Shown here: piece after piece, positions 1-64,000 of the stretch | Position numbering within the stretch: position 1 is the stretch's first letter | Layout of the letters: each line of letters begins with the position of its first letter | Source: SAR324 cluster bacterium | Lineage (GTDB): Bacteria > SAR324 > NAC60-12 | Direction: 5' to 3' | DNA: 64,000 nucleotides | Assembly: GCA_015231825.1 (NCBI GenBank) | Contig: JADGAV010000001.1 | Span: forward strand, 124,001-188,000 | Notes under the pieces: generated by a model | What the model was told of the DNA's origin: nothing | The model's input: only the letters and a program-made list of their open reading frames with translations | Database searches by the model: none | Program-made: the position numbers and the translations under genes

Positions 1-171
1 TCTCATTTGTTTGAACCTTTCTTCACAACCAAACCGGCAGGATTCGGGACAGGTTTAGGGCTTTCTCTCTGCTACGAGATTGTCGTTAAAGTACACCAGG
101 GTTCTATTGAGGTGGAAAGCGAAGAAGGAAATTTCACAGAATTCGTCATTAAAATTCCAAAAAAGCCTTAG
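1..171 (+). CDS. Sensor histidine kinase, C-terminal end (partial)
   Basis: The first 56 codons are open in frame 1 and end at TAG (169-171). They encode the end of a GHKL ATPase domain: an F-box (FEPFFTTK, residues 4-11) and a G2 box (GTGLGLSL, residues 16-23), followed by the usual last helix and strand. This is the ATP-binding catalytic part of a two-component histidine kinase. The sensor part and the phospho-accepting His lie outside the window, so the signal is unknown. The ending resembles that of the hybrid kinase at 45060-46991 (both have a HxGSI(E/K)VESE stretch), which suggests a related kinase. The SGNH gene follows 10 bases later on the same strand and may be cotranscribed. Confidence 0.9.
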
Positions 172-181
172 AGTTTTTCCA

Positions 182-1300
182 GTGTCCACCAAAAGATTTT
201 TCTCTAATCGATTGCGTTCTCGAAATATTGCTCTTTATTGTGCTGCTTCCGGGCTTTGGCTGCTCCTGTTTTTTACGGTTCTGGAATTAGCAGGATTCCT
301 TTATTTCCGGCTACCCTTTAGTAAACCCATCGGTGGATATGGTTATCCCCGGGAACTCTTTATTGCCAGAAGGGATCTCGATTTTGCTTTCAAACCCGGT
401 TTTGATGGGCACTTTATAGGAGGCCCTTATAAAAAAATCCCAATTCGGATCAATTCAGACGGCTTTCGAGACAGGAACTTTCCTCCAAAGTCTCCACTTA
501 AAAGCCGCATCCTTGTATTGGGAGATTCTGTCGTATTTGGATCGGGGGTGCACCAGGAAGATCGCTTTACAGAAGTTCTATCAGAATTGAAAAAACGTGA
601 AGGCAAGGCCGTGGAGATCTTGAATCTGGGAGTGAATTCTTATTCATATTGGCACTATGTCAAGCTTCTGGAGTCTGAGCAAATTAAAAAACTCCAGGCA
701 GATTTTCTTCTCATTGCATTCACTTTGAATGACATCCAACCACGAGAATCGGCATGGCCGAAAAGAATGCTGGAAATGCAGTCAAAGCAGCATGCGGTTA
801 AGCGTTGGCAGGAAAAATTTCAGTTCTGGTTGGATGATCTCTATTCTGTGCACCTCTTCAAGCAGCTCAGGGATCGGTTGGTAATGTATATGATGACGCA
901 TGATGAACGCGAACATTACCATACAAAATGGATGAGGAAACAACGTTCAAACTGGGAAAACGGAGTCATTTATCAAGAATTAAAAACAAATGTTAAACGC
1001 TCATTGGAACTCGCTAATGACTGGAGCATCCCTCTGGCTATGATAATTTTACCGGAGTTGAATGAAGTGAAACAACCGCAATCCTTTGGATGGGCGCGGG
1101 AGAAAATTTATTTGATTTTGGAGGAGCTGAATATCCGTTACTGCGGACTATCTGAAATTTTTGCCAAGAAACAGGATTTGGAATCCTATTTTCTTATTGA
1201 AGACAGCCTCCATTTCTCTCCACAGGGACATCAGCTCGCTGCTCAAATCCTGTTTGATTGCCTAAAGCAAGCGAGTTGGAAAAAAGCGGGATGGCCATGA
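182..1300 (+). CDS. Membrane-anchored SGNH/GDSL-family hydrolase
   Basis: A 372-residue protein with one N-terminal membrane segment (about residues 16-38), then an SGNH hydrolase fold. Block I is LGDSVVFGSG with the nucleophilic Ser near residue 116, block III is an LND motif, and block V is DSLHFSPQGH carrying the Asp and His of the triad. Such enzymes act as esterases or O-acetyl/acyl hydrolases, often on envelope polysaccharides; the anchor suggests action at the periplasmic face. I chose GTG at 182 because an earlier in-frame ATG (80) lies inside the upstream kinase gene; neither has a strong ribosome binding site. It ends convergently 47 bases from argH. The substrate cannot be deduced. 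Confidence 0.8.
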   Translation: MSTKRFFSNRLRSRNIALYCAASGLWLLLFFTVLELAGFLYFRLPFSKPIGGYGYPRELFIARRDLDFAFKPGFDGHFIGGPYKKIPIRINSDGFRDRNFPPKSPLKSRILVLGDSVVFGSGVHQEDRFTEVLSELKKREGKAVEILNLGVNSYSYWHYVKLLESEQIKKLQADFLLIAFTLNDIQPRESAWPKRMLEMQSKQHAVKRWQEKFQFWLDDLYSVHLFKQLRDRLVMYMMTHDEREHYHTKWMRKQRSNWENGVIYQELKTNVKRSLELANDWSIPLAMIILPELNEVKQPQSFGWAREKIYLILEELNIRYCGLSEIFAKKQDLESYFLIEDSLHFSPQGHQLAAQILFDCLKQASWKKAGWP

Positions 1301-1347
1301 GTTAAAAATTGTTTCTGTTTTTAAAAAATATGGATTCCTGTGTCCTT

Positions 1348-2844
1348 TCACGATTGATATGAGCGGCAGGTGTCATGAGCTAGAAGGATATGTTTTCGGG
1401 TGCTCTGAAAAAAATCAGAATGTTGCGAAATTTGAGCGGAAAGGCCTTCAATTTGAACAGGAAGAGCTTCGGGAGACGGAGCCCCCTGGTGCTTTCGTTG
1501 TTTGAGGAGAAATTGCGGATCATTGAGAGACACTACTATCTCACCAGCCACTTCTTCGTTGCAGTCAGACTCTTTCATCGCCCGATGCAATGCTTTTGGG
1601 GTAATCATGCCGGCGTCTTTTGAATATTTAACCGTCAGTGCCATAATATTGTAGCACTCGCGAAAAGACAAATGAAAGGTCCTTGCTAAATAGTCTGCCA
1701 CATCCACGGCATTCATGAACCCCTCCCTGGAATGCTGATACATCACCTCTGCATTCACCTTCAAGCCGTCGAAAACTCCCTTGAGAATCAGAGGTGCCAT
1801 TTCGCATTCACGGACAATGTCCATCACTAAATATTTGCTCAACTGCATATCACGATTGTAACCACTTAATCCGCCTTTTTGAAGTCCAAGAAGACTGATC
1901 AAAACACCGTGGGCCAAAGAAGCTTTTGATTTGATTACTTCAGCAAAATCAGGATTTTTCTTCTGAGGCATGATTGAAGAACCGGTGACCATGCTTTCGT
2001 CAATCTCGACCATCCGCACATAAGGTAAACTAAGAAAAATCAAATCCTGAGCAACGGTGCTCAAATGATTCATAACAAAAGTATAAGTTTGAGCCAATTC
2101 GGCTTCATTTTCCCAACGGGATGCGATGCAGTCCAGCGTATTGGATTCAATTTGTCCGAAAGCCAACAAGTCGGTGGTTTTTTGACGGTCAATGTTCCAG
2201 GATGTGCCAAAGGAAGCGGCGGCTCCCAAAGGATTTCGATTGATCAATTTGAAGGCAAATTCGCTGCGCTCCAGATCTCTGCAAAGTCCCTGCACATAGG
2301 AACAAACCCAATGCCCCCAACTGGTGATCATTCCTGGCTGGTAGTGGGTGAAACCCGGCATGGCGGTCTCCCGATGTTTTCCCGCATGCACGAGCAGCGA
2401 AGAAGCCAGACCGATCAGGTTTTCCCCCAGAGTCAGACAGGATTCTCTGAGGTAAAGACGCATGTCGCAGGCAATCTGATCGTTGCGGCTTCGTCCTGTG
2501 TGCATTGTACCTCCGACTGCGATTCCATACTTTTCTGTGATGAATGCCTCGACATTGATGTGCACATCTTCTTTTCTGGGATCCAAGGTAAATTTTTTGG
2601 CCTGAATCAGAGATTCCAATTCTCTTAATCCTTCGAGAATTGATGCGAGAATTTCTGCTGAAATAATTTCCTGCTCATATAGCATGATGGCATGGGCACG
2701 GTTCGTCCAAATGTCATAAGGCAGGAGGATTTCATCTGCCATAGGCAGGGACTGGACATCCCTCCCGGCACAAAACAAGACATTTTGTTCTGCAGGAGTC
2801 TGTTCAAGATGACTTCCCCAAACTTGCTGTTTTTTATTTGACAT
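1348..2844 (-). CDS. argH: Argininosuccinate lyase
   Basis: 498 residues, a little longer than the usual 460. It splits argininosuccinate into arginine and fumarate, the last step of arginine synthesis, in the cytoplasm as a homotetramer. The fumarase/aspartase superfamily signature GSSIMPQKKNPD is at residues 288-299 with the catalytic Ser in its flexible loop; HTGRSRND (115-122) and the FTHYQP His (167) are also present. The start has a good Shine-Dalgarno (AGGAG, 7 bases upstream). It lies 29 bases downstream of the membrane/TPR gene on the same strand and may be read from it, though no functional link is evident. No other arginine genes are in the window. Confidence 0.97.
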   Translation of the reverse strand: MSNKKQQVWGSHLEQTPAEQNVLFCAGRDVQSLPMADEILLPYDIWTNRAHAIMLYEQEIISAEILASILEGLRELESLIQAKKFTLDPRKEDVHINVEAFITEKYGIAVGGTMHTGRSRNDQIACDMRLYLRESCLTLGENLIGLASSLLVHAGKHRETAMPGFTHYQPGMITSWGHWVCSYVQGLCRDLERSEFAFKLINRNPLGAAASFGTSWNIDRQKTTDLLAFGQIESNTLDCIASRWENEAELAQTYTFVMNHLSTVAQDLIFLSLPYVRMVEIDESMVTGSSIMPQKKNPDFAEVIKSKASLAHGVLISLLGLQKGGLSGYNRDMQLSKYLVMDIVRECEMAPLILKGVFDGLKVNAEVMYQHSREGFMNAVDVADYLARTFHLSFRECYNIMALTVKYSKDAGMITPKALHRAMKESDCNEEVAGEIVVSLNDPQFLLKQRKHQGAPSPEALPVQIEGLSAQISQHSDFFQSTRKHILLAHDTCRSYQS

Positions 2845-2873
2845 AGAGTTCTCCTAGTCCTGGTTTGCAACGA

Positions 2874-4781
2874 TTATTGAGTCGCAATTGAGCAAAAATT
2901 TTTCTTGATCGCACGTTGATGATAGAGACAGTCCCCCAACCGGCATGCTGCTTCCCAGTCGAGACATGCCTCTTCTTCATTTCCTGAAATATAGTAAAGA
3001 TAGGCTCGTTTGTTGTAGGCATCGGTGTACTGCGGGTTGAGTCGCAGTGCCTGGTCGAAACTACGAATAGCCTGGTCAAATTGTTGGACTTCGATGAGAG
3101 CTAATCCTTTATTGTAATGGGATTCGAGCATTTCCGGAGCCAGCTGGATTGCACGGTTAAAATCTTGCAGTGCCTTTACGTATTGCTGCAATTCGGCATG
3201 AACTGTTCCCCGGTTATGATACGCTTTTGCATAGCCGGGGTCGAGTTTTAATGTTTGATTGTAATCAGAAAATGCTCGTTCAGCCTGGCCGAGTTTTGCA
3301 TAGGCTTTTCCTCGATTATAGTAAGCCTCCAGCAATTTGGGGTTGAGTTTCAGGGCGTTGTTGAAATCTTCAATTGCCTTCTGATACTGCTGGAGCTGAA
3401 AAAAAGTGTTTCCTCGGTTGTTGTATGCATCGGTTCGGAAGGGATTCAATTCAATGGCGCGATTCAAGTGAAAAAGGGCCTTCTCCGGTTTATTCTCTTC
3501 AGAATATTCGCGTCCTAATTCCTGATGAGCCAACCAGGCTTCTCCGTTATGCGCCAGAGTTGTCTGCCAAAGGGTCTTGCTGCTGAGGTAGGATTGAGAT
3601 TGCTGCCAGGTTTTTATTGCCATTATAAAAAATAATAGTCCGCCAAGTCCTGTCATCATAGAAGAGACGAGTTTCATTTTCCCTAACCTGGATTTTTCAA
3701 TGCCTGTAAGGGTTCCCTGGACGATCAGAATGAGCAGTGGAAGACTCGGCAGATGCATCCAATGGTCTGCGACAAAAGAAAACTGAGTCCACGAATTGTT
3801 GAAAAATGAAAGGACAGGAAACAACGAAACCAAAAAGGCGCCCAAAGCCAAAAATAGTGAGCGGCTCCAGATTTGATATTTACGTATTGAAAGAACAGCG
3901 ACAATTAGAATACTGATGAGCGGCAAATACATTGAGAGATGAGACGATTCGATTTTCCATTTGGGGTAAGTAAAAAGTAGAGGATCGGGCCAGAGTAGTT
4001 TTCTGATATAAAAAAAAGGAATCTGTCCTGCCGTCAAAAGACGTTCCAGGAAATTCAAAGGAAAGAGGTCTTCACTGGCATTGAATGAGTGGATTTCGAA
4101 CCAGATGCGCAGATATGCCAGCCCCAATGCAATTAAAAAAAACGGAAGCAGTTTTAAGAAATCCGAAATCTTCCAGGACGCCCGTATCCATAATCGGCCG
4201 AAGATAAACAGGACAGGGAGCATGAGTGTTGAAGATTTGCTCAGTGCAGCGCAAAGGAACAAGGCAAGCACAATGGCGTATTTTTTCCAGGACGGGTTCT
4301 TTTCATACAAAAGAAAACAAAAGAAGGTCAACAGAAAAAAGACACCCGCCACTCCGTTTTTACGTTCTGCAATCCATGCGACCGATTGAACGTAAATTGG
4401 ATGCAAGCCGAACAGGAGTCCGACCCAGAATGCGCCTCGAAAATGGAAATGTCGCAGTCCAAACCAGAGGATTAGGGCACTGAGGAGATGCAGGAAGATA
4501 TTGATCGAATGTGATAGTCGAAGATTCATTCCCCCCCACTGTCTTTCCAGCCAGAAGGTACTCCGTGTGATGGGAATATACGGCCAGATGTCGTTATTGC
4601 TTTGAGGGTGAAGCCAGATTTTCAAAAGACCATCAGGGTCTTCCATGATAGGATCTGCAATATAAAACGGCTTGTCATCTAATATAAAACCGGCCTGAGA
4701 GAGGGGGGAATACGCAGCTAGAATTGTTAAGGAGAGCAGTAAAAGCCCAGCAATGAGAAAAGGTTGGTCTCTGTTTTGCAT
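2874..4781 (-). CDS. Polytopic membrane protein with C-terminal TPR repeats (TMTC-like, putative GT-C glycosyltransferase)
   Basis: 635 residues. The first two thirds hold about ten hydrophobic segments; the first external loop has an acidic ILDDKPFY stretch of the kind used by GT-C glycosyltransferases. From about residue 415 there are six 34-residue TPR repeats, each with the AYxNRGxxxxxLxxYxxAxxDFxxAxxLxP pattern. This layout matches the TMTC/O-mannosyl transferase-like family, so transfer of a sugar from a lipid donor to a protein or polymer is likely; the acceptor is unknown. I used ATG 4781 rather than the earlier in-frame ATG at 4853, because the latter would overlap flgB. A second protein of similar architecture lies at 61661-63667. 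Confidence 0.75.
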   Translation of the reverse strand: MQNRDQPFLIAGLLLLSLTILAAYSPLSQAGFILDDKPFYIADPIMEDPDGLLKIWLHPQSNNDIWPYIPITRSTFWLERQWGGMNLRLSHSINIFLHLLSALILWFGLRHFHFRGAFWVGLLFGLHPIYVQSVAWIAERKNGVAGVFFLLTFFCFLLYEKNPSWKKYAIVLALFLCAALSKSSTLMLPVLFIFGRLWIRASWKISDFLKLLPFFLIALGLAYLRIWFEIHSFNASEDLFPLNFLERLLTAGQIPFFYIRKLLWPDPLLFTYPKWKIESSHLSMYLPLISILIVAVLSIRKYQIWSRSLFLALGAFLVSLFPVLSFFNNSWTQFSFVADHWMHLPSLPLLILIVQGTLTGIEKSRLGKMKLVSSMMTGLGGLLFFIMAIKTWQQSQSYLSSKTLWQTTLAHNGEAWLAHQELGREYSEENKPEKALFHLNRAIELNPFRTDAYNNRGNTFFQLQQYQKAIEDFNNALKLNPKLLEAYYNRGKAYAKLGQAERAFSDYNQTLKLDPGYAKAYHNRGTVHAELQQYVKALQDFNRAIQLAPEMLESHYNKGLALIEVQQFDQAIRSFDQALRLNPQYTDAYNKRAYLYYISGNEEEACLDWEAACRLGDCLYHQRAIKKNFCSIATQ

Positions 4782-4836
4782 TTTGCTTCTGTAAATTGAT
4801 TCAATAAGTCGTAACCTTACTATAAAAACAGGAAAA

Positions 4837-5250
4837 ATGGCAGGCCTTATCAATACTAAATTAACAACGCTGCTGGAAAAAACTTTGGATTTCAGAAGTC
4901 AAAGGCACGACCTTCTGGCATCGAATGTTGCCAACAAAGACACCCCGGGATACCACGCTCAGGACCTGGTGTTCGAAAAAAATCTGGAAAAAGCGCTGCA
5001 TGCGGATAAACCTGGTGAGTTACGGACCACCAACCCTCTGCATATGGATGGCAATGATACTCCACCGATGGAATTGGTTCAGGCCAAACGAATCACCAGT
5101 TCTGCCCCTTTTGTGGGATTTGATGGCAATACGGTTGATTTGGACAGAGAGATGGCAAAAATTGCCGAGAATCAATTGATGTATAGTGCCGCAACACGGA
5201 TGATTTCCAGCCAGTTCAGCAAGCTTAAAACTGTAATTTCAGAAAGTTGA
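4837..5250 (+). CDS. flgB: Flagellar basal-body rod protein FlgB
   Basis: 137 residues, the usual FlgB length. FlgB forms part of the proximal rod of the flagellar basal body in the periplasm and is exported by the flagellar type III apparatus, so it has no signal peptide. The N-terminal rod-protein motif is clear (SNVANKDTPGY, residues 29-39) and the C-terminal heptad-like segment (EMAKIAENQLMYSAATRM) is the D0 helix. It starts the flgB-flgC-fliE module, divergent from the membrane/TPR gene with 55 bases between. AGGAAA lies close upstream of ATG. Confidence 0.96.
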   Translation: MAGLINTKLTTLLEKTLDFRSQRHDLLASNVANKDTPGYHAQDLVFEKNLEKALHADKPGELRTTNPLHMDGNDTPPMELVQAKRITSSAPFVGFDGNTVDLDREMAKIAENQLMYSAATRMISSQFSKLKTVISES

Positions 5251-5280
5251 TAATTAGTCATCTGAGTTGACTGAAGAAGG

Positions 5281-5308
5281 ACGCCTTTTAAATTCATTGG
5301 AAAGGCGT
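5281..5308 (+). other. Intercistronic hairpin between flgB and flgC
   Basis: A perfect 8-bp inverted repeat, ACGCCTTT (5281-5288) and AAAGGCGT (5301-5308), with a 12-base loop. It lies in the 123-base gap between flgB and flgC. No T-run follows, so it is not a standard terminator. An RNA-processing, stability or attenuation element is an inference. Confidence 0.5.
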
Positions 5309-5373
5309 GAGCTGGATTTCAGGCAGTTCGCTTCATTGTAAACTATCTCAGTTACCAGGGAAGGATGTGATAT

Positions 5374-5823
5374 ATGGGTTTTCTTTCATCTTCAAGCGTC
5401 AGTGTTTCGGGAATGACAGCACAGCGACATCGTGTGACGACCATTTCTGAAAATATTGCAAATGCCGAAACTACCCGCACCCCTCAAGGCGGTCCCTATC
5501 GCCGTCGCGAAGTAATCTTTGCTGCAGTTTCCAATGATCGAACATTTGAGCAGGAATTGCTGGAACAAGATCGGTCGCTGTCCGATGCAACAGAAGTAAA
5601 AGTTGTGGGAATTGTACAGGATAATCGCTCCCCGGTTTTAAAATACGATCCGGGACATCCCGATGCAAACGAAGAAGGGTACGTGGAAATGCCCAACATC
5701 AATACAATGGAAGAAATGGCTAATTTGATGGTCGCGTCTCGTTCCTATGAAGCGAACGTGGCTGCATTCAATGCCTCAAAGGGAATGGCACAAGCCGCAT
5801 TGGACATTGGTCGGTCCTCATAA
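5374..5823 (+). CDS. flgC: Flagellar basal-body rod protein FlgC
   Basis: 149 residues, normal for FlgC, a second proximal rod protein. The N-terminal rod motif is ISENIANAETTRTPQGGPY (residues 26-44); the C-terminal segment has the family pattern NTMEEMANLMVASRSYEANVAA followed by a short amphipathic helix. GGGAAGGATG upstream is a good ribosome binding site. The gene follows flgB after an unusually long 123-base gap holding a hairpin, and precedes two FliE-type genes, the order expected for rod assembly on the MS ring. Confidence 0.96.
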   Translation: MGFLSSSSVSVSGMTAQRHRVTTISENIANAETTRTPQGGPYRRREVIFAAVSNDRTFEQELLEQDRSLSDATEVKVVGIVQDNRSPVLKYDPGHPDANEEGYVEMPNINTMEEMANLMVASRSYEANVAAFNASKGMAQAALDIGRSS

Positions 5824-5854
5824 ATTTTCATGGAATGAATGACAGGGGAGAAAA

Positions 5855-6157
5855 ATGAAAAATATTTCGATAGAAAACCAGCTGAATGCGCTCTACGATA
5901 AAGCAAAGGTAAAAAAAACTCAGAACGAAAGTCCTGCAGATTCAAGTGCCTTTGATGCCACACTTAAATCAAGCATTGAACGAATGAATGAAATCTCTAA
6001 CAAAGCAGATTCTGCCTTAAAATCGCTTTCCAGTACCAATAAGGAAGAATTTAAAGAAGTCATAGACCAGGCCGGTTCTATTCATCGCAAATTGATGGAA
6101 GAACAGCACAATTTAGCGGCCCTCTACCAAAAGATTAAAATTGATACAAAATCCTGA
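5855..6157 (+). CDS. FliE-like small protein (putative FliE paralogue)
   Basis: 100 residues, mostly helical and without a signal peptide or membrane segment. It is not annotated easily by motif, but its layout follows FliE: a disordered N-terminus, then F(D)ATLKSSIERMNEISNKAD (compare FliE F..ML..AL..VN..Q..AD), then an acidic turn and a final helix with a NLAALYQKIKI ending that matches KLTSAYEEIIRM of the true FliE directly downstream. The conserved VRNKL block itself is lost. It sits between flgC and fliE with a strong GGGGAGA ribosome binding site, 31 and 27 bases from its neighbours, so it is surely made with the rod. I infer a diverged FliE copy or an MS-ring/rod adapter partner. Confidence 0.6.
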   Translation: MKNISIENQLNALYDKAKVKKTQNESPADSSAFDATLKSSIERMNEISNKADSALKSLSSTNKEEFKEVIDQAGSIHRKLMEEQHNLAALYQKIKIDTKS

Positions 6158-6184
6158 TTTAAACCCACATCCTGAGGAAGGTAT

Positions 6185-6490
6185 ATGACTGTTCGATTCA
6201 ATAATAATGTCGCGCCCAATCTCACACTGCAGCGCCAACTGCAGGAAACGGCCAAAACAGAAGCAAAAACCGGAAACATTGCCTCAACTTTTGAAAAAAT
6301 CCTGAGTGAGACCAATCGTCTTCAAAAAGAGTCGGAAGCGAAAAAAGTCGAATTCCTGACCACAGATAAAAAGGATCTGCATGGTACCCTCATTGCGGGA
6401 GAAAAAGCAGATGTCTCTCTGCGCCTGTTGCTTAAAGTGCGCAACAAATTGACATCAGCCTATGAAGAAATAATTCGAATGCAGGTTTGA
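6185..6490 (+). CDS. fliE: Flagellar hook-basal body complex protein FliE
   Basis: 101 residues, normal for FliE, which links the FliF MS ring to the proximal rod and is among the first substrates of flagellar export. The diagnostic C-terminus is intact (VRNKLTSAYEEIIRMQV, residues 85-101), and the preceding ...DLHGTLIAGEKADVSLRLLL segment matches the family DLHxVMIAxEKAxxS pattern. A strong AGGAAGG site precedes the ATG. It is the last gene before an intrinsic terminator, so flgB-flgC-fliE-like-fliE form one transcript separate from fliF. Confidence 0.93.
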   Translation: MTVRFNNNVAPNLTLQRQLQETAKTEAKTGNIASTFEKILSETNRLQKESEAKKVEFLTTDKKDLHGTLIAGEKADVSLRLLLKVRNKLTSAYEEIIRMQV

Positions 6491-6548
6491 ATTATTCAAA
6501 AAAGAGTGATTTTTTTATTCCCTTTAATTCAAATGCAGGCCCGTCTCC

Positions 6549-6588
6549 AGCGATTTGATTTCTATCGAGATCAAATCGCTTTTTTTTT
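6549..6588 (+). terminator. Intrinsic terminator after fliE
   Basis: A perfect 11-bp stem, AGCGATTTGAT (6549-6559) paired with ATCAAATCGCT (6570-6580), with a 10-base loop and eight Ts directly after it (6581-6588). It lies 59 bases past fliE and 169 bases before fliF. It should end the flgB-fliE transcript, so fliF needs its own promoter in 6589-6756, where I could not identify a clear sigma-28, sigma-54 or sigma-70 site. Confidence 0.93.
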
Positions 6589-6756
6589 GTTTTTTGGAAT
6601 TGTTCTTGCTTTTCTTTGTGGCAACAGCGGAGTGATGTCATCGGGATCCTCATACAACCCATTTGGTGCCCAATTCTTTCGCTATTCGGATTTTTAATCT
6701 TGGGAACAATTTTCTCCTCAACGATTTTTGTCACTTTACATTGAGTTAGGTGGACT

Positions 6757-8370
6757 ATGGCAGAAGCCAGTGCAATTCAGGACATTCGACTACAATTTCA
6801 AAATTTTTTCGGCAATCTCAGTGTTGGAAAACGGATTACTCTTCTGGCAGTATTGGGGGTCATTCTGGCAGGAATGACCACGTTGATTGTTCTGACGAGT
6901 CGGGATACCTGGGCTCCTGTATATACAAATCTTGAACCTGAAGATGCCGCTGTCATTGTAGAAAAACTGCAGGAAAATCAGATCCCTTATTTGCTTGCTC
7001 CCGGAGGAAGAACGGTAATGGTTCCCCCCAATATGAGAGATCAGGCCCGATTAATCCTGGCAAAAGAAAAGGTATTGCCCGGCAGTGGGGTCGGGTTTCT
7101 CGATCTTTTTGGAAAACCAGAACTGGGTGAGACAGAATTTCAGCAAAATGTGAAGTTTAGAGCAGCGCAGGAAGGAGAGTTGGCCCGTTTGATCACCCGT
7201 ATCGGTGACATCCGTTCCGCAAAAGTGTCCCTCGCTCTTCCCAAAAAGTCTGTTTTTAGCGATACTCAGGAAAAAGCAACAGCCGCTGTTTCTTTGGAGA
7301 CTTCAGAAAGTTTGAGTAAGGGTCAGATCGATACAGTAATTCATTTGGTCGCCAGTGCTGTTGAGGGACTCGATACCCGATTTGTGAGGGTCACTGATCA
7401 AAATGGAAGTCTGCTCAGCAAAGGATTTTCGGAGGATTCACTTTCAGGAGCCATGAATGAAAATTATAGCTACAAACGGCGTTTTGAAGGCGAGTTGGAA
7501 ACAAAGATCCTCAGCCAGCTGGAACCGGTTGTGGGCAATGAACGGGTTGAGGTCAGGGTTTTTGCGGACATCGAATTCGATCGGAAAACGATAAGGGAAG
7601 AATTGGTAGACCCTGATCAGGTGGTGGTCATAAGTGAGCAGAGTATCAATGAAAATTCTACCGGTTCGCGTTCTATTCCGGTTGGTCCCGCAGGAGTTTC
7701 TTCCAACCTGCCGGAGGCTACGGGACGTGAAGCAGCCACAGTCTCAGATTTCGGCAAACAGCATACGACCCGGAACAGTGAAGTAAGCCGTCAGAGCATT
7801 GTAAAAGAACCTGCTGCAGGCCGCATTAATCGAATCTCAGTTTCGGTGCTATTGGATGACAAACACCCCGCTATTTTTGATGCTGATGGTAATTTTCAGG
7901 GTCGAGATAATGTGCCATGGAGCACAGAACAAAAAGACCAGATTTCTGATCTGGTAAAAGCAGCAATTGGTTATCAGAACAATGAGACTCGCCAGGATAT
8001 TGTAACCGTGGTCAACCTGGGATTTGGAAAACCGGTTGAAGAAGATCTCCAGTCTCAAATTGAAGAAAATGAACGTCTTCGAGATTTTATCCTAAACGTA
8101 GTCCGGTATGTTGCCCTTGGGGTTGCAATTCTTGCTTTGATCCTCCTGGTCATCCGGCCGATGGTCCAGCGCCTGAGTGCCAAACCTGCCGATCTTGATC
8201 TGCTGATGGGCCTTCCGGCAACCATTGGTGAACTTGAAGGGGAAGAACTGGAAATTCCGACTGAACGTGAGGCTGGAATTCCTCCGCGAGACAAGATTGT
8301 TGATATTGCCCGTCAAGATCCACTTAAAACTGCTTCCATGGTACGCGCCTGGTTGAAAGAAAAGAAATAA
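6757..8370 (+). CDS. fliF: Flagellar M-ring protein FliF
   Basis: 537 residues, within the usual range. FliF forms the MS ring in the inner membrane, on which the rod and the C-ring are built. Membrane helix 1 is at about residues 28-46 and helix 2 at about 445-467; between them lie the YscJ/FliF ring-building motifs, including LEPEDAAVIVEKLQ and GSGVGFLDLFGKPELGxTEF. The short cytoplasmic C-terminus (KIVDIARQDPLKTASMVRAWL) is the FliG-binding motif, so a FliG must exist although its gene is not next door. The gene begins a second transcript after the terminator at 6549 and leads into fliH 12 bases later. Confidence 0.97.
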   Translation: MAEASAIQDIRLQFQNFFGNLSVGKRITLLAVLGVILAGMTTLIVLTSRDTWAPVYTNLEPEDAAVIVEKLQENQIPYLLAPGGRTVMVPPNMRDQARLILAKEKVLPGSGVGFLDLFGKPELGETEFQQNVKFRAAQEGELARLITRIGDIRSAKVSLALPKKSVFSDTQEKATAAVSLETSESLSKGQIDTVIHLVASAVEGLDTRFVRVTDQNGSLLSKGFSEDSLSGAMNENYSYKRRFEGELETKILSQLEPVVGNERVEVRVFADIEFDRKTIREELVDPDQVVVISEQSINENSTGSRSIPVGPAGVSSNLPEATGREAATVSDFGKQHTTRNSEVSRQSIVKEPAAGRINRISVSVLLDDKHPAIFDADGNFQGRDNVPWSTEQKDQISDLVKAAIGYQNNETRQDIVTVVNLGFGKPVEEDLQSQIEENERLRDFILNVVRYVALGVAILALILLVIRPMVQRLSAKPADLDLLMGLPATIGELEGEELEIPTEREAGIPPRDKIVDIARQDPLKTASMVRAWLKEKK

Positions 8371-8382
8371 TAAGGATGATGA

Positions 8383-9456
8383 ATGAATTTCAACCCTGAT
8401 GATATTCAACCTTTTACGCTGAAGGAATTCCCTCCTATATTAGAAGATCAGGAGGATGAGGATTCTCCTTCTGCGGAAAAAGCAGATGAAGGAGGAGAAG
8501 AAAATGTAGACGAAGGAAAAGGTTTCACTGCTCTTGCGTTCCGATCTGGAACTTCGTTCGATGATCCGGGGGAAATGGTACTGGGTGCGGAAATTACTCC
8601 TGATCTGGAAGATGAAAAAATTGCGTTGGCAGAAAACTTCCGCAACACGGAATTCACAGAGGAGAAGTCTCAGCTGACCAATGCGGAAGAGTATGCAAAA
8701 AAAATAAGGGAAGGGGCAGAAATCTATTCCCAGCGGATGCATGACGAAGTTGATGCCAAACATAAAGAAGTGCAGCAAATTCTTGAATCTGCAGAGGCTG
8801 TCAAGGAGGAAGCCAAGGCGGAAAGTAAACGGCTGATTGAAGACGCCAAGGCTCAGGTTCAGGCCATCAAAGATGAAGCATACAAAGATGGTTTTAGTGC
8901 GGGAGAAGAAAGTGGAACTCAACAACGCTATGATGAATTGGCTCCTCAGGTTCAGCAAATTGACGAGATTCTGGAGCAGCTTTCACGGCTCAGACAAATT
9001 GTTCGTTTTCAAGGCGAACAGGATCTGCTGCAATTAGCCATTCTGATTGCAAAAAAAGTCGTCTACGAAGAACTGGCAGTCAATCCGGATGTGATTTATA
9101 ACATCGCGCGCACTTCGCTGCAGGAAATAGAAGCACTTGGAAAAATCCGAATTCTTGTTCACCCGGATGACTACGATTTTCTTGTGAATTCAAAGGCAAA
9201 ACTGGAAAAATATATCAAGGATGAACAAACCCTGGTGATAGTGACCAACATTGACGCAGAACCGGGAGAATTGCTGATTGAAACTGATGAAAGCATTGTC
9301 GATTTTCATTTTAAAAAACAATTTGAGGCAATTGAAGAAGTTTTAAACCGCACTCTGCATGAACGGCAAACCCATCTGCACGATGTAGATATGGATGCTC
9401 ACGATTTCACTCCTCCTTCCAGTTCCAATGGCAGCAATCCCCCAACAGAAGCCTAG
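8383..9456 (+). CDS. fliH: Flagellar assembly protein FliH
   Basis: 357 residues, longer than the common 230-280. FliH binds and holds back the export ATPase FliI and docks it at the C-ring. The first 100 residues are acidic and low in complexity, residues about 100-195 form a coiled coil rich in Glu, Lys and Ala, and the C-terminal domain (about 205-340) has the FliH/YscL pattern (LAILIAKKVVYEELAVNPDVI and IRILVHPDDYDFL). In many genomes fliG lies between fliF and fliH; here it is absent. The end of the gene overlaps fliI by 29 bases. The acidic N-terminal extension is the least conserved and least certain part. Confidence 0.9.
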   Translation: MNFNPDDIQPFTLKEFPPILEDQEDEDSPSAEKADEGGEENVDEGKGFTALAFRSGTSFDDPGEMVLGAEITPDLEDEKIALAENFRNTEFTEEKSQLTNAEEYAKKIREGAEIYSQRMHDEVDAKHKEVQQILESAEAVKEEAKAESKRLIEDAKAQVQAIKDEAYKDGFSAGEESGTQQRYDELAPQVQQIDEILEQLSRLRQIVRFQGEQDLLQLAILIAKKVVYEELAVNPDVIYNIARTSLQEIEALGKIRILVHPDDYDFLVNSKAKLEKYIKDEQTLVIVTNIDAEPGELLIETDESIVDFHFKKQFEAIEEVLNRTLHERQTHLHDVDMDAHDFTPPSSSNGSNPPTEA

Positions 9457-10783
9457 ATATTCCCATCTGGATGAATACAATCGAGATATGCAGCGATTCG
9501 CTGAAGTCCAGGTTGAAGGTAGAGTCACTGACATGATTGGACAAATGATCGAAGCCTACAACCCTGGTTGTGCGATAGGGAGTTTGTGTCATATATTCAA
9601 CCCTGATACCCAGTCCGAGGTGCTCGCCGAGGTTGTTGGCTTCCGCAAAGACAAAATCTTGCTGATGCCGCTGAAAAATTTATTGGGAGTCAATCCCAAA
9701 TGCCGTGTGATTCCGGAACGCCGTCCTCCGGTGGTTCCGGTAGGGGATGATTTGCTGGGACGGGTGATTGATCCGTTATTTGTTCCACTGGATGATCTTG
9801 ATCCGATAAATTTCAGCGATGAAGTTCCTTTATACAATGATCCACCCAATCCGCTCGTTCGCCGTCGTATTGAGCAGTCACTGGATGTTGGAATCAAAGC
9901 AATCAATGGTTGTCTTTCATGTGGAAGAGGACAGCGAGTCGGGATTTTAGCAGGTTCTGGAGTCGGTAAATCGGTACTGCTTGGAATGATGGCACAAAAT
10001 ACGGATGCAGATGTCAATGTGATCGCTCTAATCGGGGAAAGAGGGCGAGAAGTTCAGGATTTTATTCATCGTGATTTGGGAGAGGAAGGGATGCGGCGTT
10101 CAGTGATGGTGGTTGCAACTTCCGATCAACCTCCCCTATTGCGGATGCGCGGAGCTTTTGTCGCTACTGCGATTGCAGAATATTTCTGCTCTAAAGGAAA
10201 GAGTGTATTGCTGATGATGGATTCTGTAACACGCTTTGCGATGGCACAACGGGAAGTTGGATTGGCGGCAGGGGAACCTCCGACAACCAAGGGCTATCCT
10301 CCTTCAGTATTTGCTATGCTGCCCAAATTGCTGGAACGTGCAGGAACCAGCAGTACGGAAGGGACCATTACAGGGTTTTATACGGTTCTGGTTGAAGGGG
10401 ATGACGCGAACGATCCAATCGCGGACTCGATTCGTGCCATTGTTGACGGACATATTGTTTTGAGCAGGGAACTGGCCACAAGGGGACACTATCCTGCCAT
10501 TGATATCGCGGCTTCTGCCAGTCGGGTGATGGTCGACGTTGCCTCTATCACTCACCAAAGTCTTGCACTCACATTACGGAGAACCCTCGCTACTTATCGT
10601 GAGGCCGAGGATTTGATCAATATCGGAGCCTATGTCCAGGGAAGTAATACGGAAATCGACTATGCGCTTTCCAAATACCAGGATATTCAGTCCTTTTTGC
10701 GGCAAGATATAAACGAACGTTCCACCCTCCTGGAAGCAGAAGCGGCTCTGCAGCAAATTTTCAGTGATAGCATTCCGGAATAG
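9428..10783 (+). CDS. fliI: Flagellum-specific ATP synthase FliI
   Basis: 451 residues. This is the hexameric ATPase of flagellar type III export, related to the F1 beta subunit. Walker A is AGSGVGKS (about residues 175-182); the ATPase signature DSVTRFAMAQREVGLAAGEPP and the PSVFAMLPKLLERAG block are intact. I took ATG 9428 as start, giving a 29-base overlap with fliH; an in-frame ATG at 9395 would lengthen it by 11 hydrophobic residues that are not typical. FliJ, usually the next gene, is missing; an unrelated 830-residue protein follows after 190 bases. Confidence 0.97.
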   Translation: MAAIPQQKPRYSHLDEYNRDMQRFAEVQVEGRVTDMIGQMIEAYNPGCAIGSLCHIFNPDTQSEVLAEVVGFRKDKILLMPLKNLLGVNPKCRVIPERRPPVVPVGDDLLGRVIDPLFVPLDDLDPINFSDEVPLYNDPPNPLVRRRIEQSLDVGIKAINGCLSCGRGQRVGILAGSGVGKSVLLGMMAQNTDADVNVIALIGERGREVQDFIHRDLGEEGMRRSVMVVATSDQPPLLRMRGAFVATAIAEYFCSKGKSVLLMMDSVTRFAMAQREVGLAAGEPPTTKGYPPSVFAMLPKLLERAGTSSTEGTITGFYTVLVEGDDANDPIADSIRAIVDGHIVLSRELATRGHYPAIDIAASASRVMVDVASITHQSLALTLRRTLATYREAEDLINIGAYVQGSNTEIDYALSKYQDIQSFLRQDINERSTLLEAEAALQQIFSDSIPE

Positions 10784-10973
10784 ATTCACGATCTTTTCAA
10801 CCACAAAATCCCTGATCGTGTAAAGAAGTCCCTTTGCCTCTCAAAAATCTTATCCCTCCCCCCAAAGTCCGGTTCTTACAAATCATTTCAATTCATGTGA
10901 ATTTCATGTTAAAAAAGATACTGCTTTAGAGGAATATTTATATTCCTGTGTTTTCTATGAATTAAGGGCACTT

Positions 10974-13466
10974 ATGGCGAATGCTTCCACAGATATACTT
11001 TGGCAAGTTGAAAATAGTGATCAGGCTGCAGAGAAGGCATTGAAACTCTATGAAAAACTGGAAGAGCAATGGGCGAGTATTGGGATAAATATTCTTGGCA
11101 AAGAAAACAAATTGGTCAAATCGGAAGATCCGAAAACTTTAAATTTCGATTTGTTCAACCGACTCAATGAAATCCGTAAAAAACACTACAACCGGTTAAA
11201 CCAGAAGAAAGATGGATCCAGTCCCAGCTATGCCCAGACTTTTTCTTGGTTGGCGCAGGCATTTGAACACAATGAAGGCCGACCTCCAAAACAGGATCAG
11301 GAATTTCAAAAATGTCTGGATCAAAAAGAACCATTTTCGTTCGATGTTTTGAAACGTTCTATCAAAGACCGCATAGATCAGTCAACAGATCAGCATATTG
11401 CAAAAGGACTGAATTTGTTTTTAAAAAAACTGGAAGATGGAGAATTTCAGCATTTTTCTGAATTGCTGGAAAGCATAGAGCAGTTCAACCAGAAGCAGGC
11501 TCTTTTCAGTTTTCCACATATGCCGACTGTGCTGCTCTCCATGATGGAAAAAATTCTGCTTGGTTCTGAACAGCATCTCAAAGAAATCTATTTTGCATTG
11601 CTGCGAAAAATTGTTGATTCCGCTCAGGTGATGCAAACCCTGCAAAACTCCAGGCTCTCGCATACGGGAGTTTACCGCGACCCGGACTCCATCAAAGATT
11701 CGGGATTAAGAGAAAAACGCCAAAAACCTGACGAGGACGAATGTATTGATTATACGGATTTCGAAAACACGCGAGTTTATCTCAACAGCATCAGTATCGT
11801 ATTGGCGGAATGTTTGACGAAAGAGTTTCGCGAAAAGACTTTCAAAGCCTGCAGCGAAAAAGGCCAGGTCCCTTCAATGATCAACGTCCTGGATCACTTG
11901 ATGATGGGGACTGCTGCAAGAAATGAACTGCTGGAGAATGAAATTAAAATGCTGGTTTCCAAAGAAGGTAAGGACGAAGCAACTGCAAAAAAATGGGCGA
12001 AACGACGACTCAAACTTTTAGTCCAGAAAAAATTGGATGCCAATAAAAAGGAAATTTTTGAAAATATTAAAAGTGAAAAGGATCTTCGCAGAGCACTGAA
12101 GAATTTTAATGAGGAATATTATTCGTCTTTGAAACTATATCTCTACATGCTGCGGCGATATCAGTTTTTAAAGAGCTTTATTGTCGGCCTTTACGCGCAT
12201 CCCCCTGAGATTGATCCGGAGATTACCGATTTGATTTTTATTACGGCTTTTCTGGCCAATAAACAGAAAAAGCCAGGATGGGACTTGATTTCAATGCTTC
12301 TCAATGCCCAGGTTGATTCACAGAAAAAAAAGACGTCTCAAGAGCAGGATGTCCAATTTGAATCCGAGTTGACGCAGATAAGTGAGCAGCATAATTCCAA
12401 GCAAAAAATAATGTCTCTGATGGTCCCTTTTCTGAACGAATTGGTGCCCCTTGAAATTGACGACATGGTCAAATTTCTTTCGAAGATGTTTATTTTGGCT
12501 GCTCCAGCTGAAAAAACCAAAGAAGTCGAAAGCCGTTTCAGTGCCACAGCCGTTAATTCCATTGACGATCCTCTTATTCAGACCATCATGTCTTTGTCCG
12601 AAACAACGGAGGAAATGATTTCAAATCCGGACCGTGAACCGCAGAAATTTGAGGTGCGGGTAGAAGAAGAAACGATAGATGAAGAAAACGGAAATATTGT
12701 GATGGCTGTTTCCCAGTTCGTTCGCGAACAATGCGTAAAAATTATTGGGAATTCCAATGTCGTCGAAACAGATGAAGACCAGCAGGAGACGGTATTTAAA
12801 AGAGTTCAAAAAAACTGCCATGCTGAGGCCAAAGCATTGAGAAGGCATTTGCATCCGATGAAATTGGATGAGAATTTTGCTTATTCGAAAATGATGACTT
12901 CCTCTCAACCCGCTTTGACTCCGGCAGATCAGTATAAAGGGCACATCATCCCCTTGAAATATCAAAATGATTTAAGAGCCTGTCTCAGAATTTATTTTGA
13001 TGAACTCGGTGCTGATCTGGTGAAGCGAGTCTATTTAGAAAACCCGAGGGGAGATACGGTTTGTGATGAAGTAGTCGCACTGCAGATTCCAAATGAGTAC
13101 TCAATCAAGTTTGGATTTCAAAAACATGTGCGCTACAGTCTGATTTTAGGGTTGATAAATTTTGATGATGACGAAAAACATGCGGTTTTGCGACTGTACA
13201 TGGTATTGAGCGGGCACAGGCCTCATGACAAAAAGCCCATCGAAGGCTACTGGATTGAAAAAAATGGCGAAAGTAAAAAAGTGATTATGATCAGTATCAC
13301 CGAGAAATTTAAGCAGCAGGCATTGGTTCTTCAGGTCCTCGGTGATGAATTGGCCCGGACTTGTTCTCAGACTGCATGGAATACTGATTCTGTTCAGAAG
13401 ATTCTGAAATCAGCTCAGGCGCGACAAAGGAATATCAGTAAAACACTAAAAGAGAGGGGCGGATGA
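10974..13466 (+). CDS. Large soluble protein of unknown function
   Basis: 830 residues, no signal peptide, no membrane segment, and no domain that I recognise. It is strongly helical and charged, with Lys/Glu-rich stretches at about residues 315-385 and a Gln/Lys-rich region near 445-475. An acidic linker (VRVEEETIDEEN, near 560) separates the helical body from a more globular C-terminal domain (about 650-825) that looks like mixed alpha/beta. It follows fliI on the same strand after 190 bases with its own likely start, and precedes a GNAT gene. A role in the flagellum is possible from position only. A 475-residue protein at 38393 has a similar character but no clear sequence match. Confidence 0.85.
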   Translation: MANASTDILWQVENSDQAAEKALKLYEKLEEQWASIGINILGKENKLVKSEDPKTLNFDLFNRLNEIRKKHYNRLNQKKDGSSPSYAQTFSWLAQAFEHNEGRPPKQDQEFQKCLDQKEPFSFDVLKRSIKDRIDQSTDQHIAKGLNLFLKKLEDGEFQHFSELLESIEQFNQKQALFSFPHMPTVLLSMMEKILLGSEQHLKEIYFALLRKIVDSAQVMQTLQNSRLSHTGVYRDPDSIKDSGLREKRQKPDEDECIDYTDFENTRVYLNSISIVLAECLTKEFREKTFKACSEKGQVPSMINVLDHLMMGTAARNELLENEIKMLVSKEGKDEATAKKWAKRRLKLLVQKKLDANKKEIFENIKSEKDLRRALKNFNEEYYSSLKLYLYMLRRYQFLKSFIVGLYAHPPEIDPEITDLIFITAFLANKQKKPGWDLISMLLNAQVDSQKKKTSQEQDVQFESELTQISEQHNSKQKIMSLMVPFLNELVPLEIDDMVKFLSKMFILAAPAEKTKEVESRFSATAVNSIDDPLIQTIMSLSETTEEMISNPDREPQKFEVRVEEETIDEENGNIVMAVSQFVREQCVKIIGNSNVVETDEDQQETVFKRVQKNCHAEAKALRRHLHPMKLDENFAYSKMMTSSQPALTPADQYKGHIIPLKYQNDLRACLRIYFDELGADLVKRVYLENPRGDTVCDEVVALQIPNEYSIKFGFQKHVRYSLILGLINFDDDEKHAVLRLYMVLSGHRPHDKKPIEGYWIEKNGESKKVIMISITEKFKQQALVLQVLGDELARTCSQTAWNTDSVQKILKSAQARQRNISKTLKERGG

Positions 13467-13509
13467 TTTTGATTTTCAGGGAAATAAAAATTTAAAATTG
13501 GATTCACTG

Positions 13510-14091
13510 ATGCCCTTCATGCTCAGAGTTGCCAGCAAAGGAGATGCCCGGAACATTCTCAAGATCTATTCATCGTATGTGACGAAGACATGCATCTCGT
13601 TTGAAGAAACACCTCCTTCCATTTTTGAAATGGAACGTAGAATCGAGCAGTCGCTGCCCACCTTTCCGTGGATTGTTGCGGTGAGCGAAAACAAGCTGCT
13701 TGGCTACGCCTATGCGACCGCTTTTCGATCCAGAGCCGCTTATCAGTGGTCGGTTGAAACCTCGGTCTATTTGGATCCCGAGTATTTTCAAAAAGGATTC
13801 GGGATGAAGCTTTACCGCACACTCATACAAATTTTAAAAAATCAGGGTTTTTTTTCTGCCTATGCCGGGATTGCTCTTCCTAATCCATCCAGTATCAGAC
13901 TGCACGAGAAATTGGGATTCCTGCCTAAAGGAATATATACCCGTGCGGGGTTTAAATTAAATCAATGGGTGGACATCAGCTGGTGGCAGCTTGAACTGCA
14001 GGACGGGAAGAAATTCAAAAAACCATTGCCGACAAAACCTTTGATGGAGTTGAAAAACCTATCTCATATTCTGAATCAATTTGTCCCATAA
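13510..14091 (+). CDS. GNAT-family N-acetyltransferase (phosphinothricin acetyltransferase-like)
   Basis: 193 residues of the PAT/YncA type of GNAT fold: MLRVASKGDARNILKIY at the start, the central VETSVYLDPEYFQKGFGMKLY with the acetyl-CoA-binding loop (Q/R-x-x-G-x-G/A, here QKGFGM), and NPSSIRLHEKLGF as motif B. It transfers an acetyl group from acetyl-CoA to an amine; PAT-like members act on methionine derivatives or phosphinothricin-like amino acids, so the natural substrate is open. Starts at 13498 (TTG), 13510 and 13519 are all possible; I chose 13510. It lies 43 bases after the unknown 830-residue gene. Confidence 0.85.
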   Translation: MPFMLRVASKGDARNILKIYSSYVTKTCISFEETPPSIFEMERRIEQSLPTFPWIVAVSENKLLGYAYATAFRSRAAYQWSVETSVYLDPEYFQKGFGMKLYRTLIQILKNQGFFSAYAGIALPNPSSIRLHEKLGFLPKGIYTRAGFKLNQWVDISWWQLELQDGKKFKKPLPTKPLMELKNLSHILNQFVP

Positions 14092-14155
14092 GAAGGTGTG
14101 ATGCTTCAGATAAAAGCAGGTCAGGTTTTGCTCGGCAGGATTGAGCACGCTGCAT

Positions 14156-15277
<1,122 letters not shown>

Positions 15278-15522
15278 TCATTAGAAAATTTATCATTTTA
15301 AAAATTACGAATAAAATTGAGAAACTTTAATCATATTAAAAGGTGCAGTGACCAGCTGGATTGTTTGATAAAGTCCTCAAATCCGTTTCAACTCAAATTT
15401 GAAAGAATACTTTTATTCGTTGAGGATCTCAAGTTAGATATGGTTTGTAATTATCTCATTTCGGTGTATCTTCTTGATTTTCAAGTTCATTGGTAAAAAC
15501 TAAAATAAAAAGGAGATACTCC

Positions 15523-16542
15523 ATGCTTAAAACTACGACTGCAGGCAGCTTACCAAAACCTTCCTGGCTTGCAGAACCAGAAAAGCTCTGGGCACCCTGG
15601 AATCTTTCAGGTGAGGATTTGATATCCGGTAAACAGGACGCGGCCCTGGTTTGGCTCAAGGAACAAGAAAATGCGGGAATTGATATTGTCAGCGACGGAG
15701 AGCAATTCCGATCGCATTTTGTTCATGGATTTTTGGAGAAGATTGAAGGGATTGATTGGGAAAAAATGACAGAAATGGGAATAAGAAACAACCGCTATTT
15801 AGCAAAAGTTCCCACAGTTACTGCCCCGGTGAGAAGGATTGAATCGGTGCATGGAGATGAAGCGCGTTTCTGCCGAAGATTTACAAAGCATCAATTGAAG
15901 TTCACTTTGCCGGGCCCGATGACCATTTGCGACACGATTGCCGATGCCCACTATGGACGGAGATCTGATATGGCAATGGCTTTTGCCGAGCTGCTAAACG
16001 AAGAAGCCAAAGAATTGGAAGCCATTGGCGTGGACGTCATTCAGTTTGATGAACCTGCATTCAATGTGTTCATGGAGGATGTAAAGGAATGGGGAATTGC
16101 CGCATTGCACCGGGCGACTGAAGGATTGAACTGCAAATCGGCGGTACACATTTGTTATGGGTACGGAATTCAGGCCAATATTGACTGGAAACACAGCCTG
16201 GGCTCTGAGTGGAGGCAATATGAAGAGATTTTTCCAGCCCTCAATGAGAGCCGAATCAATCAGATTTCTTTGGAATGTGCACACTCGAAAGTACCTCTTT
16301 CTTTGATGAAACTTCTTCGAGACAAGGAGGTGATGGTCGGAGTAATTGATGTTGCCAACAGCATAGTCGAAACTCCGGAAGAAGTGGCTGCAATTATTAA
16401 AAAGGCCATGGAATATGTTGAGCCTGAACGACTGCTACCCTGCACCAATTGCGGAATGACTCCTTTAGCGAGAGAAATTGCCTCTGGAAAACTGGTGGCT
16501 CTGGGAGCAGGAACTTCCCTGGTGCGAAAAGAACTTGGTTAA
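15523..16542 (+). CDS. Core-MetE methionine synthase-like protein (no N-terminal domain)
   Basis: 339 residues equal to the C-terminal catalytic barrel of cobalamin-independent methionine synthase (MetE is about 750). Zinc ligands fit: H209 and C211 in VHICYGYG, E251 in LECAHS, C310 in CTNCGM. The N-terminal half that helps bind methyl-folate in MetE is absent. Stand-alone core-MetE proteins are known to make methionine with other methyl donors, such as methylcobalamin proteins or other folate-independent routes, or to act as related methyltransferases. AAGGAGA sits 6 bases before ATG 15523, which is preferred over the in-frame 15490. No cobalamin riboswitch was seen in the 257-base upstream gap. 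Confidence 0.88.
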   Translation: MLKTTTAGSLPKPSWLAEPEKLWAPWNLSGEDLISGKQDAALVWLKEQENAGIDIVSDGEQFRSHFVHGFLEKIEGIDWEKMTEMGIRNNRYLAKVPTVTAPVRRIESVHGDEARFCRRFTKHQLKFTLPGPMTICDTIADAHYGRRSDMAMAFAELLNEEAKELEAIGVDVIQFDEPAFNVFMEDVKEWGIAALHRATEGLNCKSAVHICYGYGIQANIDWKHSLGSEWRQYEEIFPALNESRINQISLECAHSKVPLSLMKLLRDKEVMVGVIDVANSIVETPEEVAAIIKKAMEYVEPERLLPCTNCGMTPLAREIASGKLVALGAGTSLVRKELG

Positions 16543-16637
16543 AATTGAAATCGGTCTTCTTTTTTGGGCATTGATTCTGCATTTATCAAAAAAAACTTCA
16601 ATCAGAACAATGGTTTGACGTAGAAAGGTCCCAAGTG

Positions 16638-16889
16638 ATGCTGTCAGATGAATATTTAACAAGCAGTAATGTTATAAAAATGCTCAGAGTTCTTGAAAAA
16701 AGCATTGATGACAAAATTATTGAAAATCGAAAACTTCGGAAGGAATTGCGCATTCAGGAAGAACAATGTCTCATGCAGGCAAGGCGCATGATTGAAATGA
16801 AGTTAAAAATTCAGTCAATGGAAGAATTTGAAGTCATTGATGCAGGGGATGTGATCAATCTGGAATGGGATGAAGTGGAGACCGTCTGA
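16638..16889 (+). CDS. Small coiled-coil protein of unknown function
   Basis: 83 residues. Residues about 15-62 form one charged helix likely to be a coiled coil (repeated I/L/M at heptad positions, with ENRKLRKELRIQEEQ); the end is acidic. No signal peptide or membrane segment. AAAGG lies 10 bases before ATG 16638; a GTG three bases earlier is also possible. It follows the core-MetE gene by 95 bases on the same strand and faces uxuB convergently. I do not recognise a family and no function is proposed. Confidence 0.6.
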   Translation: MLSDEYLTSSNVIKMLRVLEKSIDDKIIENRKLRKELRIQEEQCLMQARRMIEMKLKIQSMEEFEVIDAGDVINLEWDEVETV

Positions 16890-16941
16890 TGTCGCAGATA
16901 GGCAATGGAGAGACAAGAAAATCAAATGGGTTAAAAACGAG

Positions 16942-18420
16942 CTAAACCTTCCAGTGTTGAGCTAGAATCGAGCGCACTTTTTTTTCAGATAGTTCTTTCA
17001 GCCAGAATAACAGCTTTTCCTTGAGAACAGTGTTGGAAGCCAGCTTTTCATCAAAAACATCCTTCATTGACAGGAATTTTTCCAGGCGGGTCTCCGCGTC
17101 CCCTTTTGCTGCCCCATTGATGGTTTGAAATTCCGCGGCCATCGGGTCATCGACTGAATAAACCTCTCCATTTTCCCCGACACCTTCGCAATATCGAATC
17201 CAACAGGCTATGCCGAATGTGAGGCAGTCAATACTGCCTCCTTGCATTAACTGGTGTCGCAAAGCTGGAAGCATGCGTTGCGGAATTTTCTGGCTGCCAT
17301 CCATCGCAATCTGCCTTGTCTTATGAGGTAATCCGCGATTTGTAAATCGTCTGAGCAGACTTTCAATGTAAGCTTTGGTATCAAAACCCTCTGGCATACT
17401 GAGGGTCGGGGCCAGTTCATCGGCCATCATGTGATCAATCAGACTCCGCAGATTTTTATCGGCAATTGCATCGGCAACCGTCGTGTAACCAGCCAAAGAA
17501 CCCACATAGGCAATCGTACTGTGAGTGGCGTTGAGCAGACGCAGCTTCATTTCTTCAAAGGGGCCAACATCCGCGACAAGATTTGCACCAACTTTTTCCC
17601 AGTGAGGAACAGGTCCGGCAAACTTATTTTCTATTACCCATTGAGAAAAAGGTTCCGTCATCACACATGCTTGATCTTCGAAACCGATTACTGATTGAAC
17701 ATCGGCCATATCCTCCGGTGTACTTGCGGGAACAATACGGTCTACCATGGTTGATGGAAAAGTGACATTGCTTTGCAGCCAGTTCTTCAATTTCGGATCC
17801 ACTAAATCGGCAAACATCGTTATTGCAGTTTTCAACTTTGCTCCATTTCCTGCCAGATTGTCGCAGCTTATGACGGTGAAACCCCGCATATTTGCCTGCA
17901 TCCTGCGCTGGCAGGCCGCAACCAGAAATCCCAGCGCCGATTTTGGGCAATCCAAATTTTTAAGATCGTGTACGATTGACTGATGATCTTCATCGAGCTC
18001 GCCGGTGTTTCCTTTCAGGCAATAGCCCTTCTCTGTGATGGTGAGGGTGACCACGTGAACACTTTTTTGACATAAAGCAGTAATTACGGCCTGAGGGTTT
18101 TCGGGAGCGACAAGCACATTGTCCACTGATCCCAGGATATGATAGATTTTGCCTTCACTGGAACTGACAACAACAGTGTAGAGCCCGTCCTGAGGATTCA
18201 AAGTATCCCGCACCTGGGCTGAACGTAAACTGATTCCTTGAATTCGCCAGTCACCCCCTTGCAGTTCAAGAAGCTTATGAGTGTACCATGCCTGATGAGA
18301 ACGGTGAAAAGCTCCGATTCCGAGATGAACAATTCCGATTTTGTGATCCTTTGGAATAAAACTTGGAACCAGACTTCCCGCTGAGAGGGATCCCAGATTT
18401 TTAAAAGACAAACGTGTCAT
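16942..18420 (-). CDS. uxuB: Fructuronate reductase (D-mannonate oxidoreductase)
   Basis: 492 residues of the mannitol/fructuronate dehydrogenase long-chain family. The N-terminal Rossmann motif is KIGIVHLGIGAFHRSHQAWY (residues 27-46), and the C-terminal domain has the family KLRLLNATHSTIAYVGSLAG active-site block. Family members act on mannitol, tagaturonate or fructuronate. Placement 27 bases behind uxuA decides for UxuB, which reduces D-fructuronate to D-mannonate with NADH in glucuronate breakdown. The downstream kdgK/eda and the upstream uxaC are not in the window. The gene reads last in a two-gene minus-strand operon. Confidence 0.9.
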   Translation of the reverse strand: MTRLSFKNLGSLSAGSLVPSFIPKDHKIGIVHLGIGAFHRSHQAWYTHKLLELQGGDWRIQGISLRSAQVRDTLNPQDGLYTVVVSSSEGKIYHILGSVDNVLVAPENPQAVITALCQKSVHVVTLTITEKGYCLKGNTGELDEDHQSIVHDLKNLDCPKSALGFLVAACQRRMQANMRGFTVISCDNLAGNGAKLKTAITMFADLVDPKLKNWLQSNVTFPSTMVDRIVPASTPEDMADVQSVIGFEDQACVMTEPFSQWVIENKFAGPVPHWEKVGANLVADVGPFEEMKLRLLNATHSTIAYVGSLAGYTTVADAIADKNLRSLIDHMMADELAPTLSMPEGFDTKAYIESLLRRFTNRGLPHKTRQIAMDGSQKIPQRMLPALRHQLMQGGSIDCLTFGIACWIRYCEGVGENGEVYSVDDPMAAEFQTINGAAKGDAETRLEKFLSMKDVFDEKLASNTVLKEKLLFWLKELSEKKVRSILAQHWKV

Positions 18421-18447
18421 ATCGTGTAATCCCTTTCATAATCCAAT

Positions 18448-19668
18448 TTACTGGAGAAGAGTTCTTTCAATTCCCATTTCTAATCCTCTCAATTCTGCAA
18501 GCCCTTTTAGACGGCCAATTAAGGAATATCCAGGATAGTGTTCTTTTTTCAGGTCATCCAGCATTCGATGCCCGTGGTCCGGTCTCATTGGAATTTGATG
18601 ATCTTTGCGTCCCTGCGCTATTCGCTTTTTCTGTTCTTCTATTAAAGCACGGACAATCCCGTACATGTCTGCATCTCCCCCGAGGTGATCGGCTTCGTAG
18701 AAGCAGCCGGGCCGGTCACCCAAAAATTTGGTACTTCGTAAATGAGTGAAATGAATTTTACTGCCGTAACGTTTGATCATTCCTACTAAATCATTTTCAG
18801 GATTTGCTCCATAGGAGCCGGTACACATGGTGAAACCATTGTTTGGAGAATCAACCATTTTCAGCAATTCAGAAAGATCCTTTTCCGTACTGAGTATGCG
18901 TGGCAGTCCCAACAAAGGCCGGGGGGGATCATCAGGATGGATCGCCATGTATACTCCTGCTTCTTCTGCAACTGGAATAATTTCTTTTAAAAATTCTGCC
19001 AGATTGTTCTTCAACTGTTGCGGACTGATGTCCCGATAGGTATCAATGACGGTTTGGATTTCTTCCAAAGAATATCCTTTTTCGGACCCAGGCAAGCCCA
19101 TCAAAATCGTTTCTGCCAACTGGTGGGCTTCTGTTTCAGTCAAATCTGCATAGAATTTTTTTGCTGCAGAGATTTCTGCTTCTGAATATGAACGTTCGGC
19201 ATTCGGACGTTTGAGAATATAACAGTCGAAAGCGGCCAGAACATTGATGTCAAAAAATAAGGCGGTGGAGCCATCTTCCATTTCATATTCAAAATTGGTC
19301 CGAGTCCAGTCGAGGACCGGCATGAAGTTGTAGCAAATTGTGGAAATTCCGCATTTGCCGAGGTTTTGAATCGTTTCCTTGTAGGCTTCAATATATTGTT
19401 GAAATTCACCTTGCCGTGTTTTTATATTTTCGTGTACAGGAACACTTTCCACCACAGACCACCTCAATCCCGTTTGTTTGGCGGGAAATTTGGTGTCGTC
19501 CCACTCGATCATCCGTTTTCGGTCTAGAATATTTTTAACAGACCATACTTCTCCTATGCCAACATGATGGAGCGCATGAACAATTCCCGTTGCACCCGCC
19601 TGTCTTATTTCGCTGATCAAAATGGGGTCCTCGGGACCATACCAGCGCCAAGTTTGTTCTAAACTCAT
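18448..19668 (-). CDS. uxuA: Mannonate dehydratase
   Basis: 406 residues, close to the usual 395. UxuA removes water from D-mannonate to give 2-keto-3-deoxygluconate, a TIM-barrel enzyme needing Mn or Fe. Recognisable parts are TWRWYGPEDPI at the N-terminus, the FMPVLDWTRT block, MAIHPDDPP with metal-binding His and Asp, and the C-terminal MRPDHGHRMLDD with another metal-site His. It heads the uxuA-uxuB operon, so the cell can use hexuronates such as glucuronate from plant, algal or bacterial polymers. The 660-base region upstream probably holds its control sites. Confidence 0.95.
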   Translation of the reverse strand: MSLEQTWRWYGPEDPILISEIRQAGATGIVHALHHVGIGEVWSVKNILDRKRMIEWDDTKFPAKQTGLRWSVVESVPVHENIKTRQGEFQQYIEAYKETIQNLGKCGISTICYNFMPVLDWTRTNFEYEMEDGSTALFFDINVLAAFDCYILKRPNAERSYSEAEISAAKKFYADLTETEAHQLAETILMGLPGSEKGYSLEEIQTVIDTYRDISPQQLKNNLAEFLKEIIPVAEEAGVYMAIHPDDPPRPLLGLPRILSTEKDLSELLKMVDSPNNGFTMCTGSYGANPENDLVGMIKRYGSKIHFTHLRSTKFLGDRPGCFYEADHLGGDADMYGIVRALIEEQKKRIAQGRKDHQIPMRPDHGHRMLDDLKKEHYPGYSLIGRLKGLAELRGLEMGIERTLLQ

Positions 19669-19928
19669 ATTTTCATCTCAAATAATATTGAAACCGATTG
19701 CTGAAGATAAAAAGTCTTCTCCCATTTACCCCTTTGGTGGCTTTCGCGGGAAAAAGAATCTTGAAGACCTGAATTAAAAATTCTTCTGATGCTCAAAAGA
19801 AAACTCTCATTTTCTACCTGTTGAAGGTGAAACGGTTGTCGATTTCTGATACTTTTCTACTTCAACAAAGATGTCCAGTTTTTTCATGTTCCTGCTCGTG
19901 TTTATTTATCCTGCTTGTTTTGCATAAC

Positions 19929-19957
19929 TTGACAAAATCACTGAGAAGTCTTAAAAA
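19929..19957 (+). promoter_or_regulatory. Sigma-70-type promoter
   Basis: A perfect -35 hexamer TTGACA (19929-19934), a 17-base spacer, and TAAAAA (19952-19957, four of six matches) as -10. Transcription would begin near 19964 and read the short candidate cistron at 20008. The promoter is seen by eye only. Confidence 0.5.
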
Positions 19958-20007
19958 TAAAAGTCCAAGAATATTAAATCTGAAATAAACCGCCTGTGGA
20001 GAAACTG

Positions 20008-20070
20008 ATGTCTGCGACTGCTTTTGTAGTTGTCATAATATTGATGCCTTTGGTATTCTACATCTTCTAA
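20008..20070 (+). CDS. Candidate hydrophobic microprotein (20 residues)
   Basis: ATG to TAA encodes 20 residues, MSATAFVVVIILMPLVFYIF, almost wholly hydrophobic and long enough for one membrane helix. GGAG lies 6-9 bases before the ATG, and a promoter with a perfect TTGACA is 74 bases upstream. Such peptides occur as small subunits of membrane complexes or as regulators, but this one matches none I know. It may equally be a chance frame in a 5' leader or small RNA. It lies 261 bases before the M16 peptidase. Confidence 0.3.
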   Translation: MSATAFVVVIILMPLVFYIF

Positions 20071-20172
20071 ACAAGAACTTTCTGTTGATGCGGATGGCAC
20101 CATTTTAGTTTGAGTCAGTCTTTCAAATCAAAATAGTCTCCGAAAAAATGTCGATTGTGTTCTTTGGTAAAA

Positions 20173-20196
20173 ATTTCAAACGATCTCGTTTGAAAT
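20173..20196. promoter_or_regulatory. Perfect 24-base dyad, operator-like
   Basis: Arms ATTTCAAACGA (20173-20183) and TCGTTTGAAAT (20186-20196) are exact reverse complements around a 2-base centre. The two-base centre is too small for an RNA hairpin loop and no T-run follows, so a binding site for a dimeric regulator is the better reading. It is 136 bases upstream of the M16 peptidase start and about 505 bases from uxuA. Confidence 0.5.
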
Positions 20197-20331
20197 CAGA
20201 TTCCTCTCTTTGGAACCTCTTAAACTCCGCAAACTTTCCCTTTCCGAGTCTGATCATGAATTTTCCTGTTTATTAAAAGATGTTAGGAAAGATCCATTTA
20301 ACTTTTTCACAATTCTAAAATTAACGGCTTT

Positions 20332-23300
20332 ATGAGAACTCTACTTTCATTCTTATTGATTAGTTTCTTTTTTTCTGCTCAGGGACCGGTACTGTGGGCA
20401 AAGGATAAAACGGATCCTCGGTATCAAGAACGTCAATATCGTCGTTTCACGTTGCCTAATCAGCTCAAGGTGATGCTCATATCCGACGCGGAGGTAAATG
20501 ACGGTGCAGCCTCGCTGGCTGTTGGAGTCGGTTCTTTGAGCGATCCTCCTGAACGACAGGGAATGGCACACTTTTTAGAACATATGCTTTTTTTAGGAAC
20601 TGAAAAATACCCTGAACCAGACAGTGAAAAAAAGTTTTTAGCGAGCCACGGGGGACATAGCAATGCTTTTACCGCTGAAGAAATGACCAACTACTATTTC
20701 CAGGTGAGCAGCGATCATCTCGAAGAAGGTCTGGATCGATTTGCTCAGTTTTTCACTGCACCGCTTTTCAATCCGGAATATGTTGCTCGTGAAATGAATG
20801 CTGTTCATTCAGAATATTCTAAAAACCTTGCAAATGATTTCTGGCGGATAAGAGAAGTAGAGGAATCTTTATATGAAGCGGGGCATCCTGTTAAAAAGCT
20901 GAGTATAGGAACCTTGGAAACTTTAAAAGGTACAACTCGGGAAGAATTGCTGCAATTTCATAAAAAATATTACTCGGCAAATCTAATGACCTTGGCTGTA
21001 CTTGGTAAACAGGATCTTGATACCTTACAAAAATGGGTTGAAGATTACTTTTCTGCAATTCCGAATCACAATGTGCCTCCAATAACTTTTCCTGCGACCT
21101 ATCTAAAAAAGAAGAACCTGCTGAGAGTTGCGCGAATCGAACCTAATAAAGACCGACGAACTCTTAAACTCTCCTTTGCGCTGCCCAGCATGAGGCACCT
21201 CTACGAGAGCAAACCATCCAGTGTATTGGGACACTTAATCGGGCACGAAGGGCAGGGGAGTTTATTGTCTTTGTTAAAAAATGAGAATTTGGCAACAGGA
21301 CTTTCAGCGGGTGGAAGCTCTGACTCTTCATACGGCAGTTTTGAAATTACGATTCAATTGACTCCCAGAGGACTCGATCGATACAAAACAGTGATCATTC
21401 GTGTCTTCCAATTTTTAAGGCTTTTGAGATATTCCGGTTATCAGGAGGAGACTTTCAGTGAAATTCAGCGAATGGCAGATATAAATTATCGATTTCAAGA
21501 AAAATCTCAAGGATCGAATCTGGTCACCGGTTTTTCTTCCCTGCTCAGGTATATGCCAATGCCGTTGGTCGAATCTGCACCCTACCTCTATACAAAGTAC
21601 GACCCGCATCATTTTGACAGTGTCTTGTATCGTCTAACACCGGACAATATGTTTGTCACCTTAGTTGCAAAAGGGCTAAAGACAGATAAGGTTGAACCTT
21701 TTTTTGGCGCCAAATATTCATACATGGAAGAGGATCAGGCATTTATCAGAAAACTGAAACAGGTGGAACTCCATCCTGAATTGAAGCTTCCAGTGAAAAA
21801 TATTTTTATTCCGGACCGACTTTCACTTTTGCCTGTTTCCACTCCATTTGCACTGACCTACCAATCCATTCTGGGTTTAAAACAAGAATCCATTCCGGAG
21901 GAGTTGCTTGAAGTTATGAGAATGCATCAAGGCGAATATTGGAATTCCTGGGATCAACTCCTTCAGAAAGCATTTCCCACTTCTTTTCAAAAAATTGAAC
22001 CGTTCCGAAATGTGGTTTTTAAACACGCGATTGCCCTGCCCGAAAAAATACTTGATGATCAGAGGGGAGAGGTCTGGTTCAGGCAGGATTTGAGATTTGG
22101 CCTTCCAAAGGCAGAAATCAACCTTTTGATCCACACACCTGAGGTCTATCAATCGGCAAGATCTTCAGTATTGGCACAATTGTATTCCAGTGCTGTCAAT
22201 GAGGGGTTGAATGAGTTTGGCTACAGCGTCCATATTGCAGGGCTGGGTTTTGGAATCAGTAATAGTAAAAAAGGCATCAGTCTGAGTGTCAGCGGGTATT
22301 CAGACAGAATTTTGGAATTGACAAAAATTTTATCTAGCAAACTCCGAAAGATCACTATTGATGACGCTACTTTTGCTTCCTTAAAAGAGCAGCGATTGAG
22401 GCGCTATCAAAATTTTCAGTTCAACCAGCCCTACCATCAGGCTCTTTACATTCGTTCGCTTTTGATGGAAGAAAAGAAATTTTCAATAGATCAATACCAA
22501 AAGGAGATAAAGACGGTCACACTGGATGAATTGAGGAGTTTCGCAAAAACCCTTTATCAACGCATCTATGTCCAGGGTGTCGTCCACGGCAATCTGGAAA
22601 AAGACGAAGCACAACAAACGATTCAAACTGTATTAGAAAATTTGTCCGGCCAGGTACTTGCCCAATCAGAGCTGTTTGAAGAAAAAATCGTGCAAATCAA
22701 AAATAATGGAAGCTATATTTACAGGAAAAAAGGTAGCGTCAACAATTCTGCAACTGTTGTGGGTATTCAGGTCGGAAAAAGTGACCCCAAGTTGAGAGGG
22801 GCCATGCTGATAATTGCCAATGCTCTGCGGTCACAAGCCTACTCAGAGTTGCGCACGCAACAACAGTTGGGTTACACCGTCTTCGCTGATTTTTCACAAA
22901 TGGAAGAAACCTTGGGATGGATGGTGTTGGTCCAATCCGGTGAGTATCCTGCGGGAGTTTTACAGGAACGTATTGAGGCTTTTTTACCAAAATTTATAGA
23001 AAGCTTCAAAAATACTTCAAAATCAGAATTTGAAAATTATAAACAATCTGTGATTAATGCAAAACTGGAAAAAGCTTCCAGTATTTCAGGAGAAGCGGAC
23101 GAACTGTTTTATTCCGCCTTTAAGAAAGATGCGGATTTTGATTTTGTCAGTAACGACATCAAGGCCGTTGAGTCCTTGACACAGAATGATGTGATCGAAA
23201 TTCTTGAAGCGACACTTTCTCCGGATCGAAAACCGAAACTGGTGATTCAGGTGCTCGGTAATTCCCACCAGGAGACACCAATTACGGGAAACATTATTGA

Positions 23301-23337
23301 AAACATTCCCCGATTCAAGGATCAACAAAAGCAGTAA
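20332..23337 (+). CDS. Periplasmic M16 zinc peptidase (pitrilysin/insulinase type)
   Basis: 1001 residues, close to protease III of Escherichia coli. A signal peptide spans about residues 1-23 (hydrophobic core LLSFLLISFFF). The inverted zinc motif HFLEH is at residues 80-84 (H80, E83 catalytic base, H84) with the third ligand E161 in AVHSEYSKN. Three further M16-type domains follow without zinc motifs, including a late LRTQQQLGYTVFADF block typical of the pitrilysin subfamily. It degrades small peptides in the periplasm by enclosing them. No clear Shine-Dalgarno precedes ATG 20332. The response-regulator phosphatase gene follows 89 bases downstream. Confidence 0.92.
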   Translation: MRTLLSFLLISFFFSAQGPVLWAKDKTDPRYQERQYRRFTLPNQLKVMLISDAEVNDGAASLAVGVGSLSDPPERQGMAHFLEHMLFLGTEKYPEPDSEKKFLASHGGHSNAFTAEEMTNYYFQVSSDHLEEGLDRFAQFFTAPLFNPEYVAREMNAVHSEYSKNLANDFWRIREVEESLYEAGHPVKKLSIGTLETLKGTTREELLQFHKKYYSANLMTLAVLGKQDLDTLQKWVEDYFSAIPNHNVPPITFPATYLKKKNLLRVARIEPNKDRRTLKLSFALPSMRHLYESKPSSVLGHLIGHEGQGSLLSLLKNENLATGLSAGGSSDSSYGSFEITIQLTPRGLDRYKTVIIRVFQFLRLLRYSGYQEETFSEIQRMADINYRFQEKSQGSNLVTGFSSLLRYMPMPLVESAPYLYTKYDPHHFDSVLYRLTPDNMFVTLVAKGLKTDKVEPFFGAKYSYMEEDQAFIRKLKQVELHPELKLPVKNIFIPDRLSLLPVSTPFALTYQSILGLKQESIPEELLEVMRMHQGEYWNSWDQLLQKAFPTSFQKIEPFRNVVFKHAIALPEKILDDQRGEVWFRQDLRFGLPKAEINLLIHTPEVYQSARSSVLAQLYSSAVNEGLNEFGYSVHIAGLGFGISNSKKGISLSVSGYSDRILELTKILSSKLRKITIDDATFASLKEQRLRRYQNFQFNQPYHQALYIRSLLMEEKKFSIDQYQKEIKTVTLDELRSFAKTLYQRIYVQGVVHGNLEKDEAQQTIQTVLENLSGQVLAQSELFEEKIVQIKNNGSYIYRKKGSVNNSATVVGIQVGKSDPKLRGAMLIIANALRSQAYSELRTQQQLGYTVFADFSQMEETLGWMVLVQSGEYPAGVLQERIEAFLPKFIESFKNTSKSEFENYKQSVINAKLEKASSISGEADELFYSAFKKDADFDFVSNDIKAVESLTQNDVIEILEATLSPDRKPKLVIQVLGNSHQETPITGNIIENIPRFKDQQKQ

Positions 23338-23426
23338 TCTATTAAATTGTTGCAATTTATCCGAACTCGGAAGATACTGGGATTCATCGCAAAGTAAGAA
23401 AAATCATACCTAACAAAATGTAAAAA

Positions 23427-25073
23427 ATGAGCAGAAATCATAAGATTTTGATTGTTGACGACAGCAAGTTTATCAGACTGACCTTGCGGCAGTGCTTAGA
23501 GTCATATCAAATCACTCCGATCAACGTGACAGAGGCCTATGACGGCGTACACGCATTGGAAATTCTTGCCAGTCAGGAATTTGATCTTATACTGACAGAT
23601 TTGGAAATGCCGAGGATGAACGGGTTGGGTCTGATTTCTGAGTTGCGGAAACAAAATAAATTTGATGATGTGCCGATCATTTTCCTCACCAGTGTGGACT
23701 CGGCCGATGTGAAGGTATCGGCATTTCAGTCAGGTGCAACCGATTATGTGGTCAAACCTTTTACAGCAGAAGAATTGATTGCGCGTATCATTGCACATCT
23801 GGAACGAAAGTTTATGACGGAGGCGATTCAAAAAAAAGCTGTCGTTTCAGAAAGTCTGACATATTTTTATCGCCGGCTCAGATCTATCAATCTGGAAGAA
23901 TTGTACAATATCATCGTGGTGTTGTTCACTCAGCATTTCAAGGTCGGTTCAGTTGCGCTTTGGGAATACGAAAATGAAAGTCAGATTCTCCATTTAAAAG
24001 TCGCCAGCGATAGTTTGCCTGCCGTCCCTGCTCCGCAAACTCGAGAAAACAAGATATTATGGGGATCATTTCAAGCAAGCCAGCCAGTCGTTTCGGAATG
24101 TCCTTCTGCATCTCTGCTTAACAATTTGGGATTCAGTTCTGATATCGACGTGAATTCCCCATTAACGTTTCTTCCTTTATTTATGGGAGAAACCCGATTG
24201 GGAGTTTTAAATCTTGCCAATTTTCCGAGCGATTTTTTCTCTAATTATGAATTGACCCATTTGGAATCCATTCAACATTATTTGTCAAATGCCCTGCAAA
24301 ACGCCTTTTCTTTTAGAGTAATTCAGGAGAAACAACGCCAAACCAATGAAGAACTGGAGCAGGCTAAATCAACCCAGCTTGCAATTTTGCCCCAAACCAC
24401 CCCGGTCATCCCTTTCATGAAGATTGCGACAAAATATGTTTCTATGGAACAGATAGGAGGGGATTTGTATGATATTTTCGAATTCGATGAAGAAAATGTG
24501 GGTGTTTTGGTGGCCGATGTAACAGGGCATGGCATTCCTGCAGCTCTTATTTCATGTATGAGTTCCAGTCTGTTTAACGCATTTGCTTCGAAAGAGAGTT
24601 CGCCGGAGAAAGTTTTGACTCAAGTCAATGATGAGTTAACAGTCAGGATGCCTGAAGCAAAATTTGTGACAGCTTTTTATGCAACGTACGATTCGAATTC
24701 CCAGATATTTTCCTATGCGGTGGCCGGGCACCCTGAAGCCTATGTGATTCGCGAATCGGGAGAAGTCATTGGTCTGGCAGATCAACTGGGTTTACCTTTG
24801 GGAATTTTTTCCAGTGACATTTCAGGATTTGGTTCGGCTTCCATCAAATTGCAAAAAAATGATCGAATTTTTCTTTACACTGATGGTATTGTGGAAATCG
24901 CCAATCCCGAAAAAGAAATGTTTGGTGCAAACAGGCTCCAGAAATTTCTTTTGGAAAGTAAATCAATTCCTTTGAATGAAATGCTTGACAAACTATACTC
25001 GCACGCACTTTCCTTCTCAAGAAGGTCATCTTTTGACGACGATATCACCCTTCTTGCATTCGATATACACTGA
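23427..25073 (+). CDS. Response regulator with GAF-like and SpoIIE/PP2C phosphatase domains
   Basis: 548 residues. Receiver at about 5-125 with acid pair D11-D12, phospho-acceptor D58 and KPF lysine; GAF-like domain at about 150-310; then a coiled linker and an SpoIIE-type PP2C Ser/Thr phosphatase at about 335-548 with metal-binding motifs IGGDLYD, VADVTGHG and the final DDDITLLAF. Phosphorylation by a kinase would switch the phosphatase, which in such RsbU-like proteins dephosphorylates a STAS protein in a partner-switching circuit. A STAS protein is present at 42351, and a cNMP-domain kinase gene lies convergent 20 bases away, a candidate partner. Confidence 0.92.
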   Translation: MSRNHKILIVDDSKFIRLTLRQCLESYQITPINVTEAYDGVHALEILASQEFDLILTDLEMPRMNGLGLISELRKQNKFDDVPIIFLTSVDSADVKVSAFQSGATDYVVKPFTAEELIARIIAHLERKFMTEAIQKKAVVSESLTYFYRRLRSINLEELYNIIVVLFTQHFKVGSVALWEYENESQILHLKVASDSLPAVPAPQTRENKILWGSFQASQPVVSECPSASLLNNLGFSSDIDVNSPLTFLPLFMGETRLGVLNLANFPSDFFSNYELTHLESIQHYLSNALQNAFSFRVIQEKQRQTNEELEQAKSTQLAILPQTTPVIPFMKIATKYVSMEQIGGDLYDIFEFDEENVGVLVADVTGHGIPAALISCMSSSLFNAFASKESSPEKVLTQVNDELTVRMPEAKFVTAFYATYDSNSQIFSYAVAGHPEAYVIRESGEVIGLADQLGLPLGIFSSDISGFGSASIKLQKNDRIFLYTDGIVEIANPEKEMFGANRLQKFLLESKSIPLNEMLDKLYSHALSFSRRSSFDDDITLLAFDIH

Positions 25074-25093
25074 TTTTCGCGCAGCTCCCGCCT

Positions 25094-26314
25094 TCATGTA
25101 GCCAGGGGAAAATTTTTTGGCAGGGTGATTTGAAATAGAGTCCCACTCCCCGTGGAGCAATGCTGAATTTCTCCTCGATGGTCTTCCATCACTTTCTTCA
25201 CAATTGCTAGTCCTAAACCGGTCCCTCCCGATTTTCCGGCGGAAACAAATGCGTCAAAGAAAGTTTCCTGGATTTCAGGTGGAATGCCTGGTCCATTGTC
25301 TTGAATCACAAATTTCAAATGATCATTGGTTTCATAGGCTTCAATTTGCACCAGCGGTGATGGTGTTCTGGCAGATTTGAGAGCTTCCCACGAATTTTTG
25401 CATAAATTCAGGAACGCACGATGAAGGCGATTGGAATCCAATGCGCACGATGAAGCAACAGACGATTTCATCTTCCATTCGACAGGCCAGCTCTGAGCGA
25501 TCTGCTGAAGTTCTTCTTTTAGTTTGTCAAAGAAGTGAGAAAGATCGGTCGGAATCAAATGCAATGCGCTCTGATCTTTGGCAAACAAAAGAATTTCTTC
25601 GGTCATTTCTTTCAATCGGTTGATTTCAGAATTCAGCATGGATCCATAGCTTCCGCGTTGTTCCACAGAAAGATTCTGGTGAGTCAAAACATATCCCATT
25701 GTTGAAATGCTGGTCAGTGGGTTTCTTAAATCATGAACAATCATTGAAGCCATTCGACCCAGTGTACTCAGCCTTTCTTTTGCCAACAATTGATTTTGAG
25801 TTTTTTTCAAAAGCGTCAACGTCGATTCCAATTTGCTGTTTTCCTTCTGCAGCATGTCAATCAGCAAAGTGTCTGTTTCTCTAAGTCGACGACTGAGCGA
25901 TCTCATCAAATTTATGGAAAATTGAGAATGACCGACCTTCAGAATTTTTTTAAAATTCGATTGATTGATGATCAGAAAGTGTGTCGGTGCTGTTGTTTTC
26001 AAACTGGCGCTTCGGGGCTGGTTGTCTATGACAGCCATTTCTCCAAAGCAGTCTCCCCGAGTTCCTGTTGTCAAAAACGTCGTTTTTTCGGCGTTTCCCA
26101 AAAACAATGAGGACTCTCCATCCAATTGAACAAATATTTTTTCTCCCACTTCACCTTCAGTAAAAACAAGTTGCTCGGCTTCTAAAAATTGTATTTCCAT
26201 ATATTGAGCAATTTCGACCAATTGGTCTTCCGGAATATCCTGGAACAGTCGGGTGTCTTTAACCTGTAGGACCCATTCTGCAGCGCTTTGCGATGGTTTA
26301 AAAAGATCAGCCAT
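25094..26314 (-). CDS. Cyclic-nucleotide-binding-domain sensor histidine kinase
   Basis: 406 residues, soluble. A cNMP-binding domain spans about 20-140, with the phosphate-binding cassette FGEMAVIDNQPRSAS in which G91, E92 and R101 match residues that bind cyclic nucleotide in CRP-type proteins. A coiled coil (about 145-180) leads to HisKA with phospho-accepting H194 (IVHDLRNPL) and an HATPase domain with N-box, G1 (DNGPGIP) and G2 (GTGLGLAI). It should autophosphorylate in response to a cyclic nucleotide and pass phosphate to a receiver; the RR-SpoIIE gene ending 20 bases away is the nearest candidate. The lipoprotein gene lies 17 bases upstream. Confidence 0.92.
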   Translation of the reverse strand: MADLFKPSQSAAEWVLQVKDTRLFQDIPEDQLVEIAQYMEIQFLEAEQLVFTEGEVGEKIFVQLDGESSLFLGNAEKTTFLTTGTRGDCFGEMAVIDNQPRSASLKTTAPTHFLIINQSNFKKILKVGHSQFSINLMRSLSRRLRETDTLLIDMLQKENSKLESTLTLLKKTQNQLLAKERLSTLGRMASMIVHDLRNPLTSISTMGYVLTHQNLSVEQRGSYGSMLNSEINRLKEMTEEILLFAKDQSALHLIPTDLSHFFDKLKEELQQIAQSWPVEWKMKSSVASSCALDSNRLHRAFLNLCKNSWEALKSARTPSPLVQIEAYETNDHLKFVIQDNGPGIPPEIQETFFDAFVSAGKSGGTGLGLAIVKKVMEDHRGEIQHCSTGSGTLFQITLPKNFPLAT

Positions 26315-26331
26315 TTCAGTCTAAATAGTTG

Positions 26332-26664
26332 TTAGGGGGAACGGGATTCTACTTCGGTTTCAACGCAGATTTGGCCATTTTCCTCATAACGGTCAATTTC
26401 TCGAAAACTGGTCAGATAGCGTCTGTTTCCGAGAATTGAGCGAAGGTTATAATCTGCTGTACTGCGAGATTTTTGGACCGCTCTCTGCGAATCCAATGCA
26501 CATCCAATACCGGTAACTTTTAACTTTACAGGGCTTTTGTATTTGATTGAATGATCGGTCAAAGAACGCGTACGAAAACGTTCTGAAGTGGATGCACAGG
26601 ACTGAATGATGACGATTCCCACTGCCAGACTCGCCAAAAAGAATCCTTTTTTAAATGTATTCAT
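26332..26664 (-). CDS. Small lipoprotein
   Basis: 110 residues with a lipoprotein signal peptide: Lys at residues 5-6, hydrophobic core, and a lipobox-like IQSC with the lipidated Cys near residue 23 followed by ASTS, so probable sorting to the outer membrane. The mature part is 88 residues, basic, with no domain I recognise; it contains a second cysteine pair region (GCALDS, QICVET) that could form a disulfide. It is 17 bases upstream of the cNMP-domain kinase on the same strand, so the two are likely cotranscribed and may share an envelope signal. Confidence 0.8.
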   Translation of the reverse strand: MNTFKKGFFLASLAVGIVIIQSCASTSERFRTRSLTDHSIKYKSPVKLKVTGIGCALDSQRAVQKSRSTADYNLRSILGNRRYLTSFREIDRYEENGQICVETEVESRSP

Positions 26665-26804
26665 AAAAGCACTTTATCCGTTGTTTCAATGAAGAGTGTT
26701 TTCATTTTAGCATGTTATTATTTAATTTTCATTTCAGAAGTCTTCCTCGATACGTCTGGTACGCGATTTGTATATTATGAAATCAAAAACCTCAGGAGGA
26801 CTAA

Positions 26805-26834
26805 GTGTGGCCATGGAAACTTAGCACTCCTTAG
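26805..26834 (+). CDS. Possible nine-residue leader peptide upstream of the sigma factor
   Basis: GTG 26805 to TAG 26834 encodes (M)WPWKLSTP, with two Trp codons. An ideal AGGAGG (26794-26799) sits 5 bases upstream. A second frame from GTG 26807 is also open for five codons. The sigma gene starts 37 bases downstream. A leader or regulatory peptide is possible; no attenuator hairpins are evident, so this is weak. Confidence 0.2.
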   Translation: MWPWKLSTP

Positions 26835-26870
26835 CTCTGCAACAAAAGGCCACTCATTCGCGAAGGGATC

Positions 26871-28628
26871 ATGGGAGCAACAAAAGATATTAAAAATACG
26901 ACGGAAGCGCTTTCTCATAGCCGATATATCCATCCTCACTTAATTCAAGACCGGAGTTTTCCCAACAATGTTCTTGTTGACGAAGAAACTTCTCTGTTTA
27001 TATCTGCGACCCCGCCAGTTGAGGAATCGATTTCAGGAGATTCCAAACCTAAAGCACCTTCAATATCGGATGGGAAAGAAGGAAATAGTTTGGCAAACTC
27101 CTCTTTTCAAATGAACCCATCAGAAGATCGAAAAAACGAAAGCTCGTCTATTGACGATCCTGTTGACCTGTACTTGCGGGAAATAAGAAAAATTCAATCG
27201 CTCAGTCGAGAGGAAGCGACTGAAATGGCAAAAAAATTGGAAGAATATCGAAATCAACTCGTTCGCCTCTTCAGTAACTCGATGGTGATTGTCAAGTATT
27301 TGCTTGACTGGATTCCAAAATTTGATCAGGCGGATATAGACGTGGGTCAATATGTTTCGACCATTGATTACGAAACTAATGAGCTTCAGGATGAAGAAAA
27401 AGTTCGAGAAAACGTTCTTATTGATCTTTTAAAATTAAAAAAGCTATATGAACAATGGGTTTTTGATCAGGAGGAAACTGGAGAAAACCGATTGGATATA
27501 AATCCGAGATCTAATGATCTTTTTTTGAATATTTCACGATGCATCTGTAAGTTCAGGTTTACGGCACGTCAAATTCAAACGCTTAGCAATCTAATGAGGC
27601 GGCATCATCAGCTGATTGTTGAAACCACAGACAACTTCAATAAATACTCCAGGGCTCTCGAGCTTTCTTCCAGGGTACGCAAACTTTTCGAAAAATGGAA
27701 ACTCGCACCCCTTGATAAGAAAGAAGAGATTAAATGCAAGATGCTTCGTGAACATAACATTGATCCGAAACATATTGTACGTTATCAGGAATGTCATATT
27801 CTGTCTAAAAAGCGACTTTTGCGTTTGAAAAATCAAACAGGAATTCCGCTTTCCCAATTCTGTATAGGATTTCAAGAATTTGAAAAAATTCAAAAACAGA
27901 TAAAAATGCTGAGCAATGACTTTGTTGAAGCTCACATGCATTTGGTAGTAACGATTGCTAGACGTTATTGCAATCGCGGGCTTCAGTTTCTTGATCTGAT
28001 TCAGGAAGGCAATATCGGTTTAATAAGGGCAGTTGAATCATTTGAATATCGACGTGGTTACAAATTTTCAACCTATGCAACCTGGTGGATTCGACAATCG
28101 ATTGTCCGAGCGATTGCGGACAAGGGAAGAACAATTCGGATTCCCATTCACATGGTTGAAACCATTGCAAAACTCCAGCGAACCCGCCGGCGTCTTGTTT
28201 CCTACCTGGGCTGCGAACCCAGTGGCGAAGAATTGGCAAGACAAACAGGGATGCCGTGGGAAAAGGCGTGTGAGGCTCTGAGCATAGTCCGAGAACCCTC
28301 CTCGCTTGACAGTCAGTTGGAAGAAGAAGAAGGAATGAGCCTTTTTGATATCATTGAAAATCCCAGTTGCCAAAATCCTGGTGATTGGACCACAGTGCGC
28401 AACAACCATGAACAGATCGGTAACGTGCTTTCTTCTTTGACTCCTCGTGAAGAAAAAGTGATCAAAATGCGTTTTGGAATTGACTACGAATACAACCACA
28501 CTCTGGAAGAAATTGGTCAAACATTCAATTTGACCCGAGAACGAATTCGTCAAATCGAGGCAAAAGCGTTGAGTAAATTGAGTCACTCTTCTCGGAGCGA
28601 GCTTTTGTCCAATTGCCTTGAAATGTGA
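26871..28628 (+). CDS. RNA polymerase sigma factor, sigma-70 family (RpoD-like)
   Basis: 585 residues. Region 1.2 is [21 protein letters not shown] (about 91-111), a non-conserved region of about 200 residues follows, region 2 includes [18 protein letters not shown]-like and [14 protein letters not shown] motifs (2.3-2.4), region 3 follows IPIHMVE, and region 4.2 ends with [18 protein letters not shown]. The large non-conserved region points to a primary-type factor, but region 1.1 is not evident in the low-complexity first 85 residues, dnaG is not adjacent, and the C-terminus ([15 protein letters not shown]) departs from the usual RpoD ending. It may be the housekeeping sigma or a paralogue. 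Confidence 0.9.
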
Positions 28629-28742
28629 ATCTGTTTGCAATACTTTTTAGCTTTGCAGACAAGACGCATCCTCCTGGGTGAAGCCGGCAGTGCCACCAGA
28701 TTATTCGCTTGACCATCATTGTAACGGGGAGTTTTTGGCAAA

Positions 28743-29273
28743 ATGGGACGGATTATTCTGATTTTAACGTATCTTTATTGGTGCAGCTGGGCTGTGATCG
28801 TAGGAGGAGTCCTTTTGATCACACTGCTGGCACCAATAGCTTTCTTCACCCTCCCTCCCCTCACCAGTGATAGTACCCAGGCTGTCCTGATTTCAGGAAA
28901 ACTGGTAACGCTGCTCATCGGGCGGTTTGTTCCGATCTGCACAATGGCGTTCTGGTTCTTAACTGTTTTAGAGCTTCGTCACATTAAGCGGGAATGGCTT
29001 TTCCATTCAAGAGTTCGATTTTTTCTACAAGCGTTTTTGTTCCTGATCACTAATTTGATTTGGGCCTATCTCGCTTTCTTCCTGATTCCGGAGATGCAGG
29101 AAACCGTGCTGAACCAAACCGGTACGACGGGTTTGAGCGGCTCTACAAAAGCCGTATTTCGTCAACAGCACGAATGGGGCAGCCGTTTAATATTCCTGTG
29201 TTTTGCTGTTACCTTGTTCGTGCCTTATTTTCAATTAACCCGGATTCGGGGAACAGATCCGTCCGCGGACTAG
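28743..29273 (+). CDS. Four-helix membrane protein (possibly DUF4149/TMEM205-like)
   Basis: 176 residues with four predicted membrane helices (about 7-33, 55-75, 90-112, 142-163). The first helix with GG and AP motifs and the R/F-rich loop before helix 3 resemble the DUF4149 family of small integral membrane proteins, but I am not sure of the match. Function is unknown. GGGGAG lies 14 bases before the ATG. It is 37 bases upstream of hemL on the same strand and probably cotranscribed with it, which could hint at a link with haem synthesis. Confidence 0.7.
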   Translation: MGRIILILTYLYWCSWAVIVGGVLLITLLAPIAFFTLPPLTSDSTQAVLISGKLVTLLIGRFVPICTMAFWFLTVLELRHIKREWLFHSRVRFFLQAFLFLITNLIWAYLAFFLIPEMQETVLNQTGTTGLSGSTKAVFRQQHEWGSRLIFLCFAVTLFVPYFQLTRIRGTDPSAD

Positions 29274-29310
29274 ATTTTAAAGATATCACCCATTTGTAGA
29301 AGGAAAAAAC

Positions 29311-30594
29311 ATGCAATTCAATCGCTCTCTCCAACTATTTGAACGCGCCCAAAAATCAATTCCAGGCGGAGTAAACAGCCCGGTTCGTGCTTTTAAGTCG
29401 GTAGATACGCACCCTTTGTTTATAGAGAAAGGGAAAGGATCAAAAATTTATGATATCGATGGCAATGAATTTATCGACTATGTCGGTTCCTGGGGTCCTC
29501 TGATTTTGGGCCATTGTCATGAAAAAATTATTTCTGCCGTGGAAAATGCACTCCACTCCGGCACCTCGTTTGGTGCTCCAACCGAAGGAGAAATCCAGTT
29601 GGCCGAAATGGTCAAGGAAGCCGTTCCCAGTATCGAAATGCTGCGATTAGTCAATTCAGGAGGTGAGGCCACAATGGGAGCCATTCGGGTGGCCCGGGGA
29701 TTTACGGGGAGAGATAAAATCATAAAATTTGAAGGATGTTATCATGGCAGCATTGACTCATTACTGGTACAGGCAGGTTCTGGTGCCACTACACTCGGTA
29801 AACCGGATTCTGAAGGCGTACCGCAGGCCTTCGTCGATCTCACCTTACTGGCCCGGTTCAATGATTTTGATTCTGTATCGGAACTGGTTGATCTTCATCC
29901 TCAGGAAATTGCGGCCATCATTGTGGAACCGGTCCCGGGCAATATGGGAATGATTCTTCCAGAACATGGCTTTCTGCAAAATTTGAGAAGTCTGTGTGAT
30001 CGTGAAGGAATCGTTCTGATATTTGATGAAGTTATGAGTGGCTTTCGTGTTGATTATGGCGGGGTTCAAGCACTATTGAACGTCCAGCCGGATATGACTA
30101 CCTTCGGAAAAGTCATTGGAGGAGGTTTTCCCGTTGGTGGATATGGAGGGCGCCAGGATATTATGCTGCAGGTCGCCCCGGTCGGTCCGGTTTATCAGGC
30201 AGGCACTTTATCAGGAAATCCAATTGCAGTGACCGCTGGAATTGCAACCCTTGAACTTCTTAAAGAAAAAGGGGTCTATGACGAAATCAGCCAAAAAAGC
30301 TCTTGGCTGGTGAATGAGACGAAGTCATTGTGCGAAAAAGCAGGAATACCGATTCAGGGAAACCAAATGGGAGGAATGTTCGGGTTTTTCTTTTCAGAAA
30401 CGCCGGTTCGTGACTATCAGGACGCGCTAAAAACGGATGTCAACCGTTTCAAGAAATTTTTTAATCAGATGCTCCGGCAGGGGATATATATCGCACCTTC
30501 TGCTTTTGAAACCTTTTTTGTATCAACCGCCCATACGGACGAAGATTTAGAAAAAACAGCAGCTGCTATCAAGCAGGCCTTGGCGCATCTCTAA
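29311..30594 (+). CDS. hemL: Glutamate-1-semialdehyde 2,1-aminomutase
   Basis: 427 residues, standard length. A PLP enzyme that converts glutamate-1-semialdehyde into 5-aminolevulinate, the C5 route to haem. The PLP lysine is K267 in TTFGKVIGGGFPVGGYGG; N115-S-G-G-E-A-T motif and FDEVMSGFR (cofactor Asp239) are present. The more common NSGTEA is NSGGEA here, a mild change. Found 37 bases behind the small membrane protein, with an AGAAGGAA ribosome binding site, and followed by a terminator shared with the convergent lon gene. Confidence 0.97.
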   Translation: MQFNRSLQLFERAQKSIPGGVNSPVRAFKSVDTHPLFIEKGKGSKIYDIDGNEFIDYVGSWGPLILGHCHEKIISAVENALHSGTSFGAPTEGEIQLAEMVKEAVPSIEMLRLVNSGGEATMGAIRVARGFTGRDKIIKFEGCYHGSIDSLLVQAGSGATTLGKPDSEGVPQAFVDLTLLARFNDFDSVSELVDLHPQEIAAIIVEPVPGNMGMILPEHGFLQNLRSLCDREGIVLIFDEVMSGFRVDYGGVQALLNVQPDMTTFGKVIGGGFPVGGYGGRQDIMLQVAPVGPVYQAGTLSGNPIAVTAGIATLELLKEKGVYDEISQKSSWLVNETKSLCEKAGIPIQGNQMGGMFGFFFSETPVRDYQDALKTDVNRFKKFFNQMLRQGIYIAPSAFETFFVSTAHTDEDLEKTAAAIKQALAHL

Positions 30595-30596
30595 TT

Positions 30597-30635
30597 TCAA
30601 AAAGAATAACCCTCTCCGTTGTTGAAAGGAGAGGG
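30597..30635 (-). terminator. Intrinsic terminator for lon (between convergent hemL and lon)
   Basis: CCCTCTCC (30610-30617) pairs with GGAGAGGG (30628-30635) across a 10-base loop. Read on the minus strand, the stem is followed by TTATTCTTTTT, a fitting T-rich tail, 14 bases past the lon stop. On the plus strand no T-run follows, so for hemL it would be only a weak stop. Confidence 0.8.
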
Positions 30636-30649
30636 CTTGTAGTAAGCGG

Positions 30650-33100
30650 CTAATTATGGGAGTAGCTGGGCAGTTCCGGTTCAGTAAATGAATCTTCTGC
30701 AATCACATTCGTGTTTTCAGATTCTTTTTCCTCTTCCGGAGGATCTTCAACAGCGATTGGAAGACGTTCCAGAGAAATTTTTAGCGCTTCTTCTGCAAAT
30801 TCTACGGGAACGATGTTCAGTTCTTTTGTAATTTCAGAAGGAATTTCTGCCAAGTCCTTTTGGTTTTTTTCTGGAATCAGAATTGTTTGGACTCCTCCCT
30901 GTTTGGCTGCGAGCAATTTTTCTTTTAAACCACCGATCGGTAAGACTCTCCCACGCAATGTAATTTCGCCTGTCATCGCCACTTCTTTTTGCACTGGAAT
31001 ACTGGTGAATGCGCTGATCAACGAAGTAGTGATTGTGATTCCTGCAGAAGGACCATCCTTGGGTACTGCTCCTTCTGGAACATGAATGTGAATATCGGTC
31101 TCTTTAAAGGCGGAAGAATAAATTCCAAACAAATTGGCATTGCTGCGGACATAACTCAATGCTGCTTTTGCCGACTCTTTCATCACGTCTCCAAGCTGTC
31201 CAGTCAGCTTCAGGTTACCTTTTCCTTTCATCAGGGAAACTTCCGTAGTCATTAATTTTCCTCCCACAGAAGTCCAGGCTAATCCAGTCGTGACACCGAT
31301 TTCGTTTTTCTCGCCAATCTCCTTGTGTTTAAAGCGAGGCACTCCTAAAAAATCGTGAACACGTTTTGTTGTGACGGTGATCGCCTTTTTGGGATTTTTT
31401 TGCACAATCTGTCGGGCAACTTTTCGACAGACTTTCGAGATTGATCGTTCAAGATTGCGAACACCGGCTTCCCTGGTGTAGCGGTGAATAATCTCAACCA
31501 GACTTTTTTGCTGAAATTTTATCTGTTCCTCCTTCAATCCATTTTCTTCAATTTGCTTGGGGATTAAATGCTGTATGGCAATGTGCTCTTTTTCCAATTC
31601 TGTATATCCGGAGAGAGTGATTATTTCCATGCGGTCTTTCAATGCAGAAGGTATGTTTTGAGCCACATTGGCAGTGCAAAAGAAAAGGACATCGGATAAA
31701 TCGAATTCGACTTCAAGGTAGTGATCCATAAAAGTGCTGTTTTGCTCCCGGTCCAGCACCTCCAGTAAAGCAGCAGAGGGGTCGCCCATCACCCCATGGG
31801 TCATTTTGTCCAACTCATCCAAAAGCATCAATGGATTGCTGCTTTTTGCCTTTTTAAGAGACTGAATAATTTTTCCAGGCATCGCACCTATATAAGTTCT
31901 GCGATGCCCTCTAATTTCTGCTTCATCTCGGACGCCTCCCAGGCTCATGCGCACAAAATTTCTACCCAATGCCTTGGCAACGGAACGGGCTAATGAGGTT
32001 TTTCCGACACCGGGAGGACCCACAAGACAGATAATGGGACCATTCATCTGACCGACCTTTTGAGCCACTGCGAGGTATTCAATAATTCGCTCTTTTACTT
32101 TTTCAAGGCCATAGTGTTCTATGTTCAGGACCTTTTCTGCTTCATCCAGATCAAAATGGTCTTCTGTTTTGTCGCCCCAGGGCATTGAAAGTAACCAATC
32201 CAGATAATTTCGCACAACATTGGCTTCTGCAGACATGGGCTGCATCATTTTTAATTTTTTTATTTCTTTTTCTGCCACTTCCTTGGCTTCTTTCGACAAT
32301 TTGACTTCTTTTATTTTATTCGAATATTCTTCAATTTCCGCTTTCCCGTCCTCCCCTTGACCAAGCTCTTTCTGGATCGCTTTGATTTGTTCATTGAGGT
32401 AGTATTCTTTCTGTGTTTTTCCAATTTGCCCCTGAACACGTTCTTTGAGTTTTCGTTCAACTTTCTTCAATTCGCTTTCTTCCAACATGCGCTCATACAC
32501 AATTTCGAGGCGTTTTTGAGGGTCGGAAACTTCGAGCAGTTCCTGTTTTTTGATCAAATCCATATTGAGGAGCGGTGCAATTCGATCGGCCAGGTAATAG
32601 GGTTCTTCCATGTCGAGAGCCAATTTTTCGACACCTTCCGTATGCTTTTTTACTTCTTTAAGATACCGTTTTAATTCATTCCTGACGTTTTTACTCAGAG
32701 CAACCAATTCCGGACTTCGATTTTTTTCTTCATAAATTGGCTCAACAAGGGCGGTGTATAATGTATCGGTGAGACTGGCTTCAATAAGTTTTCCGCGACT
32801 TTTCGCCTCAAATAACGCTTTGATGGTTCCATTGTGGAGACGCATAATCTGAAGAATTTGTCCGATCGTTCCGACTTTGAATAAATCTTCTTCCTTGGGA
32901 GATTCCACCATCGGGTCCTGCTGGGCAACCACAAAAACGCGACGATCTGTTGCCAGGGCTTTTTCCAATGACGCCATAGAGGGAGCTCTTCCGATAAAAA
33001 AAGGAGCAGTCATCCTGGGAAATACTACGATGTCTCTCATGGGTAACATTGGGATAGTGATGGCTTTCTCTGATCCGGAATGTTGGTCTTCTAATGACAT
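30650..33100 (-). CDS. lon: ATP-dependent protease Lon
   Basis: 816 residues of LonA type. N-terminal substrate-binding LAN domain about 14-215, coiled coil to 300, AAA+ module with Walker A GPPGVGKT (361-368) and Walker B LMLLDELD (424-431), then the protease domain with catalytic S685 (PKDGPSAG) and K728 (IGGLKEK). It degrades misfolded and regulatory proteins in the cytosol. I chose ATG 33100, preceded by AAGGA, rather than an upstream in-frame ATG at 33199 that would add 33 untypical residues. It is transcribed alone and ends at a clear terminator. Confidence 0.97.
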   Translation of the reverse strand: MSLEDQHSGSEKAITIPMLPMRDIVVFPRMTAPFFIGRAPSMASLEKALATDRRVFVVAQQDPMVESPKEEDLFKVGTIGQILQIMRLHNGTIKALFEAKSRGKLIEASLTDTLYTALVEPIYEEKNRSPELVALSKNVRNELKRYLKEVKKHTEGVEKLALDMEEPYYLADRIAPLLNMDLIKKQELLEVSDPQKRLEIVYERMLEESELKKVERKLKERVQGQIGKTQKEYYLNEQIKAIQKELGQGEDGKAEIEEYSNKIKEVKLSKEAKEVAEKEIKKLKMMQPMSAEANVVRNYLDWLLSMPWGDKTEDHFDLDEAEKVLNIEHYGLEKVKERIIEYLAVAQKVGQMNGPIICLVGPPGVGKTSLARSVAKALGRNFVRMSLGGVRDEAEIRGHRRTYIGAMPGKIIQSLKKAKSSNPLMLLDELDKMTHGVMGDPSAALLEVLDREQNSTFMDHYLEVEFDLSDVLFFCTANVAQNIPSALKDRMEIITLSGYTELEKEHIAIQHLIPKQIEENGLKEEQIKFQQKSLVEIIHRYTREAGVRNLERSISKVCRKVARQIVQKNPKKAITVTTKRVHDFLGVPRFKHKEIGEKNEIGVTTGLAWTSVGGKLMTTEVSLMKGKGNLKLTGQLGDVMKESAKAALSYVRSNANLFGIYSSAFKETDIHIHVPEGAVPKDGPSAGITITTSLISAFTSIPVQKEVAMTGEITLRGRVLPIGGLKEKLLAAKQGGVQTILIPEKNQKDLAEIPSEITKELNIVPVEFAEEALKISLERLPIAVEDPPEEEKESENTNVIAEDSFTEPELPSYSHN

Positions 33101-33191
33101 ATACGTCCTTTCAATAATTCGCAAAAAAGAGCTTCGGCCTGGATACTGGAGTGAAGGGCCTCGGAGTAAAAAGGGATGCGGGTTTGCATGT

Positions 33192-33207
33192 TGATTCACG
33201 TGTCACA
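33192..33207. promoter_or_regulatory. parS-like palindromic sequence (weak)
   Basis: TGATTCACGTGTCACA matches the common parS consensus TGTTTCACGTGAAACA at 13 of 16 positions, including the whole CACGTG core. ParB-family sites usually tolerate only one or two changes, so three mismatches make this doubtful. A parB gene is at 51-52 kb. Confidence 0.2.
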
Positions 33208-33350
33208 AAGAATGGCTGACTGCAGGCGATTCGACCGTTTAATAATAGCGCATGTGATGTTCAAAATCCAGTGGTCATCTTTCGATTAGGAGGAATCACA
33301 GTTTTAGATAAAAATTGATCTGTCTCCAAGTTCAAAAAATAAAGGCTCAC

Positions 33351-33375
33351 AAAAAAGGGCCCGAGAGCTTTCGGG
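33351..33375 (-). terminator. Intrinsic terminator of the lytic transglycosylase gene
   Basis: On the minus strand CCCGA/TCGGG arms (33371-33375 and 33360-33364) enclose a six-base loop and are followed by CC and TTTTTT (33351-33356). It lies about 60 bases past the stop of the transglycosylase gene. Confidence 0.7.
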
Positions 33376-33436
33376 ATCACTGAAATGTGTCTCAATTCAG
33401 CGTTTGTAAGTTGCTGAGAAATTTAGAATCCATTAA

Positions 33437-34018
33437 TTATTTCAAAAGACTAAATTTGGAATGACCATATTTATTAACAAAGCGCATATACGATTTTGAC
33501 ACTTTGCTGATGTATCCGTCCCTTTCCTTTACTTTCCATTTTTCCATCGGTTTTGTTCCTTCGCCGAGCCGAGGCAGTCTTCCTGTTTTATTAATAAAAT
33601 TTCGATATCCTGCATTATAAATTGCCACAATCATACGGAATCGGTCAGTGCCTTTGAATCTCTTGTTTAGATGCTTGTCAATCCATGCCAAATGCAAGAG
33701 TGCAATCTTGATGTTTTCTGCGGGATTTAAGAGCCGTTTGTGAAGAGCCGCGTCTTTACTCCGATCCTTGTGCGAATATCCCAAACGGTCCTTGGCTACT
33801 GGTATCGTAATTTGACACAACCCGACGGCTCCTCTGAAGCTGACGACTTTCGGCCTGAAATTGCTTTCTGCATGGGCAATGGCCAGCAATAGATTGAAAT
33901 CCATTGCTCTTGAATTCGATTGCTCGATAATCATTTTCTCATATTCAATTTTTCCCCAAACAGGAAAGTGAATCAATACAAGAACGAAAAAAATTGCAGA
34001 CTTTTTAAAGGGTTTCAT
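33437..34018 (-). CDS. Lytic transglycosylase (SLT domain), secreted
   Basis: 193 residues with a signal peptide (about 1-22, ending PVWG). The SLT fold is seen in LLLAIAHAESNFRPKVVSFRGAVGLCQI, where the Glu of AHAESNF is the catalytic residue, and in IVAIYNAGY. Such enzymes cut the glycan strand between N-acetylmuramate and N-acetylglucosamine to leave 1,6-anhydro ends; those products are later recycled by AnmK, encoded at 49044-50255. The family LM(Q/Q)I motif is LCQI here with a cysteine. It has its own terminator and sits alone between lon and ssb. Confidence 0.88.
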   Translation of the reverse strand: MKPFKKSAIFFVLVLIHFPVWGKIEYEKMIIEQSNSRAMDFNLLLAIAHAESNFRPKVVSFRGAVGLCQITIPVAKDRLGYSHKDRSKDAALHKRLLNPAENIKIALLHLAWIDKHLNKRFKGTDRFRMIVAIYNAGYRNFINKTGRLPRLGEGTKPMEKWKVKERDGYISKVSKSYMRFVNKYGHSKFSLLK

Positions 34019-34175
34019 AGCTCTATAGATTCCTCATGAAGCAATGCAAAATAATATCCGCAGACTGACGGCCAATGATTTGTCCCTTAATTATTTTTGA
34101 GAAAATCCTTAAATGAAAGTTTTTTACTCGATGCTCAAACAGGATCTTATATTGACTACTAAAAATGCCAGGAGG

Positions 34176-34211
34176 GAAAAATTCCCCACCGCAGTATTGA
34201 CGACGGGGAAT
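34176..34211 (-). terminator. Intrinsic terminator after ssb
   Basis: ATTCCCC (34181-34187) pairs with GGGGAAT (34205-34211); the flanking bases add further partial pairing around the loop. Read on the minus strand the stem is followed by TTTT. It lies 9 bases past the ssb stop and should end the rimO-yebC-ruvC-ruvA-ssb transcript. Confidence 0.75.
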
Positions 34212-34219
34212 ATCAATGT

Positions 34220-34753
34220 TTAGAAGGGGATGTCGTCTTCAATATAGGATTCGACTGGTGCCTCTTCATGTGGATTTGATTGATTTTGAGAAGGGTTCTG
34301 CTGAACTGAAGGTCGAGCTGTTGAATCCGAAACTGAATGGTTGTCGGAAGGAGGTCCAGCATTGGGCTGGTTTTGAGGACGACTGTTATATGCTCCGGCT
34401 CCAGCACTGCTTTCGGAGGGCCGACTGTCCAGAAATTGGATCACTCTTGCGTTGATTTCAGTTTTATAGCGCTTTTGTCCTGACTGCGCGTCATCCCAGC
34501 TTCTTGTCTGGAGATTGCCTTCCAGATAAATCTGGCTTCCCTGTTTCAGATAGGATTGTGTCAGATCAGCTAATTTGTTCCAGGCGACAATGTTGTGCCA
34601 TTCAGTTTTTTCCTGACGTTGTCCCTGTTGATCTGTCCAATATTCGCTAGTAGCGATTGTAAAATTTGCCACAGCGCTTCCTGACTGGGTATAGCGAATC
34701 TCCGGATCCTTGCCTAATCGCCCAATGAGCATCACTTTATTTAAACTTCCCAT
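34220..34753 (-). CDS. ssb: Single-stranded DNA-binding protein
   Basis: 177 residues. OB-fold domain in residues 1-110 (MGSLNKVMLIGRLGKDPEIR, TEWHNIVAWNKLAD, YLEGNLQTRSW), then a flexible Gln/Ser/Pro/Asn-rich linker and the conserved acidic tip DDIPF that recruits repair and replication proteins. It coats single-stranded DNA as a tetramer. ATG 34753 with AGGGG upstream is preferred to an in-frame ATG nine codons earlier. It is the last gene of a DNA-repair run behind ruvA, 23 bases apart. Confidence 0.96.
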   Translation of the reverse strand: MGSLNKVMLIGRLGKDPEIRYTQSGSAVANFTIATSEYWTDQQGQRQEKTEWHNIVAWNKLADLTQSYLKQGSQIYLEGNLQTRSWDDAQSGQKRYKTEINARVIQFLDSRPSESSAGAGAYNSRPQNQPNAGPPSDNHSVSDSTARPSVQQNPSQNQSNPHEEAPVESYIEDDIPF

Positions 34754-34776
34754 AAAAGCCCCTTTTGTTTGGAATA

Positions 34777-35388
34777 TCAATTAAATGAGGTCAGTAAAGC
34801 CAACGCTTTCTTGATTTGTTCCTCGAAGGATTGTCCATCAGCGTGAATTTGCCCTAAAATAGATAGCACATCTTTTTCGGAAAATCCCATGTTTGTTAGT
34901 GCCGAAAGCAATTCATCCGTTTCGGAAGCAGAAGATTGATTTGGAATTTTCGGATCTTTCTCCCATTCCTGTCCCGCGATTGGATGTTTCTTGAGTTGGT
35001 CTGTCATATCCAAAAATAATTTTGATGCAGTCTTTTTACCAATTCCCGGAATTGAATTCAACTGTGGAATATTTTGCTGATGAATGGCCTGGATCAGTTG
35101 GGGAGGGCGCAGGATTGAAAGAATCATAATTCCCAATTTTGGGCCTACCCCGGAAGTTTTGATCAACATCTCAAATAGCTTTTTTTCTTCTAAAGAAGCA
35201 AAACCGTAGAGAGTGCCTTCTCCATCACGGACATAAGTTTGGATATGGTAGTGAACAGATTCATTTACAACTGCCTGCAACAAAAGTGGCTTGGGCAAAA
35301 AGACTTGGTATCCTACTCCTGTAGCAGTTTTTATGACGAGATAATCCGCTTCGGTTAAAAACACGGTTCCTTCAAGATAAGCGATCAT
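34777..35388 (-). CDS. ruvA: Holliday junction branch migration protein RuvA
   Basis: 203 residues, normal length. RuvA binds four-way junctions as a tetramer and loads RuvB. Domain I is an OB fold (MIAYLEGTVFLTEADYLVI), domain II holds two helix-hairpin-helix motifs (TSGVGPKLGIMIL and IPGIGKKTASKLFLDM), and domain III (about 150-203) contacts RuvB. The start overlaps the end of ruvC by 17 bases, so they are translated together. RuvB is not in this window, although ruvAB are often adjacent. Confidence 0.97.
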   Translation of the reverse strand: MIAYLEGTVFLTEADYLVIKTATGVGYQVFLPKPLLLQAVVNESVHYHIQTYVRDGEGTLYGFASLEEKKLFEMLIKTSGVGPKLGIMILSILRPPQLIQAIHQQNIPQLNSIPGIGKKTASKLFLDMTDQLKKHPIAGQEWEKDPKIPNQSSASETDELLSALTNMGFSEKDVLSILGQIHADGQSFEEQIKKALALLTSFN

Positions 35389-35869
35389 GATGCTTCAAAT
35401 GTGGAATAAAATGAGCGTGGGTAATGGCGTTGGCCAGGGCATCAGCTTCATCTTCGCCCATCATAATTTGTTTTTGGTTGAGTAATACCCGTACCATGTG
35501 CTGAACCTGATCTTTCGAAGCCCGACCGGCCCCGACAAGGGATTGTTTGACTTCCAATGGGGTGTATTCGAAAACGGGGATCTGGTGGACAGCCAGTTTG
35601 AGCAGTGCTACTCCGCGTGCATGTCCCAATATCAAAGCAGATTTGGCGTTTTTTGAGAAGAAAATAGCTTCAATAGAGCTGCAATCCGGCTTGAATTTCT
35701 CCAGTATTTCATTGAGTTGCTCGTCCAAAATGACCAAACGGTCTGCCAGAGAGAGGTTTTCTTGAAGATTGATGGTTCCGCTGTTGATATATAGATTCCG
35801 GTTACCATCTTTCTCGATTATTCCATACCCGGTTTTACGGCTGCCAGGATCGATGCCGATGATGATCAT
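35372..35869 (-). CDS. ruvC: Holliday junction resolvase RuvC
   Basis: 165 residues. RuvC cuts four-way junctions as a dimer with two metal ions. The acidic residues are D7 (IGIDPGSRKTGYG), E67 (SSIEAIFF), D140 and D143 (GEDEADALANAITHAH). It lies 10 bases behind yebC and overlaps ruvA, the widespread yebC-ruvC-ruvA order. Confidence 0.97.
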   Translation of the reverse strand: MIIIGIDPGSRKTGYGIIEKDGNRNLYINSGTINLQENLSLADRLVILDEQLNEILEKFKPDCSSIEAIFFSKNAKSALILGHARGVALLKLAVHQIPVFEYTPLEVKQSLVGAGRASKDQVQHMVRVLLNQKQIMMGEDEADALANAITHAHFIPHLKHHDRLS

Positions 35870-35879
35870 GACCCGGAAT

Positions 35880-36632
35880 CTATGACATTTCTGCTAAGAC
35901 ACCGTCACTGATGTCGAAATTGGAGTACACATTTTGGACGTCATCATTATCTTCCAATGTTTCGATCAGGCGCATTACCTGTTCCGCCTTTTTGAGATCA
36001 TCAATTTCTATCCTGTTTTGAGGAACCCAGGCGATACTCGCTTCAGACATTTCAATTTCTTTGTCTTCTAAAGCTTCCCGCACTTGAGCGAAGTCGGTGA
36101 TTGCAGTGATCACTTCGTAACTTTCCGGATCATTGGTGTTCATGTCTTCTGCTCCCACTTCGATGATCAATTCCATCAGGCTGTCTTCGTCAATGGCATT
36201 TTTGTCGATGTAAATCTGTCCAATTCGATCAAACATGTACTGCACCGAATTGGTGGCACCTAAATTTCCACCGAGTTTCCCAAAAGTGCTGCGGACAAAG
36301 GAGACGCTGCGGTTGCGGTTGTCAGTCAAAACTTCGACAATCACGGCCACGTTATTGGGTCCGTATCCTTCAAAAACAATTTCTTCATACTGAACTCCAT
36401 CCAGTCCGCCTACCCCTTTTTTGACAGCGCGTTCAATATTGTCCTTGGGCATGCTCTGGGCTTTGGCGTTTGAAATTGCGGTGCGTAGTCGGGGATTGGC
36501 ATCCGGGTCCCCTCCGCCGTCCCGTGCGGCAATAGTGATCTCTTTGATCAGTTTCGTGAAAATTTTACCACGCTTGGCGTCCTGTGCCCCCTTGCGGTGT
36601 TTAATCGAACTCCATTTACTATGTCCTGACAT
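35880..36632 (-). CDS. yebC: YebC/PmpR-family protein
   Basis: 250 residues. The family hallmark N-terminus [21 protein letters not shown] is intact, followed by [16 protein letters not shown] and [17 protein letters not shown]. Members have been described both as DNA-binding regulators and, more recently, as ribosome-associated factors that relieve stalling on proline-rich stretches, as in mitochondrial TACO1. Its position directly before ruvC is typical of bacteria. It follows rimO by 8 bases, so the rimO-yebC-ruvC-ruvA-ssb run is one operon. Confidence 0.96.
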
Positions 36633-36640
36633 AAGATTCC

Positions 36641-38050
36641 TTAAAATTTGGCAGATGGTAGGGAATATTCTGATTTTTCCATTTCTCTCGGACTTACAAG
36701 ACGTCCCACCAGATCATAGGGATGAGCATCTGTAATCTCCACTTCATTGAATTGCTGTGGAACAGCATTTCCTTCATTGATATAGACCAAACCGTCGACA
36801 TTTGGTCCCTGGTACTGTGAACGCCCCTGGAGCAGCAAATCGCTTTCCTCAGAAACACCGTCCACCAGCACCTTCAGGGTCTTTCCCAAATATGTTTCAT
36901 TTTTACTCAGACTGATTTTCTGCTGAAGTTCCAGGAGCCTGCTTTTTCGTTCCCGCTTGAGTGTATTGGGAATTGGATCCCCCCATTTTGCCGAGCGGAT
37001 ATTGTCTTCGTCTGAATAGGTAAAAACACCGAGGTGGTCAAAATGACCTTCCGCAACAAATTGATGCAGTTCTTCGAAATTTTCTTCAGATTCTGTAGGA
37101 AACCCCACAATAAATGTGGACCGCCAGGCCAGATCCGGCATGTATTTCCTTACCTGGGTCATTTTTTCTCGAATCTTTTTTTGTGTGATTTTGCGATTCA
37201 TTTTTTGCAGCACAGAATCATTGATGTGTTGGAAGGGCATATCCAAGTATCGGCAAAAACGAGGATCGTCAGACATTATTTCAAGAGCCTCTTCCGGAAA
37301 AGTATTGGGATACGCATAAAACAGTCGGATCCAAAAATCCCCTTCAACTTCAGAGATTGCGCGCAGCAGGGTAGCTAAATGGACGTTTCCTGCCAAATCT
37401 TTTCCGTAAGATGACGTGTCCTGAGAAAGCAGATTGATTTCTTTAACGCCGTTTTCCACCATCACCTGCATTTCCTCAATAATCATCGAGACGGAACGGC
37501 TGCTGAATCCGCCGCGAAGTGAAGGGATGTTGCAGAAAGAGCACATATTGGAACATCCTTCAGCGATTTTTAAATAAGCAAAATGTTTTGCCGTGCTTTG
37601 TAGTTTTTCCTGCTTTTCATATTGAGAGTAGTGAGGTTTTTTATTGATGAGAATTTGCGGATGCTGAGGATTCTCATAAAGCTGTGTGATCAGAAAAGGG
37701 ATACGAAAAAAATCACTGGAACCGAGAAGCCCATCCAGCTCTGGAATTTCATCCAACAGCCCCCCCTGATATCGTTGACTGAGGCAACCGGTGGCAACCA
37801 GTTTCTCGCATTGTCCTTCTGCTTTGTGATCGCTTAAAGCAAGAATGCGGTCAATCGATTCCTGACTGGCAGACGTCAGAAACGCACAGGTATTGATCAC
37901 GATGACTTCTGCTTCTTCAGGTTTCATCACCAATTGGAAACCGTGTTTTTTTAATGCAGCCAACATGATTTCCGAATCAACTCGATTTTTTTCACAACCC
38001 AGTGTTTCCAGATAGATGTGCTTTTCATCATTATTGAAATTAGATTTCAC
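36641..38050 (-). CDS. rimO: Ribosomal protein S12 methylthiotransferase RimO
   Basis: 469 residues, a radical-SAM enzyme that adds a methylthio group to an aspartate of ribosomal protein S12. The UPF0004 domain binds one cluster through C19, C55 and C89 ([25 protein letters not shown]); the radical-SAM cluster ligands are C166, C170 and C173 ([12 protein letters not shown]). The LSQDTSSYG block separates RimO from MiaB. A C-terminal TRAM domain covers about 390-460. It is the first gene of the minus-strand repair operon. Confidence 0.95.
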
Positions 38051-38392
38051 AGGAAACTCGAAAGTTCGGAAAGGAATATGCGAGATCAGTTGTTGCGCAT
38101 GAAGCTTTTTTCACTGATTTCGAATGTATGAGATGAACTGCAAATTCTACAGGAAATCAAAAAAAAATCTACTCTTCTGAAAATCTTTTTTCTTTAATTT
38201 TCGGAATTTCATGCTGCATGATTTTTCAAGATAAGAATCTGTAATGTTATTGGAATGAACCTGAAGAGGGAAGAGCCTTTCTTGAAATTTTCCTTTTTTT
38301 CTGATTCATTGTAAGTTATAAAGAGTGACCGCAAACAAGCGGAATTGGTAAAAGCCATTTGAAATCGCCACCATGCTGCTTTAGGAAAAACA
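38051..38392. other. 342-base divergent spacer between rimO and the unknown 475-residue protein
   Basis: Should hold promoters for both directions. A TATAAA (38317-38322) could be a -10 for the plus-strand gene, but I find no convincing -35 at the right distance. A short CCGC/GCGG repeat (38328-38341) follows. No coding frame or RNA gene is evident. Confidence 0.5.
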
Positions 38393-39820
38393 ATGGCCAT
38401 CGATATGGAAGCCTCTCCCATTGAGCAGGAAGCTCAGAAAAATGAGGAAAAAAAGGGAGATCTTAAGAAAAAGAAAAAGAATGGTAAAAAGGTCTTTATC
38501 AATGAGGATCTTTTTGGTGCCAGCAAGACACTGGATGATTCTCCTGCAGAAGAAGGAATTTCTCATTTAAAAATCAAAGCCCAGGAACTCGGAAATATAC
38601 CTGGTTTGATTGAGCATTGGCAGGCGGAGATCAATTCAAGGAAGAAAGATATTCTGGATTATTCAAAAACGACCTTTATGCAGCGGGCCGCCAATCGTAT
38701 TAAGGGGACCGATTATGCTGCCCCTGAGGTGACAGGAGAAGAACTCTCTAAATTCCATCCAACCAAATCTGCACTTGAAAAGGTCAAGCTTCTCAAACGC
38801 AATCCCACCGACATGATGAACCGCCTGGAACTGGTATCGATAGTGGCAAAAAGCGGGCGTGATTTTCCTGTAGAACTCTATCGTACGTTGCTCCTCCAGG
38901 CGACCGTAGCCTGTTCTTTTGGGGAATTAAGTAATGTGGGTCTGCAAATGGTGATTTGGACGCAGGATATTTATTTTTCAAAACTATTTTATAAATGCCA
39001 GGGGGAAGCCCTTGCCCTGGAGTCCAAACTCAAATCTGAAGAAGGAAAAGAAAATGCTTTCACCCGTCAATCCCAGGGGTTGAGGAGCCACATTGCCCTG
39101 GTTTCCCGCAACATGGAAATAATTAAAATCTATCAAAAACAATCCGAGAAAGCGCTGAAAGAAAACAAAGCAGTTTACAATACTTCCCTGAGTCTGGATG
39201 AAGTGACGACCTTTCTGCTTGAATCCGGAGGGAAAGAGATGGGCGAGGATAAAAAGCGGGATGGCAAATGGATGAGTATCATTAAAAGGTCCGCTGAACT
39301 GCTGCTGCTGCTGCGCGTTTTACCGCTCCTTGACAGCGAGGCAAAGAAGCTTTCATCTCAGTTGAAAAAAATGGATAAAAATGATCCGATTCCATATTTT
39401 TTAGAAGCCAAAGTCCAGATGAGTGACTTAATTTTTAAAGTAGGACAGTATCAAGGAGGAGAACGGACTGTCGAACAGCGTGAAAAAGTGCAGGAGTCAT
39501 TTAAAACGACTCACCATTGTTATGGACTCGCGGTAAAAAGAGTTGGAAAAATGCCGAAAACCAAAATGGAATTCGCGATCTTTATCGAATATGCCAGCTT
39601 AATTCATTACTTTTATAAAATTTCAAAAACGACGTTGGGCATCAAACTGCCCTCAGAGTGGTTGGCGGCTGTTTTTGATAAAACCATGAAGCTTTTGACC
39701 ATGATTCAGGAGAAAGGGCAAGTAGATGGCCTGATGATGGACATTCAGCGAGACATTCTCGAAGAAGGTTTAGATAAATCAGGAAACCGAATGAGTAATG
39801 AAGTTTCGGTTCCCGCATGA
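38393..39820 (+). CDS. Soluble helical protein of unknown function
   Basis: 475 residues, no signal peptide or membrane helix. The first 35 residues are rich in Glu and Lys with a run GDLKKKKKNGKK, probably disordered. The rest is helical, with pieces such as KLLKRNPTDMMNRLELVSIVAKSG and a TPR-like spacing of helices in the second half (LPLLDSEAKKLSSQLKK, DPIPYFLEAKVQMSDLIFKVGQYQ) that may form a repeat solenoid. I know no family. Its end lies 16 bases before the AICAR transformylase start, so the two are cotranscribed, yet nothing suggests a purine role. Confidence 0.8.
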   Translation: MAIDMEASPIEQEAQKNEEKKGDLKKKKKNGKKVFINEDLFGASKTLDDSPAEEGISHLKIKAQELGNIPGLIEHWQAEINSRKKDILDYSKTTFMQRAANRIKGTDYAAPEVTGEELSKFHPTKSALEKVKLLKRNPTDMMNRLELVSIVAKSGRDFPVELYRTLLLQATVACSFGELSNVGLQMVIWTQDIYFSKLFYKCQGEALALESKLKSEEGKENAFTRQSQGLRSHIALVSRNMEIIKIYQKQSEKALKENKAVYNTSLSLDEVTTFLLESGGKEMGEDKKRDGKWMSIIKRSAELLLLLRVLPLLDSEAKKLSSQLKKMDKNDPIPYFLEAKVQMSDLIFKVGQYQGGERTVEQREKVQESFKTTHHCYGLAVKRVGKMPKTKMEFAIFIEYASLIHYFYKISKTTLGIKLPSEWLAAVFDKTMKLLTMIQEKGQVDGLMMDIQRDILEEGLDKSGNRMSNEVSVPA

Positions 39821-39836
39821 AAGAGAAGATACTTCA

Positions 39837-41039
39837 ATGACCGACCCGAGTTTGCGCAGCACTGTTCATCAATTTGATCTTAAATACGGATGTAACCCCC
39901 ATCAGAAACCGGCATCAATTTCGAGGCTTAATGATCTCCCCCTTCCTTTTGAGATTATAAATGGCAACCCTGGCTATATAAATTTACTGGATGCGATGAA
40001 TGCCTGGCAGCTGGTCAATGAGTTGGATTCGGCAATGGAGATGCCGGCCGCGGCCTCATTCAAACACGTCAGCCCTGCAGGTGCAGCCTTCGCTGTGCCG
40101 CTCAGTGAAACCCTCAAACAAGTCTACGATTGTTCTCAGCAGGAGTTAAGCCCCTTGGCCATCGCCTACACCCGAGCGAGAGGTGCTGATCCCATGTCCT
40201 CTTTTGGCGACTTTATCGCTTTGAGTCGCAAAGTTGACGTCTCCACCGCCCAAATCATAAAATCTTCTGTTTCAGATGGTATGATTGCTCCTGGTTATGA
40301 GCCGGAGGCTTTGGAAATTCTTAAAGGCAAGAAAAAAGGCGCTTATCTCATTTTAAAATCTGATCCTGCCTATAAAGCACCTGATACTGAATACCGCGAA
40401 GTTTTTGGAGTTGGATTTTCCCAAAAAAGAAACTCACTGGCTTTGAATGAAAAAAATTTATTTCAGCAGATTCCTACAGAAAAGAAAGAACTGTCTCCCG
40501 ATGCAAAACGGGATTTGATTCTTGCTGCAATTACCTTGAAATATACTCAGTCCAATTCAGTAGCTTTCGCTACGGACGGGCAGATGATAGGGATTGGGGC
40601 AGGACAGCAGAGCCGAATAGACTGCACGAAACTGGCAGGACGGAAATCTGAGATCTGGTTTTTACGTCAGCATCCGAAAGTTTTGGGATTGCGTTTCAAA
40701 ACGGAAATAAATCGTGTCAATCGGATCAATGCCAGGGTCAGTTACATAGAGGGAGATTTGACTGCAAAAGAGCATGAAGTTTGGGAGCAAAATTTTGAAA
40801 TTTCCCCGTCACCCCTGACAGCGGATGAAAAGTCCTCCTGGCTGAAAAACCTGAAGGGCGTCAGTCTTGCTTCTGACGCATTTTTTCCGTTCAGAGACAA
40901 TATCGATCAGGCATCAAAAAGAGGGGTCTCCTATATCGTGCAGGCGGGAGGAAGCATACGAGACGACGAGGTTGTTGAGGCTGCCAACGAATATGGGATG
41001 CTGATGGCATTTTCAGGAGTTCGTTTGTTCCATCATTGA
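39837..41039 (+). CDS. purH: Stand-alone AICAR formyltransferase (PurH C-terminal type)
   Basis: 400 residues covering only the formyltransferase part of PurH, which adds a formyl group to AICAR to give FAICAR. Catalytic K76-H77 lies in SFKHVSPAGAA, with PMSSFGDFIALS, KYTQSNSVAFATDGQMIGIG and SDAFFPFRDNID as further family blocks. The N-terminal IMP cyclohydrolase (MGS-like) domain of bifunctional PurH is missing, so the last step of IMP synthesis needs a separate protein not found here. ATG 39837 is chosen since the longer frame overlaps the previous gene. Its stop overlaps the stop of the convergent acyltransferase by 7 bases. Confidence 0.93.
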   Translation: MTDPSLRSTVHQFDLKYGCNPHQKPASISRLNDLPLPFEIINGNPGYINLLDAMNAWQLVNELDSAMEMPAAASFKHVSPAGAAFAVPLSETLKQVYDCSQQELSPLAIAYTRARGADPMSSFGDFIALSRKVDVSTAQIIKSSVSDGMIAPGYEPEALEILKGKKKGAYLILKSDPAYKAPDTEYREVFGVGFSQKRNSLALNEKNLFQQIPTEKKELSPDAKRDLILAAITLKYTQSNSVAFATDGQMIGIGAGQQSRIDCTKLAGRKSEIWFLRQHPKVLGLRFKTEINRVNRINARVSYIEGDLTAKEHEVWEQNFEISPSPLTADEKSSWLKNLKGVSLASDAFFPFRDNIDQASKRGVSYIVQAGGSIRDDEVVEAANEYGMLMAFSGVRLFHH

Positions 41040-41980
41040 GTCACAATCTGCCTTTTTTCTTCTTGTGCAAAGGCTTCCGCATCCCGGCTTGCAAAATCTT
41101 CAATTAAGCGGTCTTTTGCTTTCCATTTCTGGTTGATCCACGCCTGAAAATTTTCTCTGAACTGCTGATCTGTCCGATAGTCTCTCTGAATAAACTCCCC
41201 GGGAATCGGAATCAGTTCTACCCGCACAGTGATCCTTTTAATCTGTCCTGAAATAAATTGCCAGCATGTGGCGTGTTCGGTGGAATAAGCGATAGTCACA
41301 TTGAGAGCTGCGGTGAAGTATTCGCCCATTGAATATAATGCCAAAGCAGCGCCTCCTGCGCGCGGCAGCAGAAGATGATGATAAGGAGAGTTCTGTGCCT
41401 TTGCTTTTGCTGGTCGATAGCGTGTCCCTTCTGGAAAATTGATTACTGTCGTGGGGATATATTTGAATTTCTCACAAGAACGCCGCGTGGTTTCCAAATC
41501 TTTGCCTCGCTGTTCCGGGTGCTTTTCCAGATATGATTTTGAATATCGCTTCATGATTGGAAAATCCATTGCCCAAAATACAGGGCCTAAAACGGGAAGC
41601 CACAGGAGCTTGTCTTTGACAAAATATTTAGGAAAGGGAATTTTACGATTGAGGACTTTGAACAAAATGAATATATCAGCCCATGACTGATGATTAGAAA
41701 TCAGAAGGTACCAATGTTTTTCTGCCAGGTCCTCGGGAATCTGCAAATCCCATTCGGTTTGTAGAAGTTTCTCAAGCACCCGGCTATTGCCATCTGCCCA
41801 ATAGCTAACACAAACAGTAAGAAACAAACCAAGGTAGGGAGCAAGAGGGGTGCGGTCAGTGAGAGGTTTCAGACAGATTGCTGGAAGTAAAATACTAAAA
41901 CAAAGGACTGTATTGAGCGAACAAAACAATACAAATAAACTTCCTTTCAAAAATGCAGGAAGGGCAAGTATCATGAACAA
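41033..41980 (-). CDS. 1-acylglycerol-3-phosphate acyltransferase-like membrane protein (PlsC/YihG type)
   Basis: 315 residues with one or two N-terminal membrane helices (about 7-35). The acyltransferase motifs are NHQSWAD (HX4D, block I) and FPEGTRY (block III); the motif KRYSKSYLEKHPEQRGKD between them resembles the YihG/YihG-like subfamily of PlsC. It moves an acyl chain to lysophosphatidic acid in phospholipid synthesis, though YihG-type enzymes may set unusual acyl chains and have been linked to motility in Escherichia coli. Transcribed alone, divergent from the STAS operon. Confidence 0.88.
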   Translation of the reverse strand: MFMILALPAFLKGSLFVLFCSLNTVLCFSILLPAICLKPLTDRTPLAPYLGLFLTVCVSYWADGNSRVLEKLLQTEWDLQIPEDLAEKHWYLLISNHQSWADIFILFKVLNRKIPFPKYFVKDKLLWLPVLGPVFWAMDFPIMKRYSKSYLEKHPEQRGKDLETTRRSCEKFKYIPTTVINFPEGTRYRPAKAKAQNSPYHHLLLPRAGGAALALYSMGEYFTAALNVTIAYSTEHATCWQFISGQIKRITVRVELIPIPGEFIQRDYRTDQQFRENFQAWINQKWKAKDRLIEDFASRDAEAFAQEEKRQIVTQ

Positions 41981-42350
41981 CGTCTCCCGAGATTTGTTTT
42001 TTCCTTTCCAGAATGATTTTCCCCAGAGTGTTTGTGAGGAAAGCTTTCAAGAATCTTCCCCTCACCTATACGGAAAATAATCAGATTTGTAAATATCGCA
42101 TCATCGAAAACACTATTCTTTCGGTTTTAAACGAACTCTTTTTCCGTTGCTTCCTCCCAAAATCAAGAAAATATAACTTGATTTTGCATTTGAGGAAATG
42201 AAAAGCTCTCCTACAGTTCGCTGTTCAAGAGAATAGTTTTTTTGAGAGCGATCTTTTTTTGAATTGGAGAGCTGCACAGAACCCCTAGGCATTGAAACTC
42301 GCTTTTCGATACATGCTTACAGTCATGTATCCGGCAGACAAAGTAGACGG
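41981..42350. other. 370-base divergent region between acyltransferase and STAS genes
   Basis: An 8-base inverted repeat AGCTCTCC (42204-42211) and GGAGAGCT (42266-42273), with an internal GAGAGC followed by a T-run (42244-42258), could form alternative hairpins, one terminator-like, in the leader of the STAS gene. The in-frame extension of the STAS frame to 42264 lacks coding character. No RNA gene seen. Confidence 0.4.
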
Positions 42351-42728
42351 ATGCAAATTGTTCATCAGATAAAAAACGATGTTTGCGTGATCTTTCTTAA
42401 AGATGACCTGTTAAAAGAGTCGGTGCCGCGAAATGAAGCCAACGAAATGAAAGAAAGGTTGTATCCCCTTTTTAAAAAATCGTTGTTGAATGGCGCTGTG
42501 CTTAATTTTAAAGGTCTCGAACATATCAGTTCGGGAGAAATTGGAAATATTGTTTCATTTTTTCAGTTTCTGGAAAGTCTCCAAAAAAAAATGGTGCTCT
42601 GCCAATTGAACGATAAACTTTTGATGCTCTTTCGCATGACAGATTTGGATAAAATCATTGATATTTATGAAACAGAAAAAGATGCGATCGCAAGTTTCAG
42701 TCCTCGAGCAGAGCAATCGAAACTATAG
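42351..42728 (+). CDS. STAS-domain protein (anti-sigma factor antagonist-like)
   Basis: 125 residues matching the SpoIIAA/RsbV fold: a first strand pair (VHQIKNDVCVIFLKDDLL), a central strand leading to LNFKGLEHISSGEIGNIV, and a final strand-helix. The key SSG (S60, S61, G62) keeps the Ser that a kinase would phosphorylate, but the Asp that normally precedes it is Ile. Such proteins bind anti-sigma factors when dephosphorylated, often by SpoIIE-type phosphatases like the one at 23427. It is 20 bases upstream of manC, which ties it to exopolysaccharide or lipopolysaccharide sugar supply. Confidence 0.75.
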   Translation: MQIVHQIKNDVCVIFLKDDLLKESVPRNEANEMKERLYPLFKKSLLNGAVLNFKGLEHISSGEIGNIVSFFQFLESLQKKMVLCQLNDKLLMLFRMTDLDKIIDIYETEKDAIASFSPRAEQSKL

Positions 42729-42748
42729 AAAAATAAGGAAATAGCTGG

Positions 42749-44140
42749 ATGTTAGGAATGATTCTCGCGGGAGGAGGGGGGACCAGGCTGTGGCCCTTCA
42801 GTCGGTATATGAGTCCCAAACAGTTTTTGAATTTGGGGTCTACCCACGAATCCCTCTTGCAGGAAACCTATCAGCGTCTTTCCAGTTTGGTTCTCAAGGA
42901 AGATATTTTCATTGTTGGTTCCACCCATCATGAATTTGAACTGATCCATCAAATTGATCAAATCGCGCCTGACTTTCCCAGAAGAAACCTCCTGTTTGAA
43001 CCACAGGGCCGCAATACCGCACCTGCGATCCTATGGGCGGTGTTTTGTGTTTCAAAATCAAACCTTGATGAACCGATGATCATTTTACCCGCAGATCATC
43101 TCATTCCGGACCGAGAAGGTTTTCACAAATATCTGCAGCAGGGGGCTGTTCTAGCCCGGGAAAAATGGATTGTTACTTTTGGTATCAAGCCCGAACATCC
43201 GGAGACGGGGTATGGTTATATCAAATCAGGAAACCCTCTGTCACAAGGATTTCGTGTAGAAAAATTTGTGGAAAAGCCAGACCAGGCGACTGCGGAAAAA
43301 TATTTGGATTCTGGAAAGTATACTTGGAACTCCGGGATTTTCATGTGCACACCTCGAGTGCTGATGGAAGAATATCAAAAGCAGGTTCCAGAGATGTTTG
43401 AGGTGTTTTCAAAATATCGGGACACGGGAAAAAGCTTCCTGGATGAAGACGTGATCAATGCAATTTACGGTGAGGTGCAAGCAGATTCAATAGATTACGC
43501 CATATTGGAAAAATCGGATCGGGTCTCTGTTCTTCCTCTTGATATTGCCTGGAGTGATTTGGGCAGTTGGGAAAGCATTCATCAGGTTTCAAAAAAAGAT
43601 GATGAAAACAATGCTATACAAGGAAATGTGGTATTGCATGATACCCGCAACTGCCTGATTTTCACCACCAAGAAGTTAGTCACCAGTATTGGGATTGAGA
43701 ATTTAATTATTGTAGAAACAGATGATGCACTTTTGGTATGTGATCTATCCAGAAGCCAGGATGTCAAAAAACTAGTGGATACCCTGAAAGAAGAAGATCG
43801 ATATGAATACAAATTTCATCGAACAATTTTAAGAAGGTGGGGGCGTTCGACAATCTTATATGAAACTCCGGGGTATCAAATAAAAAATGTGGAAATATTA
43901 CCCGGAATGTACTTGTCACGGCAGAGACATCAGCATCGCAGTGAGCACTGGATTGTAGTGAAAGGGACTGCCGATGTTCTCAGAGACGATGAACAATTTT
44001 TATTGAATGAAAGTGAATCGACCCATATTCCCCGCACAATTGTTCACCGTTTGGGAAACCCGGGAACAACTCCGCTTGAAATTATTGAGATTCAGTTGGG
44101 GGAGCATCTCGATGATGACATAGAACGTCTTGAGCAATAA
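42749..44140 (+). CDS. manC: Mannose-1-phosphate guanylyltransferase / mannose-6-phosphate isomerase
   Basis: 463 residues, the bifunctional type II length. The N-terminal nucleotidyltransferase part has LAGGGGTRLWPFSR and FVEKPDQATAEKYLDSG; it makes GDP-mannose from mannose-1-phosphate and GTP. The C-terminal cupin (about 345-463) has the isomerase zinc motif RQRHQHRSEHW, which changes fructose-6-phosphate to mannose-6-phosphate. GDP-mannose feeds surface polysaccharides. It sits between STAS and TerB genes in a tight three-gene operon, an uncommon pairing. Confidence 0.95.
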   Translation: MLGMILAGGGGTRLWPFSRYMSPKQFLNLGSTHESLLQETYQRLSSLVLKEDIFIVGSTHHEFELIHQIDQIAPDFPRRNLLFEPQGRNTAPAILWAVFCVSKSNLDEPMIILPADHLIPDREGFHKYLQQGAVLAREKWIVTFGIKPEHPETGYGYIKSGNPLSQGFRVEKFVEKPDQATAEKYLDSGKYTWNSGIFMCTPRVLMEEYQKQVPEMFEVFSKYRDTGKSFLDEDVINAIYGEVQADSIDYAILEKSDRVSVLPLDIAWSDLGSWESIHQVSKKDDENNAIQGNVVLHDTRNCLIFTTKKLVTSIGIENLIIVETDDALLVCDLSRSQDVKKLVDTLKEEDRYEYKFHRTILRRWGRSTILYETPGYQIKNVEILPGMYLSRQRHQHRSEHWIVVKGTADVLRDDEQFLLNESESTHIPRTIVHRLGNPGTTPLEIIEIQLGEHLDDDIERLEQ

Positions 44141-44167
44141 TTAACTTCTTTTGGAAAGGACTAAAGA

Positions 44168-44605
44168 ATGTCTAATTTAGTGGAAACTTTACCGCCTCAA
44201 GTAAAAATTTGGTTTGCATTTGCTGTTGCCGGTGTGATTACTGCTGATGGAGTGGTGACAGAAACGGAACTGGAATTTTTACGGGAGACGATTAATTTTT
44301 TGGAAAGTGTTGAAGACATCAACGAAGTGGTTGGTGTGGTTAAAGCAAAAGAACGACCTGTTTTGAAGAAACTCAGCACCGATCCTCAAACCGCGGCTTT
44401 GATTCTAATCCATCTTGCTCAAATTGCCATTACTGATGGAAAACTGGATAATTCCGAAGTGGATTTCTTCAAATATGTCGGGAAAAAACTTGGTTTTGAT
44501 GGCGCTTATTCAGAGGAAGTGATGGAATGGGGAAAAGAAAACCTCAAGGTCGAAAAACGAAAAAAAACTCTGATAAAAAAGTCCAGGCAGTATAAAATCT
44601 ATTAA
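44168..44605 (+). CDS. TerB-like (DjlA N-terminal-like) domain protein
   Basis: 145 residues, all helical. The two characteristic acidic loops are present in repeated form, AGVITADGVVTETELEFL (about 17-34) and AITDGKLDNSEVDFF (about 82-96), which resemble the metal-binding loops of the TerB/DjlA-N fold. These small proteins are tied to tellurite or stress responses and membrane-associated signalling, but their biochemistry is unclear. AAAGG lies 9 bases before ATG and the gene is 27 bases behind manC. The last 20 residues are strongly basic. Confidence 0.75.
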   Translation: MSNLVETLPPQVKIWFAFAVAGVITADGVVTETELEFLRETINFLESVEDINEVVGVVKAKERPVLKKLSTDPQTAALILIHLAQIAITDGKLDNSEVDFFKYVGKKLGFDGAYSEEVMEWGKENLKVEKRKKTLIKKSRQYKIY

Positions 44606-45045
44606 TTGTAACTGCTTTTTCCCTTTGGAAGTGGTGACTATCCTCGATCAATTAATTGGAAATCCCTGTCTCATACCCTATAAATAGCAGAATTCTTTTA
44701 TCAATCCGCTCTTTCGAGGCGGATGCCCGAAAAGGAAAGGAATTCAATTGTCGGTGTAGAGGATCAGATCGGGAATTCGCTCTTGCCAATGCTCCTCCAA
44801 ACTCACCTCCCTCTGTTTAGCATCTCTATTTTATTTTCTGAAAAGTGAAATCGAACAATTTTTTTTAAATGGGATTCTTCGTGACTCCTGCGAAAATTCA
44901 TTATTACATTCAGATGTTGACTGCATTTTAATGGTTCGTTGATTTGGATGAACTTTTTCCGAAAATGCGTTTAAAATTAAGAGCTGTTTTGGACGTTTTG
45001 AGAATAAAATATAATAAAGGAGCAAAAGCGAAGAAGGAACAAAAC
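44606..45045. other. 440-base spacer before the kinase-receiver-transporter operon
   Basis: Contains a short ATCCGC/GCGGAT hairpin (44704-44724) without a T-run, and a perfect -10 TATAAT at 45010-45015 ahead of the kinase operon. A -35 is weak (TTTGGA, 44988-44993, 16-base spacer). The rest shows no reading frame or RNA fold I can support. Confidence 0.55.
44988..45015 (+). promoter_or_regulatory. Probable promoter of the kinase operon
   Basis: TATAAT (45010-45015) is a perfect -10 with an AT-rich lead; TTTGGA at 16 bases is a poor -35, so an activator or an extended element may be needed. Transcription would begin near 45022, 24 bases before the minicistron. Confidence 0.45.
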
Positions 45046-45063
45046 ATGGAAAGATTGTTATGA
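45046..45063 (+). CDS. Five-codon upstream minicistron coupled to the hybrid kinase
   Basis: ATG 45046 to TGA 45063 encodes MERLL and its stop overlaps the kinase start as ATGA (45060-45063). AAGAAGGA (45031-45038) is well placed for 45046, but 22 bases from the kinase start, too far for direct use. Ribosomes would end here and restart on the kinase, so kinase output is likely set by coupling. A base error joining the two frames is a less likely alternative because the kinase N-terminus aligns from its own Met with the receiver at 47017. Confidence 0.45.
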   Translation: MERLL

Positions 45064-46991
45064 AACGATATTCAATCATGTGTGTGGATCATAATCCAGA
45101 GATTAGAGCACGTGTCCAGGAGGAATTGACTCTATTCAGTTCCCACTTCAATGTTGTTACCGTTTCCAATGCTCAGGAGGCTCGACTGGAAATTGAAATC
45201 CTTAAAGAACGGGACGAACCACTCTCTTCAATTTTGTATGAGCCGGAATCGTCCGAGAACCAGGGGATTGAATTCCTGATTGAACTCAATCAGGACGATT
45301 TTACCAGAAACACCCGCAAAATTCTCTTCAGTGGAAAGATGATGCTGAGCGATATGGTTGACGCGGTCAACCAGGCGCGATTGGACTACTATATCCAGAA
45401 ACCATGGAACAGGGAAGGCCTTCTTAAAGTTTTGATAGACCAGATGACGACTTATATTCTTTCTCATGATGATAATTTTCTCTCTTTTGCTAAAGTGCTG
45501 GACCAGGATCGGATTGTGAAAGCTCATGTGGACAAGCAGATTGAAAAGTACCAGATCGGTTTTTTGGACTATTCGAAAGTCTCAGATGAAGAATTGTCTA
45601 AAGAATTGATTGATGCTCTGTACCATTTTTTTAAAGGAAACGATCAAAACAACGCCTGTCGGGAGTATGGTCCAAATCATTTCCTGACGCGAGAAGGAGA
45701 AGTCAACAACCTGCTTTGGTTCCTTGCTGAGGGAGAAGTGGTGCTCAAAAGAAAGAATACAAAGGGCATCGATCAGGAGGTGATGCGGGAACGAAAGGGC
45801 GCTTTAATCGGTGTCATGTCATTTATTTCGGGAGAGAAAGCATTTGTGAGCACCCATACACTGACGGATGTCGAAGTAATAGAACTTGACCACGCAATGC
45901 TCGCAGAAGTCATGAAAAGTAAAAGCAAACTGCTCCCTCTGTTTACGAATCTCCTGATCAGGGGATTCAATCATCGGCTTCAATATTCGATCCTGACTGA
46001 GACGAAATTGCAGGAAACGCTCAAGTCCCTGGAGACGGCTCACGCACGGTTGATAGAATCTGAAAAAATGGCCATTTTGGGACAATTGGTTGCAGGGGTT
46101 GCTCACGAATTGAATAATCCGGTGGCCGCAATTCTCCACAGCACCGAAAACTTGGAGAAGAATATTTCAGTGATTACCGGTTCTGATTCTTTTCCCAATA
46201 TAAAAAACCTGGGAAGAAAAATTCTTGATCAAGCACGAAGTGCTGCTCCTCAATCGACTGCGGAAACCCGAATCCGCACGGAAAAGGCAATCAAACTGTA
46301 TCACTCAAGAAACACAGCCAGAAAAGCAGTTCAACTGAACCTGGACGATGAGGCTCATTTCAAAAAGCATTTTCAAAAATTTGGAAAAAAAGTTGAATCA
46401 GCGGTTGAATATCTATACTTGTTTTATCAAGGGGGAGTATTTTTAAGAAATATCGATGTTTGCGCGAGACGCATTGCCGATATTGTCAAAGGGCTTAAAA
46501 ATTATACTCGGCCTGATACAAGGAAAATGGAGACCATTGATTTGCATACTGGAATTGAAGACACACTGGTCATTTTTGAGAACAAATTGAAATCCTATGA
46601 AGTCATAAAAGAATATGCAGAATTGCCGTTAGTTGAGTGTTTTCCTCAAGAATTGCAGCAGGTATGGACCAATCTGATCGGAAATGCGATTGATGCGACG
46701 GGAGGAAGAGGACAGCTGAAAATCGTAACTCGTGCTGTTACGAAACGAAACAGCATTGATTGTGTCGAGGTGCTGATCGAGGATGATGGAATCGGTATTC
46801 CACCGGATTTGAAAGAAAAAATTTTTGAACTGAATTTCACCACCAAGCGTGAAGGTGATTTCGGATTAGGAATAGGATTGGCGATTTGCGTTCAAATCAT
46901 AAACCGCCACAATGGAAGTATCAAGGTCGAATCGGAACAGGGAAAATATACCCGATTCCTTGTAACTATTCCGCAGGTCCTGCCAAAATAG
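45060..46991 (+). CDS. Hybrid histidine kinase with N-terminal degenerate receiver and cNMP-like domain
   Basis: 643 residues, soluble. Receiver 1-125 aligns without a gap to the single-domain receiver at 47017, but the phospho-acceptor is E61 not Asp, and the acid pair is D10-H11; the switch residue S91 and K114 remain. A cNMP-binding fold at about 205-305 lacks the Glu and Arg that bind cyclic nucleotide. HisKA has H349 (VAHELNNPV) with about 70 extra residues before the second helix (RIADIVKGLKNYTR); HATPase has DDGIGIPPD and GLGIGLAI. It should be an active kinase tuned by a receiver locked in a phosphorylated-like state. First gene of an operon with receiver and transporter. Confidence 0.9.
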   Translation: MKRYSIMCVDHNPEIRARVQEELTLFSSHFNVVTVSNAQEARLEIEILKERDEPLSSILYEPESSENQGIEFLIELNQDDFTRNTRKILFSGKMMLSDMVDAVNQARLDYYIQKPWNREGLLKVLIDQMTTYILSHDDNFLSFAKVLDQDRIVKAHVDKQIEKYQIGFLDYSKVSDEELSKELIDALYHFFKGNDQNNACREYGPNHFLTREGEVNNLLWFLAEGEVVLKRKNTKGIDQEVMRERKGALIGVMSFISGEKAFVSTHTLTDVEVIELDHAMLAEVMKSKSKLLPLFTNLLIRGFNHRLQYSILTETKLQETLKSLETAHARLIESEKMAILGQLVAGVAHELNNPVAAILHSTENLEKNISVITGSDSFPNIKNLGRKILDQARSAAPQSTAETRIRTEKAIKLYHSRNTARKAVQLNLDDEAHFKKHFQKFGKKVESAVEYLYLFYQGGVFLRNIDVCARRIADIVKGLKNYTRPDTRKMETIDLHTGIEDTLVIFENKLKSYEVIKEYAELPLVECFPQELQQVWTNLIGNAIDATGGRGQLKIVTRAVTKRNSIDCVEVLIEDDGIGIPPDLKEKIFELNFTTKREGDFGLGIGLAICVQIINRHNGSIKVESEQGKYTRFLVTIPQVLPK

Positions 46992-47016
46992 ATGGATAAC
47001 TAAAGCGGAGAAAGCC

Positions 47017-47502
47017 ATGAATGAATATACAATAATCTGTGTTGATGATGAAAGAGAAATTCTGGATGCCGTGCAATATGATCTAGAACCTCTGGCTTCT
47101 CATTTTGATCTTGAAGCTGCTGAAAGTGTCGATGAAGCGGAAAGTGTGATTGATCAGATGCAATCAGAAAATCGTTCCCTCGCCCTCGTCTTGTGTGATC
47201 ATATAATGCCGGGAAGGTTGGGTGTTGATTTTTTGATTCAGCTCAATCAGGAGCTGGAAACAAAAAAAGCACGAAAACTTTTGCTCACTGGTCAGGCAGA
47301 TTTGGAGGCGACCATTGAAGCCGTGAATCAGGCGGGGTTGCACTATTTTCTTGCAAAGCCCTGGGATTCAGGGGCGTTGTTGAAGGTCGTCATCGATCAG
47401 TTGACAACATTTGTCATAGAAAATGTGGAGGAACCGCTTTCCTTTGTTAAAGTATTGGATGGGGCTCGAATATTTAATTCAATCCATGAAAACGAAATTT
47501 GA
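47017..47502 (+). CDS. Single-domain response regulator (CheY/Spo0F-like with C-terminal extension)
   Basis: 161 residues: a full receiver with D10-D11, phospho-acceptor D61 (VLCDHIMPGRLG), T91 and K114, and a short C-terminal extension with LSFVKVLDGARI (about 141-152) that is also found after the receiver of the upstream kinase. It has no DNA-binding or enzymatic domain, so it should work by binding partners or as a phosphate relay from the upstream kinase. GGAGAAAG lies before ATG. It is 25 bases behind the kinase and overlaps the DASS transporter by 17 bases, which ties all three genes together. Confidence 0.92.
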   Translation: MNEYTIICVDDEREILDAVQYDLEPLASHFDLEAAESVDEAESVIDQMQSENRSLALVLCDHIMPGRLGVDFLIQLNQELETKKARKLLLTGQADLEATIEAVNQAGLHYFLAKPWDSGALLKVVIDQLTTFVIENVEEPLSFVKVLDGARIFNSIHENEI

Positions 47503-48928
47503 ATCGTTCAATGAAAAAATTATGAATAAGCTGTTTTTTGCATTTGCTGTTCCGATTGTCCTGGCGGCCATTCCTCGTGAATTGATACCCATTGTGAATA
47601 TGACCGTCATTGAACACCGAATGTTGGCAATTTTTGTAATGGCGGTTTTGTTTTGGGTTTTAGAACCCATTCCTATATTTGCAACTTCGGTAATGGTTGT
47701 TGCGTTGCAGCTGGTGACAATTTCGAATAGAGGAATGATCTGGCTGAGAGACAATGGAAACGAATCAGAGTTTGGTGAATTGCTGGACTACAAAGATCTG
47801 CTGCAAACATTTGCCTCCCCGATCATAATGCTTTTCCTGGGAGGTTTTTTTCTCGCAATCGCTGCTACAAAATACCGGCTGGATGTAAACTTGGCCAGAG
47901 TTTTCCTCAGGCCTTTCGGAAGCAATCCTCAGCGGGTTATGTTAGGCTTGATGCTGATTACGGCAGTTTTTTCGATGTTTATGAGCAATACTGCGACCAC
48001 AGCCCTGATGTTGGCAGTTCTGGCACCCGTGTTAAAATTATTCAGACCCGATGATCCAGGCCGAATTGCCTTCGTGCTCTGCATTCCTTTTGCTGCCAAT
48101 ATCGGTGGGATCGGAACTCCAATTGGGACTCCTCCCAATGCGGTTGCTATGAAATATTTAACCGGTGAAATCTCGATCGGATTTGGTGAATGGATGGTTT
48201 TCGGCGTTCCTTTTAGCCTTTTACTCTTGTTTTTTGCCTGGCGCCTCCTGCTCTGGTTTTCCCCTCCTCAAGAGGACAAAATTGGGCTATTGATCCAGGG
48301 AAGTTTTTTAAAATCTCGCCAGGCCATTATTGTTTATTTCATCTTTGGAAGCACCATATTGCTTTGGTTGACTGAGCACATTCACGGAATGAGTTCGCAT
48401 GTTGTTGCTATGCTTCCTGTGACTGTTTTTGTCGCGACCAGGATCGTGACCAGCAAAGATTTGAAAAAAATCAGTTGGGATGTTTTGTGGCTGATTTCGG
48501 GCGGTATCGCCTTAGGATTGGGTTTGGAAAAGACAGGTTTGAGCAAACACATGATTGAAAGCGTCCCTTTGGATAGATTCCCTCCGATTCTGATTATTCT
48601 GATCGCGACTTTTCTCGCGATCATGATGTCGACTTTTATTTCCAATACGGCCACCGCAAATTTGCTGCTCCCTCTGGTTGCAGCGTTGGGAAGCAGTTTG
48701 TCTTCGTTAGAAGCATTGGGAGGAGATAAATTGCTCATTTTGCTTGTCGCCTTTTCATGCTCCCTGGCCATGGGCCTGCCGATCAGTACTCCTCCCAATG
48801 CAATGGCCTACGCAACCGATATGATCGGAACAAAAGAACTTCTGAAATCCGGGTGCATCGTGGGAGGAATCGGCTTACTGCTGCTCTATTTGATGGCCTA
48901 TATATTGAGGCAGATTGGTTTTGTATAA
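47486..48928 (+). CDS. DASS-family (SLC13) sodium:carboxylate or sulfate symporter
   Basis: 480 residues with about 11 membrane helices. Both helical hairpin SNT motifs are seen (FMSNTATTALML and FISNTATANLLL), each followed later by a TPP loop (GTPIGTPPNAVA and PISTPPNAMAYA); these are the Na- and carboxylate-binding sites of the VcINDY fold. Substrates of the family are C4-dicarboxylates, citrate, or sulfate. ATG 47486 overlaps the receiver gene; 47522 is an alternative. Coupling to a kinase and receiver suggests the signal for the operon is its substrate, as in other carboxylate sensing systems. Confidence 0.92.
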   Translation: MKTKFESFNEKIMNKLFFAFAVPIVLAAIPRELIPIVNMTVIEHRMLAIFVMAVLFWVLEPIPIFATSVMVVALQLVTISNRGMIWLRDNGNESEFGELLDYKDLLQTFASPIIMLFLGGFFLAIAATKYRLDVNLARVFLRPFGSNPQRVMLGLMLITAVFSMFMSNTATTALMLAVLAPVLKLFRPDDPGRIAFVLCIPFAANIGGIGTPIGTPPNAVAMKYLTGEISIGFGEWMVFGVPFSLLLLFFAWRLLLWFSPPQEDKIGLLIQGSFLKSRQAIIVYFIFGSTILLWLTEHIHGMSSHVVAMLPVTVFVATRIVTSKDLKKISWDVLWLISGGIALGLGLEKTGLSKHMIESVPLDRFPPILIILIATFLAIMMSTFISNTATANLLLPLVAALGSSLSSLEALGGDKLLILLVAFSCSLAMGLPISTPPNAMAYATDMIGTKELLKSGCIVGGIGLLLLYLMAYILRQIGFV

Positions 48929-48938
48929 AATCTTTTTC

Positions 48939-48973
48939 CCGAAAGTTTTCAATTTTTCAAAAGTTTCGGTTTC
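48939..48973 (+). terminator. Imperfect terminator between convergent DASS and anmK genes
   Basis: CCGAAAGTTTT (48939-48949) pairs with AAAAGTTTCGG (48959-48969) with one mismatch and a 9-base loop, followed by TTTCT. T-rich bases on the minus-strand side are fewer. It lies 11 bases past the transporter stop. Confidence 0.55.
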
Positions 48974-49043
48974 TAGGGCATTGAATCGCTTTTCGATTGA
49001 TTTGAAGTTTAGGCAGTAAGGGGTCCCTTTTTCAGTCGTACAA

Positions 49044-50255
49044 TCAGGGAAGTGAAATTTTCCCAAGTGCTGTCGCCTCTTGAGTGCCGGTAATTCCAGG
49101 CAGCGTGACCGGATTTCCTGAAAGAAGTTCATAGGCCAGCACGGCAAAACTGATCGCTTCCCGTGCATCTGCATTGATGCCTAATTCTGAGGAAAACCGT
49201 ATGTCCAGGTGAGGGAGGAGTGATTGGATTAGCTGCATAAGGAAGTTGTTGTGGATACCTCCCCCGCTGAAATAAACTTCGGTTCGTGGATCATTCGGGA
49301 GAAAGTTTTCATACGCATGCCGGATCGAATGGGCAGTAAAGGAAGTTAAAGTGGCGACAACATCTTCAGCACACATTTGTCGATTTTGAGCGGTTTCCCA
49401 TATTTCCTGAAAATAGTGTTTTCCGAAAACTTCCCGGCCGGTTGACTTTGGGGGTGATTCTGTGAAAAACGGATGCTTTAGCAATTCCTCCAGCAACTGC
49501 GGGTCTGTCCTCCCCTTTGCTGCGATCTCCCCCCCGGCATCAAATTGCAGCTGCGGATCAATCAATTGTTCAACGGCCAAATTGATCAATACATTGGCAG
49601 GCCCGGTGTCAAAGGCAATGACCTTCTGCGGATCATTGCTGTCTGGTAAAAAAGTTAAATTGCTGATTCCTCCCAGGTTGTGCAGCACCCGTGGTTTTCC
49701 TGACTGACGAAACAGCAAATAGTCGACGTAGGGAATCAGTGGAGCCCCGGCTCCTCCCGCGGCAATATCTTTCATTCGAAAATCAGCAATTGTAATAATT
49801 CCAGTCTGAACAGCAATTTGATCAGCGTCTCCGATTTGAAAAGTGGAGTGCTGTCTGTTCCCCTCCCAATCGCGGCCATGTGGAAAATGATACAAAGTCT
49901 GGCCATGACTGGCAATGCAGTCTATCGCTCGTGGGTCTTCATCCCACTCCTTCAAAATCGCTGCAATCGACCGTCCCAAAAATTTTCCCAACTCGACATG
50001 GAGGGCACAAATCTGATCTACACTGGAGAGATCAGGCTGCATTTGTTCCTGAATTCGCTCTTTGAGTGCTTTGGGAAAAGGGAAGGTGGTGAAGCGTTCA
50101 AGTTCGGGAACAAGACATTGATTGACGGAAGAGATTGATGTCAGCGCGAGATCTACTCCATCCAGAGACGTTCCGGACATTAAACCCAAAATTCTTCGCT
50201 TTGTGCGGCGGGTGATGTTGAATAACCGTGAAATGCTGTTTTGAGAAGCTGTCAT
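49044..50255 (-). CDS. anmK: Anhydro-N-acetylmuramic acid kinase
   Basis: 403 residues. AnmK opens and phosphorylates 1,6-anhydro-MurNAc to MurNAc-6-phosphate in peptidoglycan recycling. The phosphate motif LMSGTSLDGVDLAL (about 25-38), the SHGQTLYHFP block with the catalytic-site residues, DFRMKDIAAGGAGAPL, and FDTGPANVLIN are all present. The substrate is released by lytic transglycosylases such as the one at 33437. It is the last gene of the minus-strand run, 143 bases after gloB. Confidence 0.95.
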   Translation of the reverse strand: MTASQNSISRLFNITRRTKRRILGLMSGTSLDGVDLALTSISSVNQCLVPELERFTTFPFPKALKERIQEQMQPDLSSVDQICALHVELGKFLGRSIAAILKEWDEDPRAIDCIASHGQTLYHFPHGRDWEGNRQHSTFQIGDADQIAVQTGIITIADFRMKDIAAGGAGAPLIPYVDYLLFRQSGKPRVLHNLGGISNLTFLPDSNDPQKVIAFDTGPANVLINLAVEQLIDPQLQFDAGGEIAAKGRTDPQLLEELLKHPFFTESPPKSTGREVFGKHYFQEIWETAQNRQMCAEDVVATLTSFTAHSIRHAYENFLPNDPRTEVYFSGGGIHNNFLMQLIQSLLPHLDIRFSSELGINADAREAISFAVLAYELLSGNPVTLPGITGTQEATALGKISLP

Positions 50256-50398
50256 GCACCGTCATTTGCAAGGTTCATTTGGGCGAATGCTGCTTGAATT
50301 TTCCAGGGGATTTTCTAGATCTCAATCTCTGGATTGCGTGTGCCGTCATTCTTTTTGATTGAGATCATATAAGAAGTGCTGAGAATTCAGAGCACGAA

Positions 50399-51172
50399 CT
50401 AAAAATCGTCTTTCATTTTTCGAATGACCGCCAAAATCGAGCTAGGAGAAAGATCGTTCCCAGGGTCGCGATTTTGCACTGTTTTCTGGATTTCAGGACT
50501 GTCGCATCGCATAAATGGATTGGTTTGAAATTCAGATTCCAGGGTGGAGGGGGTAGTAAATTTTCCTGATTTGCGCAATTTTATAGTTTCCGCCAGTTTT
50601 TCCTGAACCCATTTGTTTTCCGGTTCAACTGATAGAGCAAATTTTAAATTGTTTTCCGTGTACTCATGTCCAAAATAAACCTTTGTGGCGGGGGAATGGT
50701 GTCCTATTTTTTCATTGAGAGATTGGTACATGTCTTGAGGGGTCCCTTCAAACAATCGTCCGCAGCCGCCGGCAAACATCGTGTCACCTGTGAATACCGA
50801 GTCTTCAAAATAAAATGAAATGGCTCCGCTTGTGTGACCCGGGTTGTGAGTGAGGTGACCTTCAAGATTTCCAATTTTTATTTTATCGGTATCCTGCAGC
50901 ATCACATTTTGCCCTGGAACCCGCCCTTTATCAGAATGGTGTCCATAGACTTTCAGGCCGGGAATTTTTTTCTGCAATTCTTCATTTCCACCGACATGGT
51001 CCCAGTGATGGTGGGTATTTAATATCGCAACCAAATTGACTCCTTCACGTTGTATTACCTCCCATACCGGTGCAAATTCGGAAGGATCCACTATCCCTGC
51101 CTGGTTGGATTCTTCACAGACAATTAAATAGGAATAGTTGTCACTCAAACATGGAATTGGAATCACATTCAT
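50399..51172 (-). CDS. gloB: Hydroxyacylglutathione hydrolase (glyoxalase II)
   Basis: 257 residues of the metallo-beta-lactamase fold. The metal motif THHHWDHVGG (H54, H56, D58, H59) is intact, along with HNPGHTSGAISFY and the GCGRLFEGTPQDMYQSL block typical of GloB, and FGHEYTENNLKFA. It splits S-D-lactoylglutathione to D-lactate and glutathione in methylglyoxal detoxification. It has its own promoter next to a perfect palindrome (51230-51276), so it is probably regulated on its own rather than with parB. Confidence 0.95.
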   Translation of the reverse strand: MNVIPIPCLSDNYSYLIVCEESNQAGIVDPSEFAPVWEVIQREGVNLVAILNTHHHWDHVGGNEELQKKIPGLKVYGHHSDKGRVPGQNVMLQDTDKIKIGNLEGHLTHNPGHTSGAISFYFEDSVFTGDTMFAGGCGRLFEGTPQDMYQSLNEKIGHHSPATKVYFGHEYTENNLKFALSVEPENKWVQEKLAETIKLRKSGKFTTPSTLESEFQTNPFMRCDSPEIQKTVQNRDPGNDLSPSSILAVIRKMKDDF

Positions 51173-51229
51173 AAAATACCTCGTTTCTCAAAAGGTGAAA
51201 AAATTTGAAATCAGCTATCGGAGTCTCGT

Positions 51230-51257
51230 ATGATAGCGATTTTTTAAAATATTACAA
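51230..51257 (-). promoter_or_regulatory. Probable gloB promoter
   Basis: On the minus strand TTGTAA (51257-51252) and TATCAT (51235-51230) are separated by 16 bases, 58 bases before the gloB start. Matches to consensus are four and five of six. Confidence 0.45.
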
Positions 51258-51260
51258 GAA

Positions 51261-51276
51261 TTTGACCGCGGTCAAA
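51261..51276. promoter_or_regulatory. Perfect 16-base palindrome upstream of gloB promoter
   Basis: TTTGACCGCGGTCAAA is its own reverse complement, with flanks that nearly extend it (AATTTGACC and GGTCAAAAATT). It lies 3 bases upstream of the gloB -35 hexamer, the position of an activator or edge-of-promoter repressor site. It has no T-run, so it is not the terminator of parB. Confidence 0.55.
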
Positions 51277-51310
51277 AATTTGAAGCGATACCCTCTCCCC
51301 ATTGAAACTG

Positions 51311-52150
51311 TCAAACAGGTTTCAGCAGGTCGTAAATTCGATCAAAGTCATCGAGTGAGTAGTATTCAATCTTGATGCTTCCTCTGCCATTGGATTGATA
51401 CTGAATTGAGACCTTGGAGCCGAAATGCTTTTCCATTTCGTTTTCTAAAGTCTTTAACTGCAAGTTCAATTCGTTGCTACGTTTTGATTTTACCTGTTCG
51501 GGACTGAGATTTTTTTCATCAGTCAGAGTGCTGATCAAGGCCTTCACTTCCTTTTCTGTCTGACGAACCGACCAATTGTTTTTTAGGATTTTTTCTCGAA
51601 TATACATTTGCTCATCCGCGCCTGGCAATGAAAGCAGCGAACGGCTGTGGCCAACCGTCAATCGGGATTCTTCGACGTCATTTTGAATGGCATCCGGCAA
51701 TTGCAGCAGTCGCATCAAATTGGCGATTGTCGAGCGATCTTTGCCAATACGGCGTGCCAGTACTTCTTGGGTATAGCCATGCTCTTCAAGCAGATCACGA
51801 TAGCATGCTGCTTCTTCAATGGGTGTGAGGTTTTCGCGTTGAATATTTTCAAGCAGTGCCACTTCCCGCAAATCATTGTCATCGATTTCCTTAACAACGA
51901 CTTCGATTTCACGGAGTCCTGTGAATTGGATTGCCCGCCAACGACGTTCACCTGCAACCAATTCATAAAGGCCATCTCCTAAAGGAGATTTACGGACAAT
52001 TAAAGGTTGAATCATCCCTTGAGAACGAATGGATTGCGCCAATCCTCTTAGAGATTCTTCATCAAAGCGACGTCGGGGTTGCAAGGGGTTGGGGAGAATT
52101 TGGTCAAGAGACAAGCGCAGTATCGTTTCCTGTGACTCTGTCGGCATCAT
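51311..52150 (-). CDS. parB: ParB-family chromosome partition protein
   Basis: 279 residues, normal for chromosomal ParB. ParB/Srx domain with CTP-binding motifs GERRWRA (67-73) and ENIQREN (101-107), a helix-turn-helix (TQEVLARRIGKDRSTIANLMRLLQLP, about 130-155) and a C-terminal dimer region. Clamp-like sliding on DNA from parS sites aids origin segregation. ParA is not next to it, which is unusual; the gene begins on the ATGA overlapping the end of tlyA, so it is translated with tlyA. Parts of the CTP-binding box appear complete. Confidence 0.93.
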   Translation of the reverse strand: MMPTESQETILRLSLDQILPNPLQPRRRFDEESLRGLAQSIRSQGMIQPLIVRKSPLGDGLYELVAGERRWRAIQFTGLREIEVVVKEIDDNDLREVALLENIQRENLTPIEEAACYRDLLEEHGYTQEVLARRIGKDRSTIANLMRLLQLPDAIQNDVEESRLTVGHSRSLLSLPGADEQMYIREKILKNNWSVRQTEKEVKALISTLTDEKNLSPEQVKSKRSNELNLQLKTLENEMEKHFGSKVSIQYQSNGRGSIKIEYYSLDDFDRIYDLLKPV

Positions 52151-52914
52151 TTCCTTTCTTCGCTGCTGTTCTGCAAAAATACAAAAAACTCCTTGTTGCC
52201 GCTTTTTTTTCCCTCAATAGCCGAATCAATCCATTCCAGCACTTGGAAACCCTCAGATTTTGCTGCATCTGTTATTTCATTCTGCACACGCAAATGGACC
52301 TCTTTGTTCCGCACCAGTCCACGTTTCTCGACATCCGATTTTCCTGCTTCAAATTGAGGTTTGACGAGAGCAATAACATGCCCGTTTGGTTTCAAAAATT
52401 GATGGACTTTTGGAAATATCAACTTGAGAGAGATGAAGGAAGCGTCTATCACAACCAAATCGACAAGGCGTCCGATTTTTTCGTATTCGAGATCGCGAAT
52501 ATTGCTTCTTTCCAGAGAGGTAACGCATGGATTCCGCCTCAATTCCCACGCCAGCTGCCCGTATCCGACATCCACCGCGAATACATGCTGGGCTCCATGA
52601 TTCACCAGGCAGTGGGTGAATCCCCCGGTCGAAGCGCCGATGTCCATGGCGAGCAAATCACGAGGGGAAAAGTTAAATTTTTTAAGTGCTGCTTCGAGCT
52701 TCACTCCTCCTCGACTGACGTATGGATGATCTTTTTCTGTAACACGCAAATCAGAAGAACTGCAGACCAGTTTTCCAGCTTTATCTGCTCGGCTGTCATC
52801 GACAAAAACTTTGCCCGCCAGGATCAAAGCCTGCGCCTTTTCCCGAGACGGAACCAACTCACGTTCAACCAGGAGAAGGTCCACTCTTTTTTTTTTAATG
52901 TTTTTGTTTCCCAC
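52147..52914 (-). CDS. tlyA: TlyA-family rRNA methyltransferase / haemolysin-like
   Basis: 255 residues. An S4 RNA-binding domain (about 9-70, KKRVDLLLVERELVPSREKA) precedes a FtsJ-like Rossmann methyltransferase with the SAM motif DIGASTGGFTHCL (about 91-103) and SYxSRGGxKLxxA (here YVSRGGVKLEAAL). TlyA adds 2'-O-methyl groups to 16S and 23S rRNA; old annotations call it haemolysin. Its stop overlaps the start of parB by four bases. The rseP gene lies 35 bases upstream in the same operon. Confidence 0.93.
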   Translation of the reverse strand: MGNKNIKKKRVDLLLVERELVPSREKAQALILAGKVFVDDSRADKAGKLVCSSSDLRVTEKDHPYVSRGGVKLEAALKKFNFSPRDLLAMDIGASTGGFTHCLVNHGAQHVFAVDVGYGQLAWELRRNPCVTSLERSNIRDLEYEKIGRLVDLVVIDASFISLKLIFPKVHQFLKPNGHVIALVKPQFEAGKSDVEKRGLVRNKEVHLRVQNEITDAAKSEGFQVLEWIDSAIEGKKSGNKEFFVFLQNSSEERK

Positions 52915-52949
52915 ATCCTGTTCGGCAGAAATTCACGAATTGGAATGAA

Positions 52950-54320
52950 TCATCCCCATTGCAGCAAGATATCATTGTAGGTTACGACAATCATAAAAAA
53001 CATCAGCAAGGCAAATCCGATCATTTGAGTCCGCTCTCGAATAGCGGCACTCAAAGGCCCTCCTTTCAGCTTTTCAATACCGAGGAAAAAAATGTGCCCT
53101 CCATCTAAAACTGGAATGGGCAGGAGGTTAAAAACGCCTAACTGCAAACTGATGACCGCCATAAGAAAAAAAACATCGGCCAAACCGGTCCGCACTGCAT
53201 CACCGATTACCATTCCGATCCGGAGTGGACCGCCGAGATCGTCGAGCGAACCCTGACCCGCAAACATTTTTCCAATAAATTGAAAAGTCATGACAGTGAT
53301 AAAAACCAGGCGTTCAGTTCCCATCTTTGCGGATTCGATCAGTCCATAGGATCGATTGCTTTGTTCGATCTTCATCCCCAACAGATAAGTTTGTGTCGAA
53401 GCATTAAAAGTCGGCGTGATTGTAACACGGCTCAGTTCTCCTTGATGTTCTGCTTCTATTTCGACCGGAATTCCAGGATGGCTGCCAGGGTCTGCATTGT
53501 CATCGGAGATTTGAGTCGTACCGGAAGCGTCTGCTGAATTCTTATTTATGACCGGGGTCTGGGATTTCTGAATGATTTGGGAGATGTCGCGCCATTCCTT
53601 GACTGCAATGCCATTGATGCTGAGAATCCGATCACCGATTTTTAAACCCGCCTCCTGAACCGAAGAATTCTCTGTGAATCCTCCAATCACAGGAGCAATT
53701 TTGGGAGTCCATCCGGGTCCGTTTTCTCTAAGTTCGTCCAGTCGACTCGTTAGGGTTTGTGAATATCCGTCTCGAACAATTTCCAAATTGATTTCGGAGC
53801 TTTTTACTGCGGTTAAATGAGAGTTTACCTCTTCCCAGTTTCTGCTTGATTTTCCATTGACTGAAACAATTTCATCCCCTTTCTGCAGCCCGGACTTCTC
53901 GGCAAATCCATTTTGTTCTACATGGCTGATCACCGCAGGTTCCAAAAAATACTTGGGAATGCTGATACCCGCCATATAGACCATCGGCATGAACAAAAAA
54001 GCGAAAATGAGATTGACACCGGGTCCTGCGATTAAAATATAAAATCGCTGAAAAATTGTTTTTGCTGCATAATTTGTAGGGTCCTGAGGATCTTCATCAT
54101 CCATGTTCTGCCCGAAAAGACGCACGTAACCTCCCAATGGGATCCACGAAAGAATGTATTCAGTGTCGCCCACTTTTTTCCCCCACATCTTTGGTGGAAA
54201 TCCGATGGAAAAGGTTTCAACTCGCACCCCCACATGTCGGGCTGCCAGATAGTGTCCCATCTCGTGTATAAACACGAGAAAGCCTAAGACAATGATAAAA
54301 GAAAGGATTGTCGTCATCAT
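52950..54320 (-). CDS. rseP: Site-2 zinc protease RseP
   Basis: 456 residues, an inner-membrane protease that cuts anti-sigma factors and signal-peptide remnants. The zinc motif HEMGH is at 19-23 and LDGG is in a late helix. Two PDZ domains lie between (about 125-205 and 210-310); the second contains an unusual Asn/Asp/Ser-rich insert (about 255-280). ATG 54320 follows GGGGGA and begins just after the dxr stop at 54323. The order uppS-cdsA-dxr-rseP is that of most proteobacteria. Confidence 0.95.
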   Translation of the reverse strand: MMTTILSFIIVLGFLVFIHEMGHYLAARHVGVRVETFSIGFPPKMWGKKVGDTEYILSWIPLGGYVRLFGQNMDDEDPQDPTNYAAKTIFQRFYILIAGPGVNLIFAFLFMPMVYMAGISIPKYFLEPAVISHVEQNGFAEKSGLQKGDEIVSVNGKSSRNWEEVNSHLTAVKSSEINLEIVRDGYSQTLTSRLDELRENGPGWTPKIAPVIGGFTENSSVQEAGLKIGDRILSINGIAVKEWRDISQIIQKSQTPVINKNSADASGTTQISDDNADPGSHPGIPVEIEAEHQGELSRVTITPTFNASTQTYLLGMKIEQSNRSYGLIESAKMGTERLVFITVMTFQFIGKMFAGQGSLDDLGGPLRIGMVIGDAVRTGLADVFFLMAVISLQLGVFNLLPIPVLDGGHIFFLGIEKLKGGPLSAAIRERTQMIGFALLMFFMIVVTYNDILLQWG

Positions 54321-54322
54321 AG

Positions 54323-55519
54323 TTATTCCCCCGTTAATGATGATTGGGCGATTTGCCGTCCCCATTGATCTGCATCCAACGCATCTTCAATGGTCTCTAT
54401 TTTATTAAGAAACGGAAACTGTTCGTCATGTTGCATTTTCTTCAATTCGAATTGCTCCATTATTTCACTTATGATCCGGGCGATATCCATGAAATGGATC
54501 TTGCCGTCGAGATATGCTGCCACAGCGGCTTCGTTTGCCCCATTGAGAACGGCGGGTGCAGCTCCTTCTAGATTTGCCGCCGTGATTGCCAAAGACAGGC
54601 AAGGAAATTTTTCAAATGGAACAGGAGCAAAATGGAGCTTCCCCAGTTCGGACATTTTCATTTTTGGTCCTTCCAGAGGCAGGCGATCCGGATACGCGAG
54701 GCAAAAGGCAATGGGTGTACGCATGTCGGGAAGTCCCATCTGTGCAATGAAGGAACCATCTGTGTACTCAACCAGTGAGTGAACAATACTTTCCCTATGA
54801 ATCACCGGTTCTATTTGCGAGACTGGAATATCGAACAGCCACCGGGCTTCTATGATCTCCAATCCCTTGTTCATCATTGTGGCAGAATCGATGGTGATTT
54901 TGCTTCCCATTTCCCAGTTCGGATGATTCAGTGCTTCATCCAGTGTAATATCCTGAAAGGCTTCCAGCGGAGTGTCCCGAAATGGTCCTCCTGATGCCGT
55001 GAGGATGATTTTTTCAATATCAGATCGCTGGTGGCCGATCAGTGATTGATAAATCGCATTGTGTTCGCTGTCTGCGGGAAAGATCAAACTTCCTGTCTGT
55101 TTGGCTTTGGCCATAATCAGTTCTCCCGCGAGCACCATCGTTTCCTTGTTCGCCAACGCAATATTTCTGCCGTTTTCGATGGCAGCATAGGTTGAGCGTA
55201 AACCCGCAGCTCCAACGATGCCGGCGACCACCAGATCGGCATTTCTATTTGACGCTAATTGAATCAAACCCTCTGTGCCAGACAAAATTTCAGGGCGCGG
55301 AGAGGGCAGCCGCGCTTTCAGCCATTGGGCGTTTTCCTCTGAACCTACACATACAGACTGTGGTTGAAATTCTTCTATTTGTTCATGAATTTTCTGAATT
55401 CGGTTGTGGCACGACAAGGCAGTGACTTGAAATTTGTCTGGAAACTGCCGGACAATATCCAAAGTGTTCGTGCCGATGGAACCGGTTGATCCCAAAACTG
55501 TCAGTCTTTTTGCCGTCAT
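54323..55519 (-). CDS. dxr: 1-deoxy-D-xylulose-5-phosphate reductoisomerase
   Basis: 398 residues, usual length. It turns DXP into MEP with NADPH, the first committed step of the MEP route to isoprenoids. The NADPH motif GSTGSIGTNTLD begins at residue 10 and the metal/substrate parts include ADSEHNAIYQ, HPNWEMGSKITIDSATMMNKGLE and a flexible loop near GLPDMRTPIAF. ATG 55519 follows AAGGAGG closely, so the 44 in-frame upstream residues are not used. Stop is 2 bases before the rseP start. Confidence 0.97.
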   Translation of the reverse strand: MTAKRLTVLGSTGSIGTNTLDIVRQFPDKFQVTALSCHNRIQKIHEQIEEFQPQSVCVGSEENAQWLKARLPSPRPEILSGTEGLIQLASNRNADLVVAGIVGAAGLRSTYAAIENGRNIALANKETMVLAGELIMAKAKQTGSLIFPADSEHNAIYQSLIGHQRSDIEKIILTASGGPFRDTPLEAFQDITLDEALNHPNWEMGSKITIDSATMMNKGLEIIEARWLFDIPVSQIEPVIHRESIVHSLVEYTDGSFIAQMGLPDMRTPIAFCLAYPDRLPLEGPKMKMSELGKLHFAPVPFEKFPCLSLAITAANLEGAAPAVLNGANEAAVAAYLDGKIHFMDIARIISEIMEQFELKKMQHDEQFPFLNKIETIEDALDADQWGRQIAQSSLTGE

Positions 55520-55529
55520 GAATGCCTCC

Positions 55530-56375
55530 TTAGGATCGGCTGAACCAAAGCATGAAATAATAAAATACTGGAGCAGCCGTAAGAAATCCATCCACACGGT
55601 CGAGAACGCCGCCATGCCCCGGAAAGATGCTTCCTGAATCCTTAACTTCACATAGCCGTTTAATTTTTGACTCTATCAGATCCCCCAATTGTCCGACTGC
55701 AGCAGAAATTATTCCAACAAAGCCTCCCAGGATCCATCCCATTGTATCCAAGAATATCATCGAAAATACTGCTGCAACAATTCCGCTTCCCAATAAGCCG
55801 CAGATGCTGCCTTCAATTGTCTTTTTGGGGCTGATTGTCGGTGCAAGAAGTTTTTGACCAAATGCTTTTCCGCCAAAATAAGCGGCGATGTCGCTGACCC
55901 AGATACTCAATACCAGCAGAAACAGTAATGAAGTTCCATGCGGAAGATCTTTGATCAAAGTTAAATGATTAAAACCCCAGCTAATCCAAATGACACCCAG
56001 AAGGCTGATCCCCAAAAGGTTCAATTTTTCGGTATTTTGGGGGGAAAGGAGCAGTAGATAATAAAAAAACAGGCCGAGAATACTGAGCAGAAAAGCCGCC
56101 GTTAAACCAAATGCTCCTCCAGCAACAGTTGCTCCTCCTATTACAAAGCTGCTCCCCATCATTGCCAGCAGACTGAGGCGGATCTTCTGTTCCAAAAACA
56201 TTTTGTCAAATTCGTAGGTCCCCACCATGGCAAAAATCATTACGACGAAGCCTAAAACAAAAAGGGGGGCATAGCCCATGATCGCAATGACCACAATTGC
56301 GGCGGGAATGGCGGTTTTTACACGCGCGATCAGTTCACTTTTTTTATCCAAGACAGGTGTTTCAGTAGACGACAT
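55530..56375 (-). CDS. cdsA: Phosphatidate cytidylyltransferase
   Basis: 281 residues with about eight membrane helices. It joins CTP and phosphatidic acid to CDP-diacylglycerol for all phospholipids. The C-terminal signature holds SxxKR...KDSGSIFPGHGGVLDRVD (about 235-255) and the preceding AYFGGKAFGQKLLAPTISPKKTIEG block. It lies between uppS and dxr, 27 and 10 bases from them. Confidence 0.95.
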   Translation of the reverse strand: MSSTETPVLDKKSELIARVKTAIPAAIVVIAIMGYAPLFVLGFVVMIFAMVGTYEFDKMFLEQKIRLSLLAMMGSSFVIGGATVAGGAFGLTAAFLLSILGLFFYYLLLLSPQNTEKLNLLGISLLGVIWISWGFNHLTLIKDLPHGTSLLFLLVLSIWVSDIAAYFGGKAFGQKLLAPTISPKKTIEGSICGLLGSGIVAAVFSMIFLDTMGWILGGFVGIISAAVGQLGDLIESKIKRLCEVKDSGSIFPGHGGVLDRVDGFLTAAPVFYYFMLWFSRS

Positions 56376-56402
56376 CGGGAGTTTTACTGGGAGTGAGAAG
56401 AT

Positions 56403-57122
56403 TCAGACTCCGCCAAGCCGGCGCTGGCGTTGTTGAAAATCAAGAAGTGCTTTGAAAAAATCATCTTTGGAAAAATCTGGCCATAGAATTTCGGTAAAAT
56501 AAAATTCGGAGTATGCGGATTGCCAGATGAGAAAATTTGAAAGACGCTGCTCTCCGCTGGTACGGATGATCAAGTCCGGATCAGGAATACCAGAGGTGTA
56601 CATATATTGTGAAACAAATGCTTCATCAATCTGCTCGATAGGGAGTGAGCTTTCCCTGCAGCGTTTGACAATCAATTGGATCGCGCGGGTAATTTCAGCT
56701 CTTCCTCCATAGTTGAGTGCCAGATTCAAGATCATTCCCTTGTTTTCAGCAGTGGTGTCAAGGGTGCGTGTCAAATGGTTTTGAAGAAACCCGGGCAGGC
56801 CACTGCGATCTCCTATGACACGAAAACAGATGTTGTTGCGGTGGAGATTGTCCAACTCTTTTTGCAGGTACTCTGAAAACAGATTCATCAAAACATCTAT
56901 TTCCTGCGAGGGACGCTTCCAGTTTTCAGTTGAAAATGCATATAAGGTCAATGAATGCAGCTTCAATTCTGCAGCAGTTTCGACGGTTGTTCTTACTGCT
57001 TTGACCGCATTGCGATGACCCTGAAACCGCTGCATGAAACGCCTTTTCGCCCATCGCCCATTACCGTCCATGATCACTGCAACGTGGCGGGGCAAATGCT
57101 CTAAATCCAGTTGTTCCAACAT
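56403..57122 (-). CDS. uppS: Undecaprenyl diphosphate synthase
   Basis: 239 residues, a cis-prenyltransferase that makes the C55 carrier for peptidoglycan and surface polysaccharides. The Asp of the HVAVIMDGNGRWAKRR motif (about 13-28) binds Mg, and DLIIRTSGEQRLSNFLIW and YSEFYF complete the active site. ATG 57122 places the motif 12 residues from the start as in most homologues; an in-frame TTG at 57158 has a better-placed AGGA and remains possible. It heads the cell-envelope operon; rsmD lies 102 bases upstream on the same strand. Confidence 0.95.
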   Translation of the reverse strand: MLEQLDLEHLPRHVAVIMDGNGRWAKRRFMQRFQGHRNAVKAVRTTVETAAELKLHSLTLYAFSTENWKRPSQEIDVLMNLFSEYLQKELDNLHRNNICFRVIGDRSGLPGFLQNHLTRTLDTTAENKGMILNLALNYGGRAEITRAIQLIVKRCRESSLPIEQIDEAFVSQYMYTSGIPDPDLIIRTSGEQRLSNFLIWQSAYSEFYFTEILWPDFSKDDFFKALLDFQQRQRRLGGV

Positions 57123-57223
57123 CTTGTCTTGTGCTGAGGAAAATCGAGGTGAAATCAATTCTTATTCAGTCCTGCGAAAGAAAAAGTCGAATCAAAGATT
57201 TTATCATACTCCGTTAAAATTTG

Positions 57224-57781
57224 TTAACATTTTACTAAAAAATCGAGTTTTGTCTTTCCAAAGACTTTCGATTTGATTCGCTCTAAATTGTTTTCTGTTG
57301 AATATTGAAGTGAGCATGGCGATTCGACAACCAATACGGATTGTTTCGGGATCGTTTCCAGTTGGCTGATCAACAAGAGGATTTTTTCATATTCGTCTGC
57401 CTGATAGGGGGGGTCGATCAAAAGTAGACACGCTACGTCATCGTTTTTGAGCAAGGGCAAAGTTTTTACTGCAGTGCCGTGAAAACTCGTTACCTGTGAT
57501 TCATCCAATTCGAGGCGTTTGATATTTTTCTGCAAAACTTTAAAGTTCACGATAGATTTTTCGACGAAAAATATATGTTTCGCGCCACGACTCAAGGCTT
57601 CTAGACCCAATGCTCCGGAACCTGCATAGAGGTCCAGCACCGTCATTCCCCGGATTCTAATCCAATGCTGCAGCACATTAAAAATGGCTTCTCTGGATTT
57701 GTTCAGTGTCGGACGAACTTCATTTCCCGACGGTACGTCTATTTTCCTTCCACGAAATTTTCCGCCCGTGATCGAAATCAA
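57224..57781 (-). CDS. rsmD: 16S rRNA m2G966 methyltransferase RsmD
   Basis: 185 residues. A Rossmann methyltransferase with the RsmD N-terminus ITGGKFRGRKIDVP and VRPTLNKSREAIFN, the SAM loop DLYAGSGALGLEALSRGA, and the catalytic LLIDPPYQ. It modifies guanine 966 of 16S rRNA. A start codon at 57781 is preceded by AAGGAGAATC. Transcribed alone or at the head of the uppS operon. Confidence 0.93.
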   Translation of the reverse strand: MISITGGKFRGRKIDVPSGNEVRPTLNKSREAIFNVLQHWIRIRGMTVLDLYAGSGALGLEALSRGAKHIFFVEKSIVNFKVLQKNIKRLELDESQVTSFHGTAVKTLPLLKNDDVACLLLIDPPYQADEYEKILLLISQLETIPKQSVLVVESPCSLQYSTENNLERIKSKVFGKTKLDFLVKC

Positions 57782-58423
57782 TGATTCTCCTTTTGGTGTG
57801 ACTCGTTCACTGGCTTAATTTCCGTAGTCAAGAATGCACTCAGCAGATGTGATCGAAAAATGAACATGTTTGTGGAAATGTGATTAACAGATAGGCAGGG
57901 GTGAATTTTAACGTGTGTTTGGATCTGCTGGATCGACTTTTTCATATTTTTTTAAAGTTCATAAAATCAAAAAGTTAGCAGGAATCATTGTAAAAATAAA
58001 TCGTAAAAATTTTAGATGGCGAGAAAATTGAAGATGTAAACATAAATGGCATTCAACTGGGTCTTCATTTTCTCGCACGTGTTAAAGATTCTTCTTCGTT
58101 CCCCGGGTTCATTACTCCTCAACTCCTCCTTCGATGGGCCCGGGGAAATTAATTCTTTCCTGACATTCCCTGTTCTCCACTCTCTTTCTCAGAAAAATAT
58201 TTTTTCATTTGTCTCGAAAACGAGAGGATTGAAGATAAATTCGAAGAAACGGGAATTAAATTCAAAAAAAAATGGAAGTGGTCTATTCTGGCTTGATTCC
58301 CTCGCCAAGCTTAGTCAAGATCCGGGGAATGCAAAAGCCCAGAAATCAAAGCGTTTTTGCAGTCTTTGAGACTCAATCCACAAAGCAAAGACTTGCTTTG
58401 GAGATTTCCCCCCGAAAATACCC
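57782..58423. other. 642-base divergent spacer before the AEC carrier
   Basis: The 107-codon frame at 58046-58369 lacks coding signs. Notable structures are a GC-rich CCCCGGG/CCCGGGG pair (58101-58107, 58139-58145) in an AT-rich setting, a small CTCGAAAACGAG hairpin near 58209, and an 8-bp hairpin CAAAGCAA/TTGCTTTG with 4-base loop at 58381-58400, just before the AEC start. A structured leader is possible. No tRNA or known riboswitch recognised. Confidence 0.5.
58381..58400 (+). promoter_or_regulatory. Leader hairpin before the AEC carrier gene
   Basis: CAAAGCAA (58381-58388) and TTGCTTTG (58393-58400) form a perfect 8-bp stem with AGAC loop, ending 23 bases before ATG 58424 and touching the GGAG at 58400-58403. 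It could shade the ribosome binding site; no T-run follows. Confidence 0.4.
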
Positions 58424-59332
58424 ATGTTTGGACAAATTTTCGCAATATTTATTGATGTTGTCGCCCCGGTATTTGCGCTCGTCCTGATCGGTTATCTTGT
58501 TGGCCCCCGACTGAACCTGGATGCGCGAACCTTGTCCAGAACAGCATATTTTATTTTTGTCCCTGCTTTTATATTCAATTCCATCAGCACCGCAAAAATA
58601 GAGCTGTCGGCGACTTTACAAATCGTCTTTTATATTGTGATTGTGCATCTGATTGTCGCAATTCTGGGATTTGGACTGGCAAAAATTTTGAGGCGCCCCA
58701 AAGAGCTGGTTGCCGCCTATGTGATGATTGCAGTTTTCGGCAATACCGGGAATTTTGGTCTTTCTTTAATCGATTTTCGTTTGGGACCGTCTTCCCAGAT
58801 TCCAGCTACTGTATATTTTCTGACGACATTGACCTTCGGTTTTGTAGTGAGTGTGGGGATCGCCCGGTGGACTCGTGGAGGAAAAATGGCCGCGGTGTTG
58901 TCGGTGTTGAAGACTCCCGCATTGCTAGCGCTGATCCCGGCATTGTTTTTTCCGATCATGGACCTTGAAGTCCCGCTGATGATCACACGTTTAACGGGTT
59001 TGATGGGGAGGGTAATGATTCCTCTGATGCTGTTCACATTGGGAGTACAAATGGCATTTGTGAGCAAGCCGGAATTTTCTATTGATATGATTCTCGCCTC
59101 TGGTATCCGTTTGCTTGCTGCACCTCTGGTTGCAGCGGTAGTTGCTTTTTTTCTCGGGATTTCCGGTGTGGAAAGAGCTGCCGGGATAATCCAGTCCGGA
59201 ATGCCTGTTGCGGTGCTGATCTCCATTATTGCTATCGAGTACAATATCCTGCCCGAATTCGTGACAACCTCTGTTCTGTTTTCAACTCTGGTCAGCCTCT
59301 TGACTGCAACCGTCGTGCTCTATCTGGTATGA
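58424..59332 (+). CDS. AEC-family transporter (auxin efflux carrier type)
   Basis: 302 residues with about ten membrane helices in two five-helix halves. The first helix has the VAPVFALVLIGYLVG start of the family; FGNTGNFGLSL is the broken-helix crossover of the first half and QSGMPVAVLISIIA its counterpart in the second. Members export or import small organic anions (malate, auxin-like acids). Substrate unknown. GGAG 20 bases upstream is part of a hairpin. Transcribed alone. Confidence 0.9.
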   Translation: MFGQIFAIFIDVVAPVFALVLIGYLVGPRLNLDARTLSRTAYFIFVPAFIFNSISTAKIELSATLQIVFYIVIVHLIVAILGFGLAKILRRPKELVAAYVMIAVFGNTGNFGLSLIDFRLGPSSQIPATVYFLTTLTFGFVVSVGIARWTRGGKMAAVLSVLKTPALLALIPALFFPIMDLEVPLMITRLTGLMGRVMIPLMLFTLGVQMAFVSKPEFSIDMILASGIRLLAAPLVAAVVAFFLGISGVERAAGIIQSGMPVAVLISIIAIEYNILPEFVTTSVLFSTLVSLLTATVVLYLV

Positions 59333-59477
59333 ACGGCAATATCCAAGCATAAAGCAATTGCTCAGTGAAGAAGCGATTCAAGTTTTTCTGCCAGATGCCG
59401 ATTTAAGAAGAAAATGATTTATAAAAGAAGACTCTCGTGTCTTCTCAATCAGCAAATTTTCTTCAAAAGAGGTCTCA

Positions 59478-59708
59478 ATGAAATCCTTAGTTTCTGTATG
59501 TGCCTGGTGTGATTCAGTAAAAACCCCGGTCGGTTGGATGGCCGCAAAGAGTGCCTTTCAAATCATGGGAATACAGAGTGATGTTTCCCTCCAGGAAATG
59601 ACCCATGGAATATGCCCTTCCTGCGTGGTGGAGTGGACAAAAATAGATGAGAAATCTTTCGAAACAGCCTGCCAGCAGGAATCTCAAATGAGCAGTCTGG
59701 TTGCCTGA
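59478..59708 (+). CDS. Small Cys-rich putative zinc-binding protein
   Basis: 76 residues. CAWC at residues 8-11 and HGICPSC at about 43-49 form the C-x-x-C...HGICP-x-C pattern seen in domains found alone or fused to PAS and receiver domains in signalling proteins, where a metal is likely bound by the four cysteines. A W (GW) between them matches too. Function is unknown; a redox or metal signal is inferred. AGGTCTCA precedes ATG. An intrinsic terminator lies 32 bases past the stop. Confidence 0.75.
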   Translation: MKSLVSVCAWCDSVKTPVGWMAAKSAFQIMGIQSDVSLQEMTHGICPSCVVEWTKIDEKSFETACQQESQMSSLVA

Positions 59709-59740
59709 GAGGTTTGCAGAACAATTGATAATTCGAGTCC

Positions 59741-59763
59741 ATGCGCTTACTTTATAAGCGCAT
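59741..59763 (+). terminator. Terminator-like hairpin after the small Cys protein gene
   Basis: ATGCGCTTA (59741-59749) and TAAGCGCAT (59755-59763) form a perfect 9-bp stem with a 5-base loop, followed by TTCCCTTCCC, so the U-tract is broken. It lies 32 bases past the stop. Confidence 0.6.
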
Positions 59764-60215
59764 TTCCCTTCCCCGCATTTTCCTGCAGCGAGTGAGATCC
59801 ATCAGTCTGAGTGTTTCTCTCAGAATCCCATCCAGGCTCTATCCTCAAAGATTCTCAAAAAGGCAATTCTATGTTTATTCTATGAGTCAACTCAAGTATT
59901 TTAAGTTCTTCCAACGGTGTGAATTAAAAATTGTTGGCTAAAGTGTTGTTGTGAATGAATCGGAAACTGTGATAAATTCGAAATTTATGTCCGTCAATCA
60001 ATCGGATTGTTGAGCGAAACAGGTTTTCGGAGATAAAAAAATCTAAGAAATTTTCTCAATTGGCTGATGATGCAGACCGTGCTTTACAAACTTTGTCGAT
60101 CTCTTTAAGGCGGCATTGCTTCGAAATAAAAAGCTCTCCTCACGGGTGATCACCTTTTAAATGACGCTCTCAAACCCGGACTTGTGCATGCTTTCGGAAA
60201 AACGGTCTGAGAAGC
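59764..60215. other. 452-base spacer before the PiT transporter gene
   Basis: No coding frame with support. A 10-base palindrome GGTGATCACC (60145-60154) followed by TTTT is present. No PHO-box-like direct repeat (the usual phosphate-control site) was recognised before the transporter. Confidence 0.5.
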
Positions 60216-61517
60216 ATGAAATGCTGGTTTTTAATAAATAGGACAATGTTTTTGACTGAATACGGATTTTATTTCACGGTTTTGGTTGTCTTCGTTGGAA
60301 CCTATTTTGCCTGGAAAAATGGCGCCAGCAGTTTGCTCTCAAGCTTGGGAATTTCTCTCTGGGTTTCTCCGGGTTCAAGGTCAAACGTTATAAAAATTCT
60401 TGTCCTTGCCGCAATTTTTGAGTTTCTTGGCGCCTTTCTGGCTGGTGGTCATGTTCTCACAACTTTCCGCGAAAGTATCATTGAACCCACTCCAATCATA
60501 GACAATCCCGAAATTTTAGTTTTGGGAATGGTTTCTGCTTTGTTGGCAGCCGGAATATGGCAAACTCTCGGCCGCTTGATAGACTGGCCGGTTTCCACTA
60601 CACAAAGCATTGTTGGTGCTATCCTTGGGTTCGGAATGGGTGGAGTTGGAATCGATGCTGTTCAATGGCCGTTCGTCGCTGTCATTGCCTTGATCTGGTT
60701 GGTAACACCAGCAATTGGAGGAATCTTTGCCTTTTTTCTGATGAAAAGCATTCAGCATCTAATCCTTAATTCCTCCTCGCCTTTCAGAAGTGCTCAAAAA
60801 TATGTATTGAGTTATCTTTTTGCGTTCGGATTTTTATTGGCTTTACTCACTTTGTTTCAAGGGATTGATTATCTGAATTTTGAATTGAGCATTCTTGAAA
60901 GTATTGAAGTCGCCGTACTGATGGGAGTTGTCCTTGCCTCACTGGGGAAAATATTTATTGCTAAAATTACTTTTGATGCCGAATTAGGACCAGCTGCTGA
61001 GCATGCAGCAGTAGACAATATATTTGCGGTTATTCTGGTTTTCGCTGCCTCAGCAATGGCTTTTGCCCACGGTTCCAATGATTTTGCCAACAGTATGGGG
61101 CCAGTCCTTGTGGTATTCAGTATTGTTCAGGAAGGAGCCGGCGTTCTGCAAAAATCTCATTTGCCTATTTGGATTTTTCTTTTGGGCGGAGGTGGATTGA
61201 CTATCGGCCTGGTGACGATGGGGATTCGTCAAATTCAGGTGTTTCGTTCAGCTATCCCGGATTTGACAGCAAGCCGGGTATTTTCTGTTTTGTTTTCTGC
61301 GGCTGTCACGGTTATCTTTGCCTCAAAAGCGGGAATGCCTGTTTCTACGGCCCAAATTGCAATCGGGGCTATTGTGGGAGTAAGCTGTGTACGGGGAAAT
61401 TTCAGTTTGAATTTGATCACCGTCAGCAAGGTAGCCATATCCTGGATTCTTACCCTGCTGATTTGCGGAATGCTTTCCTTCCTGCTTTATTTTTCTCTTC
61501 AAACACTTTTTTTGTAA
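60216..61517 (+). CDS. PiT-family inorganic phosphate transporter with altered first GAND motif
   Basis: 433 residues with about ten membrane helices. The second PHO4 motif is complete (AHGSNDFANSMGPV, near 285), and both PVST-containing loops are present (PVSTTQSIVGAI, PVSTAQIAIGAI). The first motif, normally GANDVANSMGT, is NGASSLLSSLGIS at about 33-45, losing the Asp-Asn pair. PiT proteins use Na or H gradients for phosphate; loss of one half-site may change coupling or substrate. Starts at 60216 or 60246 are both possible. No phoU gene is adjacent. Confidence 0.88.
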   Translation: MKCWFLINRTMFLTEYGFYFTVLVVFVGTYFAWKNGASSLLSSLGISLWVSPGSRSNVIKILVLAAIFEFLGAFLAGGHVLTTFRESIIEPTPIIDNPEILVLGMVSALLAAGIWQTLGRLIDWPVSTTQSIVGAILGFGMGGVGIDAVQWPFVAVIALIWLVTPAIGGIFAFFLMKSIQHLILNSSSPFRSAQKYVLSYLFAFGFLLALLTLFQGIDYLNFELSILESIEVAVLMGVVLASLGKIFIAKITFDAELGPAAEHAAVDNIFAVILVFAASAMAFAHGSNDFANSMGPVLVVFSIVQEGAGVLQKSHLPIWIFLLGGGGLTIGLVTMGIRQIQVFRSAIPDLTASRVFSVLFSAAVTVIFASKAGMPVSTAQIAIGAIVGVSCVRGNFSLNLITVSKVAISWILTLLICGMLSFLLYFSLQTLFL

Positions 61518-61660
61518 GTCAAAATTTATCGGGCAAATGCTTTGCTTTGCCCATGCGTTTTTTCGAAGCGCGGCTGCGTATTCTGTCGTTACCCACATAA
61601 AAGTTTGTTCCTGAAACGCTTGCTGAAACAGTTTGAGTTCCTGTGAATAGTGATTTTCCC

Positions 61661-63667
61661 ATGAAGATTTTAAATTCCCGACATCTACTGCTTTTATTTG
61701 CAGCAGTATTGTTGGGATATTCCTCCTTCAGAGCAGTTTCCCTTTCATTCACCCACGATGAAAGTCTTTCTTATCTAGCCCATGCTGCATCAGATTTGAT
61801 TGAAGTTCTCAGCTTTAAAAAAGTAGACGCGAACCACCATTATTTGAATACAATCTTAATGTATGCGGCCTGGCAGGTATTCAGTCCTGATGAACTGGTT
61901 TTGCGCTTGCCGAATCTAATAGCACATTGTTTTTATCTTTTTTTTACCTATGGGATTTCCAGAAAGACTATACATTTTCCATTCGTCGTCTGCAGTTTTT
62001 TGATCTTAAATCTGAACCCATTTGTACTGGACTTTTTTTCACTCGCTCGCGGATATGGACTGGGTTTGAGCTTGATGATGGGCAGTCTTTATTATCTCTT
62101 TGAGGCAAATGAAAGCCCTCAAAAAGAGAAAACCTATCAAATTGCCAGCGTTGTTCTTGCGCTTCTCTCTGTGCTGTCCAATCTCATTTTCTTGAATTTT
62201 TACTGTGCGCTTATTGTTTTTTTACTTTTAACCGGAACATTAGATAGCTTTTATGAAAGCAACGGCTTGCGTTCATTTTGGCTGAGATTCATTGATCGTT
62301 GTCTGTATTTAATGATCAACATACTGATTGCGGCATTCATCCTTACTCCAATTCTAAAAAAACTATTGGCAAAAGGAGCTTTTTACCATGGAGGAGAGAC
62401 TGGTTTTTGGCATGACACGGTGGGGTCTTTGATTCGGGTTTCTATCTATGGACAAGACTATCCTTTCAATGCCGTTTTTTTCCTTCAATTGTTTATTGCG
62501 GCAGTCGTACTCGGCGGATTGCTGGTCTCCGCAATTTTTTTTTACCAGAAAAAGTGGCCGGAGCAAAACTGGATTCTTTTCGTGGTGCTTGCGCTGACTG
62601 GTTTGTCTGTCATGAGCACGATTGCACAGCACTGCTTGTTTCAGACAAAATTTCTCGTTGATCGAACAGGCATTTTTTTTATCCCAATGTTTGCTTTGAT
62701 CGCCTCCTTCACTTTCTCAGGGGTGATTTCAATCAGTCAGCGATTCAGAAATTTTTCTTATACCGTTTTAATTTTCTTCACTCTGATGACAATTCTTCAT
62801 TTTTTTAATGCAAGCAATTTCACCCATGTTTTACTCTGGAAAAATGATGCAGATACGAAAGCAATGATGAGTGTTCTTGTTGATGATTACCAAAAAAGCG
62901 GAGGGGAAAACGCTCCAATCAAATTTTATGCAACAGAATATTATCAGCCAGCCATTGATTTTTATCGCCAGACCCTGCAGCTGGATTGGTTAAAAAGCGG
63001 CCTGCATTTGGCAAAACTTTCGGAAAGGGAAGCCCCTGTTCATTTTGACTATGCCTATGGTGCTTCAAATACAAAAAAACGATTTATGGAAAATGATAAT
63101 TTTTTTGTAAAACAAAATTTTGCAGTGAGTCAAAATTTGTTACTAAGGAAAAAGAACACCGCACAAGTCATTGCATTGTATGAAAATGCACATTTAATGA
63201 TGCAAAAGGGAGAGTTGTCTCAGGCAGTGAACCAGTACCAGGGAATTCTCAAAAATGCACCCGAACATGCTCCAAGTCATCACGATCTTGCCCTGATTTA
63301 TGAAAAACTTGGCAATGTGCAAAAAGCAGAACTGCATTGGAAACTGGCGATAGAAAGAGATTATACCTATGCTTCCGCCTATCTGCACTTGGCTTCGCTT
63401 GCTTTGAGCCAGAAAAATCCGGAAACAGCCTTCACCCTGTTAAAAAATGTTTCTCGCTTTTCAGAATCTCCAGCTGTTTACAATGGTTTAGGAGATCTTT
63501 ATTACTATTCCGCAAACGCACTTTCATCTCCAAATGCCGCCAGAAAAGATTTTCTCGAAGCTTTGAAATTTTATCGAAAATCTGCAGAGGCGGGAAATGG
63601 GGAGGGACAGCAAAAGCTCGCAAGGATGTATGAACTGGGCTACGGGGTGGAAAACGATGATGAATAA
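61661..63667 (+). CDS. Polytopic membrane glycosyltransferase-like protein with TPR/Sel1 tail
   Basis: 668 residues. About ten membrane helices fill residues 1-385, and the first loop has THDESLSY, the acidic pair used by GT-C (PMT/ArnT-like) enzymes. From about 505 there are three to four TPR units (LYENAHLMMQKGELSQAVNQYQ, HHDLALIYEKLG), ending in a Sel1-type repeat (AEAGNGEGQQKLARMYELGYGV). It probably transfers a sugar from a lipid carrier, with TPRs guiding the target. ATG 61661 is chosen over GTG 61643. Same overall layout as the protein at 2874-4781. Confidence 0.75.
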   Translation: MKILNSRHLLLLFAAVLLGYSSFRAVSLSFTHDESLSYLAHAASDLIEVLSFKKVDANHHYLNTILMYAAWQVFSPDELVLRLPNLIAHCFYLFFTYGISRKTIHFPFVVCSFLILNLNPFVLDFFSLARGYGLGLSLMMGSLYYLFEANESPQKEKTYQIASVVLALLSVLSNLIFLNFYCALIVFLLLTGTLDSFYESNGLRSFWLRFIDRCLYLMINILIAAFILTPILKKLLAKGAFYHGGETGFWHDTVGSLIRVSIYGQDYPFNAVFFLQLFIAAVVLGGLLVSAIFFYQKKWPEQNWILFVVLALTGLSVMSTIAQHCLFQTKFLVDRTGIFFIPMFALIASFTFSGVISISQRFRNFSYTVLIFFTLMTILHFFNASNFTHVLLWKNDADTKAMMSVLVDDYQKSGGENAPIKFYATEYYQPAIDFYRQTLQLDWLKSGLHLAKLSEREAPVHFDYAYGASNTKKRFMENDNFFVKQNFAVSQNLLLRKKNTAQVIALYENAHLMMQKGELSQAVNQYQGILKNAPEHAPSHHDLALIYEKLGNVQKAELHWKLAIERDYTYASAYLHLASLALSQKNPETAFTLLKNVSRFSESPAVYNGLGDLYYYSANALSSPNAARKDFLEALKFYRKSAEAGNGEGQQKLARMYELGYGVENDDE

Positions 63668-63775
63668 GCACAGAAACGTTATCGGAATGCGGAGCAGCAT
63701 AATAAATTTAAGGATTCCAGGCAGGAAAATAGCTGAGCAAATTTGTCAGAAAATTCCTGTCAGGAAGCTCCATTT

Positions 63776-64000
63776 TTAATGCTGAATGTCGAAATCCTGA
63801 TCCAGACGGCTTGGAGTGGCACGGTCCTGATTGTTGTATTTTCCATGATATGGACTTTCTGCCGAGGTCGTCATATTGAAATAAACAATCTGACAGATTC
63901 GAATCCCTGCCCGCAGTTCAATTGGATATCCGGATTGGTTTTCAAGTTCAAGGGTTATTTTTCCATGAAATCCGCCATCAATAAAACTGGCGTTCTGAAC
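63776..64000 (-). CDS. dcd: dCTP deaminase, C-terminal part (partial)
   Basis: The last 74 residues, cut by the window edge; stop TAA at 63776-63778. The piece ASFIDGGFHGKITLELEN holds the family FIDPGWxGxLTLE motif (Gly in place of Pro), followed by RAGIRICQIVYF, PYHGKYNNQDRATPSRLDQD, the nucleotide-binding C-terminus. It removes ammonia from dCTP to give dUTP for dTTP synthesis. The monofunctional and the bifunctional (DCD-DUT) forms cannot be told apart from this piece. It converges with the glycosyltransferase-like gene, 108 bases apart. Confidence 0.88.
   Translation of the reverse strand, partial: VQNASFIDGGFHGKITLELENQSGYPIELRAGIRICQIVYFNMTTSAESPYHGKYNNQDRATPSRLDQDFDIQH

Follow-up and report, generated by a model that had tools for sequence, protein, structure and literature searches.

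A diverged FliE-like protein encoded between flgC and fliE in SAR324 cluster bacteria

The flagellar rod genes of the window

FliE is regarded as a core component of the flagellum, present in a single copy and the only link between export gate, MS ring and rod. Its counterpart in the injectisome is the inner-rod protein SctI/PrgJ. Salmonella FliE is described as a substrate of the flagellar type III apparatus that sits in six copies at the rod base on FliP and FliR, and the six sites are described as non-equivalent, five being provided by FliP and one by FliR (PMC12403130). The first helix (alpha1) is reported to bind the MS-ring wall and helices alpha2 and alpha3 to bind FliP, FliR, FlgB and FlgC (PMC8546590; PMC12403130).

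The stretch of DNA analysed here (the window, 64,000 nucleotides) belongs to a SAR324 cluster bacterium with a 5.8-Mb genome (contig JADGAV010000001.1, positions 124,001 to 188,000). It carries a four-gene run, flgB-flgC-X-fliE, followed by a hairpin, fliF, and then fliH and fliI-like genes (Table 1). X is our name for the 100-aa protein encoded by the third gene. The sequence-only reading of this DNA had placed two small neighbouring proteins between flgC and a terminator, and both open reading frames were confirmed on the plus strand. The spacing is 31 bases from flgC to X and 27 bases from X to fliE. X thus has the early rod and ring gene context that is expected of FliE.

Table 1. Features of the rod and ring gene region (window coordinates)
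Feature	Coordinates	Strand	Description
flgB	4837..5250	+	Proximal rod protein, 137 aa; opens the four-gene run
flgC	5374..5823	+	Proximal rod protein, 149 aa; above the Pfam cut-off for Flg_bbr_C (50.7 bits) as well as Flg_bb_rod (27.6 bits)
X	5855..6157	+	Diverged FliE-like paralogue, 100 aa; X profile finds FliE in other phyla; same slot in relatives
fliE (canonical)	6185..6490	+	101 aa; matches PF02049, TIGR00205 and PDB FliE chains; has VRNKL-AYEEI-RMQV
Intrinsic-terminator-like hairpin, 3' of fliE	6549..6580	+	14 pairs, loop of 4, T run; consensus scan only
fliF	6757..8370	+	MS-ring protein, 537 aa; first gene past the hairpin; Pfam YscJ_FliF 172.6 bits, YscJ_FliF_C 118.4 bits

The canonical FliE scores 79.6 bits with PF02049 (E 1.9e-22) and 74.8 bits with TIGR00205 (cut-off 30). 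Both Pfam matches of the flgB product are weak (Flg_bb_rod 20.5 bits, cut-off 20.7; Flg_bbr_C 18.8 bits, cut-off 23), and its identity also rests on its place before flgC and on matching FlgB proteins in 40 or more relatives. Five terminator-like sites were found in the stretch, compared to 2.4 +/- 1.7 in shuffled sequences; the hairpin behind fliE is the longest and the sole one on the plus strand. A promoter scan gave no signal (three sites, 3.1 expected). Directly after the fliI-like gene there is an 830-aa open reading frame (10974-13466) with no Pfam match above cut-off (best E 0.11), possibly a lineage-specific gene of the flagellar cluster.

Relationship of X to FliE

By curated families, X is not an ordinary FliE. 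It scores 19.1 bits with PF02049 (E 1.5e-3), under the cut-off of 22.4, and the best Pfam match of X alone is COG3_N (E 4.3e-4), also below cut-off, with FliE ranking second. NCBIfam gave no TIGR00205 match at E<=10; its matches were two unrelated families of low significance, the best being GanS. The rod domains Flg_bb_rod and Flg_bbr_C were not matched in Pfam at E<=10. Among 16 X proteins searched against Pfam, FliE was the commonest family (10/16 at E<=1, best E 7.7e-4) and Pex19 the next (five proteins). In profile-profile alignment by hhalign, 22 X rows scored 26.0 with 47 SAR324 FliE rows, compared to at most 18.0 in 200 shuffles and to 10.7 with the alignment reversed; with all 49 FliE rows the score was 31.7 (probability 74%). 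X proteins of a second SAR324 family (f2) scored 25.4 on their own (shuffle maximum 19.5). The 12 rows from the window's own family (f1) scored 20.9, a thin margin over the shuffle maximum of 20.3.

Stronger evidence came from a profile (A1) built from 16 of the 22 X rows with no FliE included. In 77 genomes of one other phylum it found 53 places in 51 genomes at E<=0.01 (best E 1.6e-11), and 52 of these are PF02049 FliE proteins above cut-off, matched mostly over positions 1-93 of the 99 in the model. A second phylum (151 genomes) gave 26 places in 25 genomes (best E 5.4e-7), all of them Pfam FliE above cut-off. Over the 228 genomes, 78 of 79 places were thus FliE. A1 recovered 50 of the 54 genomes with FliE above cut-off in the first phylum and 25 of 86 in the second. 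Three further phyla (4, 1 and 17 genomes) gave no A1 match, and the controls were silent there too. In the PDB, A1 matched 28 sequences at E<=10, none of which is FliE.

The part of X that carries this likeness was located with FliE test sets chosen by Pfam and not by X (40 distinct sequences from 60 loci in the two other phyla, sequences already seen being dropped). At E<=0.01 the full X profile matched 21/21 and 16/19 of these FliE proteins, 26 of 47 SAR324 FliE proteins and none of 1985 decoy open reading frames. A profile of residues 1-61 still matched 21/21 and 5/19, one of the 47 SAR324 proteins and no decoys, and the C half of X matched no FliE in the same three sets. These N-half matches, and the lack of C-half matches, indicate that X is a FliE relative whose recognizable part is alpha1 plus alpha2. 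By profile evidence, homology over the first ~61 residues is well supported. The proposal that X is a diverged FliE and that both proteins have the FliE layout was supported by the HMM-HMM comparison and by the FliE proteins that X finds in other phyla. The profile searches did not place X in an unrelated family, despite COG3_N being the top Pfam match of the single protein.

The C-terminal half of X is different. The window FliE ends with VRNKLTSAYEEIIRMQV and X ends with EEQHNLAALYQKIKIDTKS; VRNKL-AYEEI-RMQV is replaced in X by EQHNLAALYQKI and a polar tail. The earlier claim that only the second protein keeps the signature VRNKL-AYEEI-RM is correct. With a C-terminal matrix (ungapped scoring, z>3), 0/17 X proteins and 37/37 SAR324 FliE proteins were positive. 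Salmonella FliE residues A95, V99 and Q103 are described as tied to FliP contact and secretion (PMC8546590). In the window FliE they align with A92, I96 and Q100 (chain 7bin_K). The joint alignment of X and FliE puts L90 and I94 of X at A92 and I96, a differing tail at Q100, and Q-H-N in place of the R-N-K of VRNKL. The pattern L-x-x-L-Y-x-x-I (L87, L90, Y91, I94) is retained in X rows (L 15/16, L 15/16, Y 14/16, hydrophobic 16/16), and since this hydrophobic pattern is kept, the C-terminal region of X likely forms a helix. AlphaFold models of low confidence give X (3 rows; mean pLDDT 68.2, pTM 0.41) helices at 6-22, 27-60 and 64-98 and FliE (2 rows; mean pLDDT 66) helices at 13-29, 32-59 and 65-100, which would be a three-helix plan common to both. 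Foldseek with the X model yielded nothing from the PDB at E<=0.001, and the best 50 entries listed include no FliE. VIA-align (2 rows) listed generic helical bundles, with no FliE among the matches listed.

A division of FliE features between the two proteins was considered as a phylum-wide rule, in which X keeps the N half and FliE the C half. The C part holds in all rows. An alpha1 resembling that of FliE in the first foreign phylum (z>3) was found in 6/17 X, 1/37 SAR324 FliE and 0/19 FliE proteins of the second foreign phylum; by this scoring the alpha1 motif is not general to FliE, and strong likeness is confined to the genera nearest the window. An alpha2-start matrix gave, for X and FliE respectively, 18.2 and 10.0 bits in the window, 12.2 and 0.2 in G003, 24.2 and 14.9 in G004, 23.6 and 10.1 in G005, and 9.0 and 9.1 in G007; in f2 the alpha2 start looks more ancestral in FliE than in X. 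The N part of the rule thus holds only near the window, is even in G007 and is reversed in f2, and the rule was rejected. The N-terminal part of SAR324 FliE itself matches other phyla poorly, and its C-terminal helix is strongly conserved in the window and its relatives.

Distribution and maintenance of X in SAR324

We surveyed 52 SAR324 genomes in four families (f1, the window's family, to f4). The named relatives of X are from SAR324 cluster bacteria (JADGAT010000023.1, 70% identical; JANQHV010000415.1, 67%). By profile, X was found in the flgC-fliE gap of 23/52 genomes (f1 12/31, f2 10/10, f3 1/10, f4 0/1). Sixteen of these 23 are rows that built the profile and five are near-copies of G001; the two independent ones are G035 (E 1.0e-7) and G042 (the sole f3 match, E 7.4e-5). 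The profile matched 26 genomes altogether; three matches lie outside the gap, including the FliE of the f4 genome. In 42 genomes the three genes flgB, flgC and fliE share a contig; by position, 29 of these have a gap protein, including 9/9 of f3 and f4. The distance to fliE in 29 relatives ranges from 78 bases to overlapping starts.

An orthologous relation of the f3 and f4 slot proteins to X was not upheld by sequence. Those of f3 scored 15.1 with FliE (shuffle maximum 21.7) and 30.6 with X of f1 and f2 (shuffle maximum 30.3, n=100), and in the f4 genome the X profile matches FliE instead. By position they are probable X orthologues. These proteins (L098-L106) have 105-148 aa, start with M-[STA]-x-I, carry a central F-x-x-x-L in most rows and have no FliE-like C-terminal half.

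The 13 genomes without a gap protein form one clade (local support 0.999; FastTree, FlgB+FlgC+FliE), which points to a single loss of X on this tree (13 tips). The clade corresponds to genera g3 and g7 (19 genomes, several incomplete), in which FliE is above cut-off in 16/19 and FliF is present in 17/19; their flgC-fliE spacing is 35 to ~225 bases (14 measurable genomes). The survey of relatives for the same pair showed it in f2 and part of f1. It is missing in g3 and g7, and homology of the f3/f4 slot proteins is weak. X is not generally absent from close relatives with flagellar genes, but the g3/g7 clade, which mostly keeps FliE and FliF, indicates that it is dispensable for some flagella of the group. 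The idea that losing X goes together with a displaced fliF was rejected: fliF lies elsewhere in the X-less clade, but it is also away from fliE in X-bearing genomes (G005, G007, G039). In three X-less genomes (G006, G011, G022; L066, L071, L082) flgB-flgC-fliE is followed by an aspartyl-tRNA synthetase-like gene (by eye), with fliF on another contig.

In the two other phyla (77 and 151 genomes) no second Pfam FliE match was found beside FliE. Among their 60 Pfam FliE loci, FlgC lies upstream on the same strand in 32, directly adjacent in 28. The remaining four have a gap without an open reading frame (two) or with a small one (two), none X-like by profile. Up to now the X-fliE tandem pair is confined to SAR324 in a comparison that covered just two other flagellated phyla. 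Three foreign genomes (G084 and G133 of one phylum, G248 of the other) each have a pair of FliE proteins that exceed the Pfam threshold and lie on separate contigs, which may reflect two flagellar systems or mixed bins. At one locus (L231, 722-1269, reverse strand) two small open reading frames between flgC and fliE are toxin-antitoxin-like by eye and not X-like by profile. No paper on a second FliE stood among the top matches listed in the literature searches, which is a weak negative.

The dN/dS ratio of X in the G003/G010 pair was 0.05 (dS 1.24), with 0.03 for FlgB and 0.07 for FlgC. Three pairs of genus g2 gave 0.11, 0.07 and 0.29 (the last from a very close pair, dS 0.03), and the f2 pair G033/G036 gave 0.19 for X and 0.18 for FliE; the remaining pairs were saturated. 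Intact X frames were present in 10/10 f2 genomes and in 12 of f1 (contig ends truncate two of them or nearly do so). Identity of X compared to FliE was 70% vs 59% (window and G003), 57% vs 62% (window and G004) and 56-65% vs 67-77% (three f3 pairs), and X is neither consistently slower nor faster than FliE in change. Judged from the coding sequences, X is under purifying selection and the gene is maintained.

Possible roles at the rod base and comparison with known systems

Taken as sequence evidence, these results identify X as a diverged paralogue of FliE, encoded in tandem with it and kept in the lineage, neither an artefact nor an ordinary FliE. It is set outside FliE proper because the PF02049 and TIGR00205 cut-offs are not reached and the C-terminal signature is lacking. 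The reading that we favour, and hold to be somewhat better than an even chance, is that X works with FliE as an adapter at the rod base. As part of this explanation, X would have been a neighbour of FliE in the flgBC-X-fliE run already before the split of f1 and f2, and have stayed there. X, like FliE, would pass early through the flagellar type III export apparatus and become part of the rod base, inside the MS ring. FliE would retain the tasks of its C-terminal helix, i.e., the contacts with FliP, FliR and FlgB through which the export gate is opened and the rod begun. X would add or replace contacts made by the N-terminal part, to the inner wall of the FliF ring and laterally to FliE/FlgB. 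The adapter between rod and ring would in that case consist of two proteins. What X keeps corresponds to the part of Salmonella FliE that contacts the ring, together with half of its D0 core, and FliE keeps what the gate contacts need. By this analogy, the simplest reading of X would be a further adapter subunit in this joint. Against it stands the X-less clade: since FliE and FliF are mostly kept there, the joint can be built without X. A hetero-oligomeric FliE ring is also conceivable, although we consider it rather unlikely. X would occupy one or a few fixed sites (e.g., FliR-side or FlgB-facing) and FliE the rest, and the symmetry mismatch of rod and ring would be handled by two specialized proteins.

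X could instead be a helper of FliE that is not part of the finished rod, an escort or cap for export, which would hold on to FliE or to the FliPQR gate at an early stage and then be lost; its FliE-like N half would be used and the altered C-terminal helix would bar polymerizing. The position of the gene directly before fliE in the relatives (at most 78 bases away) fits such a role, as do the missing profile signal of the C half and the replacement of the residues by which Salmonella FliE touches FliP/FliR (L90 and I94 in X for A92 and I96). It is an unlikely explanation nonetheless, since X keeps the L-x-x-L-Y-x-x-I of the last helix, as for a D0-like coiled coil, and Salmonella FliE is described as assembling without a cap or dedicated chaperone (PMC12403130). 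Less likely still, X might form a rod layer of its own at the FliE/FlgB or FlgB/FlgC boundary and lengthen the proximal rod. Its gene lies among rod genes and it has a FliE-like helical core, but with 100 aa it has no additional outer domain, and other rod layers require matched faces above and below.

A generic coiled-coil protein unrelated to FliE, matching it by composition and helix periodicity, could account for the sub-cut-off Pfam matches to COG3_N, Pex19 and FAM184, for the many unrelated helical bundles in fold searches and for hhalign probabilities of only 60-74%; with 78 of 79 foreign A1 places being FliE, clean decoys, and lower scores of shuffled and reversed profiles, this reading is very improbable and appears close to refuted. 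That X is a functionless, decaying fliE duplicate, as its loss in one clade, its diverged C-terminal half and the barely recognizable f3/f4 slot proteins might suggest, is hardly credible because it is contradicted by the purifying selection (dN/dS ratios of 0.05 to 0.19 apart from the 0.29 of the very close pair) and the intact frames.

If X and FliE share the rod base as proposed, X being kept in two families and lost in one clade that mostly keeps flagellar genes, the group would offer a natural comparison of a one-protein with a two-protein joint. The pair may also help to assign the functions of FliE to its parts, the N half being recognizable in X and the C half in FliE. Among known systems, no SctI family was present in the Pfam and NCBIfam matches of X. 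FlgB and FlgC are co-encoded with X, which is also a small helical axial-type protein, but X has no rod-domain match. The closest described protein is FliE (PF02049, TIGR00205). X is like FliE in size, in the three-helix plan of low-confidence models, in the first ~61 residues and in its place beside flgBC and fliE; it differs by an unrecognizable C half, by scores below the curated cut-offs, and by existing alongside a normal FliE.
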